DNA of 64,000 bases from Lysinibacillus fusiformis (GTDB taxonomy: Bacteria; Bacillota; Bacilli; Bacillales_A; Planococcaceae), in contig NZ_CP070490.1 of NCBI RefSeq assembly GCF_016925635.1, forward strand, positions 1,054,001-1,118,000, read 5' to 3'. The notes beneath the pieces were generated by a model. It worked only from the letters and a program-made list of their open reading frames with translations, did not search any database and had not been told where the DNA came from. The translations under genes and the position numbers were made by a program. Positions 1 through 64,000 of the stretch are shown here, in pieces (position 1 is the first letter of the stretch; every line of letters starts with the position of its first letter).

Positions 1-42
1 CAATTCTCTGATGTTTCTCTAAATCCTCTATTCGTTGCAAAC

Positions 43-70
43 AAAAAAGCCCAACTCTATAAAGAATTGG
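43..70 (-). terminator. Rho-independent terminator
   Basis: On the minus strand an 8-bp stem (CCAATTCT / AGAGTTGG, one wobble) with a TTAT loop at 51-70 is followed by GC and a run of six T at 43-48. It would end minus-strand transcripts coming from the decayed DUF3800/ParB-like region. Bases 1-42 show no feature I can support. Confidence 0.65.
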
Positions 71-121
71 ACGTTTTATTCAACTTTCTAAAATACCAGG
101 AAATACCTTTCAGAAGTATAA

Positions 122-253
122 CTAATGGTAGGCTTGTATAAATAATAAGCCTTTCATGAAAACAGGGTCCCCACTACTACCAGCATCTGTAGCCAAAATA
201 CCAACAGTTAATGAAAAGGGTAAAATAGCTGCATTGATTGCCAAACTAAACAT
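122..253 (-). CDS. Possible 43-aa membrane peptide or gene remnant
   Basis: A short open frame starting MFSLAINAAILPF reads as one hydrophobic segment followed by a short polar stretch and a second hydrophobic end. No good ribosome binding site precedes the ATG. The frame is also open upstream to the stop of the DUF3800 pseudogene, so it may be the tail of another broken gene. No family recognised. Confidence 0.2.
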   Translation of the reverse strand: MFSLAINAAILPFSLTVGILATDAGSSGDPVFMKGLLFIQAYH

Positions 254-283
254 TATAAATGACAAATTTCTTCGTCGGATGGG

Positions 284-1024
284 TTAACTAAGGCAATACA
301 ATTTTGAAGTGTTTTTTAACTCGATTATTCTATGGTATATTTTAGGCTGGAGGATATCCCACAACTCATAATATGGTATTAATTTGCTCGAATGTCTAAT
401 TTTTGTATACTTCATATAGGTGTAGAATTCATTTATAAAACTGGCAATAAAATCTGCTACTTGTAATAAAGACTGGTTTAGTTGCTGATTGTATTTTATA
501 TGAATATTACTCCAATAATTATCTTTCCTCCATTTTGGCTAATTAACTCTTAGTGAAAGATGTTCATGTAATCAGATATCAGATTCATTGTCTCTTTTGG
601 GTTGTCCGTCTATTGTTATAATGACGTTTTTATTTGAATCATTTGGAATAGTATCAGCCAATCTACTTATTACTTTATCTATAAAGTAATTCTCAGTTTG
701 TTCCCTATGTCTACTGCACCAATCTTTATTAAAAATTCTATGTGAGTCATTAAGAAGTGATTTATTTTCAACAATGTAAAAAATCCTAAGATCAGCCCAA
801 CTGGAAATTATTTAAATACTTTTTTTCTTTGCTCATAAGTGGCCATATTGCTTTTGCCTTTTTTAATTTTGGATAACTTTCTAACTGTTGGTTGTAATTT
901 TAGCAAAAATAGAATCAAGTAAATTTGTCAATTTTCTATAACCAGATTTAATAGAGAAACCCCACTCATACATAAAAGTGACCACCAGAAGAATTAATTA
1001 CCCCTGAATCATCTAAGTATACAT
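284..1024 (-). pseudogene. DUF3800 domain protein, decayed
   Basis: Conceptual minus-strand translation with several frame changes gives a DUF3800-like protein. The N-terminal YVYLDDSG motif lies just after 1022, and the C-terminal half contains LLQVADFIASFINEFYTY and ends at the TAA at 284-286. A good AAGGAG sits 6 nt before the ATG at 1022-1024, but the ATG frame stops after three codons. There are further shifts near 965, 880 and 810, and in-frame stops at about 575 and 545. DUF3800 proteins have a proposed RNase H-like fold with the conserved acidic YxDxSG and QxAD motifs, both still readable here. DUF3800 genes are common on phages, plasmids and islands. The gene lies directly downstream of the two ParB-like genes on the same strand and probably belonged to the same mobile segment. 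Confidence 0.72.
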
Positions 1025-1081
1025 AATTTTCTCCTTATTTTATCTTTATTAAAGTTAAGAGATTTATCATACCTTAGTTCT

Positions 1082-2005
1082 CTACGAAAGGAAATTTCTC
1101 TTTAATTCTTCTTGTTTGTTTAATATTTCGTCTTTAAGCTCATTTAAACTAATTAAAAGTGTTTTTGCTTCTTCGACATTTTCAAAATCCATATTATTTA
1201 TTAGAATTTGTTTATTATTTAACTTCATAATATGTGTTTTCACCCTACTCTTGTTTCTATATTTACTTTCTTCCCCATTAATTTCAAATAGTACCTCTGA
1301 TAGCTTCTTTTGTGGATCAAGAAGAAAATTAGACATTTGTTCATAACTTGTTAGTTCTATAAACGATTCATTTCTTAAATCATTAACACTAACCAACTTC
1401 ATTTCAATTTTACGCAACATTGTTTTTCTAATCATTTCAATCTTATATTGCATAACTAAATTGCTTTTTTCTTTTTGAAGTTTATCTAGCCATATAATTA
1501 AAGTATATAAAGCAGATAATGTATATGTACCATTGGCTAAATTTTCTTCTATTTCACTATGTGGATAATATTGAAAAACTTTAATTCTACTTGCAATTTG
1601 AGATTCACTAATGTTCATCTTGTGAGACAACTCTTTATATGAACATTTATCCCATACAATCCACATTTCATAAGTGTACTTCGCCCACTCATAAACACTC
1701 CAATCAACTTTTCCAGCTTGAGCAGAACCTAATCGATCAAGTTCTTCAGCATCAGATTTTGGTGCATGTACAACCAAAACAGGAATTTCTCTTATTCCTA
1801 ATTGTTGAGCTGCAAACCATCGCCGATGTCCAGAAAGAATAACATATTTTGATTCTTTTTTGTAACATGTAATTCCAGTTTCCCAACCCTTATCTTTAAT
1901 TATTCTCTGCATTTCTTCAGATTTTGTTGAGTAATTTTTTCGAGGATTCAAAGGATTGGGAAATACCTCATTTATATTTGTCCAAATTAATTTTATTCTT
2001 TCCAT
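1082..2005 (-). CDS. ParB/Srx-type N-domain protein, second of a tandem pair
   Basis: 307 aa. Residues about 8-105 look like a ParB N-terminal domain: the NPLNPRK segment near residue 17, then the nucleotide-binding-type box SGHRRWFAA near residue 59. Residues about 125-150 (YKELSHKMNISESQIASRI) look like a helix-turn-helix of the KorB/ParB type. The C-terminal third is charged and probably helical. The ATG follows a GGGGGA ribosome binding site. It is a paralogue of the gene immediately upstream, sharing the DxLNPRK, GxxxGITCYK, EAEELDRLGS and VDWSxYEWAK blocks. No ParA ATPase gene is nearby, so this is more likely a regulator or island-encoded DNA-binding protein than a chromosome partition protein. 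Base composition is clearly lower in GC than in the housekeeping genes. Confidence 0.8.
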   Translation of the reverse strand: MERIKLIWTNINEVFPNPLNPRKNYSTKSEEMQRIIKDKGWETGITCYKKESKYVILSGHRRWFAAQQLGIREIPVLVVHAPKSDAEELDRLGSAQAGKVDWSVYEWAKYTYEMWIVWDKCSYKELSHKMNISESQIASRIKVFQYYPHSEIEENLANGTYTLSALYTLIIWLDKLQKEKSNLVMQYKIEMIRKTMLRKIEMKLVSVNDLRNESFIELTSYEQMSNFLLDPQKKLSEVLFEINGEESKYRNKSRVKTHIMKLNNKQILINNMDFENVEEAKTLLISLNELKDEILNKQEELKRNFLS

Positions 2006-2119
2006 ATGTCCCCCACTATTTAATATATTTAATTATTAGATCACCTTTATTACTGACTGTATCCAATAATTTTTGTAATTCACCAATTAATTTATCTGCC
2101 TCATTCTTTGTACGACACT

Positions 2120-2926
2120 TTATTTTTTTATATCATTTGTTGTAGTATTTACTATTAAATTATTTTGTAAGAAATCATTATTTTTTGCTTGATTTTTAGA
2201 AATAATATCCAATTGACAATCTGATAATTTTTTTGTTATGTCTGTGAGGAAGTTTATTATTTCTTGAGAGTTATTGGAGTTAACCAATGATTTATCATTT
2301 ACTATTTGACTATTAAAACATTTATTTTCATATTTTTTAAGAAGCTGTTTTCTAATGAAATCTTCTCCCAAAGACTCTACCACGGTTTTATTGTATTTAT
2401 TCAACTTGTTTATCCATAAATTGATATAATACAACATAGTGATTGAATACATTCCATTCTCAAGCTTATCCTCCACTTCGATCCTAGGATAATATTGATA
2501 TACTCTTATACGGGCAGTAATTAGCCCTTGTGTAACCCCCAGCTTTTTCGATAATTCCGAATATGAAATTTCATTCAGGTTTTTCCATGTATCATACGTA
2601 AACTTTGCCCACTCATAAGGACTCCAATCTACTTGTCCTCCTTGTACAGAACCCAATCGATCTAACTCTTCAGCCTCATTTTTTGGTGGCTCTACAATAA
2701 ATATTGGGAGTTGTAATGCCCCCATAGTTTTTGCAGCATACCATCTTCTATGACCTGATAGTATTATGTAATATTCTCTGTTTTTATAACAAGTAATTCC
2801 CTCTTCCCAACCCTTTGAATTTATTATGTCTTGCATTTCATTAGACTTAATTGAATGATCTTTTCTTGGATTCAACGGATTTGGAAGTATTTTATCTATA
2901 TCGATCCATTCTAAACTTGCTTGCAA
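2120..2926 (-). CDS. ParB/Srx-type N-domain protein, first of a tandem pair; 3' end frameshifted
   Basis: 268 aa from a TTG start at 2926, chosen because AAGGAGG lies 7 nt upstream; the frame stays open further upstream but has no such site. It has the same domain order as its neighbour: a ParB N-domain with NPLNPRK and SGHRRWYAAK, then an HTH (YSELSKKLGVTQGLITARI). The frame ends at a TAA right after a run of seven A (T7 at 2123-2129 on the plus strand). With eight A the frame would continue to the TAG at 2016-2018, adding a helix-rich tail (NEADKLIGELQKLLDTV) that aligns with the C-terminus of the downstream paralogue. The present frame is therefore probably truncated by a 1-nt slip, or the A run allows slippage. 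Function is inferred from domains only. Confidence 0.75.
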   Translation of the reverse strand: MQASLEWIDIDKILPNPLNPRKDHSIKSNEMQDIINSKGWEEGITCYKNREYYIILSGHRRWYAAKTMGALQLPIFIVEPPKNEAEELDRLGSVQGGQVDWSPYEWAKFTYDTWKNLNEISYSELSKKLGVTQGLITARIRVYQYYPRIEVEDKLENGMYSITMLYYINLWINKLNKYNKTVVESLGEDFIRKQLLKKYENKCFNSQIVNDKSLVNSNNSQEIINFLTDITKKLSDCQLDIISKNQAKNNDFLQNNLIVNTTTNDIKK

Positions 2927-3025
2927 TTTTGCTCCTCCTTTTTTAATACTTCGATTTAATAGCACCATATATTTTCTTGTGAGTCTAACCACTCTAATAT
3001 AACACAACACTTTCCATATAAACCT

Positions 3026-3103
3026 ATTTATTCTTATTAATATAATAATTTCTTGTAAACCCAAATTTATTCTTATTATGATAAAAGTTTTCTTGAAGTT
3101 CGA
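3026..3103. repeat. Two 39-bp imperfect direct repeats upstream of the ParB-like pair
   Basis: Units begin at 3026 and 3065, each starting ATTTATTCTTATTA and continuing with a related TTTCTTG(T/A)A block. They lie about 100-180 bp upstream of the TTG start of the first ParB-like gene, a plausible place for an operator or ParB-type binding site. The rest of 2927-3348 is AT-rich with no gene I can support. Confidence 0.4.
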
Positions 3104-3348
3104 CCATATATCCATTATTTTTCTTAATATTCAGTTTTTTAAAAAAGCAAATTGTTCCAGACTTTCAATTTCTAATATTTTTTTAGTTAAAAAAAGGAGT
3201 AAAGAAAAGGAAATTTTATCCCCAAATCTATACTCCTATTCCTTATGTCTCCTACTAGAGTTTATATCCAGTAACTTCTTTTAAATATATTTTGCAAAAA
3301 TCATTAATTTAACTCCATCATACAAAGTGTATGGCAATATATGTGATG

Positions 3349-4317
3349 TTAATCAATATTGTTTGATTCAAAGTTATCCAGTAAGGCACGCACTTCATCC
3401 GTTGATTTTGTGTTCATCAATTGACTTCTTAATTCGCCTGCTCCACGGAATCCTTTGACATAAATTTTGAAGAAGCGATGAAGCCCTGTGATGGAACGTG
3501 GTAGTTCTTCCGCATATTGATCTTGAAGATCCAGCTGCAGTCTTAAAAGATCAAGATACTCTTTACTACTATGCTCTTTTGGCTCTTTTTCAAAAGCAAA
3601 AGGATTTTTAAAAATACCTCGCCCAATCATCACCCCATCAATACCGTATTGTTCAGCTAGCTGCAGTCCCGTTTGACGGTCAGGAATATCTCCATTGATT
3701 GTTAGTAGCGTATTGGGTGCAATACGGTCACGTAATTTTTTGATTTCCGGAATAAGCTCCCAATGCGCATCTACTAGGCTCATTTCCTTTCTTGTTCTCA
3801 GATGGATCGAAAGGTTCGCAATATCCTGCTTTAAAATATGTGTTAGCCAACCCTCCCACTCATTTACATCCTTGTAGCCAAGTCGCGTTTTCACGCTGAC
3901 AGGCAGTCCGCCCGCTTTTGCTGCTTGAATCAATTCTGCCGCGACATCTGGACGGAGAATAAGGCCACTCCCCTTCCCTCTTGATGCTACATTCGGTACA
4001 GGGCAACCCATATTAATATCAATTCCTTTAAACCCCAGCTCTGCCACACCAATACTCATTTCACGGAAATACTCGGGATTATCTCCCCAAATATGTGCCA
4101 CCATTGGCTGCTCATCTTCTGTAAAGAGCAAACGGCCACGCACACTTTTCTTTCCCTCTGGATGACAGTAGCTATCCGAATTTGTAAACTCAGTAAAAAA
4201 CACATCTGGTCGACCAGCCTCACTTACAACGTGACGAAAAACAACATCTGTCACATCTTCCATCGGTGCAAGCACAAAAAATGGTCTTGGTAAATCACGC
4301 CAAAAATTATCTATCAT
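3349..4317 (-). CDS. dus: tRNA-dihydrouridine synthase
   Basis: 322 aa from the ATG at 4317; an in-frame GTG seven codons upstream lacks a ribosome binding site, while AGAGGA precedes the ATG. FMN enzyme that reduces uridine to dihydrouridine in the D-loop of tRNA using NADPH. The N-terminus ([10 protein letters not shown]) and the motif [20 protein letters not shown], with the catalytic cysteine, are typical of the Dus TIM barrel; the phosphate-binding [12 protein letters not shown] lies in the C-terminal half. Length fits the family. It is the only ordinary housekeeping gene in the accessory first 8.8 kb. The exact Dus subclass and target position cannot be read from sequence alone. Confidence 0.9.
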
Positions 4318-4460
4318 GTTAATTCCAAATCCTCTCACTATGGATAAAACTCTATGCTCTCAGTTAAAAATTATAAAGTCAAATGTTACATTTATTTCAT
4401 TAGCTAATGTAAAAATCAACAATGTTAATTTTAACGAAAATCAGTCCTAAATGGTATTTT

Positions 4461-4510
4461 AAAAAACAAAAAAGTAGATGGTATAGATTTTCTCTATCTC
4501 ATCTACTTTT
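4461..4510 (-). terminator. Strong rho-independent terminator
   Basis: A 14-bp stem at 4474-4506 (GTAGATGGTATAGA / TCTATCTCATCTAC, one mismatch and one wobble) with a 5-nt loop is followed on the minus strand by T3, G, T6. It lies between the AraC fusion gene and dus. The plus strand also has a T-rich tail, so it may work both ways. Its left arm (AGATGGTATAGATTT) recurs at 8529-8543. Confidence 0.75.
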
Positions 4511-4511
4511 A

Positions 4512-4553
4512 TTATACCCACTTCAAGCACGTGACAGCTTCACAATCTATCCA
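4512..4553 (-). repeat. Gene 3'-end fragment, CEAxxxL copy 1
   Basis: Minus-strand translation gives PWIDCEAVTCLKWV then TAA, and the terminator at 4461-4510 follows at once. Upstream of these 14 codons the frame is closed. Two similar C-terminal fragments occur at 6952 and 7607. This looks like the last codons of a deleted gene; family not recognised. Confidence 0.4.
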
Positions 4554-4668
4554 TGGTCAATTTTATCTCATCTATTCTGTAATTAAACTGTAGGCAGAAT
4601 TTTTTTTGATTTTAAGGATACCGTTATCAGATTAATTTTCTACGTTATTACATTCATTGGGGTTCCTC

Positions 4669-6639
4669 TTATTTCACAGTATTCAGCAAGCTATCCACGA
4701 CAAAGTCAAGCTGCTTATCTAGCGAAAAGATATCATTGTAGAAGAACAACCCAAAGCTCATATCGATAAGTCTGTCCTCCTTCACTGCCGGAATGTTATT
4801 CCAAATGCGGTTGTCTGATAAATCTTCCATTCCTTCAAAGGCAGAGCGAAAGACATAATCACCAGCATACTGAGTCAATACTTCGTAGGAAACATCCATG
4901 CTAGTAGCATCATTTTTGGAGGTTTCTATTTTCTGTTGCACAATTTCAGGTGCTTTCATTCCTAAATATTGATAAATAATCTGTGACCCACGTCCGTAAC
5001 CCATCCCCACCATTACAGCCATAGAACCTTTGTTGCTTTCCATAATTGTGACGGTTTTGTCCAAAATACCAGCTTGCTGCAACTTCTGCTTGCTTAGTTC
5101 CACCTTATTATAAAAATTGTCCAAAAGTTCTTTGGCCTGGTCTTCTTTACCAAATGCTTTCCCCAAGATTTCCATGCGTTCTTCTACAGGTAAATCATAT
5201 GGTATATAAAGAGTGGGGGCGATTTTATTAAGATTGTCGTAAATTTCATCTGTTGTAACAATAATGAGATCCGGATCAAGGGCAAGCACCGCTTCTGGGC
5301 TCGGTTGCCCATCTCCCAAAGTGGTGATACCATCCAATTCGCTAGCGATAGCCGCATCACCTTCTCCCACCAGAGTGGAGATACCAACAGGCTTTATTCC
5401 TAGAGCAAGCAGATCGCCCATCAAATACAAGACAACGACCCGCTGTGGGTTAACAGGCACTTCTACATCTCCTTTGAGCGTGTGTACAATTCTCGTTTGC
5501 GACGTCTCCTTGGTATCAGCATTTGATGTTGTCTGTGTTTGCGTCTCTGACGGGCTCGTCGTCGCTCCATTATTGACAGGCGCAGTCGATGAACACCCCG
5601 ATAACAACAACATCAAACTCATGGCTGCCGCCAATATTATTTCCTTATTTCTTATCTTTCCGAACATTAATAATTCCTCATTTCCCTTAGATTTGACTAA
5701 TTTATCTAGTACTCTCTCATTGTAATGAGGGTGATAATCATTATCAATATCATTAATGTCCATTTCAGTTATCATTTTTATCCGATACTCACTTGGCGTC
5801 ATATGATTATATTTTTTAAACATGCGGATTAAATTTAATCCGTCCACAAATCCACACCCAGCTGCGATTTCTTGAATAGTAGCATTTGTGTATTGCAAAT
5901 GCCGCTTTGCTGAATCCAGCCTTATCTCATTCAAGTACTCCTGAAGGCTTTTATGCTCGCGTTTTTTAAAAAGCCTAATTAACTGGCTCCTACTAATGGG
6001 TAGCATTTCAATAAGCTGTTGAATAGACACAGGTTCGCTATAGTGTTGCTCCAGATATTGCTTGGCTAAAGCCACATAATCGGGCTGGAAATAAAGAATA
6101 TCTCCCTTCTCCAACTCATTGTAAATCTCATAGACAATCTGATACAGAACAATCTTTGAATAAAATTGATTTAACACAGATTCCTGATCCCAATGGTCTT
6201 TCATATTCAAAAACTTCTCCTTAAAAAAAATGGGATTCCCTGGTGAGAATCCATACGTTTGTATAAACGGATTAATATGTTCTAACAAACGATAAATTTG
6301 TCTTTTGTAAAATGGAGGAGTTTCTGCTCTATACAGCACCATGTATGTCTCAAGACTTCTGCTAGTAGGATGAATCGATAATTCCGTTCCTTTCCCTCCA
6401 TGAAAAATACCAAAGCGTTCCGATTGATATAATGTGTGATCCAGTTTTATATTAGCCGTTCCACCACAGGTATATACCAACATACTAGTCGGCATCCTGT
6501 AACTTTGGATCGGCTTGTCTGGATGAAGCATTTTGTAACGAACATCTATTAATGAAATGGATGAGCGTGTCCATAATTGTACAGCCATATCGATCATTTC
6601 TTTTGTAAAATGATTAGTTGAATCCACATCTTCCAACAT
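4669..6639 (-). CDS. AraC-type regulator fused to iron-siderophore-binding lipoprotein (Btr-FeuA-like)
   Basis: 656 aa from the ATG at 6639, preceded by AAGGAG 9 nt upstream. Residues 1-185: effector/dimerisation part. Residues about 190-286: two AraC helix-turn-helix motifs, ending in the signature MTPSEYR. Residues 325-656: a complete siderophore-binding protein of the FeuA/FepB type, still with its signal peptide (MFGKIRNKEIILAAAMSLML), lipobox LLSGC with Cys349, and the binding fold starting RVVVLYLMGDLLALGI. AraC proteins with a binding-protein domain are known (Bacillus subtilis Btr), but those lack an internal lipobox. Here the linker contains a Fur-box promoter, and the internal ATG at 5667 has GAGG 8 nt upstream, so a free 332-aa lipoprotein can be made. 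The simplest reading is two neighbouring Fur-regulated genes joined by loss of a stop codon. No siderophore permease genes lie next to it. Confidence 0.85.
   Translation of the reverse strand: MLEDVDSTNHFTKEMIDMAVQLWTRSSISLIDVRYKMLHPDKPIQSYRMPTSMLVYTCGGTANIKLDHTLYQSERFGIFHGGKGTELSIHPTSRSLETYMVLYRAETPPFYKRQIYRLLEHINPFIQTYGFSPGNPIFFKEKFLNMKDHWDQESVLNQFYSKIVLYQIVYEIYNELEKGDILYFQPDYVALAKQYLEQHYSEPVSIQQLIEMLPISRSQLIRLFKKREHKSLQEYLNEIRLDSAKRHLQYTNATIQEIAAGCGFVDGLNLIRMFKKYNHMTPSEYRIKMITEMDINDIDNDYHPHYNERVLDKLVKSKGNEELLMFGKIRNKEIILAAAMSLMLLLSGCSSTAPVNNGATTSPSETQTQTTSNADTKETSQTRIVHTLKGDVEVPVNPQRVVVLYLMGDLLALGIKPVGISTLVGEGDAAIASELDGITTLGDGQPSPEAVLALDPDLIIVTTDEIYDNLNKIAPTLYIPYDLPVEERMEILGKAFGKEDQAKELLDNFYNKVELSKQKLQQAGILDKTVTIMESNKGSMAVMVGMGYGRGSQIIYQYLGMKAPEIVQQKIETSKNDATSMDVSYEVLTQYAGDYVFRSAFEGMEDLSDNRIWNNIPAVKEDRLIDMSFGLFFYNDIFSLDKQLDFVVDSLLNTVK
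5719..5747 (-). promoter_or_regulatory. Internal promoter with Fur box inside the fusion gene
   Basis: The minus strand reads TTGATA, 17 nt, TACAAT (sigma-A type; plus coordinates 5742-5747 and 5719-5724). The -35 overlaps a perfect 7-1-7 Fur box TGATAATCATTATCA at 5732-5746. Transcription would start near 5712, about 45 nt before the internal ATG at 5667. It encodes the linker residues of the fused protein. Confidence 0.8.
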
Positions 6640-6673
6640 ATATCTCGACTCCTTCAATCCACATCATATTTGT

Positions 6674-6702
6674 ATGGTAATATAAATGATAATGATTATC
6701 AA
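6674..6702 (-). promoter_or_regulatory. Fur-controlled promoter of the AraC fusion gene
   Basis: A perfect 7-1-7 Fur box TGATAATGATTATCA lies at 6687-6701 and overlaps a -35 TTGATA (plus 6697-6702), with TACCAT 17 nt on (plus 6674-6679). The layout is the same as in the internal promoter at 5719-5747. Transcription would start near 6667, just ahead of the AAGGAG used by the ATG at 6639. Confidence 0.8.
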
Positions 6703-6720
6703 CTTCAATTTGAGGAATAT

Positions 6721-6944
6721 AATATAAATTTAGATGTTGCCGAATTAAAAATACATATTCTACGAAAACTTAACCCTAAACAACCAATAACGGAGCTAAC
6801 ACCTACAATCATTCATAATATAACAGTAAATTAGAGGTGCATTATCACACTTCTAAACCGTCTGCTTTATATGTTTTATACAATATTAAATTAGATGTAC
6901 CGAAGACACTTCCTAATAAAGCATACGTTGAAAAGCAAGCTTAA
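6721..6944 (+). pseudogene. Remnant of a coding region, possibly recombinase C-terminus
   Basis: Plus-strand translation gives a coding-like stretch with one frame change near 6832: AELKIHILRKLNPKQPITEL, then after the shift ALYVLYNIKLDVPKTLPNK, ending at TAA 6942-6944. The end weakly recalls C-terminal ends of large serine recombinases, but I cannot confirm that. It has no start and no ribosome binding site, and converges with copy 2 of the CEAxxWL fragment. Confidence 0.3.
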
Positions 6945-6951
6945 TTAAGGA

Positions 6952-7010
6952 TTATTCAGCTAACTTCAACCATGCAACAGCTTCACAATGTGTGAAGTGT
7001 ATGTGGCAAC
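6952..7010 (-). repeat. Gene 3'-end fragment, CEAxxWL copy 2
   Basis: Minus-strand translation ends HFTHCEAVAWLKLAE then TAA at 6952-6954. It is similar to the fragments at 4512 and 7607. The frame remains open a little further upstream, but nothing recognisable is encoded. From here to 7177 only AT-rich sequence without a gene is seen. Confidence 0.4.
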
Positions 7011-7177
7011 ACATTGGTGCTAGTAGGTTAAAATAAAAAAGACTCTGCTCTACTTTAGTGAAATACCAACTTACTTTACCTTCTACTTTCACTTACAAAA
7101 AGAACATCAATCCCTTTTGGATCCGTGACTATATTAATTTGAAGAATTATTTCATTATGTAGCTAAGTTTGATTACC

Positions 7178-7470
7178 TCAAGTCTTTCTTCCTCTTTTCG
7201 CCCTTTTTGATTCTTTTACATAATTAATATAGTTCCCTGTTCCTTCTATTACTGAAACTGCAATAATGGCCCATTCTAGTGCATTAACATCTCTTATCGA
7301 TTCTTTTCATAGAATAATGTAACGCTAGCAATAAACCCATAGAGAAGGGCTTTAGAGAAATACTCCCAAATAGAAGAATAATTTTCTATATTAATTTTTC
7401 CGTATATTTTATCTATTAAGAATACCATTCCTAAAATTATAACTACGGTTATAACAATTTCAGCCTTCAT
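7178..7470 (-). pseudogene. Small membrane protein gene with C-terminal frameshift
   Basis: An ATG at 7470 with GGAGG 6 nt upstream starts a 58-aa frame (MKAEIVITVVIILGMVFLID) with two hydrophobic segments, which stops at 7294. A second frame continues immediately as coding-like sequence (NALEWAIIAVSVIEGTGNYI, then a basic KESKRAKRGRKT tail) to a TGA at 7178. A 1-nt change near 7300 would join them into one protein of about 97 aa with three hydrophobic segments. Either the gene is broken or the shorter product is made. No family recognised. It is flanked upstream by a terminator and copy 3 of the CEAxxWL fragment. Confidence 0.5.
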
Positions 7471-7554
7471 AGTCCGCCTCCATAAAATATTTTTAACAAA
7501 TGCCTCATTATATAATATAATTTCTTCGAAAATATCTTTAATCCTTATATAACG

Positions 7555-7592
7555 AAAAAGAACGATTTCCACTACTGGAAATCCGTTCTTTT
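7555..7592 (-). terminator. Rho-independent terminator
   Basis: GAACG-ATTTCCA pairs with TGGAAAT-CGTTC (7560-7588, one bulge) and is followed on the minus strand by five T. It lies directly after the stop codon of the CEAxxWL copy 3 fragment. Confidence 0.65.
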
Positions 7593-7606
7593 ATCATTCT
7601 TTATTA

Positions 7607-7665
7607 TTAAACTAACTCCAACCACTCAAAAGCCTCACAATGTGGTGGGTGCTGAGGGTGGACAT
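7607..7665 (-). repeat. Gene 3'-end fragment, CEAxxWL copy 3
   Basis: Minus-strand translation ends VHPQHPPHCEAFEWLELV then TAA at 7607-7609, with the terminator at 7555-7592 right behind. Only about 20 codons are open. It is similar to the fragments at 4512 and 6952. The stretch 7666-7829 holds nothing I can support. Confidence 0.4.
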
Positions 7666-7829
7666 TTGATTAATGAGATGAAGTAGAATTCACTCTATTT
7701 AATATTCTCTCTCTTCTCTATGATGTCTGTTTTGTTCATCTTTTTTATTCTTTCTGGTTGTTTAATTTCATATTATACTCACTGTCTAATTCTTCTTAAT
7801 TTATGATGTAAATATGGTTCCATTTCTAT

Positions 7830-8384
7830 TTATAATAATTTACAACCATGATTTGTAAGCAAATTTTGATATTTTTTTTGCTCTGTAGCTGATAAAGCAA
7901 CACTGCCCTTAAATTGTTATTCAAACTTTTCAATATCATTATTTAATTTGATTTTATGATATAGGGATGGAGACATAACTCTATTTTCTGATACATTTAC
8001 AACTAAGTTTTGTACTAATAATTCAAAATTATTATTTTTTGATTCTTTATATTTTTGATTTTCTAAATCTATGTATTCTAATATGTTTTTATAAAATTTT
8101 TCATCTCTTTTTAATAATCCTAAAATAAATACGATTCATTTTGACTTATAGATCCTCTTCGTCACCAAATATCGTAAATCTTTTTTTGAATCAGTCCAAA
8201 ATAATTTATTATTATTATCAGCTAAAGGCTTTAATATTCCATTATTCCAAACAGAATGTGATTTTATCGCTTTTTCTTTATGTGTCCCATCTAAATCATA
8301 GTAACAGTTATTTTCTCCTTCAATAATCTTTTTAATAGCATCTTTCAATTTTGCATTAATAATTTGTTCATGTTTTTTTGCCAA
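7830..8384 (-). pseudogene. Broken gene of unknown function
   Basis: A TTG start at 8384 with GGAGG 8 nt upstream opens an 82-aa frame (MAKKHEQIINAKLKDAIKKI, a DLDGTHKEKAIKSHSVWNNG block) that stops at 8136. Coding-like sequence continues in another frame (LLKRDEKFYKNILEYIDLEN, then an in-frame TAA near 7918) to a TAA at 7830. The original protein would have been about 180 aa, charged and Lys/Asn-rich. No family recognised. AT content is very high, as in the ParB-like region. Confidence 0.45.
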
Positions 8385-8496
8385 TATTATTTCCTCCATA
8401 TAAAGATAATCTTTTAATAACTATTTTCTCGGCAATTCCTTTTGTTTTATCCCACTCTGATGGGTCTACAAAATTATTAATCCGGAATTGTTGCAC
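8368..8496 (-). pseudogene. C-terminal stub of an upstream gene
   Basis: A 42-codon frame (NNFVDPSEWDKTKGIAEKIV) overlaps the TTG start of the next gene, as genes in an operon do, and ends at TGA 8368-8370. At its 5' end it has no proper start and runs into the IS-like scar at about 8.54 kb. It looks like the surviving end of a gene removed by a rearrangement. The rest of 8497-8784 carries no gene I can support. Confidence 0.35.
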
Positions 8497-8543
8497 TTAA
8501 TTTGACAAATCATCAAACGAAAAAAGCAGATGGTATAGATTTT

Positions 8544-8577
8544 TGAACTGAACCCCGAATGGTGGACACTTTATTCC
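8544..8577. mobile_element. Possible IS3-family end remnant
   Basis: The sequence TGAACTGAACCCC...TGGACAC resembles the terminal repeats of IS3/IS150-group elements. No second end or transposase is left nearby. It directly follows the AGATGGTATAGATTT stretch that also forms the left arm of the terminator at 4461-4510. Confidence 0.3.
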
Positions 8578-8784
8578 AAAAACATAAAAAAGCAATGCAA
8601 GATAACGGTTAATTTATCATAAAGCAATCGAATTATAACCCTTTGATATAAAACACATGTTCTTGAACTGCCTATTATACTGTTCTGATGCCAATTATGA
8701 GGTGTATAATTTTCATCACATATAAATCAAAAGTAATCTCTTCTATTCAAGCATAAGATTCAACCAAAACCCTTCTATGCTTAC

Positions 8785-8816
8785 ACAAAAAGGATGGAAT
8801 ATTCACTCCATCCTTT
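8785..8816 (-). terminator. Rho-independent terminator
   Basis: An 8-bp perfect stem AGGATGGA / TCCATCCT (8791-8814) with an 8-nt loop and a T5 tail on the minus strand. It ends the rlmCD-zinc ribbon transcript. Confidence 0.75.
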
Positions 8817-8833
8817 CAGAGTTCTATCATTTA

Positions 8834-9022
8834 CTAATTAATCACCCGAGCAACATCCCTACCACAAGTCTTGCATTTCCCCTTCAATACAGGGGCATAT
8901 TCTCCCTCTTGTATCGTGTACTTCACAATTGTCGTTACACCACAATTGCCACAAAATACGTTTTTCACGAGCATTTCTCTGATATCTTTCGGGATAGAGA
9001 GCCATTTTTTTGCTACGTCCAT
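8834..9022 (-). CDS. Small zinc-ribbon protein
   Basis: 62 aa. CGNC at residues 24-27 and CKTC at residues 50-53 form a four-cysteine zinc ribbon. The N-terminal part (KKWLSIPKDIREMLVKNVFC) is short and basic. Its ATG overlaps the last base of the rlmCD stop, so the two are cotranscribed and probably translationally coupled. A small Cys4 protein tied to an rRNA methyltransferase gene suggests an RNA- or ribosome-related role, but that is inference. It ends before the terminator at 8785-8816. Confidence 0.75.
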   Translation of the reverse strand: MDVAKKWLSIPKDIREMLVKNVFCGNCGVTTIVKYTIQEGEYAPVLKGKCKTCGRDVARVIN

Positions 9023-10395
9023 TATGATCGCTCCTTTAGAGTTAGTTCCGTAACAATCTCCACATGCGTCGAATGCGGGAACATATCTACTGGCTGGATT
9101 TCCTGTGTTTGATAGCCGCCGTCCTCTAAAATGCGAAGATCGCGTGCTAGTGTGGCTGGATTACAGGATACATAGACCACTCGTTTTGGGCGTTGTTCTA
9201 GAATAGTAGTTAGCAGTGCTTCATCGCAGCCTTTGCGCGGTGGATCAACTACTAGTACGTCTGCTTCCTTGCCTTCTTTATACCATCTTGGGATAACTTC
9301 CTCTGCTGGGCCTGCCTCAAAATAAGTATTTGTAAAACCATTAAGCTGTGCGTTGCGTTTGGCATCTTCAATTGCTTGTGGGACAATTTCCACGCCCATG
9401 ACAGCCTTGGCTTTTTGTGCTAGGAATAAAGAGATCGTACCAATTCCACAATACGCATCAATGACACGTTCATCTCCCTGCAAGTCAGCATAATCCAATG
9501 CTTGCTTGTAGAGGACCTCTGTTTGCTCTGGGTTGACTTGGTAGAAGGAACGAGCAGAGATTTCAAAACGTACGTCACCAATTGTATCAATTATAACGTC
9601 TTTACCCCAAAGGTTGATTGTGTCATCACCAAAAATAACATTGGTTTTCTCACTGTTCACATTTTGCATAATCGATGTAACGTTTGGCACTAGCTTTTGA
9701 ATTACTGCAATAGCTGCCTCTTTTTGTGGGAACTTTTTCTTTTTCGTTACAAGAACAACCATGACTTCGCCTGTTGCTCGTGCTTTACGGATAACGACAT
9801 GACGCAACATGCCTTCATGTGTATGCTCATTGTAAGAGCGAATACCTAGCGCTGCTAATTCCTTTTTTAAGCCTGCAAGGATAGCATCTGCTTCCCCTGT
9901 TTGAATCAAGCAGCGATCCATATCCACAATGCTATGCGTTTTTGTTTTATAAAAGCCTGCAATCGCTTGTCCTGCTTCATTTTCAGAGAAAGGAATTTGC
10001 GCTTTATTACGGTAATGCCAAGGTTCTTTCATACCTTTTACTGGGTGGACAGGTGCATTAATTTTACCAATGCGCTGCATCACATTGCGCACCATATTTT
10101 CTTTCCATTTGAGCTGTCCCTCATAGGATAAATGCTGTAATTGACAGCCACCACACTGCTTGAAGTAATCACAAGGTGCTTCAACACGGTCTGGAGATGG
10201 CTTGATAATATCTATTACCTTTGCAAAGCCGTAGTTTTTTAAGGTTTTTACCACATGGATTTCGGCCGTTTCGTTTGGCAGTGCGCCTTGTATGAATAGT
10301 GGATAACCACCAACCTTTGCGACACCATTGCCATCATGCGTTAAATCTTCTATATAAACTGAAAGTCGTTCATTTTTTTTCACGGGTGCTGACAT
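9022..10395 (-). CDS. rlmCD: 23S rRNA (uracil-C5)-methyltransferase, RlmCD/RumA family
   Basis: 457 aa from the ATG at 10395; GGAGG lies 8 nt upstream, which favours it over the ATG five codons earlier. SAM-dependent 5-methyluridine formation in 23S rRNA; Bacillus subtilis RlmCD modifies both U747 and U1939. Domains in order: TRAM RNA-binding domain (residues about 8-66), iron-sulfur cysteines in [15 protein letters not shown] (about 72-86), and the Rossmann SAM domain ([16 protein letters not shown]). The catalytic cysteine is in the [12 protein letters not shown] motif and the fourth cluster cysteine is downstream of [10 protein letters not shown]. Length fits the family. Its place next to dagK and gatCAB follows Bacillus gene order (yefA), with the cyd operon and minisatellite inserted between. 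Confidence 0.93.
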
Positions 10396-10493
10396 TCGTA
10401 CATCCTCCATTTCAATCTCCTTATTGTAGCATGTGTTGGCGAATGAAAAAAGAACAAGACATAGTGGTTACGTGTCTCTGCTAATTAACTTGA

Positions 10494-10520
10494 AAAAAGA
10501 GTCGCTATTCGCGACTCTTT
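10494..10520 (-). terminator. Terminator of the cyd operon
   Basis: A perfect 8-bp stem AGAGTCGC / GCGACTCT (10498-10518) with a 5-nt loop and T6 on the minus strand. The stop codon of cydS (10505-10507) lies inside the stem and loop. Confidence 0.8.
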
Positions 10521-10627
10521 TCCTGCTCTTTTGTAATATGATAATCCCTTGGTGCCCACCAAAATGCACACAAGATCCCTAGAATGACGACAATAAAAGG
10601 TGCATAAAAAATTAAAAAACTTTGCAT
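10505..10627 (-). CDS. cydS: Cytochrome bd oxidase small subunit CydS
   Basis: 40 aa. One transmembrane helix (MQSFLIFYAPFIVVILGILC, then AFWW) and a polar C-terminal tail. A GGAGG lies 8 nt before the ATG. It closely resembles the 33-residue CydS of the Geobacillus cytochrome bd oxidase, which starts MQTFLIMYAP and packs beside CydA to stabilise the haems. It follows cydB by 13 nt and is the last gene of the operon. CydS does the job of CydX of proteobacteria without sharing sequence. It is short enough to be missed by routine gene calling. Confidence 0.85.
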   Translation of the reverse strand: MQSFLIFYAPFIVVILGILCAFWWAPRDYHITKEQEKSRE

Positions 10628-10640
10628 ATCTGCTTTCCTC

Positions 10641-11666
10641 CTATGCGTGATTGTCTTCTTTTCCTGTCACATAATTTTTATTGAACAAGAATAGTTTCAT
10701 CAATAAATAAAGTGAAGGAAGAAGGAGACATAGCCCTAAAATAAATGCGATAACTAAAGCAATCGCCATTTGTGTGCTTGTAAAGCTATCGTAAATTGTT
10801 AAATACGGATACAGTAAGTACGGATATTGAGCAATTCCATAAGCAAAGAAGGCTACAGCAAATTGAGCAATCAGAAGCCCAACTGCAAGTCCGTACTTTT
10901 TACGCATGGCAATGAGTACAACTGTGACAATAAATAAGACAGCTGAAATCGCAAACATCCACCATAAATTTACCATATGACTATAGCTCTCTGGGTTGAT
11001 GGATTTCATTTCATACATAATGCCAAGTGCACTGATCATTAGCGGTGCTGCCCACACAAGTGCATATTTTCGCATCAGTTTCGTTGCTTCGATGTCATTT
11101 GCTTTATGTGCGTACCATGTTAAAAATACGGCTGAAATATACAATACAGCGGCGATACTCAGCACCACAATGCTCCAAGCAAATGGACTTGTATATAAAG
11201 TCCAGTAGTTTAGCACAGGTTGCCCATTAATTAGATCAACATAGCCTCCTCCTGCAATAGCAAAGACAACCGATAAAGAAGCGGGAATTAATAAACCTGC
11301 TACACCATATGTCAGCGTATATCCGATATGTCCCCGTGTACCATACGATTCAAAGGCATAGTAGGAGCCACGAATTGCCAATAGCACAAGCGAAATACTG
11401 ACTGGCACAAGTAAAATCGTTCCGTAATAAAAAGCAGTTTGCGGGAAAAATCCTACGATTCCTACAAAGAAGAACACTAAAAAGACATTGGTAACTTCCC
11501 AGACAGGCGATAAATAACGTTTAATAATATTTGTTAAAATATGATTTTTTCCAATAAGTAGGCTGTATGCATTAAAGAAACCAGCACCGAAATCAATCGA
11601 TGCGACAATGACATAGCCGAATAGGAATATCCATAATACTGAAATACCTAAAATCTCTAACGTCAT
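10641..11666 (-). CDS. cydB: Cytochrome bd ubiquinol oxidase subunit II
   Basis: 341 aa integral membrane protein with about nine hydrophobic helices. The N-terminus (VIVASIDFGAGFF) and the PVWEVTNVFLVFFFVGIVGF segment are typical of CydB of the short-Q-loop type (Bacillus YthB, Geobacillus bd oxidase). CydB forms the heterodimer with CydA and supports quinol oxidation with reduction of oxygen to water in the cytoplasmic membrane. Its ATG overlaps the cydA stop (ATGA), so the subunits are translationally coupled. Membrane assembly is completed by cydS, 13 nt downstream. Confidence 0.92.
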   Translation of the reverse strand: MTLEILGISVLWIFLFGYVIVASIDFGAGFFNAYSLLIGKNHILTNIIKRYLSPVWEVTNVFLVFFFVGIVGFFPQTAFYYGTILLVPVSISLVLLAIRGSYYAFESYGTRGHIGYTLTYGVAGLLIPASLSVVFAIAGGGYVDLINGQPVLNYWTLYTSPFAWSIVVLSIAAVLYISAVFLTWYAHKANDIEATKLMRKYALVWAAPLMISALGIMYEMKSINPESYSHMVNLWWMFAISAVLFIVTVVLIAMRKKYGLAVGLLIAQFAVAFFAYGIAQYPYLLYPYLTIYDSFTSTQMAIALVIAFILGLCLLLPSLYLLMKLFLFNKNYVTGKEDNHA

Positions 11667-13009
11667 AGGATGTCACCGCCTTTTTCAGTGTGGCGATCTT
11701 CAATCTCGCGTTCGATTGGGTTCTTTTTAAACATTCTTACCAATACGACAATACTTCCCACTGCTAATACTGCATAGACTCCTGCGAATAAAAGCAGCAT
11801 TAAATCCACATGGTCACTCGTCGTAGCTCCCTCAGGTGTGCGCATTAGGCCATAAAGTATCCATGGTTGACGTCCCACTTCGGCAAGCCACCAACCTGCC
11901 TCAATCGCGATAATTGATAGTGGTCCTCCCGCTACGATAATCCATCTATACCATCGTGAATGAATAAACTGCCAGCCCCGTGCTTTCCCTACAACATAAA
12001 GTAATGAAACTAGTACCATAAACATACCAATGGAAACCATGATATCAAAGAGATAGTGAATATAGAGTGGCGGTAGATCCTGTTCCTCAAATTGATCTAA
12101 GCCAATTACCTCTGCATTAGGATTAAAATGTGCAAGAATACTTAAAGCATACGGAATTTTGATGGCATATTTAACTTCTTCTCCATCTAAGACACCAAAT
12201 AATACAAGTGATGCCTTACCCTCTGTTTCAAAATGCCATTCTGCTGCGGCTAGTTTTTCGGGTTGATATTCAGCTAAGTATTTTCCTGAAAAATCTCCAA
12301 TCACAGCTGCTGCAATGGAGAAGATCAAGCCAATTTTCATTAGTAAAAGTAATGATTTTTTATGGTATACATGCTTCGAGCCTTTTAGCATTCTATATCC
12401 TGCAATAGCTGCTAGCACAAATGCCGATGTCATATACGCTGTCACAAGTACATGTGCAACCTTTGTTGGCATAGCGGGGTTAAACATTGCAAGAAAAGGT
12501 TGAATATTAACAAGTTCTCCGTCTACAATATCAAATCCTCTTGGTGCGTTCATAAAAGCATTGACGATTGTAATGAATACTGCTGACATCGATGCTCCCA
12601 CAGCAACAGGGATTAACAGTAGCATATGCTTTTTCTGACTATCAAAGCGGTCCCATGTATATAAATAGATGCCTAAGAATATGGCCTCAAAGAAAAATGC
12701 AAACGTTTCCATAAAAAGCGGTAACGCAATCGTTTGACCAGCAAGTTGCATAAAGTTTGGCCACAATAATGAAAGTTGTAAGCCAATCGCGGTCCCAGTT
12801 ACAACACCAACTGCTACAGTAATGACAAAACCGCGGGCCCAACGTCTTGCCATTAAGATATAATGCTCATCATTCTTTTTATACCCAGTCCATTGAGCAA
12901 TCATAATCATTAACGGGACGCCCACACCAATCGTTGCATAAATAATATGGAACGATAATGTTAACTCCGTTAATGCTCGGCTCCAATAGACCGCTGATTC
13001 ATTAATCAT
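11663..13009 (-). CDS. cydA: Cytochrome bd ubiquinol oxidase subunit I
   Basis: 448 aa from the ATG at 13009, chosen because a strong AAGGGGGG lies 7 nt upstream and the family N-terminus follows. Haem-bearing catalytic subunit of a bd-type quinol oxidase. The early helix LTLSFHIIYATIGVGVPLM contains the family's axial histidine, the helices around 60-130 are conserved, and EVGRQPW near residue 390 is the family signature. The periplasmic Q-loop is short, as in Bacillus/Geobacillus enzymes. Operon order is a 40-aa membrane gene, cydA, cydB, cydS. Bd oxidases give high-affinity, proton-non-pumping respiration under low oxygen. Confidence 0.93.
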   Translation of the reverse strand: MINESAVYWSRALTELTLSFHIIYATIGVGVPLMIMIAQWTGYKKNDEHYILMARRWARGFVITVAVGVVTGTAIGLQLSLLWPNFMQLAGQTIALPLFMETFAFFFEAIFLGIYLYTWDRFDSQKKHMLLLIPVAVGASMSAVFITIVNAFMNAPRGFDIVDGELVNIQPFLAMFNPAMPTKVAHVLVTAYMTSAFVLAAIAGYRMLKGSKHVYHKKSLLLLMKIGLIFSIAAAVIGDFSGKYLAEYQPEKLAAAEWHFETEGKASLVLFGVLDGEEVKYAIKIPYALSILAHFNPNAEVIGLDQFEEQDLPPLYIHYLFDIMVSIGMFMVLVSLLYVVGKARGWQFIHSRWYRWIIVAGGPLSIIAIEAGWWLAEVGRQPWILYGLMRTPEGATTSDHVDLMLLLFAGVYAVLAVGSIVVLVRMFKKNPIEREIEDRHTEKGGDIL

Positions 13010-13022
13010 CTCATTGCCCCCC

Positions 13023-13145
13023 TTAACTTCCGAATATTCTTCCAAGAATAGAAAGTAGCATAATGATTGCAACACCAAAACTTAGCCATATAAGCTTCTT
13101 TTCTTGTGACTTATACAAAGGCAACACTTCCTTTCCCTTATCCAT
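13023..13145 (-). CDS. Small single-helix membrane protein ahead of cydA
   Basis: 40 aa: a basic N-terminus (MDKGKEVLPLYKSQEKK) and one transmembrane helix (LIWLSFGVAIIMLLSILG). The stop TAA at 13023 merges with the ribosome binding site of cydA, so it would be cotranslated with cydA. The upstream GGGGG is very close to the ATG (1-2 nt), so the exact start is uncertain. By place and size it could be an extra oxidase-associated small subunit or an assembly factor; no family recognised. It is distinct from CydS at the other end of the operon. Confidence 0.5.
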   Translation of the reverse strand: MDKGKEVLPLYKSQEKKLIWLSFGVAIIMLLSILGRIFGS

Positions 13146-13170
13146 ACCCCCATTTTCCACTATTCCAACG

Positions 13171-13217
13171 AAAAAAACCTTAATAACGGACCGAAATTTC
13201 AGTCTATTATTAAGGTT
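13171..13217 (-). terminator. Strong hairpin with T7 tail upstream of the cyd operon
   Basis: An 11-bp stem AACCTTAATAA / TTATTAAGGTT (13176-13217) encloses a second small palindrome, and on the minus strand the stem runs into seven T (13171-13177). It either ends transcription of the minisatellite region or, because only about 25 nt separate it from the 40-aa gene, acts as an attenuator in the cyd leader. A TTGAAC-17-TAATAG promoter-like pair lies just upstream. Confidence 0.7.
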
Positions 13218-13228
13218 TCAAATTTTGT

Positions 13229-14059
13229 TCAAGTAATATACGCACATTTGCCAAACATTTTTCTAATTTCATTCACAATCTTACTTCTAAAGCTTCTTTT
13301 ATGGGATTTAGCCAGTTTTATTCTAGTGCTGGAAATTTTGTTAAGAGGATTTTGAGCGGGGTCCTTACCTTTTGGAGCGCTTTTCGCTTCTTTTGGAGCG
13401 GTATCCTTACCTTGGAGCGCTTTTCACTTCTTATGGAGCGGCTTCCTTATCTTTTTGATCACTTTTCACTTCTTTTGGAGCGACTTCCTCATCTTTTTGA
13501 TCACTTTTCACTTCCTTTGGAGCGGCTCCCTCATCTTTTTGATCACTTTTCACTTCTTTTGAAGCGGCTTCCTTACCTTTTTGATCACTTTTCACATCAT
13601 TTGGAGCGGCTTCCTTACCTTTTTGATCACTTTTCACTTCATTTGGAGCGGCTTCCTCATCTTTTTGATCACTTTTCACATCATTTGAAGCGGCTTCCTT
13701 ATCTTTTTGATCACTCTTCACTTCCTTTGGAGCGGCTTCCTTATCTTTTTGATCACTTTTCACTTCATTTGGAGCGGCTTCCTTATCTTTTTGATCACTT
13801 TTCACTTCATTTGGAGCGGCTTCCTTATCTTTTTGATCACTTTTCACTTCTTTTGGAGCGGCTTCCTCACTTTTATGAGCGCTTCAATCGACTTCTTGAG
13901 CGGCTTCCTCACTTTTATGAGCGCTTCAATCAACTTCTTGAGCGGCTTCCTCACTTTTATGAGCGCTTCAATCAACTTCTTGAGCGGCTTCCTCACTTTT
14001 ATGAGCGCTTCAATCGACTTCCCTAGAGGAGTCCTCACCTTTTGGAGTGTTCTAGACAT
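13229..14059 (-). pseudogene. Repeat-protein gene, probably broken
   Basis: On the minus strand array A encodes a 14-aa hydrophilic repeat (KSDQKDKEAAPNEV), and array B in one frame encodes the related KSEEAAQEVD-type repeat but with a TGA in every unit. A nonsense change at about 13430 and a 2-nt loss near 13400 break the frame before a coding-like basic C-terminus (NKISSTRIKLAKSHKRSFRS, then IVNEIRKMFGKCAYIT and TGA at 13229). The T7 terminator follows it 12 nt later. This suggests an originally disordered, charged repeat protein with a basic tail. A 241-aa plus-strand frame (13301-14026, 14-aa repeat LPYLFDHFSLHLER) is uninterrupted but has no ribosome binding site. Coding strand is uncertain. 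Confidence 0.35.
13340..14045. repeat. 42-bp minisatellite, two subfamilies
   Basis: Array A has ten units whose TGATCAC core recurs every 42 bp from 13456 to 13834; a typical unit is GAGCGGCTTCCTTATCTTTT plus TGATCACTTTTCACTTCATTTG. Array B has four nearly identical 42-bp units with TATGAGCGCTTC from about 13874 to 14000. One or two degenerate units flank each end. Units within B are almost perfect copies, which indicates recent amplification. Because 42 is divisible by three, long open frames appear in several frames on both strands; this alone does not prove coding. Confidence 0.95.
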
Positions 14060-14114
14060 CCTTTCGAGTGAAGTACACCAACTTCAAGCAACCAATCAAA
14101 TAGAAATACAAAAT

Positions 14115-14148
14115 AAAGCTCATCCTCAATAAAATCGAATGAGCTTTT
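14115..14148 (-). terminator. Terminator of dagK
   Basis: A 9-bp stem AAAGCTCAT / ATGAGCTTT with a T-rich tail (TTTATTTTG) on the minus strand, 16 nt after the dagK stop. It can form on either strand. Confidence 0.75.
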
Positions 14149-14163
14149 TGGGTTCATTAACCA

Positions 14164-15078
14164 TTAAATACGGTCTTCTTCTCGAATATCTGCGAGTGGA
14201 ACAAAGATTTCGATGTGACGCTTCAGGTTTTCAAATGTAGCGGGAGCGTCTCCGCCATATTCGCCATCTAGGTTAAGGTGGACTTCATTTTCTGTAGTGA
14301 CTTTGACAACGCTAGCTTTTTTATAGATGACACGATCATCATTTAAATGTTCGCCTCTTAATGCCATAGCAGCTAGTTGAATAAACTCAGGCAGGCTTAC
14401 TTTTTTTAGTACGATTAAAGTAAAGTAACCATCATTAATACTTGCATCTGGTGCTAGTTTTTCAAAGCCTCCTACTGAATTCGTTAAACCACATAGGAAC
14501 ATCATAGCGTCGCCATCAAATACTTCGCCATCATATTCAATACGCATATGTGAGGCTTTGATGGATGGAATCATCTCAACCGCCTTCACATAATAGGCTA
14601 ACTGACCAAGCATTGTTTTCATTTTGCTTGGTACTTCGTAAGTTAGTTCTGTAATACGTCCGCCAGCAGCAATATTGATGAAATAGCGTTCGCCATTTAA
14701 GAGACCTACATCCACTGGTAATGTGTCGCCTTGAATAATAATGTCTACAGCCTCTTCAATATTTCGAGGGATATGCACGGCACGGGCAAAATCATTTGTA
14801 GTGCCCATCGGAATTAGACCAACTTTTGGACGGTTTTCAAATGGACTTACACCTGAAACAACTTCATTTAATGTGCCATCTCCACCAACTGCGATGATGA
14901 TATCAAAACCGCGTTCTACCGCATTTTTTGCTGCAAGCGTTGCATCGCCTTCACATGTTGTTGCGTGACAGGATGTCTCATAGCCTGCTACCTCTAGTTT
15001 TTCCAACACCTCTGGTAGATGTTTCTTAAACACTTCGCGTCCAGATGTAGGATTATAAATGATTCTTGCTCGTTTCAT
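14164..15078 (-). CDS. dagK: Diacylglycerol kinase DagK
   Basis: 304 aa from the ATG at 15078 (GGAAGG 6 nt upstream), matching the roughly 303 aa of Bacillus subtilis DagK (YerQ). Soluble, membrane-associated kinase that phosphorylates diacylglycerol released during lipoteichoic acid synthesis back to phosphatidate. The NAD/DAG kinase catalytic domain shows IYNPTSG near the N-terminus, the nucleotide-binding GGDGTLNEVVSG near residue 68, and PMGTTNDFARA. The C-terminal beta-sandwich contains the LNLDGEYGG motif. Position next to gatB follows Bacillus order. Confidence 0.92.
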   Translation of the reverse strand: MKRARIIYNPTSGREVFKKHLPEVLEKLEVAGYETSCHATTCEGDATLAAKNAVERGFDIIIAVGGDGTLNEVVSGVSPFENRPKVGLIPMGTTNDFARAVHIPRNIEEAVDIIIQGDTLPVDVGLLNGERYFINIAAGGRITELTYEVPSKMKTMLGQLAYYVKAVEMIPSIKASHMRIEYDGEVFDGDAMMFLCGLTNSVGGFEKLAPDASINDGYFTLIVLKKVSLPEFIQLAAMALRGEHLNDDRVIYKKASVVKVTTENEVHLNLDGEYGGDAPATFENLKRHIEIFVPLADIREEDRI

Positions 15079-15150
15079 AACATACCTTCCTGCTTCATAA
15101 GATTCTACTTCATTCAACGATTTATACGTTGAAATGTTGCAATGCTCTTG

Positions 15151-15714
15151 TTATTTTTGTAATGCTTCTGTTACCTGCTTTTTAAAATCCTCATAAACAT
15201 ATGTCCAATATGTTTGATTCGAGATATTTTCCTCACGAATTTCTGCATAAAGAGCCTTTTGCGCCTCTTCAAATGTTGGATCTTCTTTATCTGGTAAGCT
15301 TGCTCGTTTCGTTACGACTAACTCTTGTAATTCAGGTGCACGGGGTCCCCATTTTCCAACAACCTCACCAGCATCATCTAACAATAGATAAATTGGGATT
15401 GCACGACCGCCATTTGTTAAATAACGATCAATTAGCTCTGTATCTGTATCGCGGAAAACGGTACGCATGTCTAATCCTGCCGCTTCAGCAATACGACGAA
15501 TAATCGGATTGTTTAACATTGCGTCGCCGCACCAATCTTCTGTAATCGTTAAAATCTTAGGTTGCTTATCCTTTAATAACTCGATAAAGCCATCAGTTGT
15601 TGGTACTTCAAAGCCATCATAAATACGAAAGCTTTCTTCTTTCAATGTCGTCATGTTCTCCATATATTGTTGTATTGATATAGCTTCGTTAAAATATTGT
15701 TGTTCTGTTTTCAT
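15151..15714 (-). CDS. Thioredoxin-family protein
   Basis: 187 aa from the ATG at 15714, preceded by GGGGGACGAGCC; a long open stretch upstream lies in the gatB terminator and is not coding. It carries a thioredoxin-like fold with the active-site segment TEDWCGDAM near residue 60, so a single cysteine in a WCGD motif instead of WCxxC, and a cis-proline region (RAIPIYLLLD). Members of this family are annotated as thioredoxin-like or 'thioredoxin_9' proteins of unknown substrate in Bacillales. The gene stands alone between dagK and the gatCAB terminator. Confidence 0.8.
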   Translation of the reverse strand: MKTEQQYFNEAISIQQYMENMTTLKEESFRIYDGFEVPTTDGFIELLKDKQPKILTITEDWCGDAMLNNPIIRRIAEAAGLDMRTVFRDTDTELIDRYLTNGGRAIPIYLLLDDAGEVVGKWGPRAPELQELVVTKRASLPDKEDPTFEEAQKALYAEIREENISNQTYWTYVYEDFKKQVTEALQK

Positions 15715-15810
15715 TGGCTCGTCCCCCTTATTATTGTCTATTCTATATTTTGCTATGAATACTCTTTTTAAACAACTATTAAGTTTCGCAAAATGCAAAT
15801 TTGTTACATT

Positions 15811-15857
15811 TTTGAAAATTAATAGCCGAGGGAGCAATGAAGCTCTCTCGGCTATTA
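15811..15857 (-). terminator. Terminator of gatCAB
   Basis: A 14-15-bp stem AATAGCCGAG-GAGC / GCTC-CTCGGCTATT (15821-15856) with a 6-nt loop, T-rich on the minus side (AATTTTC). It follows the gatB stop by 16 nt. Confidence 0.8.
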
Positions 15858-15871
15858 TGTTACAACGAGTA

Positions 15872-17299
15872 TTATCGTTTGGCAATTTCTTGTTGTAATA
15901 ATTTATTAACCATTGGTGGGTTGGCTTGACCTTTTGTTGCCTTCATAATTTGACCAACTAAGAAGCCAATAGCACGGTCCTTACCATTTTTGAAGTCTTC
16001 GATAGATTGTGCATTGTTATCTAAAACTTCTGTTACGATTGCTAGTAATGCACCTTCATCAGAAATTTGAACTAAGCCTTTCGCTTTCACGATATCCTGT
16101 GCAGAGCCGCCATTTTCTACTAACTCAGCAAATACTTTTTTACCGATCTTAGAAGAAATTGTACCGTCCGTGATTAATTTCACCATTTCAGAAAGGTTTT
16201 CTGGTGTTAATGCAGTATCTTTAAGATCTTTTTGCTCTGCGTTTAAGTAAGCAGAAACATCACCCATTAACCAGTTAGCAGAAAGCTTTGCATCTGCACC
16301 TTTCACTATCATTGCCTCAAAGAAGTCTGAGATTTCTTTAGAAATAACAAGAACTCCAGCATCATATGGTGTTAAGCCTAATTCTTCAACATAACGCTTT
16401 TTACGAGCATCTGGAAGCTCAGGAATTTCAGATTTCACACGCTCTAACCATGCATCATCAATTGAAAGACGAACTAAGTCTGGCTCTGGGAAGTAACGGT
16501 AATCATCTGTTCCCTCTTTAACACGCATTAAAATTGTTTTACCTGTTTTTTCATCAAAACGACGTGTTTCTTGCTCAATCACACCACCAGATAATAATAC
16601 ATCTGCTTGACGTAATTCTTCATGCTCTAAACCACGACGAACATAGTTAAAGGAGTTCAGGTTTTTAAGCTCTGTTTTTGTACCAAATTCTTCTTGACCA
16701 TAAGGACGAATAGAAATGTTGGCATCACAACGTAGTGAGCCTTCTTCCATCTTACAATCAGATACGTCTGTATATTGAATAATTGATTTTAATTTTTCTA
16801 GGTAGGCATATGCTTCGTTTGGTGTACGAATGTCTGGCTCAGAAACGATTTCAACAAGCGGTGTACCTTGACGGTTAAAGTCGACTAATGAGTGGTCACC
16901 AGCATGTGAAAGCTTCCCAGCATCTTCTTCCATATGAAGACGTGTAATCCCGATACGTTTTGTATAGCCGTCTACTTCAATATCAATCCAGCCATTTTTA
17001 CCGATTGGTTTATCGAATTGTGAAATTTGATAAGCTTTCGGATTATCTGGATAGAAGTAGTTTTTACGGTCAAATTTTGTTTCTTGTTCGATTTCCATAT
17101 TGAGTGCAAGCGCTGCACGCATAGCGAAATCTACTACATTTTTGTTTAGGACTGGTAGGACACCAGGATAGCCTAAATCGATTACTGTTGTATTTGTATT
17201 TGGTTCAGCACCAAAGTGAGCTGGTGCTGGTGAGAAGATTTTTGAGTTTGTTTTCAACTCAACGTGTACTTCTAAACCAATGACTGTTTCAAAGTTCAT
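15872..17299 (-). CDS. gatB: Aspartyl/glutamyl-tRNA amidotransferase subunit B
   Basis: 475 aa from the ATG at 17299 (GGGAGG 8 nt upstream), one base after the gatA stop. GatB phosphorylates Glu-tRNA(Gln) or Asp-tRNA(Asn) and transfers ammonia delivered from GatA, replacing a glutaminyl-tRNA synthetase in most Firmicutes. The N-terminal catalytic cradle starts [13 protein letters not shown] and contains [18 protein letters not shown] and the metal/ATP-binding HMEEDAGK. The helical C-terminal YqeY-like tRNA-binding tail ends with [17 protein letters not shown]. Length matches Bacillus subtilis GatB (476). Confidence 0.97.
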
Positions 17300-17300
17300 G

Positions 17301-18764
17301 TTATTTTCCCTCCCACATTTGAGGAACTTGTTTATGGAACTCAGTTGCTTGTTCAAAAGCATGAGCTACACGGTAAATTGTTGCTTCATCGAAGTATTTA
17401 CCAATAATTTGTAAACCTAGTGGTAGATCGTTTTCAAAGCCACAAGGAATTGAAATCGCTGGAACGCCCGCTAAGTTCATCGGGATTGTTAAAATATCGT
17501 TAGCATACATCGTCATTGGGTCATCAACATTTTCACCAATTTTGAATGCAGGTGTTGGAGCTGTTGGTCCAATGATGACATCAAAGTCTTCAAATACTTT
17601 ATCGTAGTCCGCTTTAATCAGTGTACGTGCTTGTTGTGCCTTTTTGTAGTACGCATCATACGTACCTGCGCTTAGTGAGTATGTTCCAAGCATGATACGG
17701 CGTTTTACTTCATCACCAAAGCCTTGTGCACGTGTTTCTTTATAAAGGTCTATTAAATTTGTCACGTTTTCTGCGCGGAAACCGTAACGGATACCATCAA
17801 AACGAGATAAGTTAGAAGACGCTTCAGATGATGATAGGATATAGTACGCAGCAAGTGCATATTTTGAATGAGGAAGTGATACTTCTTCTACAGTAGCGCC
17901 TAAGCCTTTTAATACCTCTAATGCTGCAAGCACTGATTGACGAGCTGCTTCGCCAACACCTTCACCAAGGAATTCTTTTGGTACAGCGATACGTAAGCCC
18001 TTTACATCACCAGTAAGAGCTGCAGCGTAATTTGGCACCTCAACATTTGCAGAAGTCGAATCATTTGGATCTAATCCAGCAATAGCTTCTAGTAATAGCG
18101 CATTATCTTCAACATTGCGTGTAATTGGTCCAATTTGATCTAGAGAAGATGCAAATGCAACAAGACCAAAACGAGATACACGACCATATGTAGGTTTCAT
18201 CCCTACAACACCACAGTAAGCTGCAGGTTGACGGATTGAACCACCTGTATCTGAGCCAAGAGAGAATGGTACTTCACCTGCTGCTACTGCTGCTGCAGAT
18301 GCACCTGAAGATCCTCCTGGTACGTGGTTTAAGTTCCATGGATTTTTTGTTGTTTGATAGTATGAGTTTTCGTTCGAAGAACCCATTGCAAACTCGTCCA
18401 TGTTTAATTTACCAACTGTAATCATGCCAGCTTCACGTAGCTTATTGACAACAGTTGCGTCGTAGATTGGCATAAAGCCTTCCAGAATTTTAGAGGCACA
18501 AGTTGTTTCTAAGCCTTCTGTTACGATGTTGTCTTTCACACCGATTGGTAGACCGAATAATGGTCCACGCTTTTCAAATGGTACTTTATCCATTTCAGCA
18601 GCTTGTGCAGTTGCTTTTTCTTCGTTTGAAGCAAGGAATGCTTGTACATCGCCATCAAGCTTTGCAATACGCTCGTATGCTTCTTTCGTTAAGTCAGCGA
18701 TTGATAAGTTACCCGCTTTAATTTCCGCTTGTAACTCCTTAGCTGAACGTTCAAATAACGTCAT
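17301..18764 (-). CDS. gatA: Aspartyl/glutamyl-tRNA amidotransferase subunit A
   Basis: 487 aa amidase-signature enzyme that hydrolyses glutamine and channels ammonia to GatB. The Ser-cisSer-Lys triad is visible: Lys in LPIGVKDNI near residue 79, serines in [15 protein letters not shown] and [12 protein letters not shown] near residues 154 and 178. GGAGG lies 7 nt before the ATG. It sits between gatC (24-nt gap) and gatB (1-nt gap). Length is normal for GatA. Confidence 0.97.
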
Positions 18765-18788
18765 GAGGAATCCTCCTATGTTTTAGTA

Positions 18789-19076
18789 TTACATGATAGC
18801 TGGTACTTTTACTTGACCATCTTCTTGTTCTTTTACGTTTAACATCATTACTTCGCGGTCTAAACCTTTTACTGCTACATCTTCACGCATTACATTCACT
18901 AATGGTAAAACGTGCGTTGTTGGTTCAACATTTGTTGTATCCAGTTCATTTAACTGCTCCGCAAAGTCTGTAATTTTTCCAAGCTGTTCAGCAAATTTCT
19001 CTGCTTCTTCTTCTGTAATTGCAAGACGTGCTAAATTTGCCACGTGCTTTACTTCTTCTTTTGTTAATTTAGCCAT
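18789..19076 (-). CDS. gatC: Aspartyl/glutamyl-tRNA amidotransferase subunit C
   Basis: 95 aa. Belt-like subunit that wraps around the GatA-GatB interface and stabilises the complex. Typical start [19 protein letters not shown] and typical end KVPAIM. GGAGG is 8 nt before the ATG. First gene of gatCAB; the upstream 200 bp to the camS terminator (19077-19274) should hold its promoter, but I see no clear -35/-10 pair. Confidence 0.96.
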
Positions 19077-19274
19077 TTTTCACACCTCCGAATACTTGTT
19101 CAATTCATTGTTTTTATTGATAACAATAGGGTTGAATAAAGTTAACCATGCCAATAATCATAACATTTTTCATTTTAAAAATCACAACTTTCACTAAAAA
19201 TATAGAAACTTTCACTACTATAACAAAGTGTTGTCTCTATCTCCCTATTGTGTTCCTCTATTTCTATCCATCTA

Positions 19275-19310
19275 ATAAAAAATATAGTCAGCACAAAGGC
19301 TGACTATATT
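19275..19310 (-). terminator. Terminator of camS
   Basis: An 11-bp perfect stem ATATAGTCAGC / GCTGACTATAT (19282-19309) with a 6-nt loop and T6 on the minus strand. The camS stop codon touches the stem base. Confidence 0.85.
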
Positions 19311-20448
19311 AATCATAGACATGCACGTAAGGGTCCTTATCATTGGCCTTTTTGATGATTAATGCCTCAGGACCATTCACTGAAGTAACGCTCACTTCCA
19401 CATGAATATTATCAAATTGATTGATTAAAATACCCGTCAAATATTGCGTAAATCCGATTATTTCTGCTTTGCCGAAAAATTGGATTGGTATTTCAATCGA
19501 AAGATTTTGTATTTGTTTATTGCGATAGAAACCAGTACCGATCACACTTGTATAGTTGGAAAAATATTTATCAACATCTTGTTTGAAATTCTTGAAGTTA
19601 TTGTTGACATCTCGGTATATATCCTGTGAATCGTCTGTTGGGAATAAGACATAATTTTCATCTATTCCTTCCCAATCGGCAATGTTGTTCTGTCCAGCTT
19701 TTGCTACACCATAGCTAAAATATGCTCCTGGAATAATTTGATTGCGGGCTTGCTGCTTAAACAAACCAACAACAATCGGTACATCTTTTAACTCTTCACG
19801 TGAACGTAAACGAGAAACGATTTCAGCAGCCATTTTTTTGCCTTGCTCAATAAGAGTAGCCTCTGAAATTGGTTCCTCGTAATATTCGCCATACTGTTCT
19901 TTTTGATAATAATAAATAGAATTTAAGGAAAGACCGATTGAAATCCCACCTAGTTTCACTTTATTATCCTTCGTTTTTGTTAAGTAGTTTTGCTCTACAA
20001 TATGGGATAAATAAACTGGAGCCTTTGTTGCTCGTTCCTCTGGTGTCATTGTGTCTGTTGTCGGTGGATTTAATCCATCTTCTGTTTGTGAACTACGAGC
20101 AAGCCAAGAGCTTACTGTACTTTCAGCTAAATATTGACCTTCTTGGAAGTAGTAGTTTTCTGTGTCGAACTCATTTTGAGATAGACGCATTAAACCCGAT
20201 TCAACTTCCTTCATATCGTATTTCGTATAAATGTTAGATACCACTAGACCTCTACTTGCACTCTCTTTATAAGGGATAAGCGTCTTATAATAGGATTCAT
20301 CAATTTGTATGCTTGGGATAATTGTTGTTTCAGCTTTTTCTTTCTGTTGCGTTTCCTGTGTAAGCTCTGTCTCCTTCTTGTCAGAAGGCACACAGCCGAC
20401 TAGCATTGCAGCAGCTACGATTGCTGGAATGAGTCGAAAAGACTTCAT
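19309..20448 (-). CDS. camS: CamS-family sex pheromone lipoprotein
   Basis: 379 aa. N-terminal lipoprotein signal (MKSFRLIPAIVAAAMLVGC, Cys19 as the lipidated residue) followed by a Lys/Glu/Thr-rich linker and a CamS domain. In enterococci and staphylococci the cleaved signal peptide of CamS proteins gives rise to pheromone peptides; in Bacillus (YerH) the role is unknown. AAGGAG precedes the ATG. It lies directly downstream of ligA, as yerH does in Bacillus subtilis. The mature domain is expected on the outer face of the membrane. Confidence 0.9.
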   Translation of the reverse strand: MKSFRLIPAIVAAAMLVGCVPSDKKETELTQETQQKEKAETTIIPSIQIDESYYKTLIPYKESASRGLVVSNIYTKYDMKEVESGLMRLSQNEFDTENYYFQEGQYLAESTVSSWLARSSQTEDGLNPPTTDTMTPEERATKAPVYLSHIVEQNYLTKTKDNKVKLGGISIGLSLNSIYYYQKEQYGEYYEEPISEATLIEQGKKMAAEIVSRLRSREELKDVPIVVGLFKQQARNQIIPGAYFSYGVAKAGQNNIADWEGIDENYVLFPTDDSQDIYRDVNNNFKNFKQDVDKYFSNYTSVIGTGFYRNKQIQNLSIEIPIQFFGKAEIIGFTQYLTGILINQFDNIHVEVSVTSVNGPEALIIKKANDKDPYVHVYD

Positions 20449-20568
20449 TATTTAGTGCTCCTTTACTAATAGTCAATTTTAGGTCGACGAAACTACTCGA
20501 CGCCTTGATGTAACTGTTGTGCATTCCACATCGCTTCCTATTCAAAAGAGGAGGACATCATGCACTTA

Positions 20569-22572
<2,004 letters not shown>

Positions 22573-22586
22573 TTATGTTCCTCCGC

Positions 22587-24839
22587 TTACGCTTTTTCAA
22601 TCGGTGCAAATTGAGCAAGTAATCGCTTAATACCAATTGGTTGTGGGAATGCGATATCGAGCTCTGTACTATCACCTTCACCTTTTACACTAACAACCAT
22701 ACCTGTTCCCCATTTTTTATGAATCGCCTTATCTCCAGCCTTCCACCCAAATTGATCTCCACCCGTTGCTTGTAAACGTGCTGTAGCAGGTTGTGTTTGC
22801 TGAGTAGCACCAAGTGTACGCTTTTGATGGCCACCTGTTGAACGATTGTTAGTAGCAAATGGTATTGTTGATTTTGTTCCTGCCTTAGAAATAGACTCTG
22901 TAATATCTTGAGAAATTTCACCTAAAAATCGTGACGCATTATTAAAGCTTGAACGACCAAAAATCGTTCGGCTTTGTGCACATGTTAAGTATAGACGTTC
23001 CTCAGCGCGGGTCACGCCAACATACATAAGGCGACGTTCCTCTTCCATTTCATCTTGATCGTCTAGTGAGCGAGAATGTGGGAAGATGTTTTCCTCCATG
23101 CCGATAATAAAGACAACTGGGAACTCTAAGCCCTTAGCGGCATGCATCGTCATTAAAATAATATTACCTTTGGATGTATCTTCTTTATCGAGTGCATCAA
23201 TATCAGCAATAAGAGCTAAATCTGTTAAAAAGGCAATTAAGCTTTTATCATCACTGCGCTCCTCAAAAGCCTTTGTGACAGATAAAAACTCTTCAATATT
23301 TTCTAAACGACTTTCTGCTTCAATTGTTTTTTCGTTTTGTAACATTGCTCGATAACCGGATTTATCAATAACTTGCTCCACAATTTCCGTGACAGATAAA
23401 TATTCCTGCATTTGTGTAAAGCCTTTAATCATCGCATAAAATTGCTCAGCTGAATTTGCCGCTTTCCCTGATAGCCCCATGAAGACAAGATCATTCATCG
23501 CGTCAAAAATCGAACGATCCTGATCTATCGCATAACGTGCCATTTTTTCAAAGGATGTTGCGCCAATACTGCGCTTTGGCTCATTAATAATACGTGCTAG
23601 TGATAAATCATCGTCATTATTGGCAATCAGTCGTAAGTATGCTAGTAAGTCCTTTATCTCTTTTCGATCATAGAACTTTGTTCCGCCTACTATTTGATAG
23701 GCCATATTGGATTTAACTAGTACTTCCTCCATTACACGAGATTGAGCATTTGTGCGATATAAAATAGCAAAGTCATCAAATGAACGATTTTCTTTTTCAA
23801 TTAACTGGTGAATCGTTTGTACAACAAATTGCGCTTCTTCTTGCTCGTTATAAGCTTTATATAGTGCAATCTTTTCACCCTCTGAATTTTCTGTGCGCAA
23901 TTCTTTTGGGTATCGTGTTGTATTATTTTGAATGACGTCATTGGCTGCCTGTAGGATGCGTTGAGTTGAACGATAATTTTGCTCAAGCATAATCACCTTT
24001 GCAGCTGGATAATCCTTCTCAAAGGATAGGATATTCCCAATGTCTGCACCACGCCAACGATAAATAGACTGATCTGAATCCCCTACAACACAAATATTTT
24101 TAAATTTCTTTGCCAGTAATTGCACAAGTAAATACTGAGATTTATTGGTATCCTGATATTCATCTACATGAATATATTGAAATTTGTTTTGATAATATTC
24201 AAGCACTTCAGGTACACGCTTAAACAACGTAATCGTCGTCATAATCAAATCGTCAAAATCGAGGGATTGGTTGCGGCGTAATCTTTTCTCGTAGCCTTTA
24301 TAGACACGTGCAACTGTTTGTTCATAAGGATTTTTATCGTTTATTTGTCCAGCGTATTCATCCGCTGTTATACACTCGTTTTTTGCTGCACTAATAGCAT
24401 TTAAAATTGCTCGTGGCTCAAAACGTTTTGGGTCAATATTTTCTTCCTTCATCACATTTTTAATGACTGAAAGCTGATCAGTCGAATCTAAAATAGAGAA
24501 ATTACGAGAAATGCCTAATTGATCGATATTACGACGTAAAATTCTTACACACATGGAGTGGAAAGTCGATACCCACATACTATCGCTAGTACCATTACCA
24601 AGAATGCCATCAATACGATCACGCATTTCTCGGGCTGCTTTATTTGTGAATGTAATCGCTAAAATCTTGGAAGGATATACTTCCTTTTCGATAACTAGGT
24701 AAGCAATACGATGTGTTAAAACTCGTGTTTTCCCTGACCCTGCACCTGCCATAATGAGTAATGGTCCTTCAGTTGTTTTAACCGCACTTTCCTGTTCGGG
24801 ATTCATACCTGCTAGTAAATTTTTTGTTAACTGTTCCAT
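22587..24839 (-). CDS. pcrA: ATP-dependent DNA helicase PcrA
   Basis: 750 aa from the ATG at 24839 (AAGGCGG upstream), close to the roughly 739 aa of Bacillus subtilis PcrA. Superfamily 1A 3'-5' helicase of the UvrD/Rep type, needed for rolling-circle replication, repair and removal of RecA or stalled RNA polymerase. Motif [12 protein letters not shown], motif [14 protein letters not shown], motif [19 protein letters not shown], motif IV QNYRS, motif [13 protein letters not shown] and motif [15 protein letters not shown] are all present. The C-terminal RNA-polymerase-interacting Tudor-like region ([20 protein letters not shown]) is intact. Confidence 0.97.
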
Positions 24840-24871
24840 TTTGCACCGCCTTACAAACATTTGTTCTAAAA

Positions 24872-25561
24872 TTATAACGTATTTTTAACAGCCTTAACAG
24901 TCGCAAGTGCAGCTTTTAAATCTTCATAAATAATATTTCCAACTACTACCGTATCTGCAATCTGTGCCATTTCCTCTGCTTGCTTTGCAGATGTTATGCC
25001 CCCACCGTAAAAGAGTTTGGTATGCTTCAGTTCGTTTTTCACAGCACTGACTACCTCCAGATTGCCATACATTCCGCTGTACTCTAAATAAAAGACAGGA
25101 AGCTTAAAGAAATTTTCTGCCATGCGTGCATAAGCTACCACATCATCAATCGTTAAATCTGTTTTCGCACCCGTTACATGGGCTACTTTACAATCAGGAT
25201 TTAAAATACAATATCCTTCCGCTACCAATTCATCCCATACCATAATATCGCCGTATTCCTTAATAGCCTCATGATGTAAATTTTTAATCCATTTTGGATC
25301 ATCACTATTTAATACAGTAGGAATGAAATAATAGTCATACCCTGGCGTTACCGCATCAATCGTAGAAATTTCAAGTGCTATCGGTACCTCAAAGCGACGT
25401 ACGCGAACAAGTAAATCTAATACGCCATCCAACGTTACATTATCTGTTCCCCCAACTAAAATAACGTCTGTCCCAGACTCGCAAATTTTTTCCAGTGCTT
25501 CATCTGAAATGTCCTTCGCTGGATCTAGCTTGAACACATGTCTCCATTCTAAATAATCCAT
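24872..25561 (-). CDS. pcrB: Heptaprenylglyceryl phosphate synthase PcrB
   Basis: 229 aa TIM barrel. Transfers heptaprenyl diphosphate to sn-glycerol-1-phosphate, giving an archaeal-type ether lipid precursor in Bacillales. Phosphate-binding loops are visible ([13 protein letters not shown] near residue 34 and [20 protein letters not shown] near residue 185, ending VVVGNIIYE). AGGTGG is 8 nt before the ATG. It precedes pcrA by 32 nt, as in Bacillus subtilis. Confidence 0.93.
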
Positions 25562-25629
25562 CTATTTTACCACCTATCATTTTCTATCTATTCGTTTACA
25601 AGTATAGCTTATGATTCACGACAAAAAAA

Positions 25630-25664
25630 TGAAAAAGACCGAGTAGAACTTCTACTCAGCCTTT
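25630..25664 (-). terminator. Terminator after yerC
   Basis: A stem of about 12 bp GGCTGAGTAGAA / TTCTACTCGGTC with a T5 tail on the minus strand, 8 nt after the yerC stop. It separates yerC from pcrB-pcrA-ligA, so that block must have its own promoter in 25562-25630. Confidence 0.75.
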
Positions 25665-25671
25665 TGTCTGA

Positions 25672-25992
25672 CTATTCTTTTGGTGCTTGAAACGGTTTTT
25701 CATCAGGATACAAACGACCTAACATTTCATCATATGTATCATTCCCATAATCAAAGCAGCGACGCACGCGTGAAATCGTTGCTGTACTTGCCCCTGTTTC
25801 CTTTTTAATGGATTCGTAGGTTTTCTTTAAACGTAATAAATGTGCGACCTCAAAGCGTTGTGCCAACGATTGAATTTCACTAATCGTACATAAATCATCA
25901 AAAAACTTATAGCATTCTTCGATGTCCTTTAACTCTAACACTGCTTTAAATAATTGATCTGTTTGATGCCCCCGAATTTTTTCGATTTGCAT
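25672..25992 (-). CDS. yerC: TrpR/YerC-family DNA-binding protein
   Basis: 106 aa. TrpR-like helix-turn-helix in the middle (LAQRFEVAHLLRLKKTYESI, then KKETGASTATISRVRRC). The Trp repressor fold is conserved, but Firmicutes YerC is not a tryptophan sensor; its target genes are not settled. GGGAGG lies 8 nt before the ATG. Order yerB-yerC as in Bacillus subtilis. Confidence 0.88.
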   Translation of the reverse strand: MQIEKIRGHQTDQLFKAVLELKDIEECYKFFDDLCTISEIQSLAQRFEVAHLLRLKKTYESIKKETGASTATISRVRRCFDYGNDTYDEMLGRLYPDEKPFQAPKE

Positions 25993-26007
25993 GCAATTTT
26001 CCTCCCT

Positions 26008-27069
26008 TTAAGGCTGCGTTTTCACCATTGCTTGTAACCCTGGTGAAGATGGTACGAAATGAACCCACGACTTTCCTGGTACAAGCTTTACAGGCTCCCC
26101 TGATTGCTCTACAGCCATTGGTATTCCATTAACATTTGCCCATTTGACTTCCCTCAAATAGCCATTTTGAAATACATACGCATTTCCACCAGACGTTAAA
26201 TCAATTGCTTGGCGACCAATATCATCAATTGTTCGGTGATCCATTTCAAAAAATAGAACATTTGCCAATGACACTGTCTCGCCTGTTAACATATCTTTTG
26301 TGTCCACGCCAGCCGATTGTCGTTCATAGTGATTATTTTGATGATCATACACATACGCGTTATGGAAATCTTCATTATTTCCGTAGTAAATATCAACTTG
26401 ATTTGTTTCAATACCTATTTTACCACGTTCATCAGGTTCATAAAAAGCCTGAAGCACTTTTTCACTGTAATTCATTGAAGCGCCTACCATTTCAGCACCT
26501 TTTAGAATGTTTTCTGATGTAATATAGGAATTGTGTGGTGCAACGCGGTCGTTAGAGCGTTTAAAAAGTATACCATCATAAGCCATACCATTGATATTGT
26601 CGACGATACGATGATCAAGCATCGTTTTCGCCTCTGGGCTATAACCATGCGCTACATAAAAGGCATCAAATCCCTTTGCCATATCGATAAAATAAGAGCG
26701 TGCACTACGAACGGGCCCAATATTTTCAGGCAGTTCACTTTGATATACTGCTAAAAAGCGTGTTACATTACCTTCTGCAAGCATTTCATAAACGATATCC
26801 GCAGCAGCTAATCCTGATTGTGGACGTGCTGCTGGATGATTATTAATTGTTACGATAATAGGTCGCTGTGTAATTTCTTCTTGTACAGCCTCCCCAGTAA
26901 GTGGTGCGACGAATGCTGGTCGTTGCACAGGCTCCTCCACTACTGTTTCTTCCTCTATAATGGGATCATCATCTTCTTTGACTTTTGGTGTATCTTTTGA
27001 ACATCCCCCGATTACCAAAGCACTAAATGCTATAGCAATCCATAATTTTTTCGATTTGAACACAAGCAT
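26008..27069 (-). CDS. yerB: DUF3048 lipoprotein YerB
   Basis: 353 aa from the ATG at 27069; AAGGAG lies only 4 nt upstream, so the GTG two codons on is an alternative. Lipoprotein signal LVFKSKKLWIAIAFSALVIGGC with lipidated Cys, an acidic linker (KVKEDDDPIIEEE), then the DUF3048 domain (RPIIVTINNHPAARPQSGLA, NIGPVRSARSYF). Members are extracytoplasmic and of unknown function. It sits between yerA and yerC and follows yerA by about 60 nt. Confidence 0.85.
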   Translation of the reverse strand: MLVFKSKKLWIAIAFSALVIGGCSKDTPKVKEDDDPIIEEETVVEEPVQRPAFVAPLTGEAVQEEITQRPIIVTINNHPAARPQSGLAAADIVYEMLAEGNVTRFLAVYQSELPENIGPVRSARSYFIDMAKGFDAFYVAHGYSPEAKTMLDHRIVDNINGMAYDGILFKRSNDRVAPHNSYITSENILKGAEMVGASMNYSEKVLQAFYEPDERGKIGIETNQVDIYYGNNEDFHNAYVYDHQNNHYERQSAGVDTKDMLTGETVSLANVLFFEMDHRTIDDIGRQAIDLTSGGNAYVFQNGYLREVKWANVNGIPMAVEQSGEPVKLVPGKSWVHFVPSSPGLQAMVKTQP

Positions 27070-27132
27070 ATCTCTCCTTTGAACAATTACACATATCTGT
27101 AACTGTTTAAACAACTGAAACACTTTCATCAA

Positions 27133-28854
27133 TTAGCGCATAACAGCAGGTAATAATAACTTATTCTTCATCACATCGAAAATCCCTTGTGGTGTTATAC
27201 GAATATATGGTAAATGAGTAGATTGTAAAAATAATAGTGTATAAATCGCATCTCCTAATTGATAGCCTCGATCTGCTAAAGCTTGTTTTAAAGCCTTTTC
27301 TTTCTCCGTTAATGTGAGTATATCTCCATCATATAAAAGTCCACCAATTGTTAATGGGATATCCGCTATCACTTCACCTTTTTCAACAAGAACAATACCA
27401 CCATTCATTGCCTTCATTTCTTCGAAGGCTTTGATCATATCTTCTTTATTTTTTCCAATTAACAATATATCACCTGTGTTGGAATAAGAGGATGCAAAGC
27501 CTTGAACATCTGTTGCAAATCCTTTAATCATTGTATTTACATGCCAGTTACCTTTTCGGTTAATTAGCATTAAATAACACTCATCATGATTCGCCAACTG
27601 CCCTTCTTTCGTAATTAAAGAGTTATAAGGCTTTGTAATCACATCATTAACTAATTGAATTCCAAACGGCATAGAAAACTGAAAATCTTGAGAATCTAAT
27701 GAAAAATCTAAATCTAATGCTGGAATAGCAGAATAATCAATTGTCGCTAATCTATGCACACGATTCCCATCACGCTTCAACCAGACACCCTTTGATAAAA
27801 CACTTTCTGGAACAGGGTGATATTCATCTTGTAAAATATTCAATGAAGCAAAACGTCCTGTCGCGATAAAACCATGTAAATTGGACATGTTATAATAACG
27901 TGCCACATTATAGGAAGCCATTTGATAAGCATCGATAGGAGATACCCCTGCATCTAAAGCTACTTGAATACATTTATCCATCACACCATCCTCATGGAAT
28001 GAAGGTGTCGAACCGTCTGTTGTCATCATTAAATGATCAAAGATCGGAAGTTCTTTTTCTACTATTCCTTTTAGTAGATGTGGTAAATCGGGTCGAATGG
28101 AAGAATGACGTAAAGTTACAGCATAGCCCTGCATAATGCGACGCTCTACCTCTTCCACTGTCATTGCCTCATGATCCCCATCAGCACCAAGCAGTTTCAT
28201 GCGTGCCAACGTTCTTTCTGAAGCTCCTGGGAAATGGCCTTCAATTTTTTTACCCAGTCCCTTAGCCATTTGCATACGATAAAGCATTTGATCGTCACCA
28301 TGCAACAGCTTAGGCCAGCCTGTCAACTCTCCACCAAGCAAGACATCACTTCGCTCTAACCACTCTAATATAGAGGTATTAGAGAAAACCTCTTCCTCTT
28401 GCTCCAATTCAGTTTGTGAATCAAAGCGAGTCCACCAATAAAAAGAAAATGGTAGCTTTTTCAAACTCTCTAAAATTGAAAACGCTTTCTTATTTTCTAA
28501 ATTTAAAACAAAACTTAAATTATCCGAAATAAAAGTCGTTGTCCCAAGCTGACCACAAAAATCTGCAAATGATTGTGGATGATAAAGCTGGAATGGATGT
28601 ACATGAGGTTCAACATAGCCTGGAACAATTGTTTTTCCTGTACAATCCACCACTTCTGTTCCTTCTAATAAAGGAGGCATTCTGTCACCAGCATAGACAA
28701 TGCGATCTCCCAAAATCCAAATGTTTCCTACTACAAATTGTTTTAACATACTATGCAAATAACGTGCATTCTTCAGCACGATATCTGGTGCCTTTTTCCC
28801 ATCGATTACTGCTAATTGCTGACGTATTTTTGTTATTTTCCATACTGGATCCAT
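27133..28854 (-). CDS. yerA: Adenine deaminase-family amidohydrolase YerA
   Basis: 573 aa. Amidohydrolase-superfamily metal enzyme of the AdeC type; the metal-binding HVHP motif is at VPGYVEPHVHPFQLY and a second conserved segment is HLMMTTDGSTPS. Adenine deaminases convert adenine to hypoxanthine and ammonia; Bacillus YerA is annotated as a putative member, so the substrate is inferred. Its place directly downstream of the purine operon fits purine salvage. Length fits the family (about 580). Confidence 0.82.
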   Translation of the reverse strand: MDPVWKITKIRQQLAVIDGKKAPDIVLKNARYLHSMLKQFVVGNIWILGDRIVYAGDRMPPLLEGTEVVDCTGKTIVPGYVEPHVHPFQLYHPQSFADFCGQLGTTTFISDNLSFVLNLENKKAFSILESLKKLPFSFYWWTRFDSQTELEQEEEVFSNTSILEWLERSDVLLGGELTGWPKLLHGDDQMLYRMQMAKGLGKKIEGHFPGASERTLARMKLLGADGDHEAMTVEEVERRIMQGYAVTLRHSSIRPDLPHLLKGIVEKELPIFDHLMMTTDGSTPSFHEDGVMDKCIQVALDAGVSPIDAYQMASYNVARYYNMSNLHGFIATGRFASLNILQDEYHPVPESVLSKGVWLKRDGNRVHRLATIDYSAIPALDLDFSLDSQDFQFSMPFGIQLVNDVITKPYNSLITKEGQLANHDECYLMLINRKGNWHVNTMIKGFATDVQGFASSYSNTGDILLIGKNKEDMIKAFEEMKAMNGGIVLVEKGEVIADIPLTIGGLLYDGDILTLTEKEKALKQALADRGYQLGDAIYTLLFLQSTHLPYIRITPQGIFDVMKNKLLLPAVMR

Positions 28855-29053
28855 GCTATTCGCTCCTTCCTAAATTACGTAATTTTTCATTGTGTAAATC
28901 CAACTTGAAATCACATACTACTACTGCATAATCGCATATTTTCATAAAAATTATGCTTTATGCAATCATCTTGTTTCAATCGTAACACAGCACTTTCATA
29001 AAGCAAAGTGCACCTCGCTTATTTTTTCCACAATGACTAAAGGAGGAAGTATG

Positions 29054-29479
29054 ATGATGCAGCAAGCAAATTTAAGCGAAAAGAATGCATTTTGTCGTTT
29101 TGCCATGGGGACGAGTTTGACCGCATATGGTATCGCTAAAGTTTCTAGAAATCCTAATTGTACAAAAGGTCGATTAATGATTGCATTAGGTGCCATGAAA
29201 ATGGCTGAGGGACTCTTTAAATATTGTCCAACAAAAGCAATTTTAAGCTCCAATATGCAAAATGCCATGAACACCTCTATGCAAAGTATGTTCAGCGGGC
29301 AAAATTCTATGTCTTCTGAACAAATCGATAAGCTCATGAAGGATTTTTCCTCTGCTATAGCTGGCAATTCTTCAGGTTCACAAGCTACTGCTTCAAAACA
29401 ATCTGACACCAGCACTTCAACTCAAAATTCCTCAAATAGTAGCGATTCTTCAACGAATAAAGCTCAGAATCCTTCTTAG
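29054..29479 (+). CDS. YgaP-like/DUF2892 membrane protein with Ser-rich tail
   Basis: 141 aa from the second ATG of an ATGATGATG run; AGGAGG is 7 nt upstream. The first half has two short hydrophobic segments and the signature-like AEGLFKYCPTKAIL end, as in YgaP-like (DUF2892) membrane domains. The second half is a low-complexity Ser/Thr/Asn/Gln tail (SKQSDTSTSTQNSSNSSDSS). It is the only gene on the plus strand between dus and the IS element, divergent from yerA and convergent with purD. Function unknown. Confidence 0.7.
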   Translation: MMQQANLSEKNAFCRFAMGTSLTAYGIAKVSRNPNCTKGRLMIALGAMKMAEGLFKYCPTKAILSSNMQNAMNTSMQSMFSGQNSMSSEQIDKLMKDFSSAIAGNSSGSQATASKQSDTSTSTQNSSNSSDSSTNKAQNPS

Positions 29480-29485
29480 TCAAAG

Positions 29486-29520
29486 GAGCCGTCCCAATCT
29501 ATTATTGAGACGGCTCTTAC
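29486..29520 (+). terminator. Terminator hairpin after the YgaP-like gene
   Basis: A 12-bp stem GAGCCGTC-CAAT / ATTG-GACGGCTC (29486-29516, one mismatch) with a 5-nt loop, followed by only two T and then TTAC. The tail is weak. It lies between convergent genes and may serve purD too. Confidence 0.5.
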
Positions 29521-29585
29521 CTCTTACGTTTTGAAACAACAAGAGGTTTCAAAAGACGATAAAAAATATTTAGTGAAAATAAAAA

Positions 29586-30842
29586 TTACTTCAATGTACG
29601 CCAGCCAATATCTTTACGGAAGAAAAAGTGATCCCATGTTTCCGTTGCAATACCTTCATAAACCTTTTCCTGTGCTTCTTGTAAAGTAGCTGCTTTTGCA
29701 CCAACTAACAGTACACGCCCACCGTTACCAACGAATTGGCCGTCTACTAATTTTGTACCTGCATGGAAAACTGCATGTGATGTGGAAAGTGTCTCTAAAT
29801 TCGGTAATACCTTACCCTTTTCAACGTCTCCTGGGTAACCCTCTGCTGCAATGACTACACCAAGCATTACTTCTTCTGACCATTGTAAATCAAAAGGCTG
29901 TTCATCCATTAATGCCATCATAAATGCACCAAAATCTGAAACCATACGTGGCAATACGACTTGCGTTTCTGGATCACCGAAACGAGCATTAAATTCTATA
30001 ACTTGAGGGCCTTTTTTCGTTAAAATTAACCCTGCATATAAAATCCCTGTAAAGGAAGCACCATCTGCCTCCATCCCTTTAACAGTAGGTTCTACAATCG
30101 TTTGAAAAGCAATATCGACTACCTCTTGTGAGATTTGTGGTACTGGAGAATAAGCACCCATACCTCCTGTGTTTGGTCCTTTATCTCCGTCATAAGCTCG
30201 TTTATGGTCTTGTGCAATAACCATTGGATAAATTTGTCCTTTATGTACAAAGGACATGAAGGAGAATTCTTCACCGTCTAAAAATTCCTCGATGACAACA
30301 CGTGAAGAAGATTCACCAAAGCGTTGATTCCCAATCATATCCTCTACAGCTTCAATTGCTTCTTCCTCTGTCATTGCCACAACAACGCCCTTACCAGCCG
30401 CTAAACCATCTGCTTTAATTACAATAGGCGCCCCTTGTTCTTTAATATAGGCTATGGCTTTTTCTGCTTCAGTAAACGTTTCATGTGCTGCTGTAGGAAT
30501 ATTGTATTTATTCATAATTTCTTTCGCATAGGATTTACTGCTTTCTATTTGAGCAGCAGCCTTTGTAGGGCCGAAAATACGTAAACCTCTAGCTGTAAAG
30601 AAATCGACAATGCCTTCAGCAAGCGGCTGTTCTGGGCCAACAAATGTTAATGCAATATCATTTTCCTTAGCAAATTGAGCGAGACCTGCGAAATCCATTG
30701 TATCAATAGCAACAACTTCTACTTCGCCTCGCATCCCATCATTTCCTGGCGCTACAAATACGTTGTTAACTGATGGAGAGATGCTAAATTGTTTAGCGAT
30801 TGCATGCTCACGACCGCCGCTTCCGATTACTAATACATTCAT
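29586..30842 (-). CDS. purD: Phosphoribosylamine-glycine ligase
   Basis: 418 aa from the ATG at 30842 (GGAGG 10 nt upstream). GAR synthetase, second step of de novo purine synthesis: phosphoribosylamine + glycine + ATP. N-terminal GSGGREHAIA nucleotide-type loop, ATP-grasp core with IKADGLAAGKGV, and the signature RFGDPETQVVLPR near residue 290. Last gene of the pur operon, separated from purH by a hairpin. Confidence 0.97.
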   Translation of the reverse strand: MNVLVIGSGGREHAIAKQFSISPSVNNVFVAPGNDGMRGEVEVVAIDTMDFAGLAQFAKENDIALTFVGPEQPLAEGIVDFFTARGLRIFGPTKAAAQIESSKSYAKEIMNKYNIPTAAHETFTEAEKAIAYIKEQGAPIVIKADGLAAGKGVVVAMTEEEAIEAVEDMIGNQRFGESSSRVVIEEFLDGEEFSFMSFVHKGQIYPMVIAQDHKRAYDGDKGPNTGGMGAYSPVPQISQEVVDIAFQTIVEPTVKGMEADGASFTGILYAGLILTKKGPQVIEFNARFGDPETQVVLPRMVSDFGAFMMALMDEQPFDLQWSEEVMLGVVIAAEGYPGDVEKGKVLPNLETLSTSHAVFHAGTKLVDGQFVGNGGRVLLVGAKAATLQEAQEKVYEGIATETWDHFFFRKDIGWRTLK

Positions 30843-30870
30843 TTTAGAGAATCCTCCTCTTTGTAAGTAA

Positions 30871-30896
30871 GACCGAGATGAACCAACATCTCGGTC
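30871..30896 (-). other. Intercistronic hairpin purH-purD
   Basis: A perfect 10-bp stem GACCGAGATG / CATCTCGGTC with a 6-nt loop in the 81-nt purH-purD gap. The following sequence is TTACTT, a poor T-tract, so it may be a partial terminator or an mRNA-stability/processing element. Confidence 0.7.
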
Positions 30897-30923
30897 TGTT
30901 ATGTTTCCTATATGCTTCAACAA

Positions 30924-32450
30924 TTAATGTTTAAAATGACGTACGCCTGTGAATACCATAGCAATGCCGTATTCATTAGCTTTATCAATGGAATCTTGAT
31001 CTTTAATCGAACCACCTGGTTGAATAATTGCTGTAATTCCTGCAGCTGCTGCAGCTTCCACAGTATCACTCATTGGGAAAAATGCATCTGATGCTAATGC
31101 AGCACCTTTTGCTTTTTCTCCAGCTTGTTCAAAGGCGATTTTAGCAGCACCTACGCGATTCATTTGACCTGCGCCAACGCCAAGTGTCATTTGAGAATCT
31201 GTTACAACAATCGCATTTGATTTCACATGTTTGACAACAGACCAACCAAGTTGTAATGCTTCCCATTCTTGTTCTGTTGGTTCACGATCTGTCACTACTT
31301 TAATATCCGCATTGCCAAAGCCATAGCGATCTGGCTCTTGTACAAGAAGGCCTCCCTCAACTGATACTACATTGAATGAATCTTGTTTCGCTTGCTCGAA
31401 AGGAATTGTTAGTAAGCGGATATTTTTCTTTTTCGTTAAAATATCTAATGCTTCTTGTGAGAAAGCAGGAGCAATAATAATCTCTAGGAAAATATGGCTT
31501 AGCTTCTCTGCAGTTGCTGCATCCACTTCCATATTTAATGCGATAATACCGCCAAAAATTGATGTTGGATCAGCTTCATATGCTTTATCGAAAGCTGCCT
31601 CTAATGTGACACCTGTGCCAACACCACATGGATTCATATGTTTCACTGCTACAGCAGCTGGCATTTCAAATTCTTTCACAATTTGCAATGCTGCATTACC
31701 ATCTTGAATATTGTTGTAAGATAACTCCTTACCATGTAATTGTGTAGCATAGGCTAATGAAAAGTCAGAGCCAAGACGCTTTTGGTAGAAAGCCGCTTTT
31801 TGATGAGGGTTTTCGCCATAGCGTAAATTTTGCTTTAATTCATATGTCATTGTTAAGCTCTCTGGGAACTCTTCTTCAGTCAGGTAGTTTGAGATATAAG
31901 AATCATAAGCGGCTGTGTGACGGAAAACTTTCGCAGCTAGTTTACGACGTGTTTCAATCGTTGTTGCGCCGTCTACTTTTAGTTCTTCTAATACTGTTGC
32001 ATAGTCATTGCTGTCCACGATTACTGTTACATATTGATGGTTTTTTGCAGCAGAACGTAACATTGTTGGACCACCGATATCAATGTTTTCAATTGCATCA
32101 TCCCAAGTTACATTAGGCTTTGAAATTGTTTCAACAAATGGATATAGATTAACACAAACAATCTCAATTGGCTCAATTCCATGCTCATTCATCTGAGCTT
32201 GATGAGACGCATCGTCAAATTTTCCTAATAGACCACCGTGAATCATTGGATTTAATGTTTTTACACGACCATCTAAAATTTCAGGAAACTTCGTTACTTC
32301 ATCTACCGCTGTTACAGCTACTGCATTGTCCTGTAACATTTTTTTTGTACCGCCAGTTGATAAAATTTCATAACCTAATGCTACTAATTCCTTTGCAAAT
32401 TCTAAAATACCATCTTTATTGGAAACACTGATTAATGCACGTTTTGTCAC
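30924..32450 (-). CDS. purH: Bifunctional AICAR transformylase/IMP cyclohydrolase
   Basis: 508 aa from a GTG start with GGAGG 8 nt upstream. Last two steps to IMP. N-terminal IMP cyclohydrolase domain (residues about 1-195: [25 protein letters not shown]) and C-terminal AICAR formyltransferase ([24 protein letters not shown]). Length matches the family. It lies between purN and purD, each gap containing a hairpin. Confidence 0.97.
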
Positions 32451-32512
32451 AACAATATCCTCCTAATTTTTATCGTGCTGTCCACGAACTGACTTGCTTC
32501 AATAGATTCATA

Positions 32513-32554
32513 GAGTTAGGTCTTACTTGTTGAGTATGGTTCTCGACCTAACTC
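32513..32554 (-). other. Intercistronic hairpin purN-purH
   Basis: A perfect 10-bp stem GAGTTAGGTC / GACCTAACTC with a 22-nt loop, in the 113-nt gap between purN and purH. No T-tract follows on the minus strand, so it does not look like an ordinary terminator. Confidence 0.65.
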
Positions 32555-32563
32555 CTTCTTCAG

Positions 32564-33133
32564 TTACTGTAATAATTGCTGTAAAGCCTTCGTATATAAT
32601 AGATGCTCTTGCTTGTGAATTTCAGCTTCTGTTGCTTCACGATTTCCTTCAATAACAGGTACCGCTGCCTGAGCGATAATTGGTCCAGTATCCATTCCTT
32701 CATCAACAAAATGCACTGTTACACCTGTGATTTTCACACCATGATTGATGGCCTGTCCAATAGCGTCCTTTCCAGGAAAAGCCGGCAATAAGGAGGGGTG
32801 AATATTCACAATTCGTTGTGGAAAGGCTGCTAATAATACGTCACTGATTAAGCGCATATAACCTGCAAGCACAATCCATTTCACATCGCACTCATGTAAA
32901 GCATCGATAATAGCTGTTTCATAAGCTGCCTTCGAGGTAAACTCTTTTGGATTTAATGCTAATACTGGAATCCCAAAGTTTTCAGCACGTGTTACTACAA
33001 ATTCTCCAGGCTTATCTGTGACCACAAGTTCGACCTTCGCATGTAATTCACCACGTTCAATGGCCTCTTGAATGGCTTGAAAATTACTACCGCTGCCTGA
33101 CGCGAACACGGCGATTTTTGTTGGTGCAGTCAT
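32564..33133 (-). CDS. purN: Phosphoribosylglycinamide formyltransferase
   Basis: 189 aa. Transfers a formyl group from 10-formyl-THF to GAR (third step). FASGSGSNFQAI near the N-terminus binds GAR phosphate. Catalytic Asn/His are in NIHPSLLPAFPG, and the Asp in GVTVHFVDEGMDTGPII. Its ATG overlaps the purM stop (TAATG). Normal length. Confidence 0.97.
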   Translation of the reverse strand: MTAPTKIAVFASGSGSNFQAIQEAIERGELHAKVELVVTDKPGEFVVTRAENFGIPVLALNPKEFTSKAAYETAIIDALHECDVKWIVLAGYMRLISDVLLAAFPQRIVNIHPSLLPAFPGKDAIGQAINHGVKITGVTVHFVDEGMDTGPIIAQAAVPVIEGNREATEAEIHKQEHLLYTKALQQLLQ

Positions 33134-34188
33134 TACACTAAACTCCCATCATGTGAGCCATTAAATACTACCCCGTCGCCTTTAATAACACGTCCGATTG
33201 TATAAGCCTTTTCACCATTTGCTTCTACTGCAGCGATTACTTTATCAGCTTCAGTTGTTGGCACAGCGATTACAAAGCCAATACCCATGTTAAACACATT
33301 ATATAAATCTTTATCTTCTAGCTGCCCTTTATCTTTTAAGAATTCAAAGATACGTAATACAGGCCAAGAACCTAAGTCGATTTCCGTTGCTAGTCCTTCT
33401 GGCATCATGCGTGGTAGATTTTCATAGAAACCTCCACCTGTAACATGTGCACAACCATGTACATCTGCTGCCTTTAAAGCTGCTAGTACAGGTTTAGCAT
33501 ATAGCTTTGTTGGCACTAGAAGCGCCTCACCGATTGGTCCTAGATCTTCATAGCCTTCTACAATCGCATCCACCGCATATTGATGATCTGCAAAGACAAT
33601 TTTACGCACTAAAGAATAACCGTTTGAATGTACACCACTTGAAGCAATCCCAATAAGTACATCGCCTTCTACGATTTTTTCACCTGTCACAATGGCAGAT
33701 TTTTCACAGGCGCCAACTGCAAAACCAGCTAAATCATATTCATCTTCTTCATAAAGACCAGGCATTTCTGCAGTTTCGCCACCTATTAGTGCCGCACCAG
33801 ATTGCACACAGCCATCTGCAACGCCTTTGACAATTTGTTCGATTTTTGCAGGCTCTGCTTTTCCAAGCGCTACGTAATCTAAAAAGTAAAGTGGTTCTGC
33901 TCCTTGTGCAACAATATCATTTACACACATTGCTACACAGTCCACACCGATTGTATCGTGCTTGTCCACCATGAAAGCCAGTTTTAGTTTTGTTCCAACA
34001 CCATCTGTTCCAGAAATTAGAACAGGTTCTTTAAGATTCAGTTCTGACAAGTCAAACATGCCACCAAAGCCACCAAACGTCCCCATTACACCTAGACGGT
34101 TTGTACGTTCAACATGAGACTTCATTCGTTTTACGGCTTCATAGCCCGCTTCAATATTTACACCTGCTTGTTCATATGCCTTTGACAC
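33133..34188 (-). CDS. purM: Phosphoribosylformylglycinamidine cyclo-ligase
   Basis: 351 aa from the GTG at 34188, chosen because AAGGAGG precedes it by 8 nt and the protein then starts [19 protein letters not shown] as in Bacillus PurM. AIR synthetase, closing the imidazole ring. ATP/phosphate loop GGFGGMFDL, substrate segment [13 protein letters not shown], and [15 protein letters not shown]-like motif. The extra open stretch up to 34263 lies in the purF-purM gap. Confidence 0.95.
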
Positions 34189-34284
34189 GCAGAGTTCCTC
34201 CTTATCATCCAAGTCGCCTAAGTTTCCTAGATAGAAATGACTGTAAAACCTACTAGAGAACACTAATTTGTTGCGATGTTTTTC

Positions 34285-35709
34285 TTAACGTAATAATTCT
34301 TTTTCATGCGGCAAGATAGTATCCGGGAAAATCTCTGTTGGATATTTGCCTGTAAAGCATGCTAGGCATAGTCCTCGGTTTTCATCTTCATACGGTCGTG
34401 CAATAGTCTCTACCATCCCCTCAACAGAAAGGAAAGTCAGAGAATCTGCACCAATTACTTCACGAATTTCATCTACATTATGACTAGAAGCAATCAGTTC
34501 TTCATGCGTAGATGTATCAATGCCATAATAACAAGGATCTGTCATTGGCGGTGAAGAAATCACAACGTGAACTTCCGCTGCGCCAGCATCTTTTAACATT
34601 TTGACAATGCGACGAGATGTTGTACCACGAACAATGGAATCATCCACCATTACTACTTTTTTTCCTTTTACGACTTGAACAACCGGTGAAAGTTTCATTT
34701 TTACACCACGTTCACGTAACTCTTGTGTCGGCTGAATAAATGTACGCCCAACATAACGGTTTTTAATAAGACCTAATTCATAAGGAATTCCACTTTCTTC
34801 TGCAAAACCAATCGCTGCGGAAATACTTGAATCGGGAACACCCGTTACAACATCTGCCTCAATATGCGCACATTCACGAGCAAGCTGTTTACCCATACGT
34901 TTTCGTGCCATATGAACGTTAATACCATCAATATCCGAATCAGGACGAGCTAAATAAACATACTCCATCGCACACATCGAACGTTTTTCCATGTCAGCAA
35001 AACGATCCGATTTTACACCCTCATCGTTAATAATGATTAGTTCGCCTGGTTCTACCGAACGAACGAATTCTGCACCAATTAAATCAAATGCACAAGTTTC
35101 AGAAGCTACCACCCAGCCATCTCCTAGCTTTCCAAGAGATAATGGACGTAAACCATGTGGATCACGTGCAACAAGCATTTCATCCTTTGTCATAATTAAG
35201 AAAGAATACGCACCCTTTAAAAGAGATAGGGCATTTTTCACCTTCGCACGGAATGGTGAATGCGAGCTTTTCTTAATAAGATGCGCCAACACTTCTGTAT
35301 CAGAGCTTGAATGGAAAATACTACCTTGTCGCTCTAAATATTGTTTTAAATGTGTCGCATTGACTAAGTTACCGTTATGGGCAATTGAAAGGCTACCAGT
35401 TGAGGAGTGGAATAATAATGGCTGTACGTTTTCGATACCGCCACCACCAGCAGTCGTGTAACGAACATGCGCAATAGCTGCTTTGCCGTTCACTGCTTTT
35501 AATTTATCTTCGTTGAAAACATCATTAACTAGTCCTTCGCCTTTCACCGCGCGAAGATGCTGTCCGTCTGAAACGACAATTCCAGCACCTTCTTGTCCAC
35601 GGTGTTGAAGAGCATGAAGCCCGTAATAGCTAAGGTGTGCTGGATTTGGGTTACCCCAAATACCAAACACCCCACATTCTTCGTTTAAGCCTCTGAGTTC
35701 AGCAAGCAT
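34285..35709 (-). CDS. purF: Amidophosphoribosyltransferase
   Basis: 474 aa from the ATG at 35709 (AAAGGAG 8 nt upstream), which starts inside purL. First committed step: PRPP + glutamine to phosphoribosylamine. An 11-residue propeptide ([11 protein letters not shown]) precedes the catalytic Cys12, as in the 4Fe-4S Bacillus enzyme. PRPP loop [15 protein letters not shown]-terminal cysteines including [16 protein letters not shown]. Feedback inhibition by nucleotides is known for the family. Confidence 0.97.
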
Positions 35710-37919
35710 GGGATTGCTCCTTTCCAATTAGAACGGAATTCCTCCACTGTACCTTCTACAAGCACACCTTTGTCCCCGTTGATTTTCACAAGTGCATCGT
35801 TTGTTACGACACCAATTTTTTGAGCATCTTTGATGATTTCTACAAATGCTGCAGCATTTTCTTCTTTAACAGTGACAACAAAACGAGATTGACTCTCACT
35901 GAATAACGCAGTTGTTGCAGAGCCTGTTAATGTTACATCCACACCAAGACCGTTTGCGCCAAATGTTGTTTCAGCAATCGCGACAGCTAGACCACCCTCT
36001 GCTACATCATGAGCAGATTGAACAAGACCTGCTTTAATCGCCTTTAATAAAGCTTGCTGACGTGTCGCTTCAACTTCTAAGTCGATAGTTGGTGCTTTCC
36101 CTGAAATAACACCATTATTTAATAGTTTTTGAAGCTCTGAACCACCAAATTCTGTTTTTGTCTCACCAATAACAAAGATAATATCTCCTGCAGCTTTTAC
36201 ATCCTGTGTCGTTACATGTGCTAAGTCTTCAATAAGACCAACCATACCAATTGTCGGTGTTGGATACACCGCTTCGCCTGAACGTTCATTGTAAAGAGAA
36301 ACGTTACCTCCGATTACTGGAGCATTTAATGCCGTACAAGCTGCCGAAATACCATCAGCAGATTTTTCAATTTGCCAGAAGATTTCTGGTTTCTCTGGAT
36401 TACCAAAGTTTAAGCAGTCTGTAATCGCAAGTGGCGTACCACCAGTTGCCACGATATTACGAGCTGCTTCGGCTACCGCGATAGCACCACCCACTTCTGG
36501 ATCTAAATAGATATAACGAGAGTTACAGTCTGTTGTCATTGCTAACCCTTTATTTGTGCCACGTACTCGAATAACGGCAGCATCAGAGCCTGGTTTAACA
36601 ACTGTTGATGTACGTACTTGATAATCGTATTGATCATATACCCACTCTTTAGAAGCAATCGTCGGTGCTTTTAATAAAGCATTTAATGTTTCTTTGTAAT
36701 CTGTCACAACAGGTTCAGTGTTTTCGATTGCTTGGAACTGAGCATAGTATGCAGGCTCTGCAGATGGTTTATGATAAACAGGTGCATCTTCTGCTAACGC
36801 GTCTGCAGATACCTCTGCAACTACTTGTCCTTTGTGTAAAAGACGAAGCATTTTGTCATCTGTCACTCGACCGATTGCTACAGCATCTAAATCATATTTA
36901 TCGAAAATCGCTTTAATTTCATCTTCGCGACCTTTTTTCACCACTAATAGCATACGTTCTTGAGACTCAGATAGCATCATTTCGTACGCTGTCATACCTG
37001 TCTCACGCTGAGGCACTAAGTCTAGGTTCATTTCTACACCAGAACCAGCCTTTGAAGCCATTTCTGCCGAAGAAGAAGTAAGACCAGCTGCACCCATATC
37101 TTGAATACCAACTAAAGCATCAGATTTTACAACTTCTAAACATGCTTCAAGTAAAAGTTTCTCCATGAATGGGTCCCCTACTTGTACTGCTGGACGTTGG
37201 TTTTCTGACTCCTCTGTTAATTCCTCAGAGGCAAATGTTGCACCATGAATTCCGTCACGCCCTGTTTTCGCACCAACGTACATCACTGTATTACCGACAC
37301 CTGCCGCAATACCACGTTGAATATCTTTATGGTCGATTAAACCGACACACATAGCATTCACAAGTGGATTACCTTCATAGCAAGGATCGAATTGAATTTC
37401 GCCACCTACTGTAGGAATTCCGATACAGTTACCATACCCTGCAATACCAGCAACTACTTCTTCAAATAGATATTTACCACGCGCTGATTTTAATTCACCA
37501 AAGCGTAATGAGTTTAACATGGCGATTGGACGTGCACCCATTGAGAAAACATCACGGATAATACCACCCACACCAGTTGCAGCTCCTTGATAAGGTTCTA
37601 TTGCAGATGGATGGTTATGTGATTCCATTTTAAACACTACTGCTTGTTCGTCACCAATATCAACAATACCTGCACCTTCACCTGGTCCTTGTAAAACTTG
37701 AGGCCCTTTTGTAGGGAATTTACGTAGTACTGGCTTTGAATTTTTGTAAGAGCAGTGCTCAGACCACATTACTGAGAAAAGACCTGTCTCTGTCCAGTTA
37801 GGTAGACGTCCTAAAATACCTTCTACCATTGCAAATTCTTCGTCTGACATCCCCATTCCAGCGTATAGCTTTTCATCTTTAATTTGCTGTGCTGTTGGCT
37901 CAAACTTAGTTGTTGACAT
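35685..37919 (-). CDS. purL: Phosphoribosylformylglycinamidine synthase subunit PurL
   Basis: 744 aa small-type PurL, the ATP-using subunit of the PurL-PurQ-PurS FGAM synthase complex. The N-terminal [10 protein letters not shown] motif holds the catalytic His, and [20 protein letters not shown] is the ATP/FGAR loop. The C-terminal half repeats the AIR-synthetase fold. Its 3' end overlaps purF by 25 nt and its start overlaps purQ by 14 nt, so the three are translationally coupled. Confidence 0.97.
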
Positions 37920-38589
37920 GATTTTCCCTCCACTGCTTCACGATTGATTTAAATACTGCTAGACCGTCTGCGCCGCCCACCAGTGCATCAACAGCTCGCT
38001 CTGGGTGTGGCATCATCCCTAATACATTGCCGCGCTCGTTTATAATCCCTGCGATATCTTCTAAAGAACCGTTTGGATTGTCACCTGAGTATGTGAATAC
38101 GATTTGATTATTATCTTTTAGTGATTGTAAAGTTTCCTCATCACAGTAGTAATTCCCTTCACCATGTGCGATTGGAATATTGATGATTTGACCTTGCTCA
38201 TATTGATTTGTGAATGATGTATTGTTGTTTTCAACTTTAAGCTGCACTGTACGGCACATAAATTTTAAGTTTTTATTGCGCAATAAAGCTCCTGGCAATA
38301 AACCTGCTTCCGTTAGGATTTGGAAGCCATTACATACACCTAATACAGGTTTACCAGCATCTGCTGCTTTCTTAACTTCTGCCATAATGTTAGATTGATT
38401 AGCCATTGCACCACAACGAAGATAATCTCCATAGGAGAATCCTCCAGGTACTAATACGCCATCAAAACCACTTAGATCTGTTGCTGTATGCCATACATAT
38501 TCTACTTCTTCACCTAGCTCGTCTTTAATCGCATGATACATATCGATATCACAGTTTGACCCAGGGAATACGAGTACTGCGAATTTCAT
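37906..38589 (-). CDS. purQ: Phosphoribosylformylglycinamidine synthase subunit PurQ
   Basis: 227 aa class I glutamine amidotransferase that supplies ammonia to PurL. Catalytic Cys in [11 protein letters not shown], His and Glu in [10 protein letters not shown]. Typical start [16 protein letters not shown]. Tightly packed between purS (2-nt gap) and purL (14-nt overlap). Confidence 0.97.
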
Positions 38590-38591
38590 GA

Positions 38592-38840
38592 TTAATTAGC
38601 CTCCTCGACTTCGTAACGGTAGTCTTCAATTACAACGTTCGTTAAAACCTTTTCACACATTTCTTTTACTAGCGTATCAATGTCACGTTCTGTATCATTA
38701 ATTGATAGTTCAAGATATTTACCGATACGTAAATCTTCTACTTCACCGTAGCCCATTTTAGCTAAAGAACCTTGTACTGCAGAGCCTTGAGGATCAAGAA
38801 TGCTCTCACGTAATGTTACATAGATTTTTACTTTTTTCAT
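38592..38840 (-). CDS. purS: Phosphoribosylformylglycinamidine synthase subunit PurS
   Basis: 82 aa. Small subunit that links PurL and PurQ. Typical sequence [20 protein letters not shown] and [10 protein letters not shown]. Two nt separate it from each neighbour's stop or start. Confidence 0.96.
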
Positions 38841-38842
38841 TG

Positions 38843-39553
38843 TTATTTGCCTCCGAGTCTAGAAAGTATAATAGTATAAACTTCAGTTAAATTACCAAGG
38901 TCTCGACGAAAAACATCTTTGTCTAACTTTTGCTTTGTTGTTGCATCCCAAAGTCGGCATGTATCTGGTGAAATTTCATCTGCCAGTAATACATGACCAT
39001 CCAAATCACGACCAAACTCTAATTTAAAATCAATCAATGTCACATTGACATCTGCAAAGATTGGCTGTAGCACTTTGTTAACGGCTAGTGCACCATCATA
39101 AATAGCTGTTACTTCAGTAGGTGTGGCAAGTTCAAGAACATCGATATGCTCTGTCGTAATAAGTGGATCGCCTAATTCATCGTCTTTATAATAAAATTCA
39201 ACGATTGGTCGTTTTAAAGGTGTCCCCTCTTCAAGACCCAGACGTTTTGCTAAACTTCCAGCAGCGATATTACGAACAACAACCTCAATCGGAATAATTT
39301 CTACTTTTTTTACAAGTTGTTGTGTATCTGATAATTGTTTTACGAAATGTGACGCAATTGCGTTAGCTTGTAATTTTTCGAAAATTAATGAAGTAATGCG
39401 ATTATTTAAAATGCCCTTACCTTCAATTTCCTCTTTCTTTTCACCATTAAATGCTGTTGCACTATCCTTGTACTCAACAAGTAGCACATTTGGCTCCTCT
39501 GTTGTGAACAATTTTTTTGCTTTACCTTCATACAAAAGTTGACCTTTAGTCAT
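38843..39553 (-). CDS. purC: SAICAR synthetase
   Basis: 236 aa. Joins CAIR and aspartate with ATP. Typical start GQLLYEGKAKKLFTTEE, the VEVVVRNIAAGSLAKRLG block, and LIDFKLEFGRD plus LADEISPDTCRLWD signatures. GGGGG precedes the ATG. Two nt before purS; a hairpin lies in the gap to purB. Confidence 0.97.
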   Translation of the reverse strand: MTKGQLLYEGKAKKLFTTEEPNVLLVEYKDSATAFNGEKKEEIEGKGILNNRITSLIFEKLQANAIASHFVKQLSDTQQLVKKVEIIPIEVVVRNIAAGSLAKRLGLEEGTPLKRPIVEFYYKDDELGDPLITTEHIDVLELATPTEVTAIYDGALAVNKVLQPIFADVNVTLIDFKLEFGRDLDGHVLLADEISPDTCRLWDATTKQKLDKDVFRRDLGNLTEVYTIILSRLGGK

Positions 39554-39595
39554 TTCGTTTTCCCCCTGATATTATGAGATACGCTTGTAATCATG

Positions 39596-39633
39596 TTCAG
39601 AATTGAACCGTATTTCTACGATTCAACTCTGAA
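39596..39633 (-). other. Intercistronic hairpin purB-purC
   Basis: A 14-bp stem with two mismatches (TTCAGA-TTGAA-CGT / ACG-TTCAA-TCTGAA) and a 6-nt loop in the 128-nt gap between purB and purC. No T-run follows on the minus strand. Confidence 0.6.
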
Positions 39634-39681
39634 ACTTTTACTGGTGGCTCTAACATTTATTTTAAGATGGCTAAATAAATA

Positions 39682-40977
39682 TTAGTTAAGTCCTAGTCGT
39701 TCAAAAATCATATCAACGTGCTGTAAGTGGTAGTTGTAATCAAAACAATCATCCAACTCTTCTTTCGTTAAATAAGATGTGATTTTTTCACTTGCATCAA
39801 CTAATGCACGGAACTGAACTTGCTCGTCCCAAGCCTGCATTGCTAAAGGTTGTACTGTATCATAAGCTTCCTCACGTACTAATCCTTTGTCAATCAATGC
39901 TAGTAAGATGCGTTGAGAATAAATAAGACCAAATGTACGATCCATATTACGTTTCATGTTCTCAGGGAATACTGTTAAGTTTTTCACAATATTACCGAAG
40001 CGATTTAACATATAGTTAAGAGTAATTGTTGCATCCGGTAAAATAACGCGCTCTGCAGATGAATGCGAAATATCACGTTCATGCCATAAAGCCACATTTT
40101 CATAAGCTGTCACCATATATCCACGCATTAAACGAGACATACCAACCATGTTTTCCGAACCGATTGGATTACGTTTATGTGGCATTGCTGATGATCCTTT
40201 TTGACCTTTTGCAAAAGCTTCTTCCACTTCACGTGTTTCAGATTTCTGTAACCCGCGAATTTCTGTTGCAAATTTTTCAATTGAGCTAGCGATTAAAGCT
40301 AATGCACCTAAATACTGCGCATGGCGGTCACGCTGTAAAGTTTGTGTTGAAATCGGTGATGCTGCAAGGCCTAATTTATCGCAAACATATTGCTCAACAC
40401 GAGGATCGATATTGGCATATGTTCCAACAGCTCCAGACATTTTCCCTGTTTCAATTACTTTGGCAGCTGCTTCAAAACGTTCAAGGTTACGCTTCATTTC
40501 CTCATACCATAAACCAAGTTTCAAACCGAAAGTTGTTGGTTCTGCATGAACACCATGTGTGCGTCCCATCATAACTGTATGTTTATGTTCTTTTGCCTTA
40601 GCAGCAATAATATCAATGAAATTTACGATATCTTTACGTAAAATATCATTTGCTTGTTTGATTAAATAAGAAAGGGCTGTATCTACTACGTCTGTAGAAG
40701 TTAAACCATAATGCACCCATTTACGCTCTTCACCAAGTGTTTCAGAAACAGCACGGGTAAAGGCTACAACGTCATGACGAGTTTCTTGTTCAATTTCTAA
40801 TATACGATTCACATCAAATGAAGCATTTTCACGAATTTTAGCAACATCCTCTTTTGGAATATCACCTAACTCTGCCCATGCCTCACAAGCTAAAATTTCA
40901 ACCTCTAGCCATGCTTGGTATTTATTTTGTTCTGTCCAAATTGCGCCCATTTCGGGTCTTGTGTAACGTTCAATCAT
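39682..40977 (-). CDS. purB: Adenylosuccinate lyase
   Basis: 431 aa. Cleaves SAICAR to AICAR and adenylosuccinate to AMP. Fumarase/aspartase superfamily: [16 protein letters not shown] signature near residue 263, [14 protein letters not shown] with the catalytic His near 141, and [15 protein letters not shown] lies 7 nt before the ATG. Normal length. Confidence 0.97.
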
Positions 40978-40990
40978 CGCGTATCTCCTT

Positions 40991-42115
40991 CTATTCTGAC
41001 CAAATGCCAGAACTCTCGATTTGTTGTAGTGTTGCTTCTAAGTCTTTTGTCATAATCGTTACATGGCCCATTTTACGGTTGACCTTAGCTTCAGCTTTCC
41101 CATAAAGATGTATAGACCATTCAGGATATTTAGCAATTGAGTTACTGAGTGGCACGACATGCTGCCCTAATACATTGACCATAATGGATGGTGCCCATAG
41201 TTGTGGCTTACGTAATGGCCATCCACAAACAGCACGAATATGCTGATGGAATTGTGAAACATTACATGCTTCAATTGAATAGTGACCAGAATTATGAGGT
41301 CTTGGCGCTAATTCATTAATAACAATGCCACCATCTTCTAACACAAACATTTCTACCGCTAGCGTTCCTATTAAATGTAAGTAATCTGCAATTTTTAAAG
41401 CTTCTCGTTCAGCAGCTTGAGCTGTGCTTTCAGTTATGCGAGCAGGCACAATTGTCTCGTGTAGAATATGATGAACATGAATGTTCTCACCAACTGGCTG
41501 ACAATACGATTCACCATGACCATTTCTTTGAACAATGACCGATACTTCCTTTACGAAAGGAACAAATCCTTCTGCAATACATTGAGAATGCTTGAATAAT
41601 TCTTTCGCTAAAGGTAAATCTTCAGTTGATTTTAAAAGTTGCTGTCCCTTGCCATCATAACCACCTCTTGCTGTTTTGACTATACAAGGATAACCAATCG
41701 AATCAATATTGGCTACTAATTCTTCATAAGTTTTTGCAACAATATATGGTGCTACTGGGCAACCAGCTTTCACAATAGCTTCTTTCTCTGTTATACGGTT
41801 TTGTGTAATACGTACCAACTCCGCTCCTTGAGGAACATAAGCCATTTGTGATAAACGCTTTAAGCCTTCATAATCTATATTTTCAAATTCATATGTGATA
41901 ACATCACTTACTTCTGCAAGTTCTTCTAAAGCAGCTTCATCATCATATGGAGCTACAATACGAATATCAGCTACCTGTCCACACGGCGAGTCCATTGCTG
42001 GCTCAAGAACAGCCACTTTAAAACCAGACTCCTTTGCAGCAAGCGCCATCATTCGACCAAGTTGTCCTCCACCTATAATACCTATCGTTTGTCCAGGATA
42101 AATAATCTTCGTCAC
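40991..42115 (-). CDS. purK: N5-carboxyaminoimidazole ribonucleotide synthase
   Basis: 374 aa from a GTG whose last bases overlap the purE stop (GTGA). ATP-grasp enzyme converting AIR + bicarbonate to N5-[24 protein letters not shown] at the N-terminus, [12 protein letters not shown] nucleotide loop, and [18 protein letters not shown] signature near residue 270. Coupled to purE. Confidence 0.97.
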
Positions 42116-42600
42116 ACTAAGTCACCTGTGCTTTCTAATACTTGCTGCTTTGTTGCTTCTCGTCTAGCATCTAATTTATTTGCAAGTTCTGTATCTGTTG
42201 TTGACAAAATTTGAGCTGCAAGTAACCCTGCATTTGTCGCTCCTGCTTTGCCAATTGCTACAGTTGCTACAGGTACGCCACCAGGCATTTGAACGATGGA
42301 TAATAGTGAATCAAGTCCATTAAGTGCGCGTGATTGAACTGGTACACCGATGACAGGTAATGTTGTTTTAGCTGCCACCATTCCTGGTAAATGTGCAGCC
42401 CCACCTGCTCCAGCAATAATTACTTGAATGCCTCGTTCGCGAGCTGTCGCTGCATATTCAAACATTAAATCAGGTGTACGATGTGCAGAAACAACTTTCT
42501 TTTCGTACGGTACTTGTAATTCATCTAAAATATCACATGCATGTTTCATTGTTTCCCAGTCACTTGAACTACCCATAATGACACCGATTTTCGGATTCAT
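42112..42600 (-). CDS. purE: N5-CAIR mutase
   Basis: 162 aa. Moves the carboxyl group of N5-CAIR to give CAIR. Typical [17 protein letters not shown] start and [15 protein letters not shown] loop. First gene of the twelve-gene pur operon; AAGGAG precedes the ATG. The leader carries a guanine riboswitch and its terminator. Confidence 0.97.
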
Positions 42601-42689
42601 AAATTGTCGCTCCTTTTAAACGATAGAAAAATGATCAATTATTTATTGTGCAAGCAACTATTTTGAATAGCTACTGCAATTCTTATCTA

Positions 42690-42754
42690 TTTACAAAGAA
42701 AATCCCCAAATAAACTACTCTCTACCATTACACGTGAAAGCAGTTTACTTGAGG
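42690..42754 (-). terminator. Riboswitch-controlled terminator of the pur leader
   Basis: A 16-bp stem CCTCAAGTAAACTGCT / AGTAGTTTATTTGGGG (42704-42754, with wobbles) followed by ATTTTCTTTG on the minus strand. It lies about 70 nt after the aptamer and about 100 nt before purE, the usual place for guanine-dependent termination. Confidence 0.75.
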
Positions 42755-42826
42755 ACTATTAGGACAAGAACATCTCCATGTACATAGCTGTACAGCGACC
42801 TTCTCATCATATGCCAAAAGTGCTTT

Positions 42827-42894
42827 CCCGCATAGTCCAGCATTTACGGTGCCGGGTAGAGACACTAGAGCCAATTCTCTAGCATATATGTGGG
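42827..42894 (-). promoter_or_regulatory. Guanine riboswitch aptamer of the pur operon
   Basis: P1 CCCACATA / TATGCGGG, P2 CTAGAG-AATTGG-CTCTAG, J2/3 TCTCTACC, P3 CCGGCA-CCGTAAA-TGCTGG, J3/1 ACTATG. The C in the junction (ACTATG, not ATTATG) gives guanine specificity. The J2/3 strand differs from the usual TTTCTACC at one base. It closely resembles the Bacillus subtilis purE riboswitch. Confidence 0.93.
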
Positions 42895-42917
42895 ATCTAT
42901 TTGTTTTTCCTTCTCAC

Positions 42918-42946
42918 ATTTTAACAAGGGATTGTCTTATCGTCAA
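42918..42946 (-). promoter_or_regulatory. Sigma-A promoter of the pur operon
   Basis: TTGACG (plus 42941-42946), 17-nt spacer, TAAAAT (plus 42918-42923). It starts the transcript about 15 nt before the aptamer. Confidence 0.8.
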
Positions 42947-42949
42947 TGC

Positions 42950-42997
42950 AAAAATGCGAACATTTTTTATTATGTAAAAAAAAACGTTCGGTTTTTA
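42950..42997. promoter_or_regulatory. PurR operator: two inverted PurBoxes
   Basis: GCGAACATT on the plus strand (42956-42964) and CCGAACGTT on the minus strand (plus 42983-42991) are oppositely oriented and surrounded by A/T tracts. This matches the Bacillus PurBox pair (core CGAAC) directly upstream of the -35. The repressor PurR with PRPP relief is known for this operator type. Confidence 0.8.
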
Positions 42998-43004
42998 GTC
43001 AAAT

Positions 43005-43199
43005 TCATTCGATATCTTGAGCAGGTATAGCTTTAAACTGGATTTTCTGCCGTAAATAAGCTGGTTCGCCATCTACTATATGAAAAAGAGGCTCTTCTTT
43101 TCGTCCTATGGCCATAAAGCCGTCTTTCCGCATTCTTGCCAAACAATCCTCGATTGACTCGTTTTCTTGTACCTCATACCAAATTTGCTTTTTTCCCAA
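43005..43199 (-). CDS. NETI motif-containing protein (YebG-like)
   Basis: 64 aa from the TTG at 43199 (AAAGGAAG 6 nt upstream); a GTG six codons earlier is an alternative. The core WYEVQENESIEDCLARMRKD matches the NETI family (NETIxxCLxRM), a small conserved protein of unknown function. Bacillus subtilis yebG also lies just upstream of purE. The pur operator begins right after its stop. Confidence 0.8.
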   Translation of the reverse strand: MGKKQIWYEVQENESIEDCLARMRKDGFMAIGRKEEPLFHIVDGEPAYLRQKIQFKAIPAQDIE

Positions 43200-43295
43200 C
43201 TTTTTCTTCCTTTCCACAGTACATTTTAAATCACAACTAATTTTTAATTTATTATACCTTTTGTTGCTTACAGACGTATGTAAGAACTTAAATAA

Positions 43296-43330
43296 ATAGA
43301 AAAAACTGCAGATTTCTCTCCGCAGTTTTG
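43296..43330 (-). terminator. Terminator after the 88-aa membrane protein
   Basis: AAAACTGCGGA / TCTGCAGTTTT-type stem around 43303-43328 with six T on the minus strand, 9 nt after the stop of the 43339 gene. Confidence 0.65.
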
Positions 43331-43338
43331 ATTAAGGC

Positions 43339-43605
43339 TCATGAACCATAAAAAGCCTTTAAATAGATACAAAAAAATAATAGCTGTAGGAATAAATGAA
43401 GGACAACAAGAACCATACGATACCCTTTGATGCCTAATAGGGCACTGACGATGCCTAAACCACCTAAGATAAACGGCATAAACATATTTACATGATAGAG
43501 AAATGTAAAAAAGTTTCCATACCATTTCGTTGAATCATAACCAAACATAAAGAATGTGAGTAGTAGACTCAAGATCGAAATTGCAGAAAAAATGTTCTGC
43601 CTCAT
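43339..43605 (-). CDS. Small integral membrane protein
   Basis: 88 aa with three hydrophobic segments (ISILSLLLTFFMFGY, FMPFILGGLGIVSALLGIKG, VLVVLHLFLQLLFFCIYLKA). GGAGG lies 7 nt before the ATG. No family recognised; small proteins of this kind occur near yebG in Bacillales. It has its own terminator and lies downstream of the rRNA operon terminator. Confidence 0.7.
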   Translation of the reverse strand: MRQNIFSAISILSLLLTFFMFGYDSTKWYGNFFTFLYHVNMFMPFILGGLGIVSALLGIKGYRMVLVVLHLFLQLLFFCIYLKAFYGS

Positions 43606-43710
43606 TGTGATTCCTCCATTATTAAACCCAATATGTATCTAGTTTAATGAATTTGCCCATAAATTGTATGGAAGTATTTAGTCTATTATATCATTTTATG
43701 AATAGTTCAC

Positions 43711-43750
43711 AAAATAAAAAAAGCCATGGAATAAATCCATGGCTTTTTTA
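43711..43750 (-). terminator. Terminator of the rRNA operon
   Basis: A 13-bp perfect stem AAAAAGCCATGGA / TCCATGGCTTTTT (43716-43748) with a 5-nt loop, immediately after the 5S gene. Confidence 0.9.
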
Positions 43751-43754
43751 AAGT

Positions 43755-43869
43755 GCCTAGCGACGTCCTACTCTCACAGGGGGAAGCCCCCAACTACCAT
43801 CGGCGCTAAAGAGCTTAACTTCCGTGTTCGGTATGGGAACGGGTGTGACCTCTTTGCCATCATCACTAG
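43755..43869 (-). rRNA. rrf: 5S ribosomal RNA
   Basis: About 115 nt. It contains the universal segments CACACCCGTTCCCATACCGA and GAAGTTAAGCTC and the GGTAGTTGGGGG arm, all on the minus strand. Ends are set by pairing of the 5' TAGTGATG with the 3' CGTCGCTA. Confidence 0.95.
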
Positions 43870-43982
43870 ACTATGTTCGACCTCCAATACACGGCGTATT
43901 ACTGTGTCTTGAAGCTCTCTTTTTGTTGAAAGAATTGTTCTTTCAAAACTGGATAAACGTGCATTGAATGTTTCAAACGTTT

Positions 43983-46909
<2,927 letters not shown>

Positions 46910-47085
46910 AAGTTATTAAGCCTATAAAAAAAACTTAAAAAATAAATGTGTTTGTTACAATTTCAATGTCGTTTTATCCAGTTTTCAAAGAACAAGTTTT
47001 GAAGTGTTTCATTCAGAAGAATGAACCTTCAAAACTGAACGCAAAACGTAATCTTACAAACCCAAGGTTTGTATTCCGAAATAAT

Positions 47086-48643
<1,558 letters not shown>

Positions 48644-48804
48644 AGAAATTTGATTAGCTCAAATTGTTTTGCTGGCATCAATTTTGATGTCCAAAATTTT
48701 CGTTTCGTTCACTCGCCGAAGCTAGCTACTTAAAACTTTATTGATTACGTTTTGCTTGTTCAGTTTTCAAGGTTCATTTAGTAGTTATACTAAGTAACTT
48801 TTTA

Positions 48805-48833
48805 TAATTTAACATAATGTTAACTTACTGTCA
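48805..48833 (-). promoter_or_regulatory. rRNA promoter P2
   Basis: TTGACA (plus 48828-48833), 17-nt spacer, TAAATT (plus 48805-48810), about 160 nt upstream of the mature 16S 5' end. Confidence 0.8.
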
Positions 48834-48888
48834 ACCGTTTATGTTAATATTTTTTAAGTTGTTCGTTTGTTTCGTAACAACGTGTTTA

Positions 48889-48917
48889 AATATATCATCA
48901 TAAATTTAAGTTTGCAA
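48889..48917 (-). promoter_or_regulatory. rRNA promoter P1
   Basis: TTGCAA (plus 48912-48917), 17-nt spacer, TATATT (plus 48889-48894), about 84 nt upstream of P2. Tandem promoters are usual for Bacillus rRNA operons. The remainder of 48918-49033 shows nothing else. Confidence 0.65.
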
Positions 48918-49033
48918 GTGTTTCATTAAAGTAAAACTATTCACATTATTAAAAATCGAGTTTCTTCTATATAATGTATAAAAATAATAACTTCTTTTGT
49001 TTAGGATTTACACTTTTTTCGATTTCCTTAACC

Positions 49034-49082
49034 AACAAAAAAACACTTCAATTGTTAGTACCTTACCTAACAATTGAAGTGT
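49034..49082 (-). terminator. Terminator of pbuG
   Basis: A 16-bp perfect stem CACTTCAATTGTTAG / CTAACAATTGAAGTG (49044-49081) with an 8-nt loop and T7 on the minus strand. Confidence 0.9.
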
Positions 49083-49090
49083 CTGTTTAA

Positions 49091-50392
49091 CTACCGTACC
49101 CAAATGAAGTATGCAAGGAAGACAAAGAATAAACCATACATCATCGGGTGAATTTCTTTTTTTCGACCTGCTAATAACATTGTAATTGGGTAGAATACGA
49201 AGCCGATTGCAATACCAGTAGCAATTGAATAACCGAGTGGCATCATTAGTACGGTAAAGAATGCAGGTACTGCTATTTCGAATTTATCCCAATCAATTAA
49301 ACGTAATGACGATACCATCAGTACCCCTACGATTACTAAAGCCGGAGCAGTAACTGCTGGCGTTACAACCGCTAATAATGGTGAGAAGAATAGAGCAACT
49401 AAGAATAGTACTGCTGTTACGACTGCAGAGAATCCTGAGCGAGCCCCTGCTGCAACACCAGAAGTTGACTCTACATAAGCAGTTGTTGTAGATGTACCAA
49501 ATAAAGAACCGATTGTCGTTGCTAGTGCATCTGCCATTAAAGCACGTCCTGCACGTGGTAATTTATTATCTTTTACTAAGCCTGCCTGCGTTGCTACAGC
49601 CATTAAAGTACCAGCTGTATCAAAGAAATCAACAAACAAGAATGTTAACACTACTACTAAAAACTTCACGTTAAATAATGTACCGAAGTCACCAAGTGGT
49701 TCTAATGCTACCATGAATGTAGAATCTACACTTGGGATAGCTGAAACAACCGCTGTTGGAGGATCGATGATACCTGTGATCATCCCAATAACTGCAGTAA
49801 TCACCATCCCTAAGAAAATACCAACACTGCGTAATTTAATGATAAGAATAACTGAAAGTATAATTCCGAATACTGCTAATAATGTAGCGCCTGTGAAACT
49901 TCCTAAAGTGACTAATGTCGCTGGGCTATCAACAATAATCCCTGCACCTTGTAAACCAACGAATGTGATAAATAAACCAATACCTGCCGAAACAGCATAT
50001 TTAAGTTGTACCGGAATAGCGTTAATAACGGTTTCACGGATACCTGTTAAAGATAAAATAATAAAGATAATCCCCGAGAAGAATACACCTGTTAAACCAG
50101 TTTGCCATGGAATACCGTATGCTCCGACTACAGTAAATGCAAAGAATGCATTTAACCCCATCCCAGGAGCAAGTGAAATCGGGAACTTAGCGAAAATCCC
50201 CATAATCAAAGAACCGACTGCTGCTGCTAATGCTGTTGCTACGAAAACAGCACCTTTATCCATCCCTGCATTTTCTAGAATACCTGGGTTAACAGCTAGA
50301 ATATATGCCATTGCAAGGAAGGTTGTAATACCACCTATGATTTCGCGGCGATAATTAGTTCCTAATTCATCGAACATGAAATATTTTTTCAT
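49091..50392 (-). CDS. pbuG: Guanine/hypoxanthine permease, NCS2 AzgA type
   Basis: 433 aa from the ATG at 50392 (GGAGG 11 nt upstream); a TTG two codons earlier with 5-nt spacing is an alternative. Proton-coupled purine base importer with about 12-14 helices. AzgA-type motifs are present: N-terminal NYRREIIGGITTFLAMAYIL, APGMGLNAFFAFTVVG near residue 77, and FVDFFDTAGTLMAVATQAGL near residue 255. The guanine riboswitch upstream supports guanine/hypoxanthine rather than adenine as substrate. Bacillus subtilis pbuG has the same arrangement. Confidence 0.92.
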   Translation of the reverse strand: MKKYFMFDELGTNYRREIIGGITTFLAMAYILAVNPGILENAGMDKGAVFVATALAAAVGSLIMGIFAKFPISLAPGMGLNAFFAFTVVGAYGIPWQTGLTGVFFSGIIFIILSLTGIRETVINAIPVQLKYAVSAGIGLFITFVGLQGAGIIVDSPATLVTLGSFTGATLLAVFGIILSVILIIKLRSVGIFLGMVITAVIGMITGIIDPPTAVVSAIPSVDSTFMVALEPLGDFGTLFNVKFLVVVLTFLFVDFFDTAGTLMAVATQAGLVKDNKLPRAGRALMADALATTIGSLFGTSTTTAYVESTSGVAAGARSGFSAVVTAVLFLVALFFSPLLAVVTPAVTAPALVIVGVLMVSSLRLIDWDKFEIAVPAFFTVLMMPLGYSIATGIAIGFVFYPITMLLAGRKKEIHPMMYGLFFVFLAYFIWVR

Positions 50393-50433
50393 TATCAAAA
50401 AATCCTCCGTGTGGTCGTCTTCAATATCGAAAA

Positions 50434-50471
50434 CAAAAAAGACACGCTGACTACTCTACTAGTCGCATGTC
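50434..50471 (-). terminator. Riboswitch terminator of pbuG
   Basis: The hairpin GACATGC-GACTA / TAGTC-GCGTGTC (50441-50471) is followed by TTTTTTG on the minus strand, about 45 nt before the pbuG start. Confidence 0.8.
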
Positions 50472-50539
50472 TACGATATGTTTCATCACAAATAGTGTGT
50501 GAAACAAATTAGTGTTTATACATTTTTGTATAAACCTAA

Positions 50540-50607
50540 ATCGTAGTCAAGTTATTTACGGTAACTTGGTAGAAACTCACGGGCCTTATCCCCGACATTA
50601 TACGACG
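50540..50607 (-). promoter_or_regulatory. Guanine riboswitch aptamer of pbuG
   Basis: J1/2 TATAATG, P2 CGGG-GATAAGG-CCCG, J2/3 GTTTCTACC, P3 AAGTTA-CCGTAAA-TAACTT, J3/1 GACTACG. All core bases match the consensus. The junction C (GACTAC) specifies guanine/hypoxanthine. Confidence 0.95.
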
Positions 50608-50628
50608 ACGTATTTAATTTACATTCGT

Positions 50629-50657
50629 AATATATCATTTCATTTTTTAGATTTCAA
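50629..50657 (-). promoter_or_regulatory. Promoter of pbuG
   Basis: TTGAAA (plus 50652-50657), 17-nt spacer, TATATT (plus 50629-50634), about 20 nt before the aptamer. Confidence 0.75.
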
Positions 50658-50787
50658 CCCTATTTCCGAACATTTTTCTAAAAAGAAATACGAAAGTTCG
50701 TGTAAAATTCTTATTTAATGTTCATGTTCTACTAAAATCGCTACTAAATAAACGATGTACTGAACATTCCACCAACCAGTATAAAGC

Positions 50788-50813
50788 AAAAAACCCCCTA
50801 GATTTCTAGAGGA
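50788..50813 (-). terminator. Terminator of the MOSC gene
   Basis: A stem CCTCTAGA / TCTAGGGG with a 2-nt loop and a T6 tail on the minus strand, 21 nt after the stop. Confidence 0.75.
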
Positions 50814-50834
50814 TCCTTCCTTTGAATTTATGCC

Positions 50835-51503
50835 TTAGCTCATCACTTTACTTTGCAAGAGTTGAATTCTTTTTTCTAATTTCTCTTTCCAATCTTCCGC
50901 TAGTGCATCTACTGCTTGTATTTGTTTCATAGCGATCGCATCTTTGTTTTTAAAATACACTTCATTGCAATACAAAACTGATATACGTGCAGGATGCTTT
51001 TCTACAAGCTCAATTGATGAATCTGCACAAATTGTTCCTTCTTCTAGTACACGCGCAAGGAAGCCTGTATAGCCCGTTTCGATTAAACGTTTGAGTAATA
51101 TGTTGGCCTCTGTATATCTATCAATCGTACTACACGGAATACGTCCTTGTGTAATTTGGATGACAACATCACCAATTTTATAAATATCACCAATACAAAC
51201 ATCTGCTTCTAACATATTCGTTACGGTTAAGTTTTCCCCAAATGCAGCAGTGGGTAACGTTTTTCCAAGTTCCTGTTCCCATTGTATGTAATGCTCCGCA
51301 GGATATAAACAAACTGCTCGGTCAGGGCCACCATGATGTTTTTTATCTGCCACATCATCCCCTTCAAAGCCTTGAGAGGACAAATAAACTTCTTGCACTC
51401 GTTGCTTTTCAATCCCTGTAATCATTGAACGCCCTTTACTATCAACCAATTCTTTTGGCATCCCAACAGCTAATGTATGAATCATTGGTATATTTTTCTC
51501 CAT
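50835..51503 (-). CDS. MOSC domain protein, YiiM-like
   Basis: 222 aa. MOSC beta-barrel with the core KKHHGGPDRAVCLYPAEHY, FGENLTV and the conserved Cys in ITQGRIPCSTIDRY near residue 125, followed by the C-terminal three-helix domain of YiiM proteins. MOSC proteins bind sulfur carried on cysteine or molybdenum cofactor; YiiM acts in detoxifying N-hydroxylated bases in Escherichia coli. GGGGGG lies 6 nt before the ATG. Sits alone between guaA and pbuG. Confidence 0.88.
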   Translation of the reverse strand: MEKNIPMIHTLAVGMPKELVDSKGRSMITGIEKQRVQEVYLSSQGFEGDDVADKKHHGGPDRAVCLYPAEHYIQWEQELGKTLPTAAFGENLTVTNMLEADVCIGDIYKIGDVVIQITQGRIPCSTIDRYTEANILLKRLIETGYTGFLARVLEEGTICADSSIELVEKHPARISVLYCNEVYFKNKDAIAMKQIQAVDALAEDWKEKLEKRIQLLQSKVMS

Positions 51504-51632
51504 TTAAATCCCCCCTAATCTAAATAGTATAATTTCTTTTGCATTCATTTAGTTTACTACACACAACACTTTACCAGCAATTTTTGCATGTTGAGATACT
51601 TCATTTGGCCATAAATTCAGCAAGAATTAAAT

Positions 51633-51671
51633 CAAAAAAAGCCCTAAAAACCTCTCAGGGCTTTTAGGGCT
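51633..51671 (-). terminator. Terminator of guaA
   Basis: A 10-bp stem AGCCCTAAAA / TTTTAGGGCT with an 11-12-nt loop and T7 on the minus strand, close behind the guaA stop. Confidence 0.8.
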
Positions 51672-51678
51672 ATTGCTA

Positions 51679-53232
51679 CTATTCCCACTCAATCGTTGCT
51701 GGTGGCTTAGATGTAATATCATACAGCACGCGGTTCACGTGTTTTACTTCGTTTACTAGGCGGACAGAGATTTTCTCTAGTACATCCCAAGGGATACGTG
51801 CCCAGTCAGAAGTCATACCGTCGATAGATGTAACGGCACGGATACCAATTGCATAGTCATACGTACGTGCATCGCCCATTACACCAACTGAACGGATATC
51901 AGGTAATACCGTGAAGTATTGCCAAATGTCACGATCAAGGCCAGCTTTTGCGATTTCTTCACGTAGAATGAAATCCGATTCGCGAACGATTTCTAATTTT
52001 TCTTCTGTTACTTCACCAAGCACACGGATACCTAATCCAGGACCCGGGAATGGTTGACGCCAAACGATTTTTTCGTCAAGTCCAAGCTCTAAGCCTAGTG
52101 CACGTACTTCATCTTTAAATAAAGTTTTCAGTGGCTCGATTAGTTGGAATTGCATATCTTCTGGAAGACCACCAACGTTATGGTGTGATTTGATTGTTTG
52201 TGCAGTTGAAGTACCAGATTCAATAATATCTGTGTAAAGAGTTCCTTGTGCTAAGAAATCCATACCTTCAAGCTTAGATGCTTCTTCATCAAATACATAA
52301 ATGAATTCATTACCAATAATTTTACGTTTTTTCTCTGGATCAGAAACGCCAGCAAGTTTGTCCATGAAGCGTTTACGTGCATCGATTTTAATAAGATTCA
52401 TGTCAAAGTCTTCTGTGAATGTTTTCATTACTTGTTCAACTTCACCTTTACGGTTTAAGTTGTGGTCTACGAACATACAAGTTAATTGATCGCCGATTGC
52501 TTTATGGATTAACACTGCTACAACCGATGAGTCTACACCACCAGAAAGAGCACATAATACTTTTTTATCACCAACCATTTCACGAATTTTTGCAATTTCA
52601 AGCTCAATGAAGTTTGCCATTGACCAATCGCCTTTCGCTCCACAGATGTCGAATACGAATTGACGTAATAGATCATTACCATATACAGAGTGACGTACTT
52701 CTGGATGGAATTGTACGGCATATAGCTTACGTTCAACGTTTGCCATTGCAGCAATCGGACAAGATGCGCTAGTTGCGATGACTTCAAATCCAGCTGGAAC
52801 TTCTGTTACATGGTCACCATGACTCATCCAAACGATTTGTTCTGTAGGTAACTCACCAAATAATTTATTTGGCGTTGTTACTTGAACTTCAGCTTTACCA
52901 TATTCGCGTGTTTCAGCACCTTCAACTTTACCGCCGTTTGTATGTGCCATTAATTGCATACCATAGCAAATACCTAAAATCGGTAAACCTAATTCGAAAA
53001 TAGCTGGATCCACATGGAAAGCATTTTCATCATAAACAGAGTTTGGACCACCTGAAAAAATAATACCTGTTGCGTTCATATCTTTAATTTCTTCTGCAGT
53101 CACCGTATGTGGATGTAATTCACTGAAAACACCAAATTCACGAATACGACGTGTGATTAATTGGTTAAATTGGCTACCGAAGTCCAGTACAACGATTTTT
53201 TCTTGCTCTTTTATTAAAGGGCTAGCTGTCAA
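51679..53232 (-). CDS. guaA: GMP synthase (glutamine-hydrolysing)
   Basis: 517 aa from the TTG at 53232 (GAGG 8 nt upstream); a GTG three codons earlier is possible but overlaps the ribosome binding site. Converts XMP + glutamine + ATP to GMP. N-terminal glutamine amidotransferase domain (catalytic Cys in [12 protein letters not shown], His/Glu in VQFHPEV) and PP-loop ATP pyrophosphatase domain ([16 protein letters not shown]), then the dimerisation domain ending [10 protein letters not shown] guanine riboswitch lies upstream, so product feedback acts at the RNA level. Confidence 0.97.
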
Positions 53233-53273
53233 AATTTCCACCTCTTCTATTATTTTTAAAGGATATTTTCATT

Positions 53274-53319
53274 TGTTCAAAGAAAAACGCGAAGAAAGTA
53301 AAAAAACTTTCTACGCGTT
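53274..53319 (-). terminator. Riboswitch terminator of guaA
   Basis: A 13-bp stem AACGCG-AGAAAGT / ACTTTCT-CGCGTT (53286-53319, one mismatch) with a T-rich loop and a TTTCTTTG tail on the minus strand, about 40 nt before the guaA start. Confidence 0.8.
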
Positions 53320-53402
53320 CATAAGCTCTAGAATATTGATAAAGGCGAATGCGTAGCAAAGTAAAGTGATTTACTATACTTTTCACCTAGCGAAAACATC
53401 CG

Positions 53403-53473
53403 CCTTCATAGAGAAATCATTTGAGGTGATTTCGTAGAAACATCCGAACCCTATTATCGAACTTATATGAAAG
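53403..53473 (-). promoter_or_regulatory. Guanine-type riboswitch aptamer of guaA, variant loop
   Basis: P1 CTTTCATA / TATGAAGG, J1/2 TATAAG, weak P2 TTCGA / TCGGA closing a loop with GGG, J2/3 GTTTCTACG, P3 GAAATCA / TGATTTC with loop CCTCAAA, J3/1 CTATG. The loop differs from the usual CCGTAAA in two bases, but the CC needed for pairing with the P2 loop GG remains. The junction C suggests guanine. Class assignment by fold; ligand not proven. Confidence 0.8.
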
Positions 53474-53497
53474 CAATCCTTGCATTTAATTTTTTTC

Positions 53498-53526
53498 ATT
53501 TTACTCTTTGTCTACGCTAAAATCAA
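53498..53526 (-). promoter_or_regulatory. Promoter of guaA
   Basis: TTGATT (plus 53521-53526), 17-nt spacer, TAAAAT (plus 53498-53503). The -35 overlaps the stop codon of the upstream transglutaminase gene; the aptamer begins about 25 nt after the -10. Confidence 0.65.
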
Positions 53527-55706
53527 CTGATAGTGCGATTGATTAAATATTCCCAACTTTCTTTCAGCTTGACAAAATCAACATCTTCTTTGTCTTTCCC
53601 ATAAATATGTTGCTCATAGACTACCGTCAACTTCTGCATTTCATCTGTTTCTAATGCTGCATCTACACGCTCTGCGAATGCACTTAGCGTTTCTCCATCT
53701 TTTCTGCGCAAACCAATACGAGATAATTGCTTCAGTAAAACAAGGTAAGAAGAATCGAAATTTGACCAATCCGCTACTTTTTTACGGTATGCTCGTACAT
53801 GCATCTTTGGAATCCATGTTTTACGCTGTAAGAATAAAGAAATACTCGTGATTATTAATAATACAAGAATTATCACCCAAACATAAGTAAACTTTTTCAG
53901 CCATACCCACATTGCATCAAAGCTAAAGGCTGATTTCAGCTGTTCCTTTTCAGTTACCTGTTCTTGCGGTTGTGGTTGCTCAGGCTTTTGTTCTGGCTGC
54001 AACACTTCTTCCTCATCAGACGTATCTAATGGGATATCATAATCAATGTTCACATTCCCCGAAAAACCGATTGTCGGTTCAAACTCCATCCATCCCGTTC
54101 CAGGTATAAATGCTTCTACCCAAGAGTGTGCATTGTCATTTGTGATGCGATATTCGCGTAATCCATCTGACATTGGCCCTGCAGTTCCAGGTGCAAAACC
54201 TTTCACCCACCGCGCTGGAATCCCTACTGAACGTAAGAGTACCACCATTGAAGTGGAGAAATTATCACAATACCCTACTTTTGTATCGAACAAAAATTGA
54301 TCGACGTAATCTTGATTTTCAGCAGGAATTGCAGCTTCCGTTTTATCGTACTTAAAACCATTTGTTCTAAAATAACTTTCTACAGCCTTAATTTGTTCAT
54401 AAACCGTATCTTTCTTTTGTGTTATTTCAGAAGCTAAGTCCCTTACACGTTGGGGAAGTTGGTTTGGTAACTGCAAAAATCGATCAAAAGAAGAGTCCAT
54501 TGTTTCAAGTGTTGCAGGGTATGACAATTGGAGTTGCTCCATACTATAAACTGGTTCGCTATAAGACAACGAATAGTTTGATAATGATTTTGATTCCCCT
54601 ACCTGTTGCTCTATGTTCATTCTTTCAGTTTGCTCGTCTTGAATAAATAGAGTGGAATCTTGAGCAGAAACGGAAATCATACCATATGTTTGAATTAAAA
54701 ATGGCATAGGAACAGCAATGTCTAATTGAATCTGATGTTCATTTTCAGGTGGTCCTACTTGTAAAGATGTCAGAATCGGTGTGTTTGACTCATAAACGTT
54801 TTTCCCAAAGTTCCCCTCTGAAACAATCCAGCCTTTTGATGTATACGTATCTTTTGTTTCAATGCGCCAATAGTGACGATCACGAGAAGAGGCAGTGAAA
54901 ATTAATGTATTATCTCCTTGGAATGGGCCACCTAGCTGACTATCATCTTGGCTATAACCAACTGATTTTTGACCATTCCCACTTCCATCTTGTCCAGTAA
55001 CTCCTTGGATAAACGGCACAGGATCAGCCCATGTTGGTCCAGTCTTCGGTAAAAAGAACGCTACAGAACTTACAAGCAATACGGATACAAGCATCGGAAT
55101 AACAATTTTCCATTTCTCTATAACCGTACTTGTCGTTTCCACTTGAAGCCATAAACGTTTGACAAATAGTACGCCTGTCATGATTAATCCTAGAACAACG
55201 ACTTTCACAATTGCCGCTTTACCATCATAATCACTAAATGTGTCCAAAGTGGCAATAAAGAAAACGGTCATAGCAAAAAAATAGAATATATTTTTCCGTA
55301 CCGAAACCCAATGGTGAATTAAATAAACCAACATCCAAATCAACACAAGAAATAAGACTGTTCTAAAAGAATCCGAAACCTGTCCAAAGTCACCCGTCAA
55401 GATAGTCGCCATATTTCCTTTCCATTCAGCCAATAAGAAAGGCAAAGTATCACCAGATAATACAGGACTAGGGCTATAGATAAAAACGATAAACCAGGTA
55501 ATATAACCAAACTTCACTAATCCCGATAACAAAGGATGTACGCGGAATAAACTTAGCGCAAGAGACATGCCGATAAAGACTAAGAAAAGATGCATCCCAC
55601 CAGTACTCGTTAATTGCATAATAGGGATAAGCCATTCACGCAAAATGAAAAATACAATAACATAAGCGATGGCTAATTCTAAAAATTCTCCCAATGATTG
55701 CTTCAC
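53523..55706 (-). CDS. Transglutaminase-like membrane protein (TgpA type)
   Basis: 727 aa starting at a GTG that overlaps the DUF58 stop. N-terminal block of about six helices (residues 10-220, DUF3488-like), an extracytoplasmic transglutaminase-like core, one more helix near residue 605 and a cytoplasmic C-terminal DUF4129-like tail. Catalytic Cys480 in VGYCDNFSTSM and His527 in DNAHSWVEAF are present; the usual FDPT is FEPT here (Glu543 in place of Asp). Third gene of a MoxR-DUF58-transglutaminase operon. Such proteins are thought to act on peptides or proteins at the cell surface; the substrate is unknown. Confidence 0.88.
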   Translation of the reverse strand: MKQSLGEFLELAIAYVIVFFILREWLIPIMQLTSTGGMHLFLVFIGMSLALSLFRVHPLLSGLVKFGYITWFIVFIYSPSPVLSGDTLPFLLAEWKGNMATILTGDFGQVSDSFRTVLFLVLIWMLVYLIHHWVSVRKNIFYFFAMTVFFIATLDTFSDYDGKAAIVKVVVLGLIMTGVLFVKRLWLQVETTSTVIEKWKIVIPMLVSVLLVSSVAFFLPKTGPTWADPVPFIQGVTGQDGSGNGQKSVGYSQDDSQLGGPFQGDNTLIFTASSRDRHYWRIETKDTYTSKGWIVSEGNFGKNVYESNTPILTSLQVGPPENEHQIQLDIAVPMPFLIQTYGMISVSAQDSTLFIQDEQTERMNIEQQVGESKSLSNYSLSYSEPVYSMEQLQLSYPATLETMDSSFDRFLQLPNQLPQRVRDLASEITQKKDTVYEQIKAVESYFRTNGFKYDKTEAAIPAENQDYVDQFLFDTKVGYCDNFSTSMVVLLRSVGIPARWVKGFAPGTAGPMSDGLREYRITNDNAHSWVEAFIPGTGWMEFEPTIGFSGNVNIDYDIPLDTSDEEEVLQPEQKPEQPQPQEQVTEKEQLKSAFSFDAMWVWLKKFTYVWVIILVLLIITSISLFLQRKTWIPKMHVRAYRKKVADWSNFDSSYLVLLKQLSRIGLRRKDGETLSAFAERVDAALETDEMQKLTVVYEQHIYGKDKEDVDFVKLKESWEYLINRTIS

Positions 55707-56884
55707 GGTTTCATCACCTCCGTGAATAAATGATAGAAATCTGCTGGATTTACATAGATAACTTGAATATGTTTATACCGCATCGTATGTTCAGATTGCT
55801 CAGGTGGCTGCTTTGCCACTACAAAACAAATACAGCTTTTCACTATATTTGCAAGCATATGTAGTAATTCATCCGAAACATTACTTGTCACATAAAGTAG
55901 TGTGGCAACTTGCTTAAAGGCTTGTTGGTCATGGAATCGAAATTTCACATTTTCTGTAGGTTTTATAGCAGCTAAATGATACATAACCTGATCCAACTGC
56001 TTGTCACCCTGTATAACAGGGAATACTTTCGTCATTTCTCCAGCGGAAATAAATGATAAATCTCCACGTTCCTGAACGATCATCTGTAACATTGATGCTG
56101 CTAACTCCACTTTTTCTTCAAACATTAAGGAATTTGTAGCGTCCAGTACTAACATTAATTCAGATGATTGTCGATCCTCAAATTCCTTAGACTGTAAGGT
56201 TTGTGTTCGTGCAAACGATTTCCAATGAATCCATGAAAAACGATCTCCTGGAACATACTCTCTTAAACCAACAGCCATAGACGTGTCCTTCACAATAGAA
56301 TAAGGTGACATCATAGGGCCAACATCATATTTTGTTTGAAGCGCAGCGTATTTCATCTCTTGTATTCTTGGATAGACCAAAATAGTTTGTTCCTTTTCTG
56401 CTACAACAATCTTTTTTGCCCAGCCAAAGAAATCATAAAAAACAATTGTAACTCCCAGGTAGCGATGTTCTCCACGTGGCATATTCTCTAATTCATAATG
56501 CCAGCTAAAGTTTTTTTTAAATCCAACGAACTTAATAGCATTCGCATTTTGTATTTTAGCTTGCACTAATCCTTCACTATCTACAAGTTCCTCCATTATG
56601 ATATAGGCAAATGGGAAACGTGTTTTTCGTTCTATCGTAATAAACACCTTCGCCGATTGACCCCGTTCTATATGCATCGGGTCAATCTTACGTTCTATTA
56701 GTAAAATATCTTCTCTAATGATAAAGAACAGGAATGCGTACACTAAAAATGGACTAACTGTAAAAAATACAAACCAGCTGACAAAACCACCTTGGAACAT
56801 TGCATAACAAAATGTTACGATCATCAAGAAAGCGATTAATAGGAAATGCTTACTTTTTTCTACAAAAGCTTTCCATCGCCTCAT
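55703..56884 (-). CDS. DUF58 domain protein
   Basis: 393 aa. Two N-terminal hydrophobic segments (FLLIAFLMIVTFCYAMFQGG, VSWFVFFTVSPFLVYAFLFF), then the DUF58/von Willebrand-like domain (LREYVPGDRFSWIHWKSFAR, then ELMLVLDATNSLMFEEKV). These proteins pair with MoxR ATPases as adaptors or chaperone substrates. Start and stop overlap both neighbours by 4 nt, so all three genes are coupled. Confidence 0.88.
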   Translation of the reverse strand: MRRWKAFVEKSKHFLLIAFLMIVTFCYAMFQGGFVSWFVFFTVSPFLVYAFLFFIIREDILLIERKIDPMHIERGQSAKVFITIERKTRFPFAYIIMEELVDSEGLVQAKIQNANAIKFVGFKKNFSWHYELENMPRGEHRYLGVTIVFYDFFGWAKKIVVAEKEQTILVYPRIQEMKYAALQTKYDVGPMMSPYSIVKDTSMAVGLREYVPGDRFSWIHWKSFARTQTLQSKEFEDRQSSELMLVLDATNSLMFEEKVELAASMLQMIVQERGDLSFISAGEMTKVFPVIQGDKQLDQVMYHLAAIKPTENVKFRFHDQQAFKQVATLLYVTSNVSDELLHMLANIVKSCICFVVAKQPPEQSEHTMRYKHIQVIYVNPADFYHLFTEVMKP

Positions 56885-57825
56885 TGTTCTGCAAACCTCT
56901 TTGTTGGAACTGGTGTTTTGGCAATGATACGCTGGATAATTTCGTCCGGTGTCACGTTATCATAGCGTGCATCTGGTTTTAAAACTAAGCGATGGCTAAA
57001 GACAAATGGCACTAGATATTGAACATCATCAGGTGTTACATAGCTTCGACCTTTCAAAAATGCGTAAGCTTGAGAAGCTTTCATTAGCGCTATTGTTGCT
57101 CGCGGACTCACACCTAAATAGACATAATTATTTTCCCTTGTTTGGGCAGCAAGCTCCACCATATAATTTTTAACAGAATCTTCTACATACACACCTTGAA
57201 CAAGTTCCTGTAATTCAATTAATTGCGCCACAGATAACACTGCTTCGATTTTTTCAATGGCTTTACCATTCTCAGCTCTTCGCAAAATTTCAACTTCCTG
57301 CCCCCTAGATGGATAACCCATTTTTATCTTTAAGAGAAATCGATCTAGCTGTGCTTCAGGTAAAGGATAGGTACCTTCATGTTCAATCGGATTTTGTGTG
57401 GCCATAACAAAAAATGGCTGATTAATTATCAGCGTTTTTCCATCAATTGTAACAGAGGCCTCCTCCATTCCCTCTAACAGGGCTGATTGAGTTTTTGGCG
57501 ACGTTCGGTTTATTTCATCGGCTAATACAACATCCCCCATGATTGGCCCAGGACGAAATTCAAACTCCATAGTCTTTGGATTATAAATTGAAATACCAAC
57601 TACATCTGAAGGCAATAAATCCGGTGTAAATTGAATACGCTTAAATTGTGCATCAAAAGATTTTGCAAGTGCTCGCACCATCATTGTCTTTCCTACTCCA
57701 GGTACATCCTCTAACAATACATGTCCCCTTGCTAATAATGCGACAATACTGAGCTCAGCAACTTCTCTTTTACCAATCATTACTTTTTCTATATTTTCTA
57801 AAACGTTCTGTATTTGAGCATTCAT
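56881..57825 (-). CDS. MoxR-family AAA+ ATPase
   Basis: 314 aa. Walker A in LEDVPGVGKTMMVRALAKSF, Walker B in GDVVLADEINRTSPK, sensor 1 in FFVMATQNPIEHEGTYPLPE, and sensor 2/arginine region in LGVSPRATIALM; C-terminal AAA lid ending YVTPDDVQYLVPFVFSHR. MoxR ATPases act as chaperones for maturation of complexes together with DUF58/VWA partners. First gene of the operon; ribosome binding site GGAGG upstream. Confidence 0.93.
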   Translation of the reverse strand: MNAQIQNVLENIEKVMIGKREVAELSIVALLARGHVLLEDVPGVGKTMMVRALAKSFDAQFKRIQFTPDLLPSDVVGISIYNPKTMEFEFRPGPIMGDVVLADEINRTSPKTQSALLEGMEEASVTIDGKTLIINQPFFVMATQNPIEHEGTYPLPEAQLDRFLLKIKMGYPSRGQEVEILRRAENGKAIEKIEAVLSVAQLIELQELVQGVYVEDSVKNYMVELAAQTRENNYVYLGVSPRATIALMKASQAYAFLKGRSYVTPDDVQYLVPFVFSHRLVLKPDARYDNVTPDEIIQRIIAKTPVPTKRFAEQ

Positions 57826-57945
57826 TTATCGAAAAGCCTCCCATTCCATCCAGCAATTGCGTGAATTGCAAGCAAACTTATTCTAAGCATAGCGAAATCT
57901 GTCTTGTAAAACAATTATCTGAAACTTCTACTTCCTACTAGCACT

Positions 57946-57982
57946 CATAAAAAGGCTTGTTTGACAACATCCAAACAAGCCC
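57946..57982 (-). terminator. Terminator of the nos cluster
   Basis: A perfect 10-bp stem GGCTTGTTTG / CAAACAAGCC (57955-57982) with an 8-nt loop and T5 on the minus strand, 37 nt after the nosF stop. Confidence 0.85.
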
Positions 57983-58018
57983 AATCCTTATTATATAACG
58001 TCATTATCCATTAGAATG

Positions 58019-58699
58019 TTACAATTTCAACCTTTTTAACCATATTTCTTCTAAAGATGTAGAATTTTCTTGTGAAAAAATTTCAGTTATCGCCCCAGAA
58101 ATAATAATTTTTCCTTCATGTAAAACTAACACATCATCCGCTATTTCTTCAGCAAAAGACAGCAAATGAGTAGAGAATATAATCGTATTCCCTTTTTCCT
58201 TTTCCTCCAACATCATATTTTTCAACTGTGCTATCCAAAATGGATCTAGGCCATTGGTTGGCTCATCTAATATTAGTAAAGAACCGCTACCAAGTAGGCT
58301 TTGAGCTAGGTTTAGTCGCTGTAGCATCCCTTTGGAAAAGTGTTTCGCTCTTTGCTTCCGAACATCCCACAAGGAAACACGCTTCAACACACTCTCTTGT
58401 TGATATTTATCTACTTGTTTTAAAGATGCCAACAGCTCTAATATTTCAGCGGCAGTTAGCATAGTTGGAAAATTTATATCATCAGGCATGTAACGGATTA
58501 TTTGTGGTATATGCCATATCATTTCACCGGACTGCGGCTGCTCTTGACCAGTTAATAAACGAATCAAGGTACTCTTTCCAGCCCCGTTTCCTCCAACCAA
58601 TGCGAGAATTCGACCAGCATGCAGCGCAAAGGAGGCATCTTTTAATCCTCTATCATTTTCATAAACATTGGCTACATTTTTTCCTTCTAACAGAATCAT
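58019..58699 (-). CDS. nosF: ABC transporter ATP-binding protein NosF-like
   Basis: 226 aa from the ATG at 58699 (GGAGGG 10 nt upstream). Walker A LVGGNGAGKSTLIRLL near residue 35, signature HFSKGMLQRLNLAQSLLGSG, Walker B LLILDEPTNGLDPFW, switch His in IIFSTHLLSFAEE. The ATG overlaps the permease stop (ATGA). With NosY and NosD it would form the NosDFY complex that serves copper-site assembly in nitrous oxide reductase. Assignment to nos rests on the neighbours. Confidence 0.88.
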   Translation of the reverse strand: MILLEGKNVANVYENDRGLKDASFALHAGRILALVGGNGAGKSTLIRLLTGQEQPQSGEMIWHIPQIIRYMPDDINFPTMLTAAEILELLASLKQVDKYQQESVLKRVSLWDVRKQRAKHFSKGMLQRLNLAQSLLGSGSLLILDEPTNGLDPFWIAQLKNMMLEEKEKGNTIIFSTHLLSFAEEIADDVLVLHEGKIIISGAITEIFSQENSTSLEEIWLKRLKL

Positions 58700-59496
58700 C
58701 GCTGATGACCCTCCTTTAATAACTTCGAAGCAAGTATTAGCGGTAGTGCAATCCAAAGTATCGTGACGATTCCATACACTGCATGACCATATGGTGATAA
58801 GTAGAACTTCGTTACACCATAAAAGGCAGGGCCAAGCACACTAGCTTGATTGCTGAATATAAAATAACCAAAGCGCTGCCATTCTACTGGATTTATATGT
58901 ATCGTTATGATGGTAAGCTTTTGTAAAACATGACCGGAGACCACTGCACCTAGAGCCATTAAGGCATAAGAAATGAGCAATAAAAGAAAGGACCAAACAA
59001 CAAGGGATAATGCAAGTGCAAATAATCTTGTTTTGGCAAATGCCCCTAGCACGATTCCTAAAGACACAAAGATAAAGATACATAATAGCGTAAGGATAAC
59101 TAAAACAATCGGTAACCGTACGCCAACTAGTAAACTACCTACTGTTAACACAACACCCAAAGCCACTAGTACCACTAATAAAAACGCAAGTACTGTAGCC
59201 ACATATTTGCCTATAATAAATTGCATACTTCTCATTGGATATGTTTTTAATAATGAAAACCAACCAGATTCTATATCACCAGCTATACTCATACTGCCAA
59301 TGGTTAAGATAAATAATGGCAACAGAAACAATAACACATTTAAAAACGATGCCGTTTGACGCGTAAAGCCCTCCATATCTGGTAAAGCCATTTGTTGAAT
59401 GACGATAATGGCAACGAAAACAAACGTAAAAAGAAAAGCTACTAGCTGCATCCATCTACTTCTTAAAATTTGCTTCAGCTCTATTTTTACAAACAT
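58696..59496 (-). CDS. nosY: ABC transporter permease NosY-like
   Basis: 266 aa with six hydrophobic helices (for example FLLPLFILTIGSMSIAGDIE and TVLAFLLVVLVALGVVLTVG). ABC-2 type permease of the NosY kind. The ATG overlaps the nosL stop (TGATG); GGGGGA upstream. Partner of NosF in the inner membrane; links ATP hydrolysis to copper or sulfur delivery outside. Confidence 0.85.
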   Translation of the reverse strand: MFVKIELKQILRSRWMQLVAFLFTFVFVAIIVIQQMALPDMEGFTRQTASFLNVLLFLLPLFILTIGSMSIAGDIESGWFSLLKTYPMRSMQFIIGKYVATVLAFLLVVLVALGVVLTVGSLLVGVRLPIVLVILTLLCIFIFVSLGIVLGAFAKTRLFALALSLVVWSFLLLLISYALMALGAVVSGHVLQKLTIITIHINPVEWQRFGYFIFSNQASVLGPAFYGVTKFYLSPYGHAVYGIVTILWIALPLILASKLLKEGHQR

Positions 59497-59948
59497 CACT
59501 CATGAATCCCCCAATTTAATGTCAGCAAATCATGATAGGCTAATAGTTGACCCGCTCCTTCATCATTCATCCATACCTGTGCTTCATCTTTTGTAGCAAA
59601 TGCAATAACGCCATAGTTCATCGGCGTCCAATAATTTTTGTTGTACACATAAATCGCTTTATAAACGTCAATCCATTCATTATCTGCTTTATTTTTAATA
59701 TAGGCTGCCCCAACTTCATTCTCGCCATTTAGCTCAAGGTAGTCTAGCAGACAGCCAACATCATCAAAAATCTCATAGTCTCCATTTTTCAATACAATTT
59801 GTCCAGCATATTCATTATGAACAATGCTCATATTACAAACTTTACAAACATCTGTTTCACTAATAATTTCCCGTGGAGGATATGTTTTTTCACCACAACC
59901 TACTAAAATAACTCCACATAAAATTAGCATCATTATCCATCTAGTCAT
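59496..59948 (-). CDS. nosL: Copper chaperone NosL lipoprotein
   Basis: 150 aa from the ATG at 59948 (GGGGGA 7 nt upstream). Lipoprotein signal MTRWIMMLILCGVILVGC. The Cu(I)-binding segment ETDVCKVCNMSIVHNEYAG carries the CxxCxM pattern; DVGCLLDYL and NYWTPMNYG are NosL-family blocks. NosL passes Cu(I) to NosD/apo-NosZ outside the membrane. It overlaps nosD by 4 nt (ATGA). A second NosL-like gene lies at 63064-63699. Confidence 0.9.
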   Translation of the reverse strand: MTRWIMMLILCGVILVGCGEKTYPPREIISETDVCKVCNMSIVHNEYAGQIVLKNGDYEIFDDVGCLLDYLELNGENEVGAAYIKNKADNEWIDVYKAIYVYNKNYWTPMNYGVIAFATKDEAQVWMNDEGAGQLLAYHDLLTLNWGIHE

Positions 59949-61216
59949 ACTCGTATCCCCCTTTTCCAAAGCCATAAACTACACATAGATACCACTAAAC
60001 CGATAAGCAATTGTACGCTATTTAACGAAAGTTCTGTCTCTTTCATATTACTCATTAATTTCGGTTCATTATCTACCAGTAGGTTTCGTTCTGTTTTATT
60101 AATCTGTTGATCTAGTGACGTCAGGATAACAACGCTTGGTGATGCCACAAAAAATTGATAAACTGGCTGTCTCACCATCCATTGTCCAAAACTTGATACA
60201 GCCACGTAGGGAACATCGCCAAAACCATCACCTGCAACATCTAGCCCTGTATAATCATCATAAAAATTATGCTTTAGACGTAAACCTTGACTGTCTGACC
60301 TTGCCGTTAATATATTTCCTGTAAACTGATTATCCATAATGGTTGAACGCTCATCGACTTTTGTACCTTCTAATGCCGTTTGATTCATTTGAAAGCGATT
60401 TTCTTGTATTTGAATGATGGAACTTTTCTGCAAAGCTACTCCCACACGATTATGTTGAAAGCTGTTTTTTCTTATCATCGCCTCCTGTGTGTCATACATC
60501 AAAACTCCATAACTATTGAAACCATTATGAGTACTCACTTTATTACTACTTATTTCTAAATCAGTAGTCATCATGACCATAAGACCTGTGACATTATGTA
60601 AATACGTATTGAACAGCACCTTCACACCACTTGAATACATAAAATGTGTTCCATAACGACTTTTTGTTACTTTGTTTCGTTGCACATCAATTCGCTTCAC
60701 TTCTTCAACCTATATACCATCCTGCACTTGTTCAATCGTATTTTGTTCGATCGCGACATCCTCACTTTTAAAAACCGCAATTCCATTTCCTTTTTCAGCA
60801 AAGTGTGACTCATTACCAATGATCCTATTTTCTAAAATTCGAATATGCCTTGAACGTTGAATATGTATACCAGTTTGGACATCTTTTAGTTCGATCGCTC
60901 TCAGCTCTAAATTCTCCGTCTCATTTGCAACAATTCCTTTATTTTTTGCTGTTATCCTTATATTTTCTATCCAAACATTCGTTGCATGGTCAATTTTCAA
61001 TGCAGGTTCATCATTTTGAGAATAAAGCTCAGTCCCTTTATGTCCGTACAGTTTGATCGGTTTCCTCACGATAAAATTCCCTTGGTAACGACCAGCAGGA
61101 ATATGAATACTATCTCCAGCTTTTGCTTGATCAATAGCAAATTGAATATCAAATTCCGCATATGCCGTTTGACTTGTAAATAGAAAAAACAAAAAGAGTA
61201 AGCCTATTTGTTTCAT
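59945..61216 (-). pseudogene. nosD: nosD, interrupted by an in-frame amber codon
   Basis: One reading frame of 424 codons from the ATG at 61216 (AGGAGG 9 nt upstream) to TGA at 59945, broken only by a TAG at 60710-60712 (context VQDGI-stop-VEEVKRIDVQ). Signal peptide (MKQIGLLFLFFLFTSQTAYA), a right-handed parallel beta-helix (repeated LxxNxxxxN rungs, two CASH-type domains), and a C-terminal membrane anchor (LLIGLVVSMCSLWLWKRGIR). NosD is the periplasmic/extracytoplasmic partner of NosFY in copper-site assembly. The first 168 residues would be a soluble fragment; a GTG at 60700 could restart the rest, but it lacks a ribosome binding site and signal peptide. Either a nonsense mutation or a sequencing error. 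Confidence 0.85.
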
Positions 61217-61277
61217 CACTCTTTACCTCCTCATTCAGCATGAAAGAGGCTGGGACAAAACCCACCTCTAAATTAAA

Positions 61278-61319
61278 AAGCCTGTGAAATTTTACGATCA
61301 GTAAAATTTCACAGGCTTT
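61278..61319. terminator. IS left-end 19-bp hairpin
   Basis: A perfect stem AAGCCTGTGAAATTTTAC / GTAAAATTTCACAGGCTT with loop GATCA, flanked by A/T tracts on both sides. It blocks read-through from neighbouring genes into the transposase and, on the minus strand, transcription from nosL2 into nosD. Confidence 0.85.
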
Positions 61320-61400
61320 AAATTTTTTCATAAAAAAATAAGGATCACTTCTGATAAAATTAAGTCACCACAACAAAATTATACAGAAAGAAGGATCCTT

Positions 61401-63005
61401 ATGTTTAAAAATTATAACATGAATCAATTAGTTTTGCCTTTAGATTTAGAAGTAACATTACAAAAAAATGATATTGCCTTCCATGTCCACCATTTAGTTG
61501 AAAGTATCTCGCCTGAAGCGTTTGAACCATTCCTTCGAAATGAAGGCTGTCCCGCCTACCATCCACGCATGATGCTTAAAATTATCTTATGTGCTTATAC
61601 ACAATCTGTCTTCTCAGGGCGTAAAATTGAAGCCCTATTAAAAGATAGTCTTCGGATGATGTGGCTAGCTCAAGGGTATGAACCAAGCTACCGCACGATC
61701 AACCGTTTTCGTGTTCAACCAGAAATGAAAGAGTTGATCCGCCAATGTTTCGTCCAATTCCGTTGCCAGTTGGTCCAAGAAGAATTAATTGATCAGGAAG
61801 CTATTTTTATTGATGGAACAAAGATCGAAGCCAATGCGAACAAATTTACTTTCGTGTGGAAAAAATCCATCGAGAAATATCATAACGGATTAATTGAAAA
61901 ATCAAACCAGTTATACGATGAGCTACTCGAGAAAGAAATCATACCAGAAATTGAACGAGAAAATGTAGAAGAATTAGCAGTAGAAGAGCTCGCCCAGATG
62001 GTAGAAAAAGTAGACGAAGTGATTTCCGCGTATGATCAAAAAATAGAGGATTCATCGGATGTAGCTGCGCGAAAAGCTTTAAGAGCCGAACGGAAATTCC
62101 CAAAGCAAGCACGCAAACAATTAATCGACTATATTGTACGTAAACTAAAATATCAAAAAGACTTTGAAATCTTTGGCATGCGAAATAGTTATTCCAAGAC
62201 GGACTCAGATGCCACATTTATGCGAATGAAGGATGACTATATGAAAAATGGTCAATTGAAAGCAGGTTATAACATCCAAGTCGCAACAGAAGGTCAATAT
62301 GTGCTTGCCTATAGTATCTATTCGAACCCAACGGATACACGTACCTTAATCCCGTTTTTAGATGAAATCGAACAACATTATTTTGAACTACCAAAACACG
62401 TTGTCGCAGATGCTGGATATGGTAGCGAACAAAATTATGATGATATCCTTTCGAATCGTAAACGAGAAGCCTTAATTACGTATAACTTGTATTTAAAAGA
62501 ACAAAAGAAAAAGTATAAACAAAACGAATTCAATACAGCATACTGGGATTATGATGAAGAAAATGATCAATACACATGCCCGAACCAACAACAGCTTGTA
62601 TTTAAATATCGTACCACGAAAACGGATCAATATGATTTCACGCGCGAGTTTAAGGTATACGAATGTGAAGACTGTTCCGAATGCCCATTCCGTTCATTAT
62701 GTACAAAAGCAAAAGAAGGAAATAATCGTAAGTTAATAGTGAATGAGAAGTGGGAACAGCAAAAAGAATATGTAAGAACAAAGCTTTCAGAAGAAAAAAC
62801 GAGTACCATTTATCGTCAACGCAAAATTGACGTGGAACCAGTTTTTGGATTCTTGAAAGCTAATTTGCGTTTCACTCGATTTTCTGTTCGAGGAAAATCG
62901 AAGGTTAAAAATGAAATAGGTCTGGCATTAATGGCTGTGAATTTAAGAAAATTCACAGCCATTAGGTATGGAGACAACATAAAAAATAGAGAAATCCTAA
63001 TTTGA
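61401..63005 (+). CDS. IS1182-family transposase
   Basis: 534 aa. N-terminal DUF772 domain (HPRMMLKIILCAYTQSVFSG, PSYRTINRFRV), then a DDE domain: first Asp in FIDGTKIEANANKFTFVWKK, second in VVADAGYGSEQNYDDI, Glu in RQRKIDVEPVFGFLKANLRF. A cysteine cluster CEDCSECPFRSLC lies between the last two. AGAAGGA precedes the ATG. Complete length for the family. Confidence 0.95.
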   Translation: MFKNYNMNQLVLPLDLEVTLQKNDIAFHVHHLVESISPEAFEPFLRNEGCPAYHPRMMLKIILCAYTQSVFSGRKIEALLKDSLRMMWLAQGYEPSYRTINRFRVQPEMKELIRQCFVQFRCQLVQEELIDQEAIFIDGTKIEANANKFTFVWKKSIEKYHNGLIEKSNQLYDELLEKEIIPEIERENVEELAVEELAQMVEKVDEVISAYDQKIEDSSDVAARKALRAERKFPKQARKQLIDYIVRKLKYQKDFEIFGMRNSYSKTDSDATFMRMKDDYMKNGQLKAGYNIQVATEGQYVLAYSIYSNPTDTRTLIPFLDEIEQHYFELPKHVVADAGYGSEQNYDDILSNRKREALITYNLYLKEQKKKYKQNEFNTAYWDYDEENDQYTCPNQQQLVFKYRTTKTDQYDFTREFKVYECEDCSECPFRSLCTKAKEGNNRKLIVNEKWEQQKEYVRTKLSEEKTSTIYRQRKIDVEPVFGFLKANLRFTRFSVRGKSKVKNEIGLALMAVNLRKFTAIRYGDNIKNREILI

Positions 63006-63027
63006 ATGAATTAAAATTAGGATTTCT
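62991..63027 (+). terminator. Transposase terminator
   Basis: A 13-bp stem GAAATCCTAATTT / AAATTAGGATTTC with an 11-nt loop; the transposase stop TGA lies inside the loop. The T tail is short (TTTCTCAC). Confidence 0.6.
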
Positions 63028-63063
63028 CACTAATTGAAGCTAGTTATGTCCCAGCCTCATGAT

Positions 63064-63699
63064 TTAATGACTGTGTCCTTCTTGATTCATCTCATTCGAA
63101 TGCATGGATCCAGATGCATCATTTTCTTCCTCAGCCTTTTTTTGCATCATTTTCTTCCGTCTCTCCAATGCGTCCTCTTTAATTTTTTGTAGTTCCTCCA
63201 CATAAGCTTTCGGATTTTCTTGCATATATTTATCTGCTTCAGCCTTGTCCACGAAATAAATATAGCCCCAATTCATCGGAGATTTCAGCTCTGTTTTTAC
63301 AATGGTTGCATCTTCAATCTTTGCCCAATCTTTCGTCACAAAATCACGCACAAATTTTTCGTTTTTTTCTTCATTTGCAACCTCTGCATTTAATAAACAG
63401 CCAATATCATCATAAAAAGCGATGGTTCCATCTTCTTTTATTGCTTGTGCTGAAAATACGCCCATCTCATGATCTTTCATATAAACCTTCATGTTACACA
63501 TTTCACAAATTGTATCTTCCTTCGGCTCTTGTAATCGTGTATCTACTAGCGAAGCAACTTGTACAGAATTTTTCACGGTTTCTGATTCATTTTGCATCGC
63601 TTCTTGCCCAACTTCATTTTCTTCTACCTGGGCTTTTTCGCTGCCACATGCTGCAAGTACAAATAATAATATTAGTGCAGGTAACCATAATTTTTTCAC
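63064..63699 (-). CDS. Second NosL-like copper lipoprotein
   Basis: 211 aa from the GTG at 63699 (GGAGG 8 nt upstream). Lipoprotein signal MKKLWLPALILLFVLAAC, an acidic Glu/Gln/Asn linker, then a NosL domain with EDTICEMCNMKVYMKDHEMG (CxxCxM), DDIGCLLNAE and ELKSPMNWGYIYF. Unlike the first NosL it ends in a long Lys/Glu helix and a tail with Met and His (MHSNEMNQEGHSH) that could bind copper. The IS element begins 6 nt after its stop. Neighbouring genes suggest it precedes nosD in the original operon. Confidence 0.88.
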   Translation of the reverse strand: MKKLWLPALILLFVLAACGSEKAQVEENEVGQEAMQNESETVKNSVQVASLVDTRLQEPKEDTICEMCNMKVYMKDHEMGVFSAQAIKEDGTIAFYDDIGCLLNAEVANEEKNEKFVRDFVTKDWAKIEDATIVKTELKSPMNWGYIYFVDKAEADKYMQENPKAYVEELQKIKEDALERRKKMMQKKAEEENDASGSMHSNEMNQEGHSH

Positions 63700-63872
63700 A
63701 ACGTTTTCCTCCAAATTTCGTTTTTCTGTTGCCATATCCTACATTACAGATTAGTTGTGAAATTAGTTAAAAATCGCAGTGAAATATTGGAAAAATTTTC
63801 TTGAACATTAAATGAACATCTTCACTTCAAATATTTTGAATTTAGTGCTTTCATTTACTTCCTCCTCAAAAA

Positions 63873-63905
63873 TAAAAACTCCCCACACGGATGTGGAGAG
63901 TTTGG
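63873..63905 (-). terminator. Terminator of the gene entering from the right
   Basis: A 9-bp stem CTCTCCACA / TGTGGGGAG with a 4-nt loop and TTTTTATTTTT on the minus strand. It separates this gene from nosL2, whose promoter must lie in 63700-63870. Confidence 0.8.
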
Positions 63906-63906
63906 C

Positions 63907-64000
63907 TTATATGGAAGAACGGTAACTATTGAGTCGCTTCTTTTGTTTGTTTAAACGACTTAGCTTTAATGCCGTTTCATTTAATTCACGACGAATTTGC
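63907..64000 (-). CDS. C-terminal end of a gene cut by the window edge
   Basis: The last 31 codons of a minus-strand frame (ETALKLSRLNKQKKRLNSYR) ending at TAA 63907-63909, rich in Lys/Arg/Leu and probably helical. A terminator follows at once. Too short to name. Confidence 0.5.
   Translation of the reverse strand, partial: QIRRELNETALKLSRLNKQKKRLNSYRSSI

Follow-up and report, generated by a model that had tools for sequence, protein, structure and literature searches.

Btr of Bacillus subtilis is described as sensing in the cytosol and is not known to bear an export signal. Other one-component regulators, such as CadC and ToxR, are tethered to the membrane, and in genes such as cheA and clpA an in-frame internal start gives rise to a short second product. 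For B. pumilus, ybbB, which lies upstream of feuA, is listed among AraC regulators, with a putative domain like that of FeuA (PMC3896406).

Here we analyze a gene found in a 64,000-nucleotide stretch of the Lysinibacillus fusiformis genome (NZ_CP070490.1, positions 1,054,001 to 1,118,000; hereafter the window, whose numbering we use for its features), in which one reading frame probably encodes two proteins, with an iron-controlled switch in the joint between them. An annotation as a single fused protein would hide the second gene, and a literature search covering titles and the beginnings of abstracts found no description of such a promoter-in-fusion arrangement.

Results

An AraC regulator and a complete lipoprotein share a frame of 656 aa (4669-6639, minus strand, as are all features of the gene) with no internal stop. 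From the N-terminal part the protein runs through an AraC-type helix-turn-helix (Pfam HTH_AraC/HTH_18, residues 196-286, 5782-6054), a linker, a lipoprotein signal peptide with an LSGC lipobox (residues 325-349, 5593-5667; Cys349 at 5595-5593) and a Peripla_BP_2 siderophore-binding domain (residues 407-627, 4759-5421). This is the architecture that the original prediction had read from the window. The prediction also called the lipoprotein FeuA-like, which calls for a correction: it is a predicted siderophore-binding lipoprotein, with the Peripla_BP_2 domain and lipobox of the FhuD/FeuA type, but its best match among solved structures is the FhuD-type hydroxamate-binding protein 3hxp (E 1.5e-36), nearer than 2why and 2phz (E 4.9e-10 and 2.9e-10), which are listed as iron-uptake system-binding protein and which we take to be FeuA. 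The protein (P0001) shows the order typical of Btr, an AraC helix-turn-helix followed by Peripla_BP_2, but it does carry an export signal, and it scores 71.1 bits against the Btr equivalog NF049932, whose cut-off is 900, the best stretch being residues 145-288.

The joint between the two halves reads as a promoter. A -35 hexamer TTGATA (5742-5747), which also lies under family-wide synonymous constraint, is separated by 17 nt from a -10 TACAAT (5719-5724), and the Fur box that overlaps this -35/-10 region is perfect (TGATAATGATTATCA, 5732-5746, read in the protein as (I)DNDY(H)). A Shine-Dalgarno GAGG (5676-5679) follows, 8 nt before the ATG of Met325 (5665-5667). Box, hexamers, ribosome site, start and lipobox all lie where they had been predicted. 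So does a similar Fur box/-35 layout before the whole gene: a perfect Fur box (6687-6701) with TTGATA (6702-6697), a 17-nt spacer and TACCAT (6679-6674). A ribosome site AAGGAG (6649-6654) is located 9 nt 5' of the ATG at 6639. Between 4400 and 7400 there is no Rfam match at gathering scores. The neighbors that we looked at are a Dus gene and two ParB_N genes; two adjoining ParB_N-domain genes lie at 1082-3115 (minus strand). Elsewhere in the window, 13301-14132 holds tandem peptide repeats with both strands open, KSDQKDKEAAP-like on the minus strand and LERLPYLFDHFS-like on the plus strand.

We read 117 distinct long fusions from five families of the class, nine of them in the genome of the window (L001-L008 and L012), taking frames of at least 540 aa that matched by blastp at E 1e-40 or better; two further matches (G209:C3:80199 and G078:C1:1473447) were left out, and the fused genes of G226-G232 were counted only, their sequences not being among those read. 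A lipobox is present by pattern in 112 of the 117. In 105 of these 112 the Fur box inside the frame carries at most two mismatches (over all 112, there are 0, 1, 2, 3 and 5 mismatches in 42, 38, 25, 6 and 1 genes); the six boxes with three mismatches belong to L033, L041, L065, L074, L106 and L112, and L064 is without an internal box. All 111 boxes with 0-3 mismatches share one frame and precede the lipobox Cys by 100-157 nt. Beyond residue 60, no site matches the Fur pattern better than the linker does in any of the 112 genes: the linker has the sole best match in 107 and shares first place in 5. L116 has an LNAC lipobox variant that falls outside the search pattern, and a box with three mismatches. 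In L038, a stop codon shortens the binding domain near its C-terminus. Fur boxes exceed chance in the genome of the window (14 perfect; 47 sites with at most one mismatch versus 5 for a reversed-pattern control), and seven of the 47 sites lie inside the linkers of its nine long fusions.

In the base profile of 43 non-redundant members, (A/T)TGATA spans -7 to -2, the box 0 to 14 and TATAA 16 to 20, followed by a G-rich ribosome site. The commonest distance from box to ATG is 25 nt. In the clade of the window the hexamers are displaced by six bases, with TTGATA at -1 and TACAAT at +22. Shine-Dalgarno matches of at least 4 are found at 38/44 internal starts, against 121/603 (20%) of the other in-frame ATGs of the same genes, so that the internal start bears the marks of a real gene start.

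How much of this could be a by-product of the protein sequence was decided by comparing codons. In 44 non-redundant members, synonymous shuffles in which the best box was searched likewise give an expected 2.50 mismatches, and 0.86 are observed (Z -11). The codon preceding the box encodes nine residues (I, N, G, Y, S, D, T, A and H) and ends in T in 43/43 members (22.8 expected, z 6.8); placing the box by its best match favors consensus bases, including this T and those in the codon-column test, an effect that the shuffle test allows for. Among 41 independent pairs taken with no box filter, unchanged residues keep the same codon in 317/321 cases (99%) at the -35/box, in 513/572 (90%) in the upstream linker and in 314/351 (89%) from the box down to about the start, over a background of 73% in both the AraC half (6182/8477) and the signal peptide (633/863), and of 72% in the binding domain (6946/9693). 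The result agrees in 40 box-filtered pairs, and the rate is back at background about nine codons past the internal start. Of the 17 synonymous-codon deviations that stand out most along 649 alignment columns, 16 fall in or beside the linker, where they form three clusters. One is an upstream element, one the -35/box, and the third takes in the ribosome site and the codons just past the start. Median dS is 0.17 in the linker versus 0.43 and 0.44 in the two domains, while median dN is similar across regions (0.062, 0.057 and 0.044), and median omega is 0.14 for the AraC half and 0.11 for the binding domain, in a set that counts the pair L001-L021 twice, adds L001-L022 and drops pairs with undefined dS (39 of 42 kept for the AraC half, 37 for the binding domain). 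Promoter and Shine-Dalgarno scores exceed those of the shuffles by less than the box does. The RNA fold of the linker is slightly stabler than in synonymous shuffles (mean z -0.72, sem 0.20, 43 members), which could come from a palindrome.

These data bear on the idea that the linker is conserved as a protein, for example as an iron-binding D-N-H-Y-Q-Y peptide, the Fur box being a product of its codons. The peptide does recur, and a stretch encoding D, N, H and Y readily approaches a box, since even synonymous shuffles end up about 2.5 mismatches away. Yet the DNA remains box-like where residues vary (Y becomes S or F; N becomes I, T or D; H becomes D, Y, G or R), and residues that do not vary retain their codons. 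Low dS with undiminished dN, together with codon retention, means that a protein motif alone does not explain the linker. We consider the idea very improbable and reject it on the shuffles, the T of the preceding codon and the 317/321 codon retention. Comparison of the sequences shows that the linker is selected at the DNA level and the AraC half, under strong constraint, as protein, with the frame held open through the joint. The proposal of two products, with a Fur-controlled internal promoter for a free lipoprotein, has thereby gained strong comparative support from the recurrence of the box, the DNA-level constraint and the ribosome sites.

It could also be that only the full-length protein is made, that signal peptidase II cuts it at Cys349 into a membrane-tailed regulator and a lipoprotein, and that the Fur box within the frame serves as another operator, blocking the elongating polymerase in high iron. 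One cut would give both proteins, the lipobox is present in 112/117 members, and a Fur site within a gene body could act as a roadblock. This reading leaves unexplained the excess of ribosome sites (38/44 versus 20%), the -35/-10 pattern with its 17-nt spacer and a codon constraint that fades some nine codons past the internal start, and we find it improbable.

The original prediction saw in this gene a recent fusion by stop loss. Comparison with homologues has overturned this part of it, and indicates that the fusion is old and widespread. The closest named relative for the gene is in Lysinibacillus sp. ZYM-1 (91% identity), and fused relatives at about 91% identity, with internal boxes, are present in other genomes (L021, L022 and L142). 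The genome itself (5.01 Mb) holds seven more full-length copies at 30-42% identity and the shorter L012 (606 aa). Since the 117 fusions had been preselected by length (at least 540 aa), the statement that homologues are always fused rests on a search with the AraC half in 32 genomes of the genus, in which every candidate was scored: the strong matches (E below 1e-30) are all in frames of 602-731 aa (66/66), and 17 weaker ones are in frames of 166-551 aa, two of them with internal stops, that by their length would be stand-alone or Btr-like regulators. Separate araC and lipoprotein genes, which the prediction had suggested looking for in related genomes, were thus not found among the strong matches. 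It had also named uniformly fused homologues without a conserved internal box as evidence against itself; uniformly fused they are, but the box is conserved. At E 1e-50 or 1e-60, fusions are found in at least 14 of 41 relatives, at least 15 of 59 genomes of another family, at least 15 of 151 of the class and, phylum-wide, at least 3 of 249, own genome among the three; these counts are lower bounds because scoring stopped at the best 29, 20, 8 and 4 candidates of each genome, respectively, and the first three sets overlap, the genome of the window being in the first and the third.

The possibility of a recent stop-loss fusion or an assembly error, with an internal promoter that is a relic of two separate genes, must be set against these data. 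The genome does hold separate regulator - Fur box - lipoprotein pairs (boxes at genome positions 1381701, 2044921 and 4157524). Yet the 117 long fusions, the three fused relatives at about 91% identity and the 66/66 of the genus leave it next to no probability, and we rule out both recent fusion and assembly error by comparison with homologues. In a quick tree search, with long branches for L006 and L012, a branch with SH-aLRT 88 also sets the AraC halves of 46 non-redundant fusions apart from only seven other regulators of the genome. Three of the ten Btr-like genes are among these seven, and one row marked as unfused comes from a Btr-like gene truncated by its locus. In the tree of binding domains, fused domains are intermixed with those of stand-alone lipoproteins and Btr-like proteins (nine label changes, at least five forced by starred branches), pointing either to an exchange of binding domains beyond the signal peptide or to the splitting off of lipoproteins.

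Ten Btr-like genes were read in the same genome, which may hold more; they are 395-564 aa as read, two being cut by the end of the locus. None of the ten has a Fur box (with up to two mismatches) between the helix-turn-helix and the binding domain, in keeping with the prediction that Btr-type fusions lack the internal promoter. Three of the ten have a Fur box and then a stand-alone lipoprotein gene downstream, and the nested gene looks like this layout folded into one frame. A 24-kb region of the genome (2026364-2050266; L132 and L133) contains four nested fusions, several Btr-like regulators and separate lipoproteins, many of them with Fur boxes. Downstream of the paralogue L006 lie an ABC exporter-type gene, an ABC ATPase and a FecCD permease.

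About half of the non-redundant members, the L063 type among them, carry a TCCATTG motif that recurs 22 nt further up; the clade of the window does not have it. This direct repeat is plausibly an AraC operator. Scored leave-one-out, it exceeds 8 bits in 81% of 43 internal linkers, a figure that homology alone inflates, so the case for the repeat rests instead on codon columns and spacing. At upstream promoters the repeat is not seen, exceeding 8 bits in 1/46, against 4% of 92 coding controls, and as a finder of other targets in the genome it failed, with 13 matches of up to three mismatches versus 8 for the reversed control.

Four members have no usable lipobox or signal peptide and all retain the fused frame. 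L082 and L083, which are sisters in the tree of AraC halves and have the fully equipped L081 as a close neighbor, have lost the signal peptide; L042 and L108 have lost the lipobox Cys. Keeping the fused frame under these circumstances suggests that the full-length protein is useful on its own. Signal-peptide loss gives L082 and L083 a Btr-like soluble form, in which the linker box persists with two mismatches.

Discussion

We favor with good confidence the model of a nested gene, in which the frame yields a full-length regulator and a separate lipoprotein from an internal promoter. The whole frame would encode an AraC-type regulator joined to a siderophore-binding lipoprotein, and the joint would double as a Fur-repressed promoter, complete with ribosome site and start codon, from which only the lipoprotein would be made. 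Upon iron limitation, Fur would leave the upstream and the internal operators; the upstream promoter would then drive the full-length regulator, and the internal one, presumably active, a free lipoprotein feeding an uptake transporter. Because the signal peptide is intact, the full-length product would span the membrane, with its AraC half inside and its binding domain outside. The regulator may, as the original prediction suggested, carry its own siderophore sensor.

The location of the full-length protein is where a second reading of the two products comes in. It might be cytosolic, its binding domain sensing imported siderophore as is thought for Btr. The members that stay fused with neither a usable signal peptide nor a usable lipobox fit this, as do Btr-like fusions, which have no signal peptide. 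On the other hand, the signal stretch and lipobox are kept in 112/117 members, and a hydrophobic stretch that is intact and has positive charges ahead of it will normally enter the membrane. We hold the cytosolic form to be possible, if rather unlikely.

Returning to the membrane-spanning form of the nested gene, in the members that bear the 22-nt direct repeat the AraC half may bind it upstream of the internal promoter, and the regulator would then switch on its own 3' half in the presence of its siderophore. A self-contained circuit can be pictured in this way: the AraC half of a membrane-spanning protein binds the repeat in its own gene, the siderophore-loaded domain outside turns the linker promoter on, and the same domain is mass-produced as a free uptake lipoprotein. 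We put this forward tentatively, as less likely than not. Were it true, the module could be re-tuned to new siderophores through its exchangeable binding domain.

The linker is a stretch of about 145 nt that would serve both as regulated promoter and as interdomain linker, kept in 105/112 genes, which makes it a clean natural example of a sequence that is protein and operator at once. A regulator that carries its own transport-protein domain also makes the coordination of sensing and uptake directly testable.

The arrangement has to be contrasted with what is known. Like Btr/YbbB of Bacillus (NF049932), the gene has HTH_18 followed by Peripla_BP_2 in one protein, in an iron/siderophore context and with Fur boxes nearby; the ten Btr-like genes of the genome differ in their length as read (395-564 aa) and in having no Fur box between the helix-turn-helix and the binding domain. 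With the FhuD/FeuA-type lipoproteins of Gram-positive ABC importers it shares the signal peptide, the lipobox, Peripla_BP_2 and a Fur box before the start, but here the promoter and start of the lipoprotein are inside another reading frame, and in phase with it. If the proposed topology is right, the full-length protein would resemble CadC and ToxR in its cytosolic DNA-binding half, single membrane stretch and outside domain, and depart from them in its AraC-type helix-turn-helix, its cleavable lipoprotein signal and the second product predicted from the internal promoter. Finally, cheA and clpA also give two overlapping products from one frame; what sets the fusion apart from them is that its joint appears to hold a complete regulated transcription unit.
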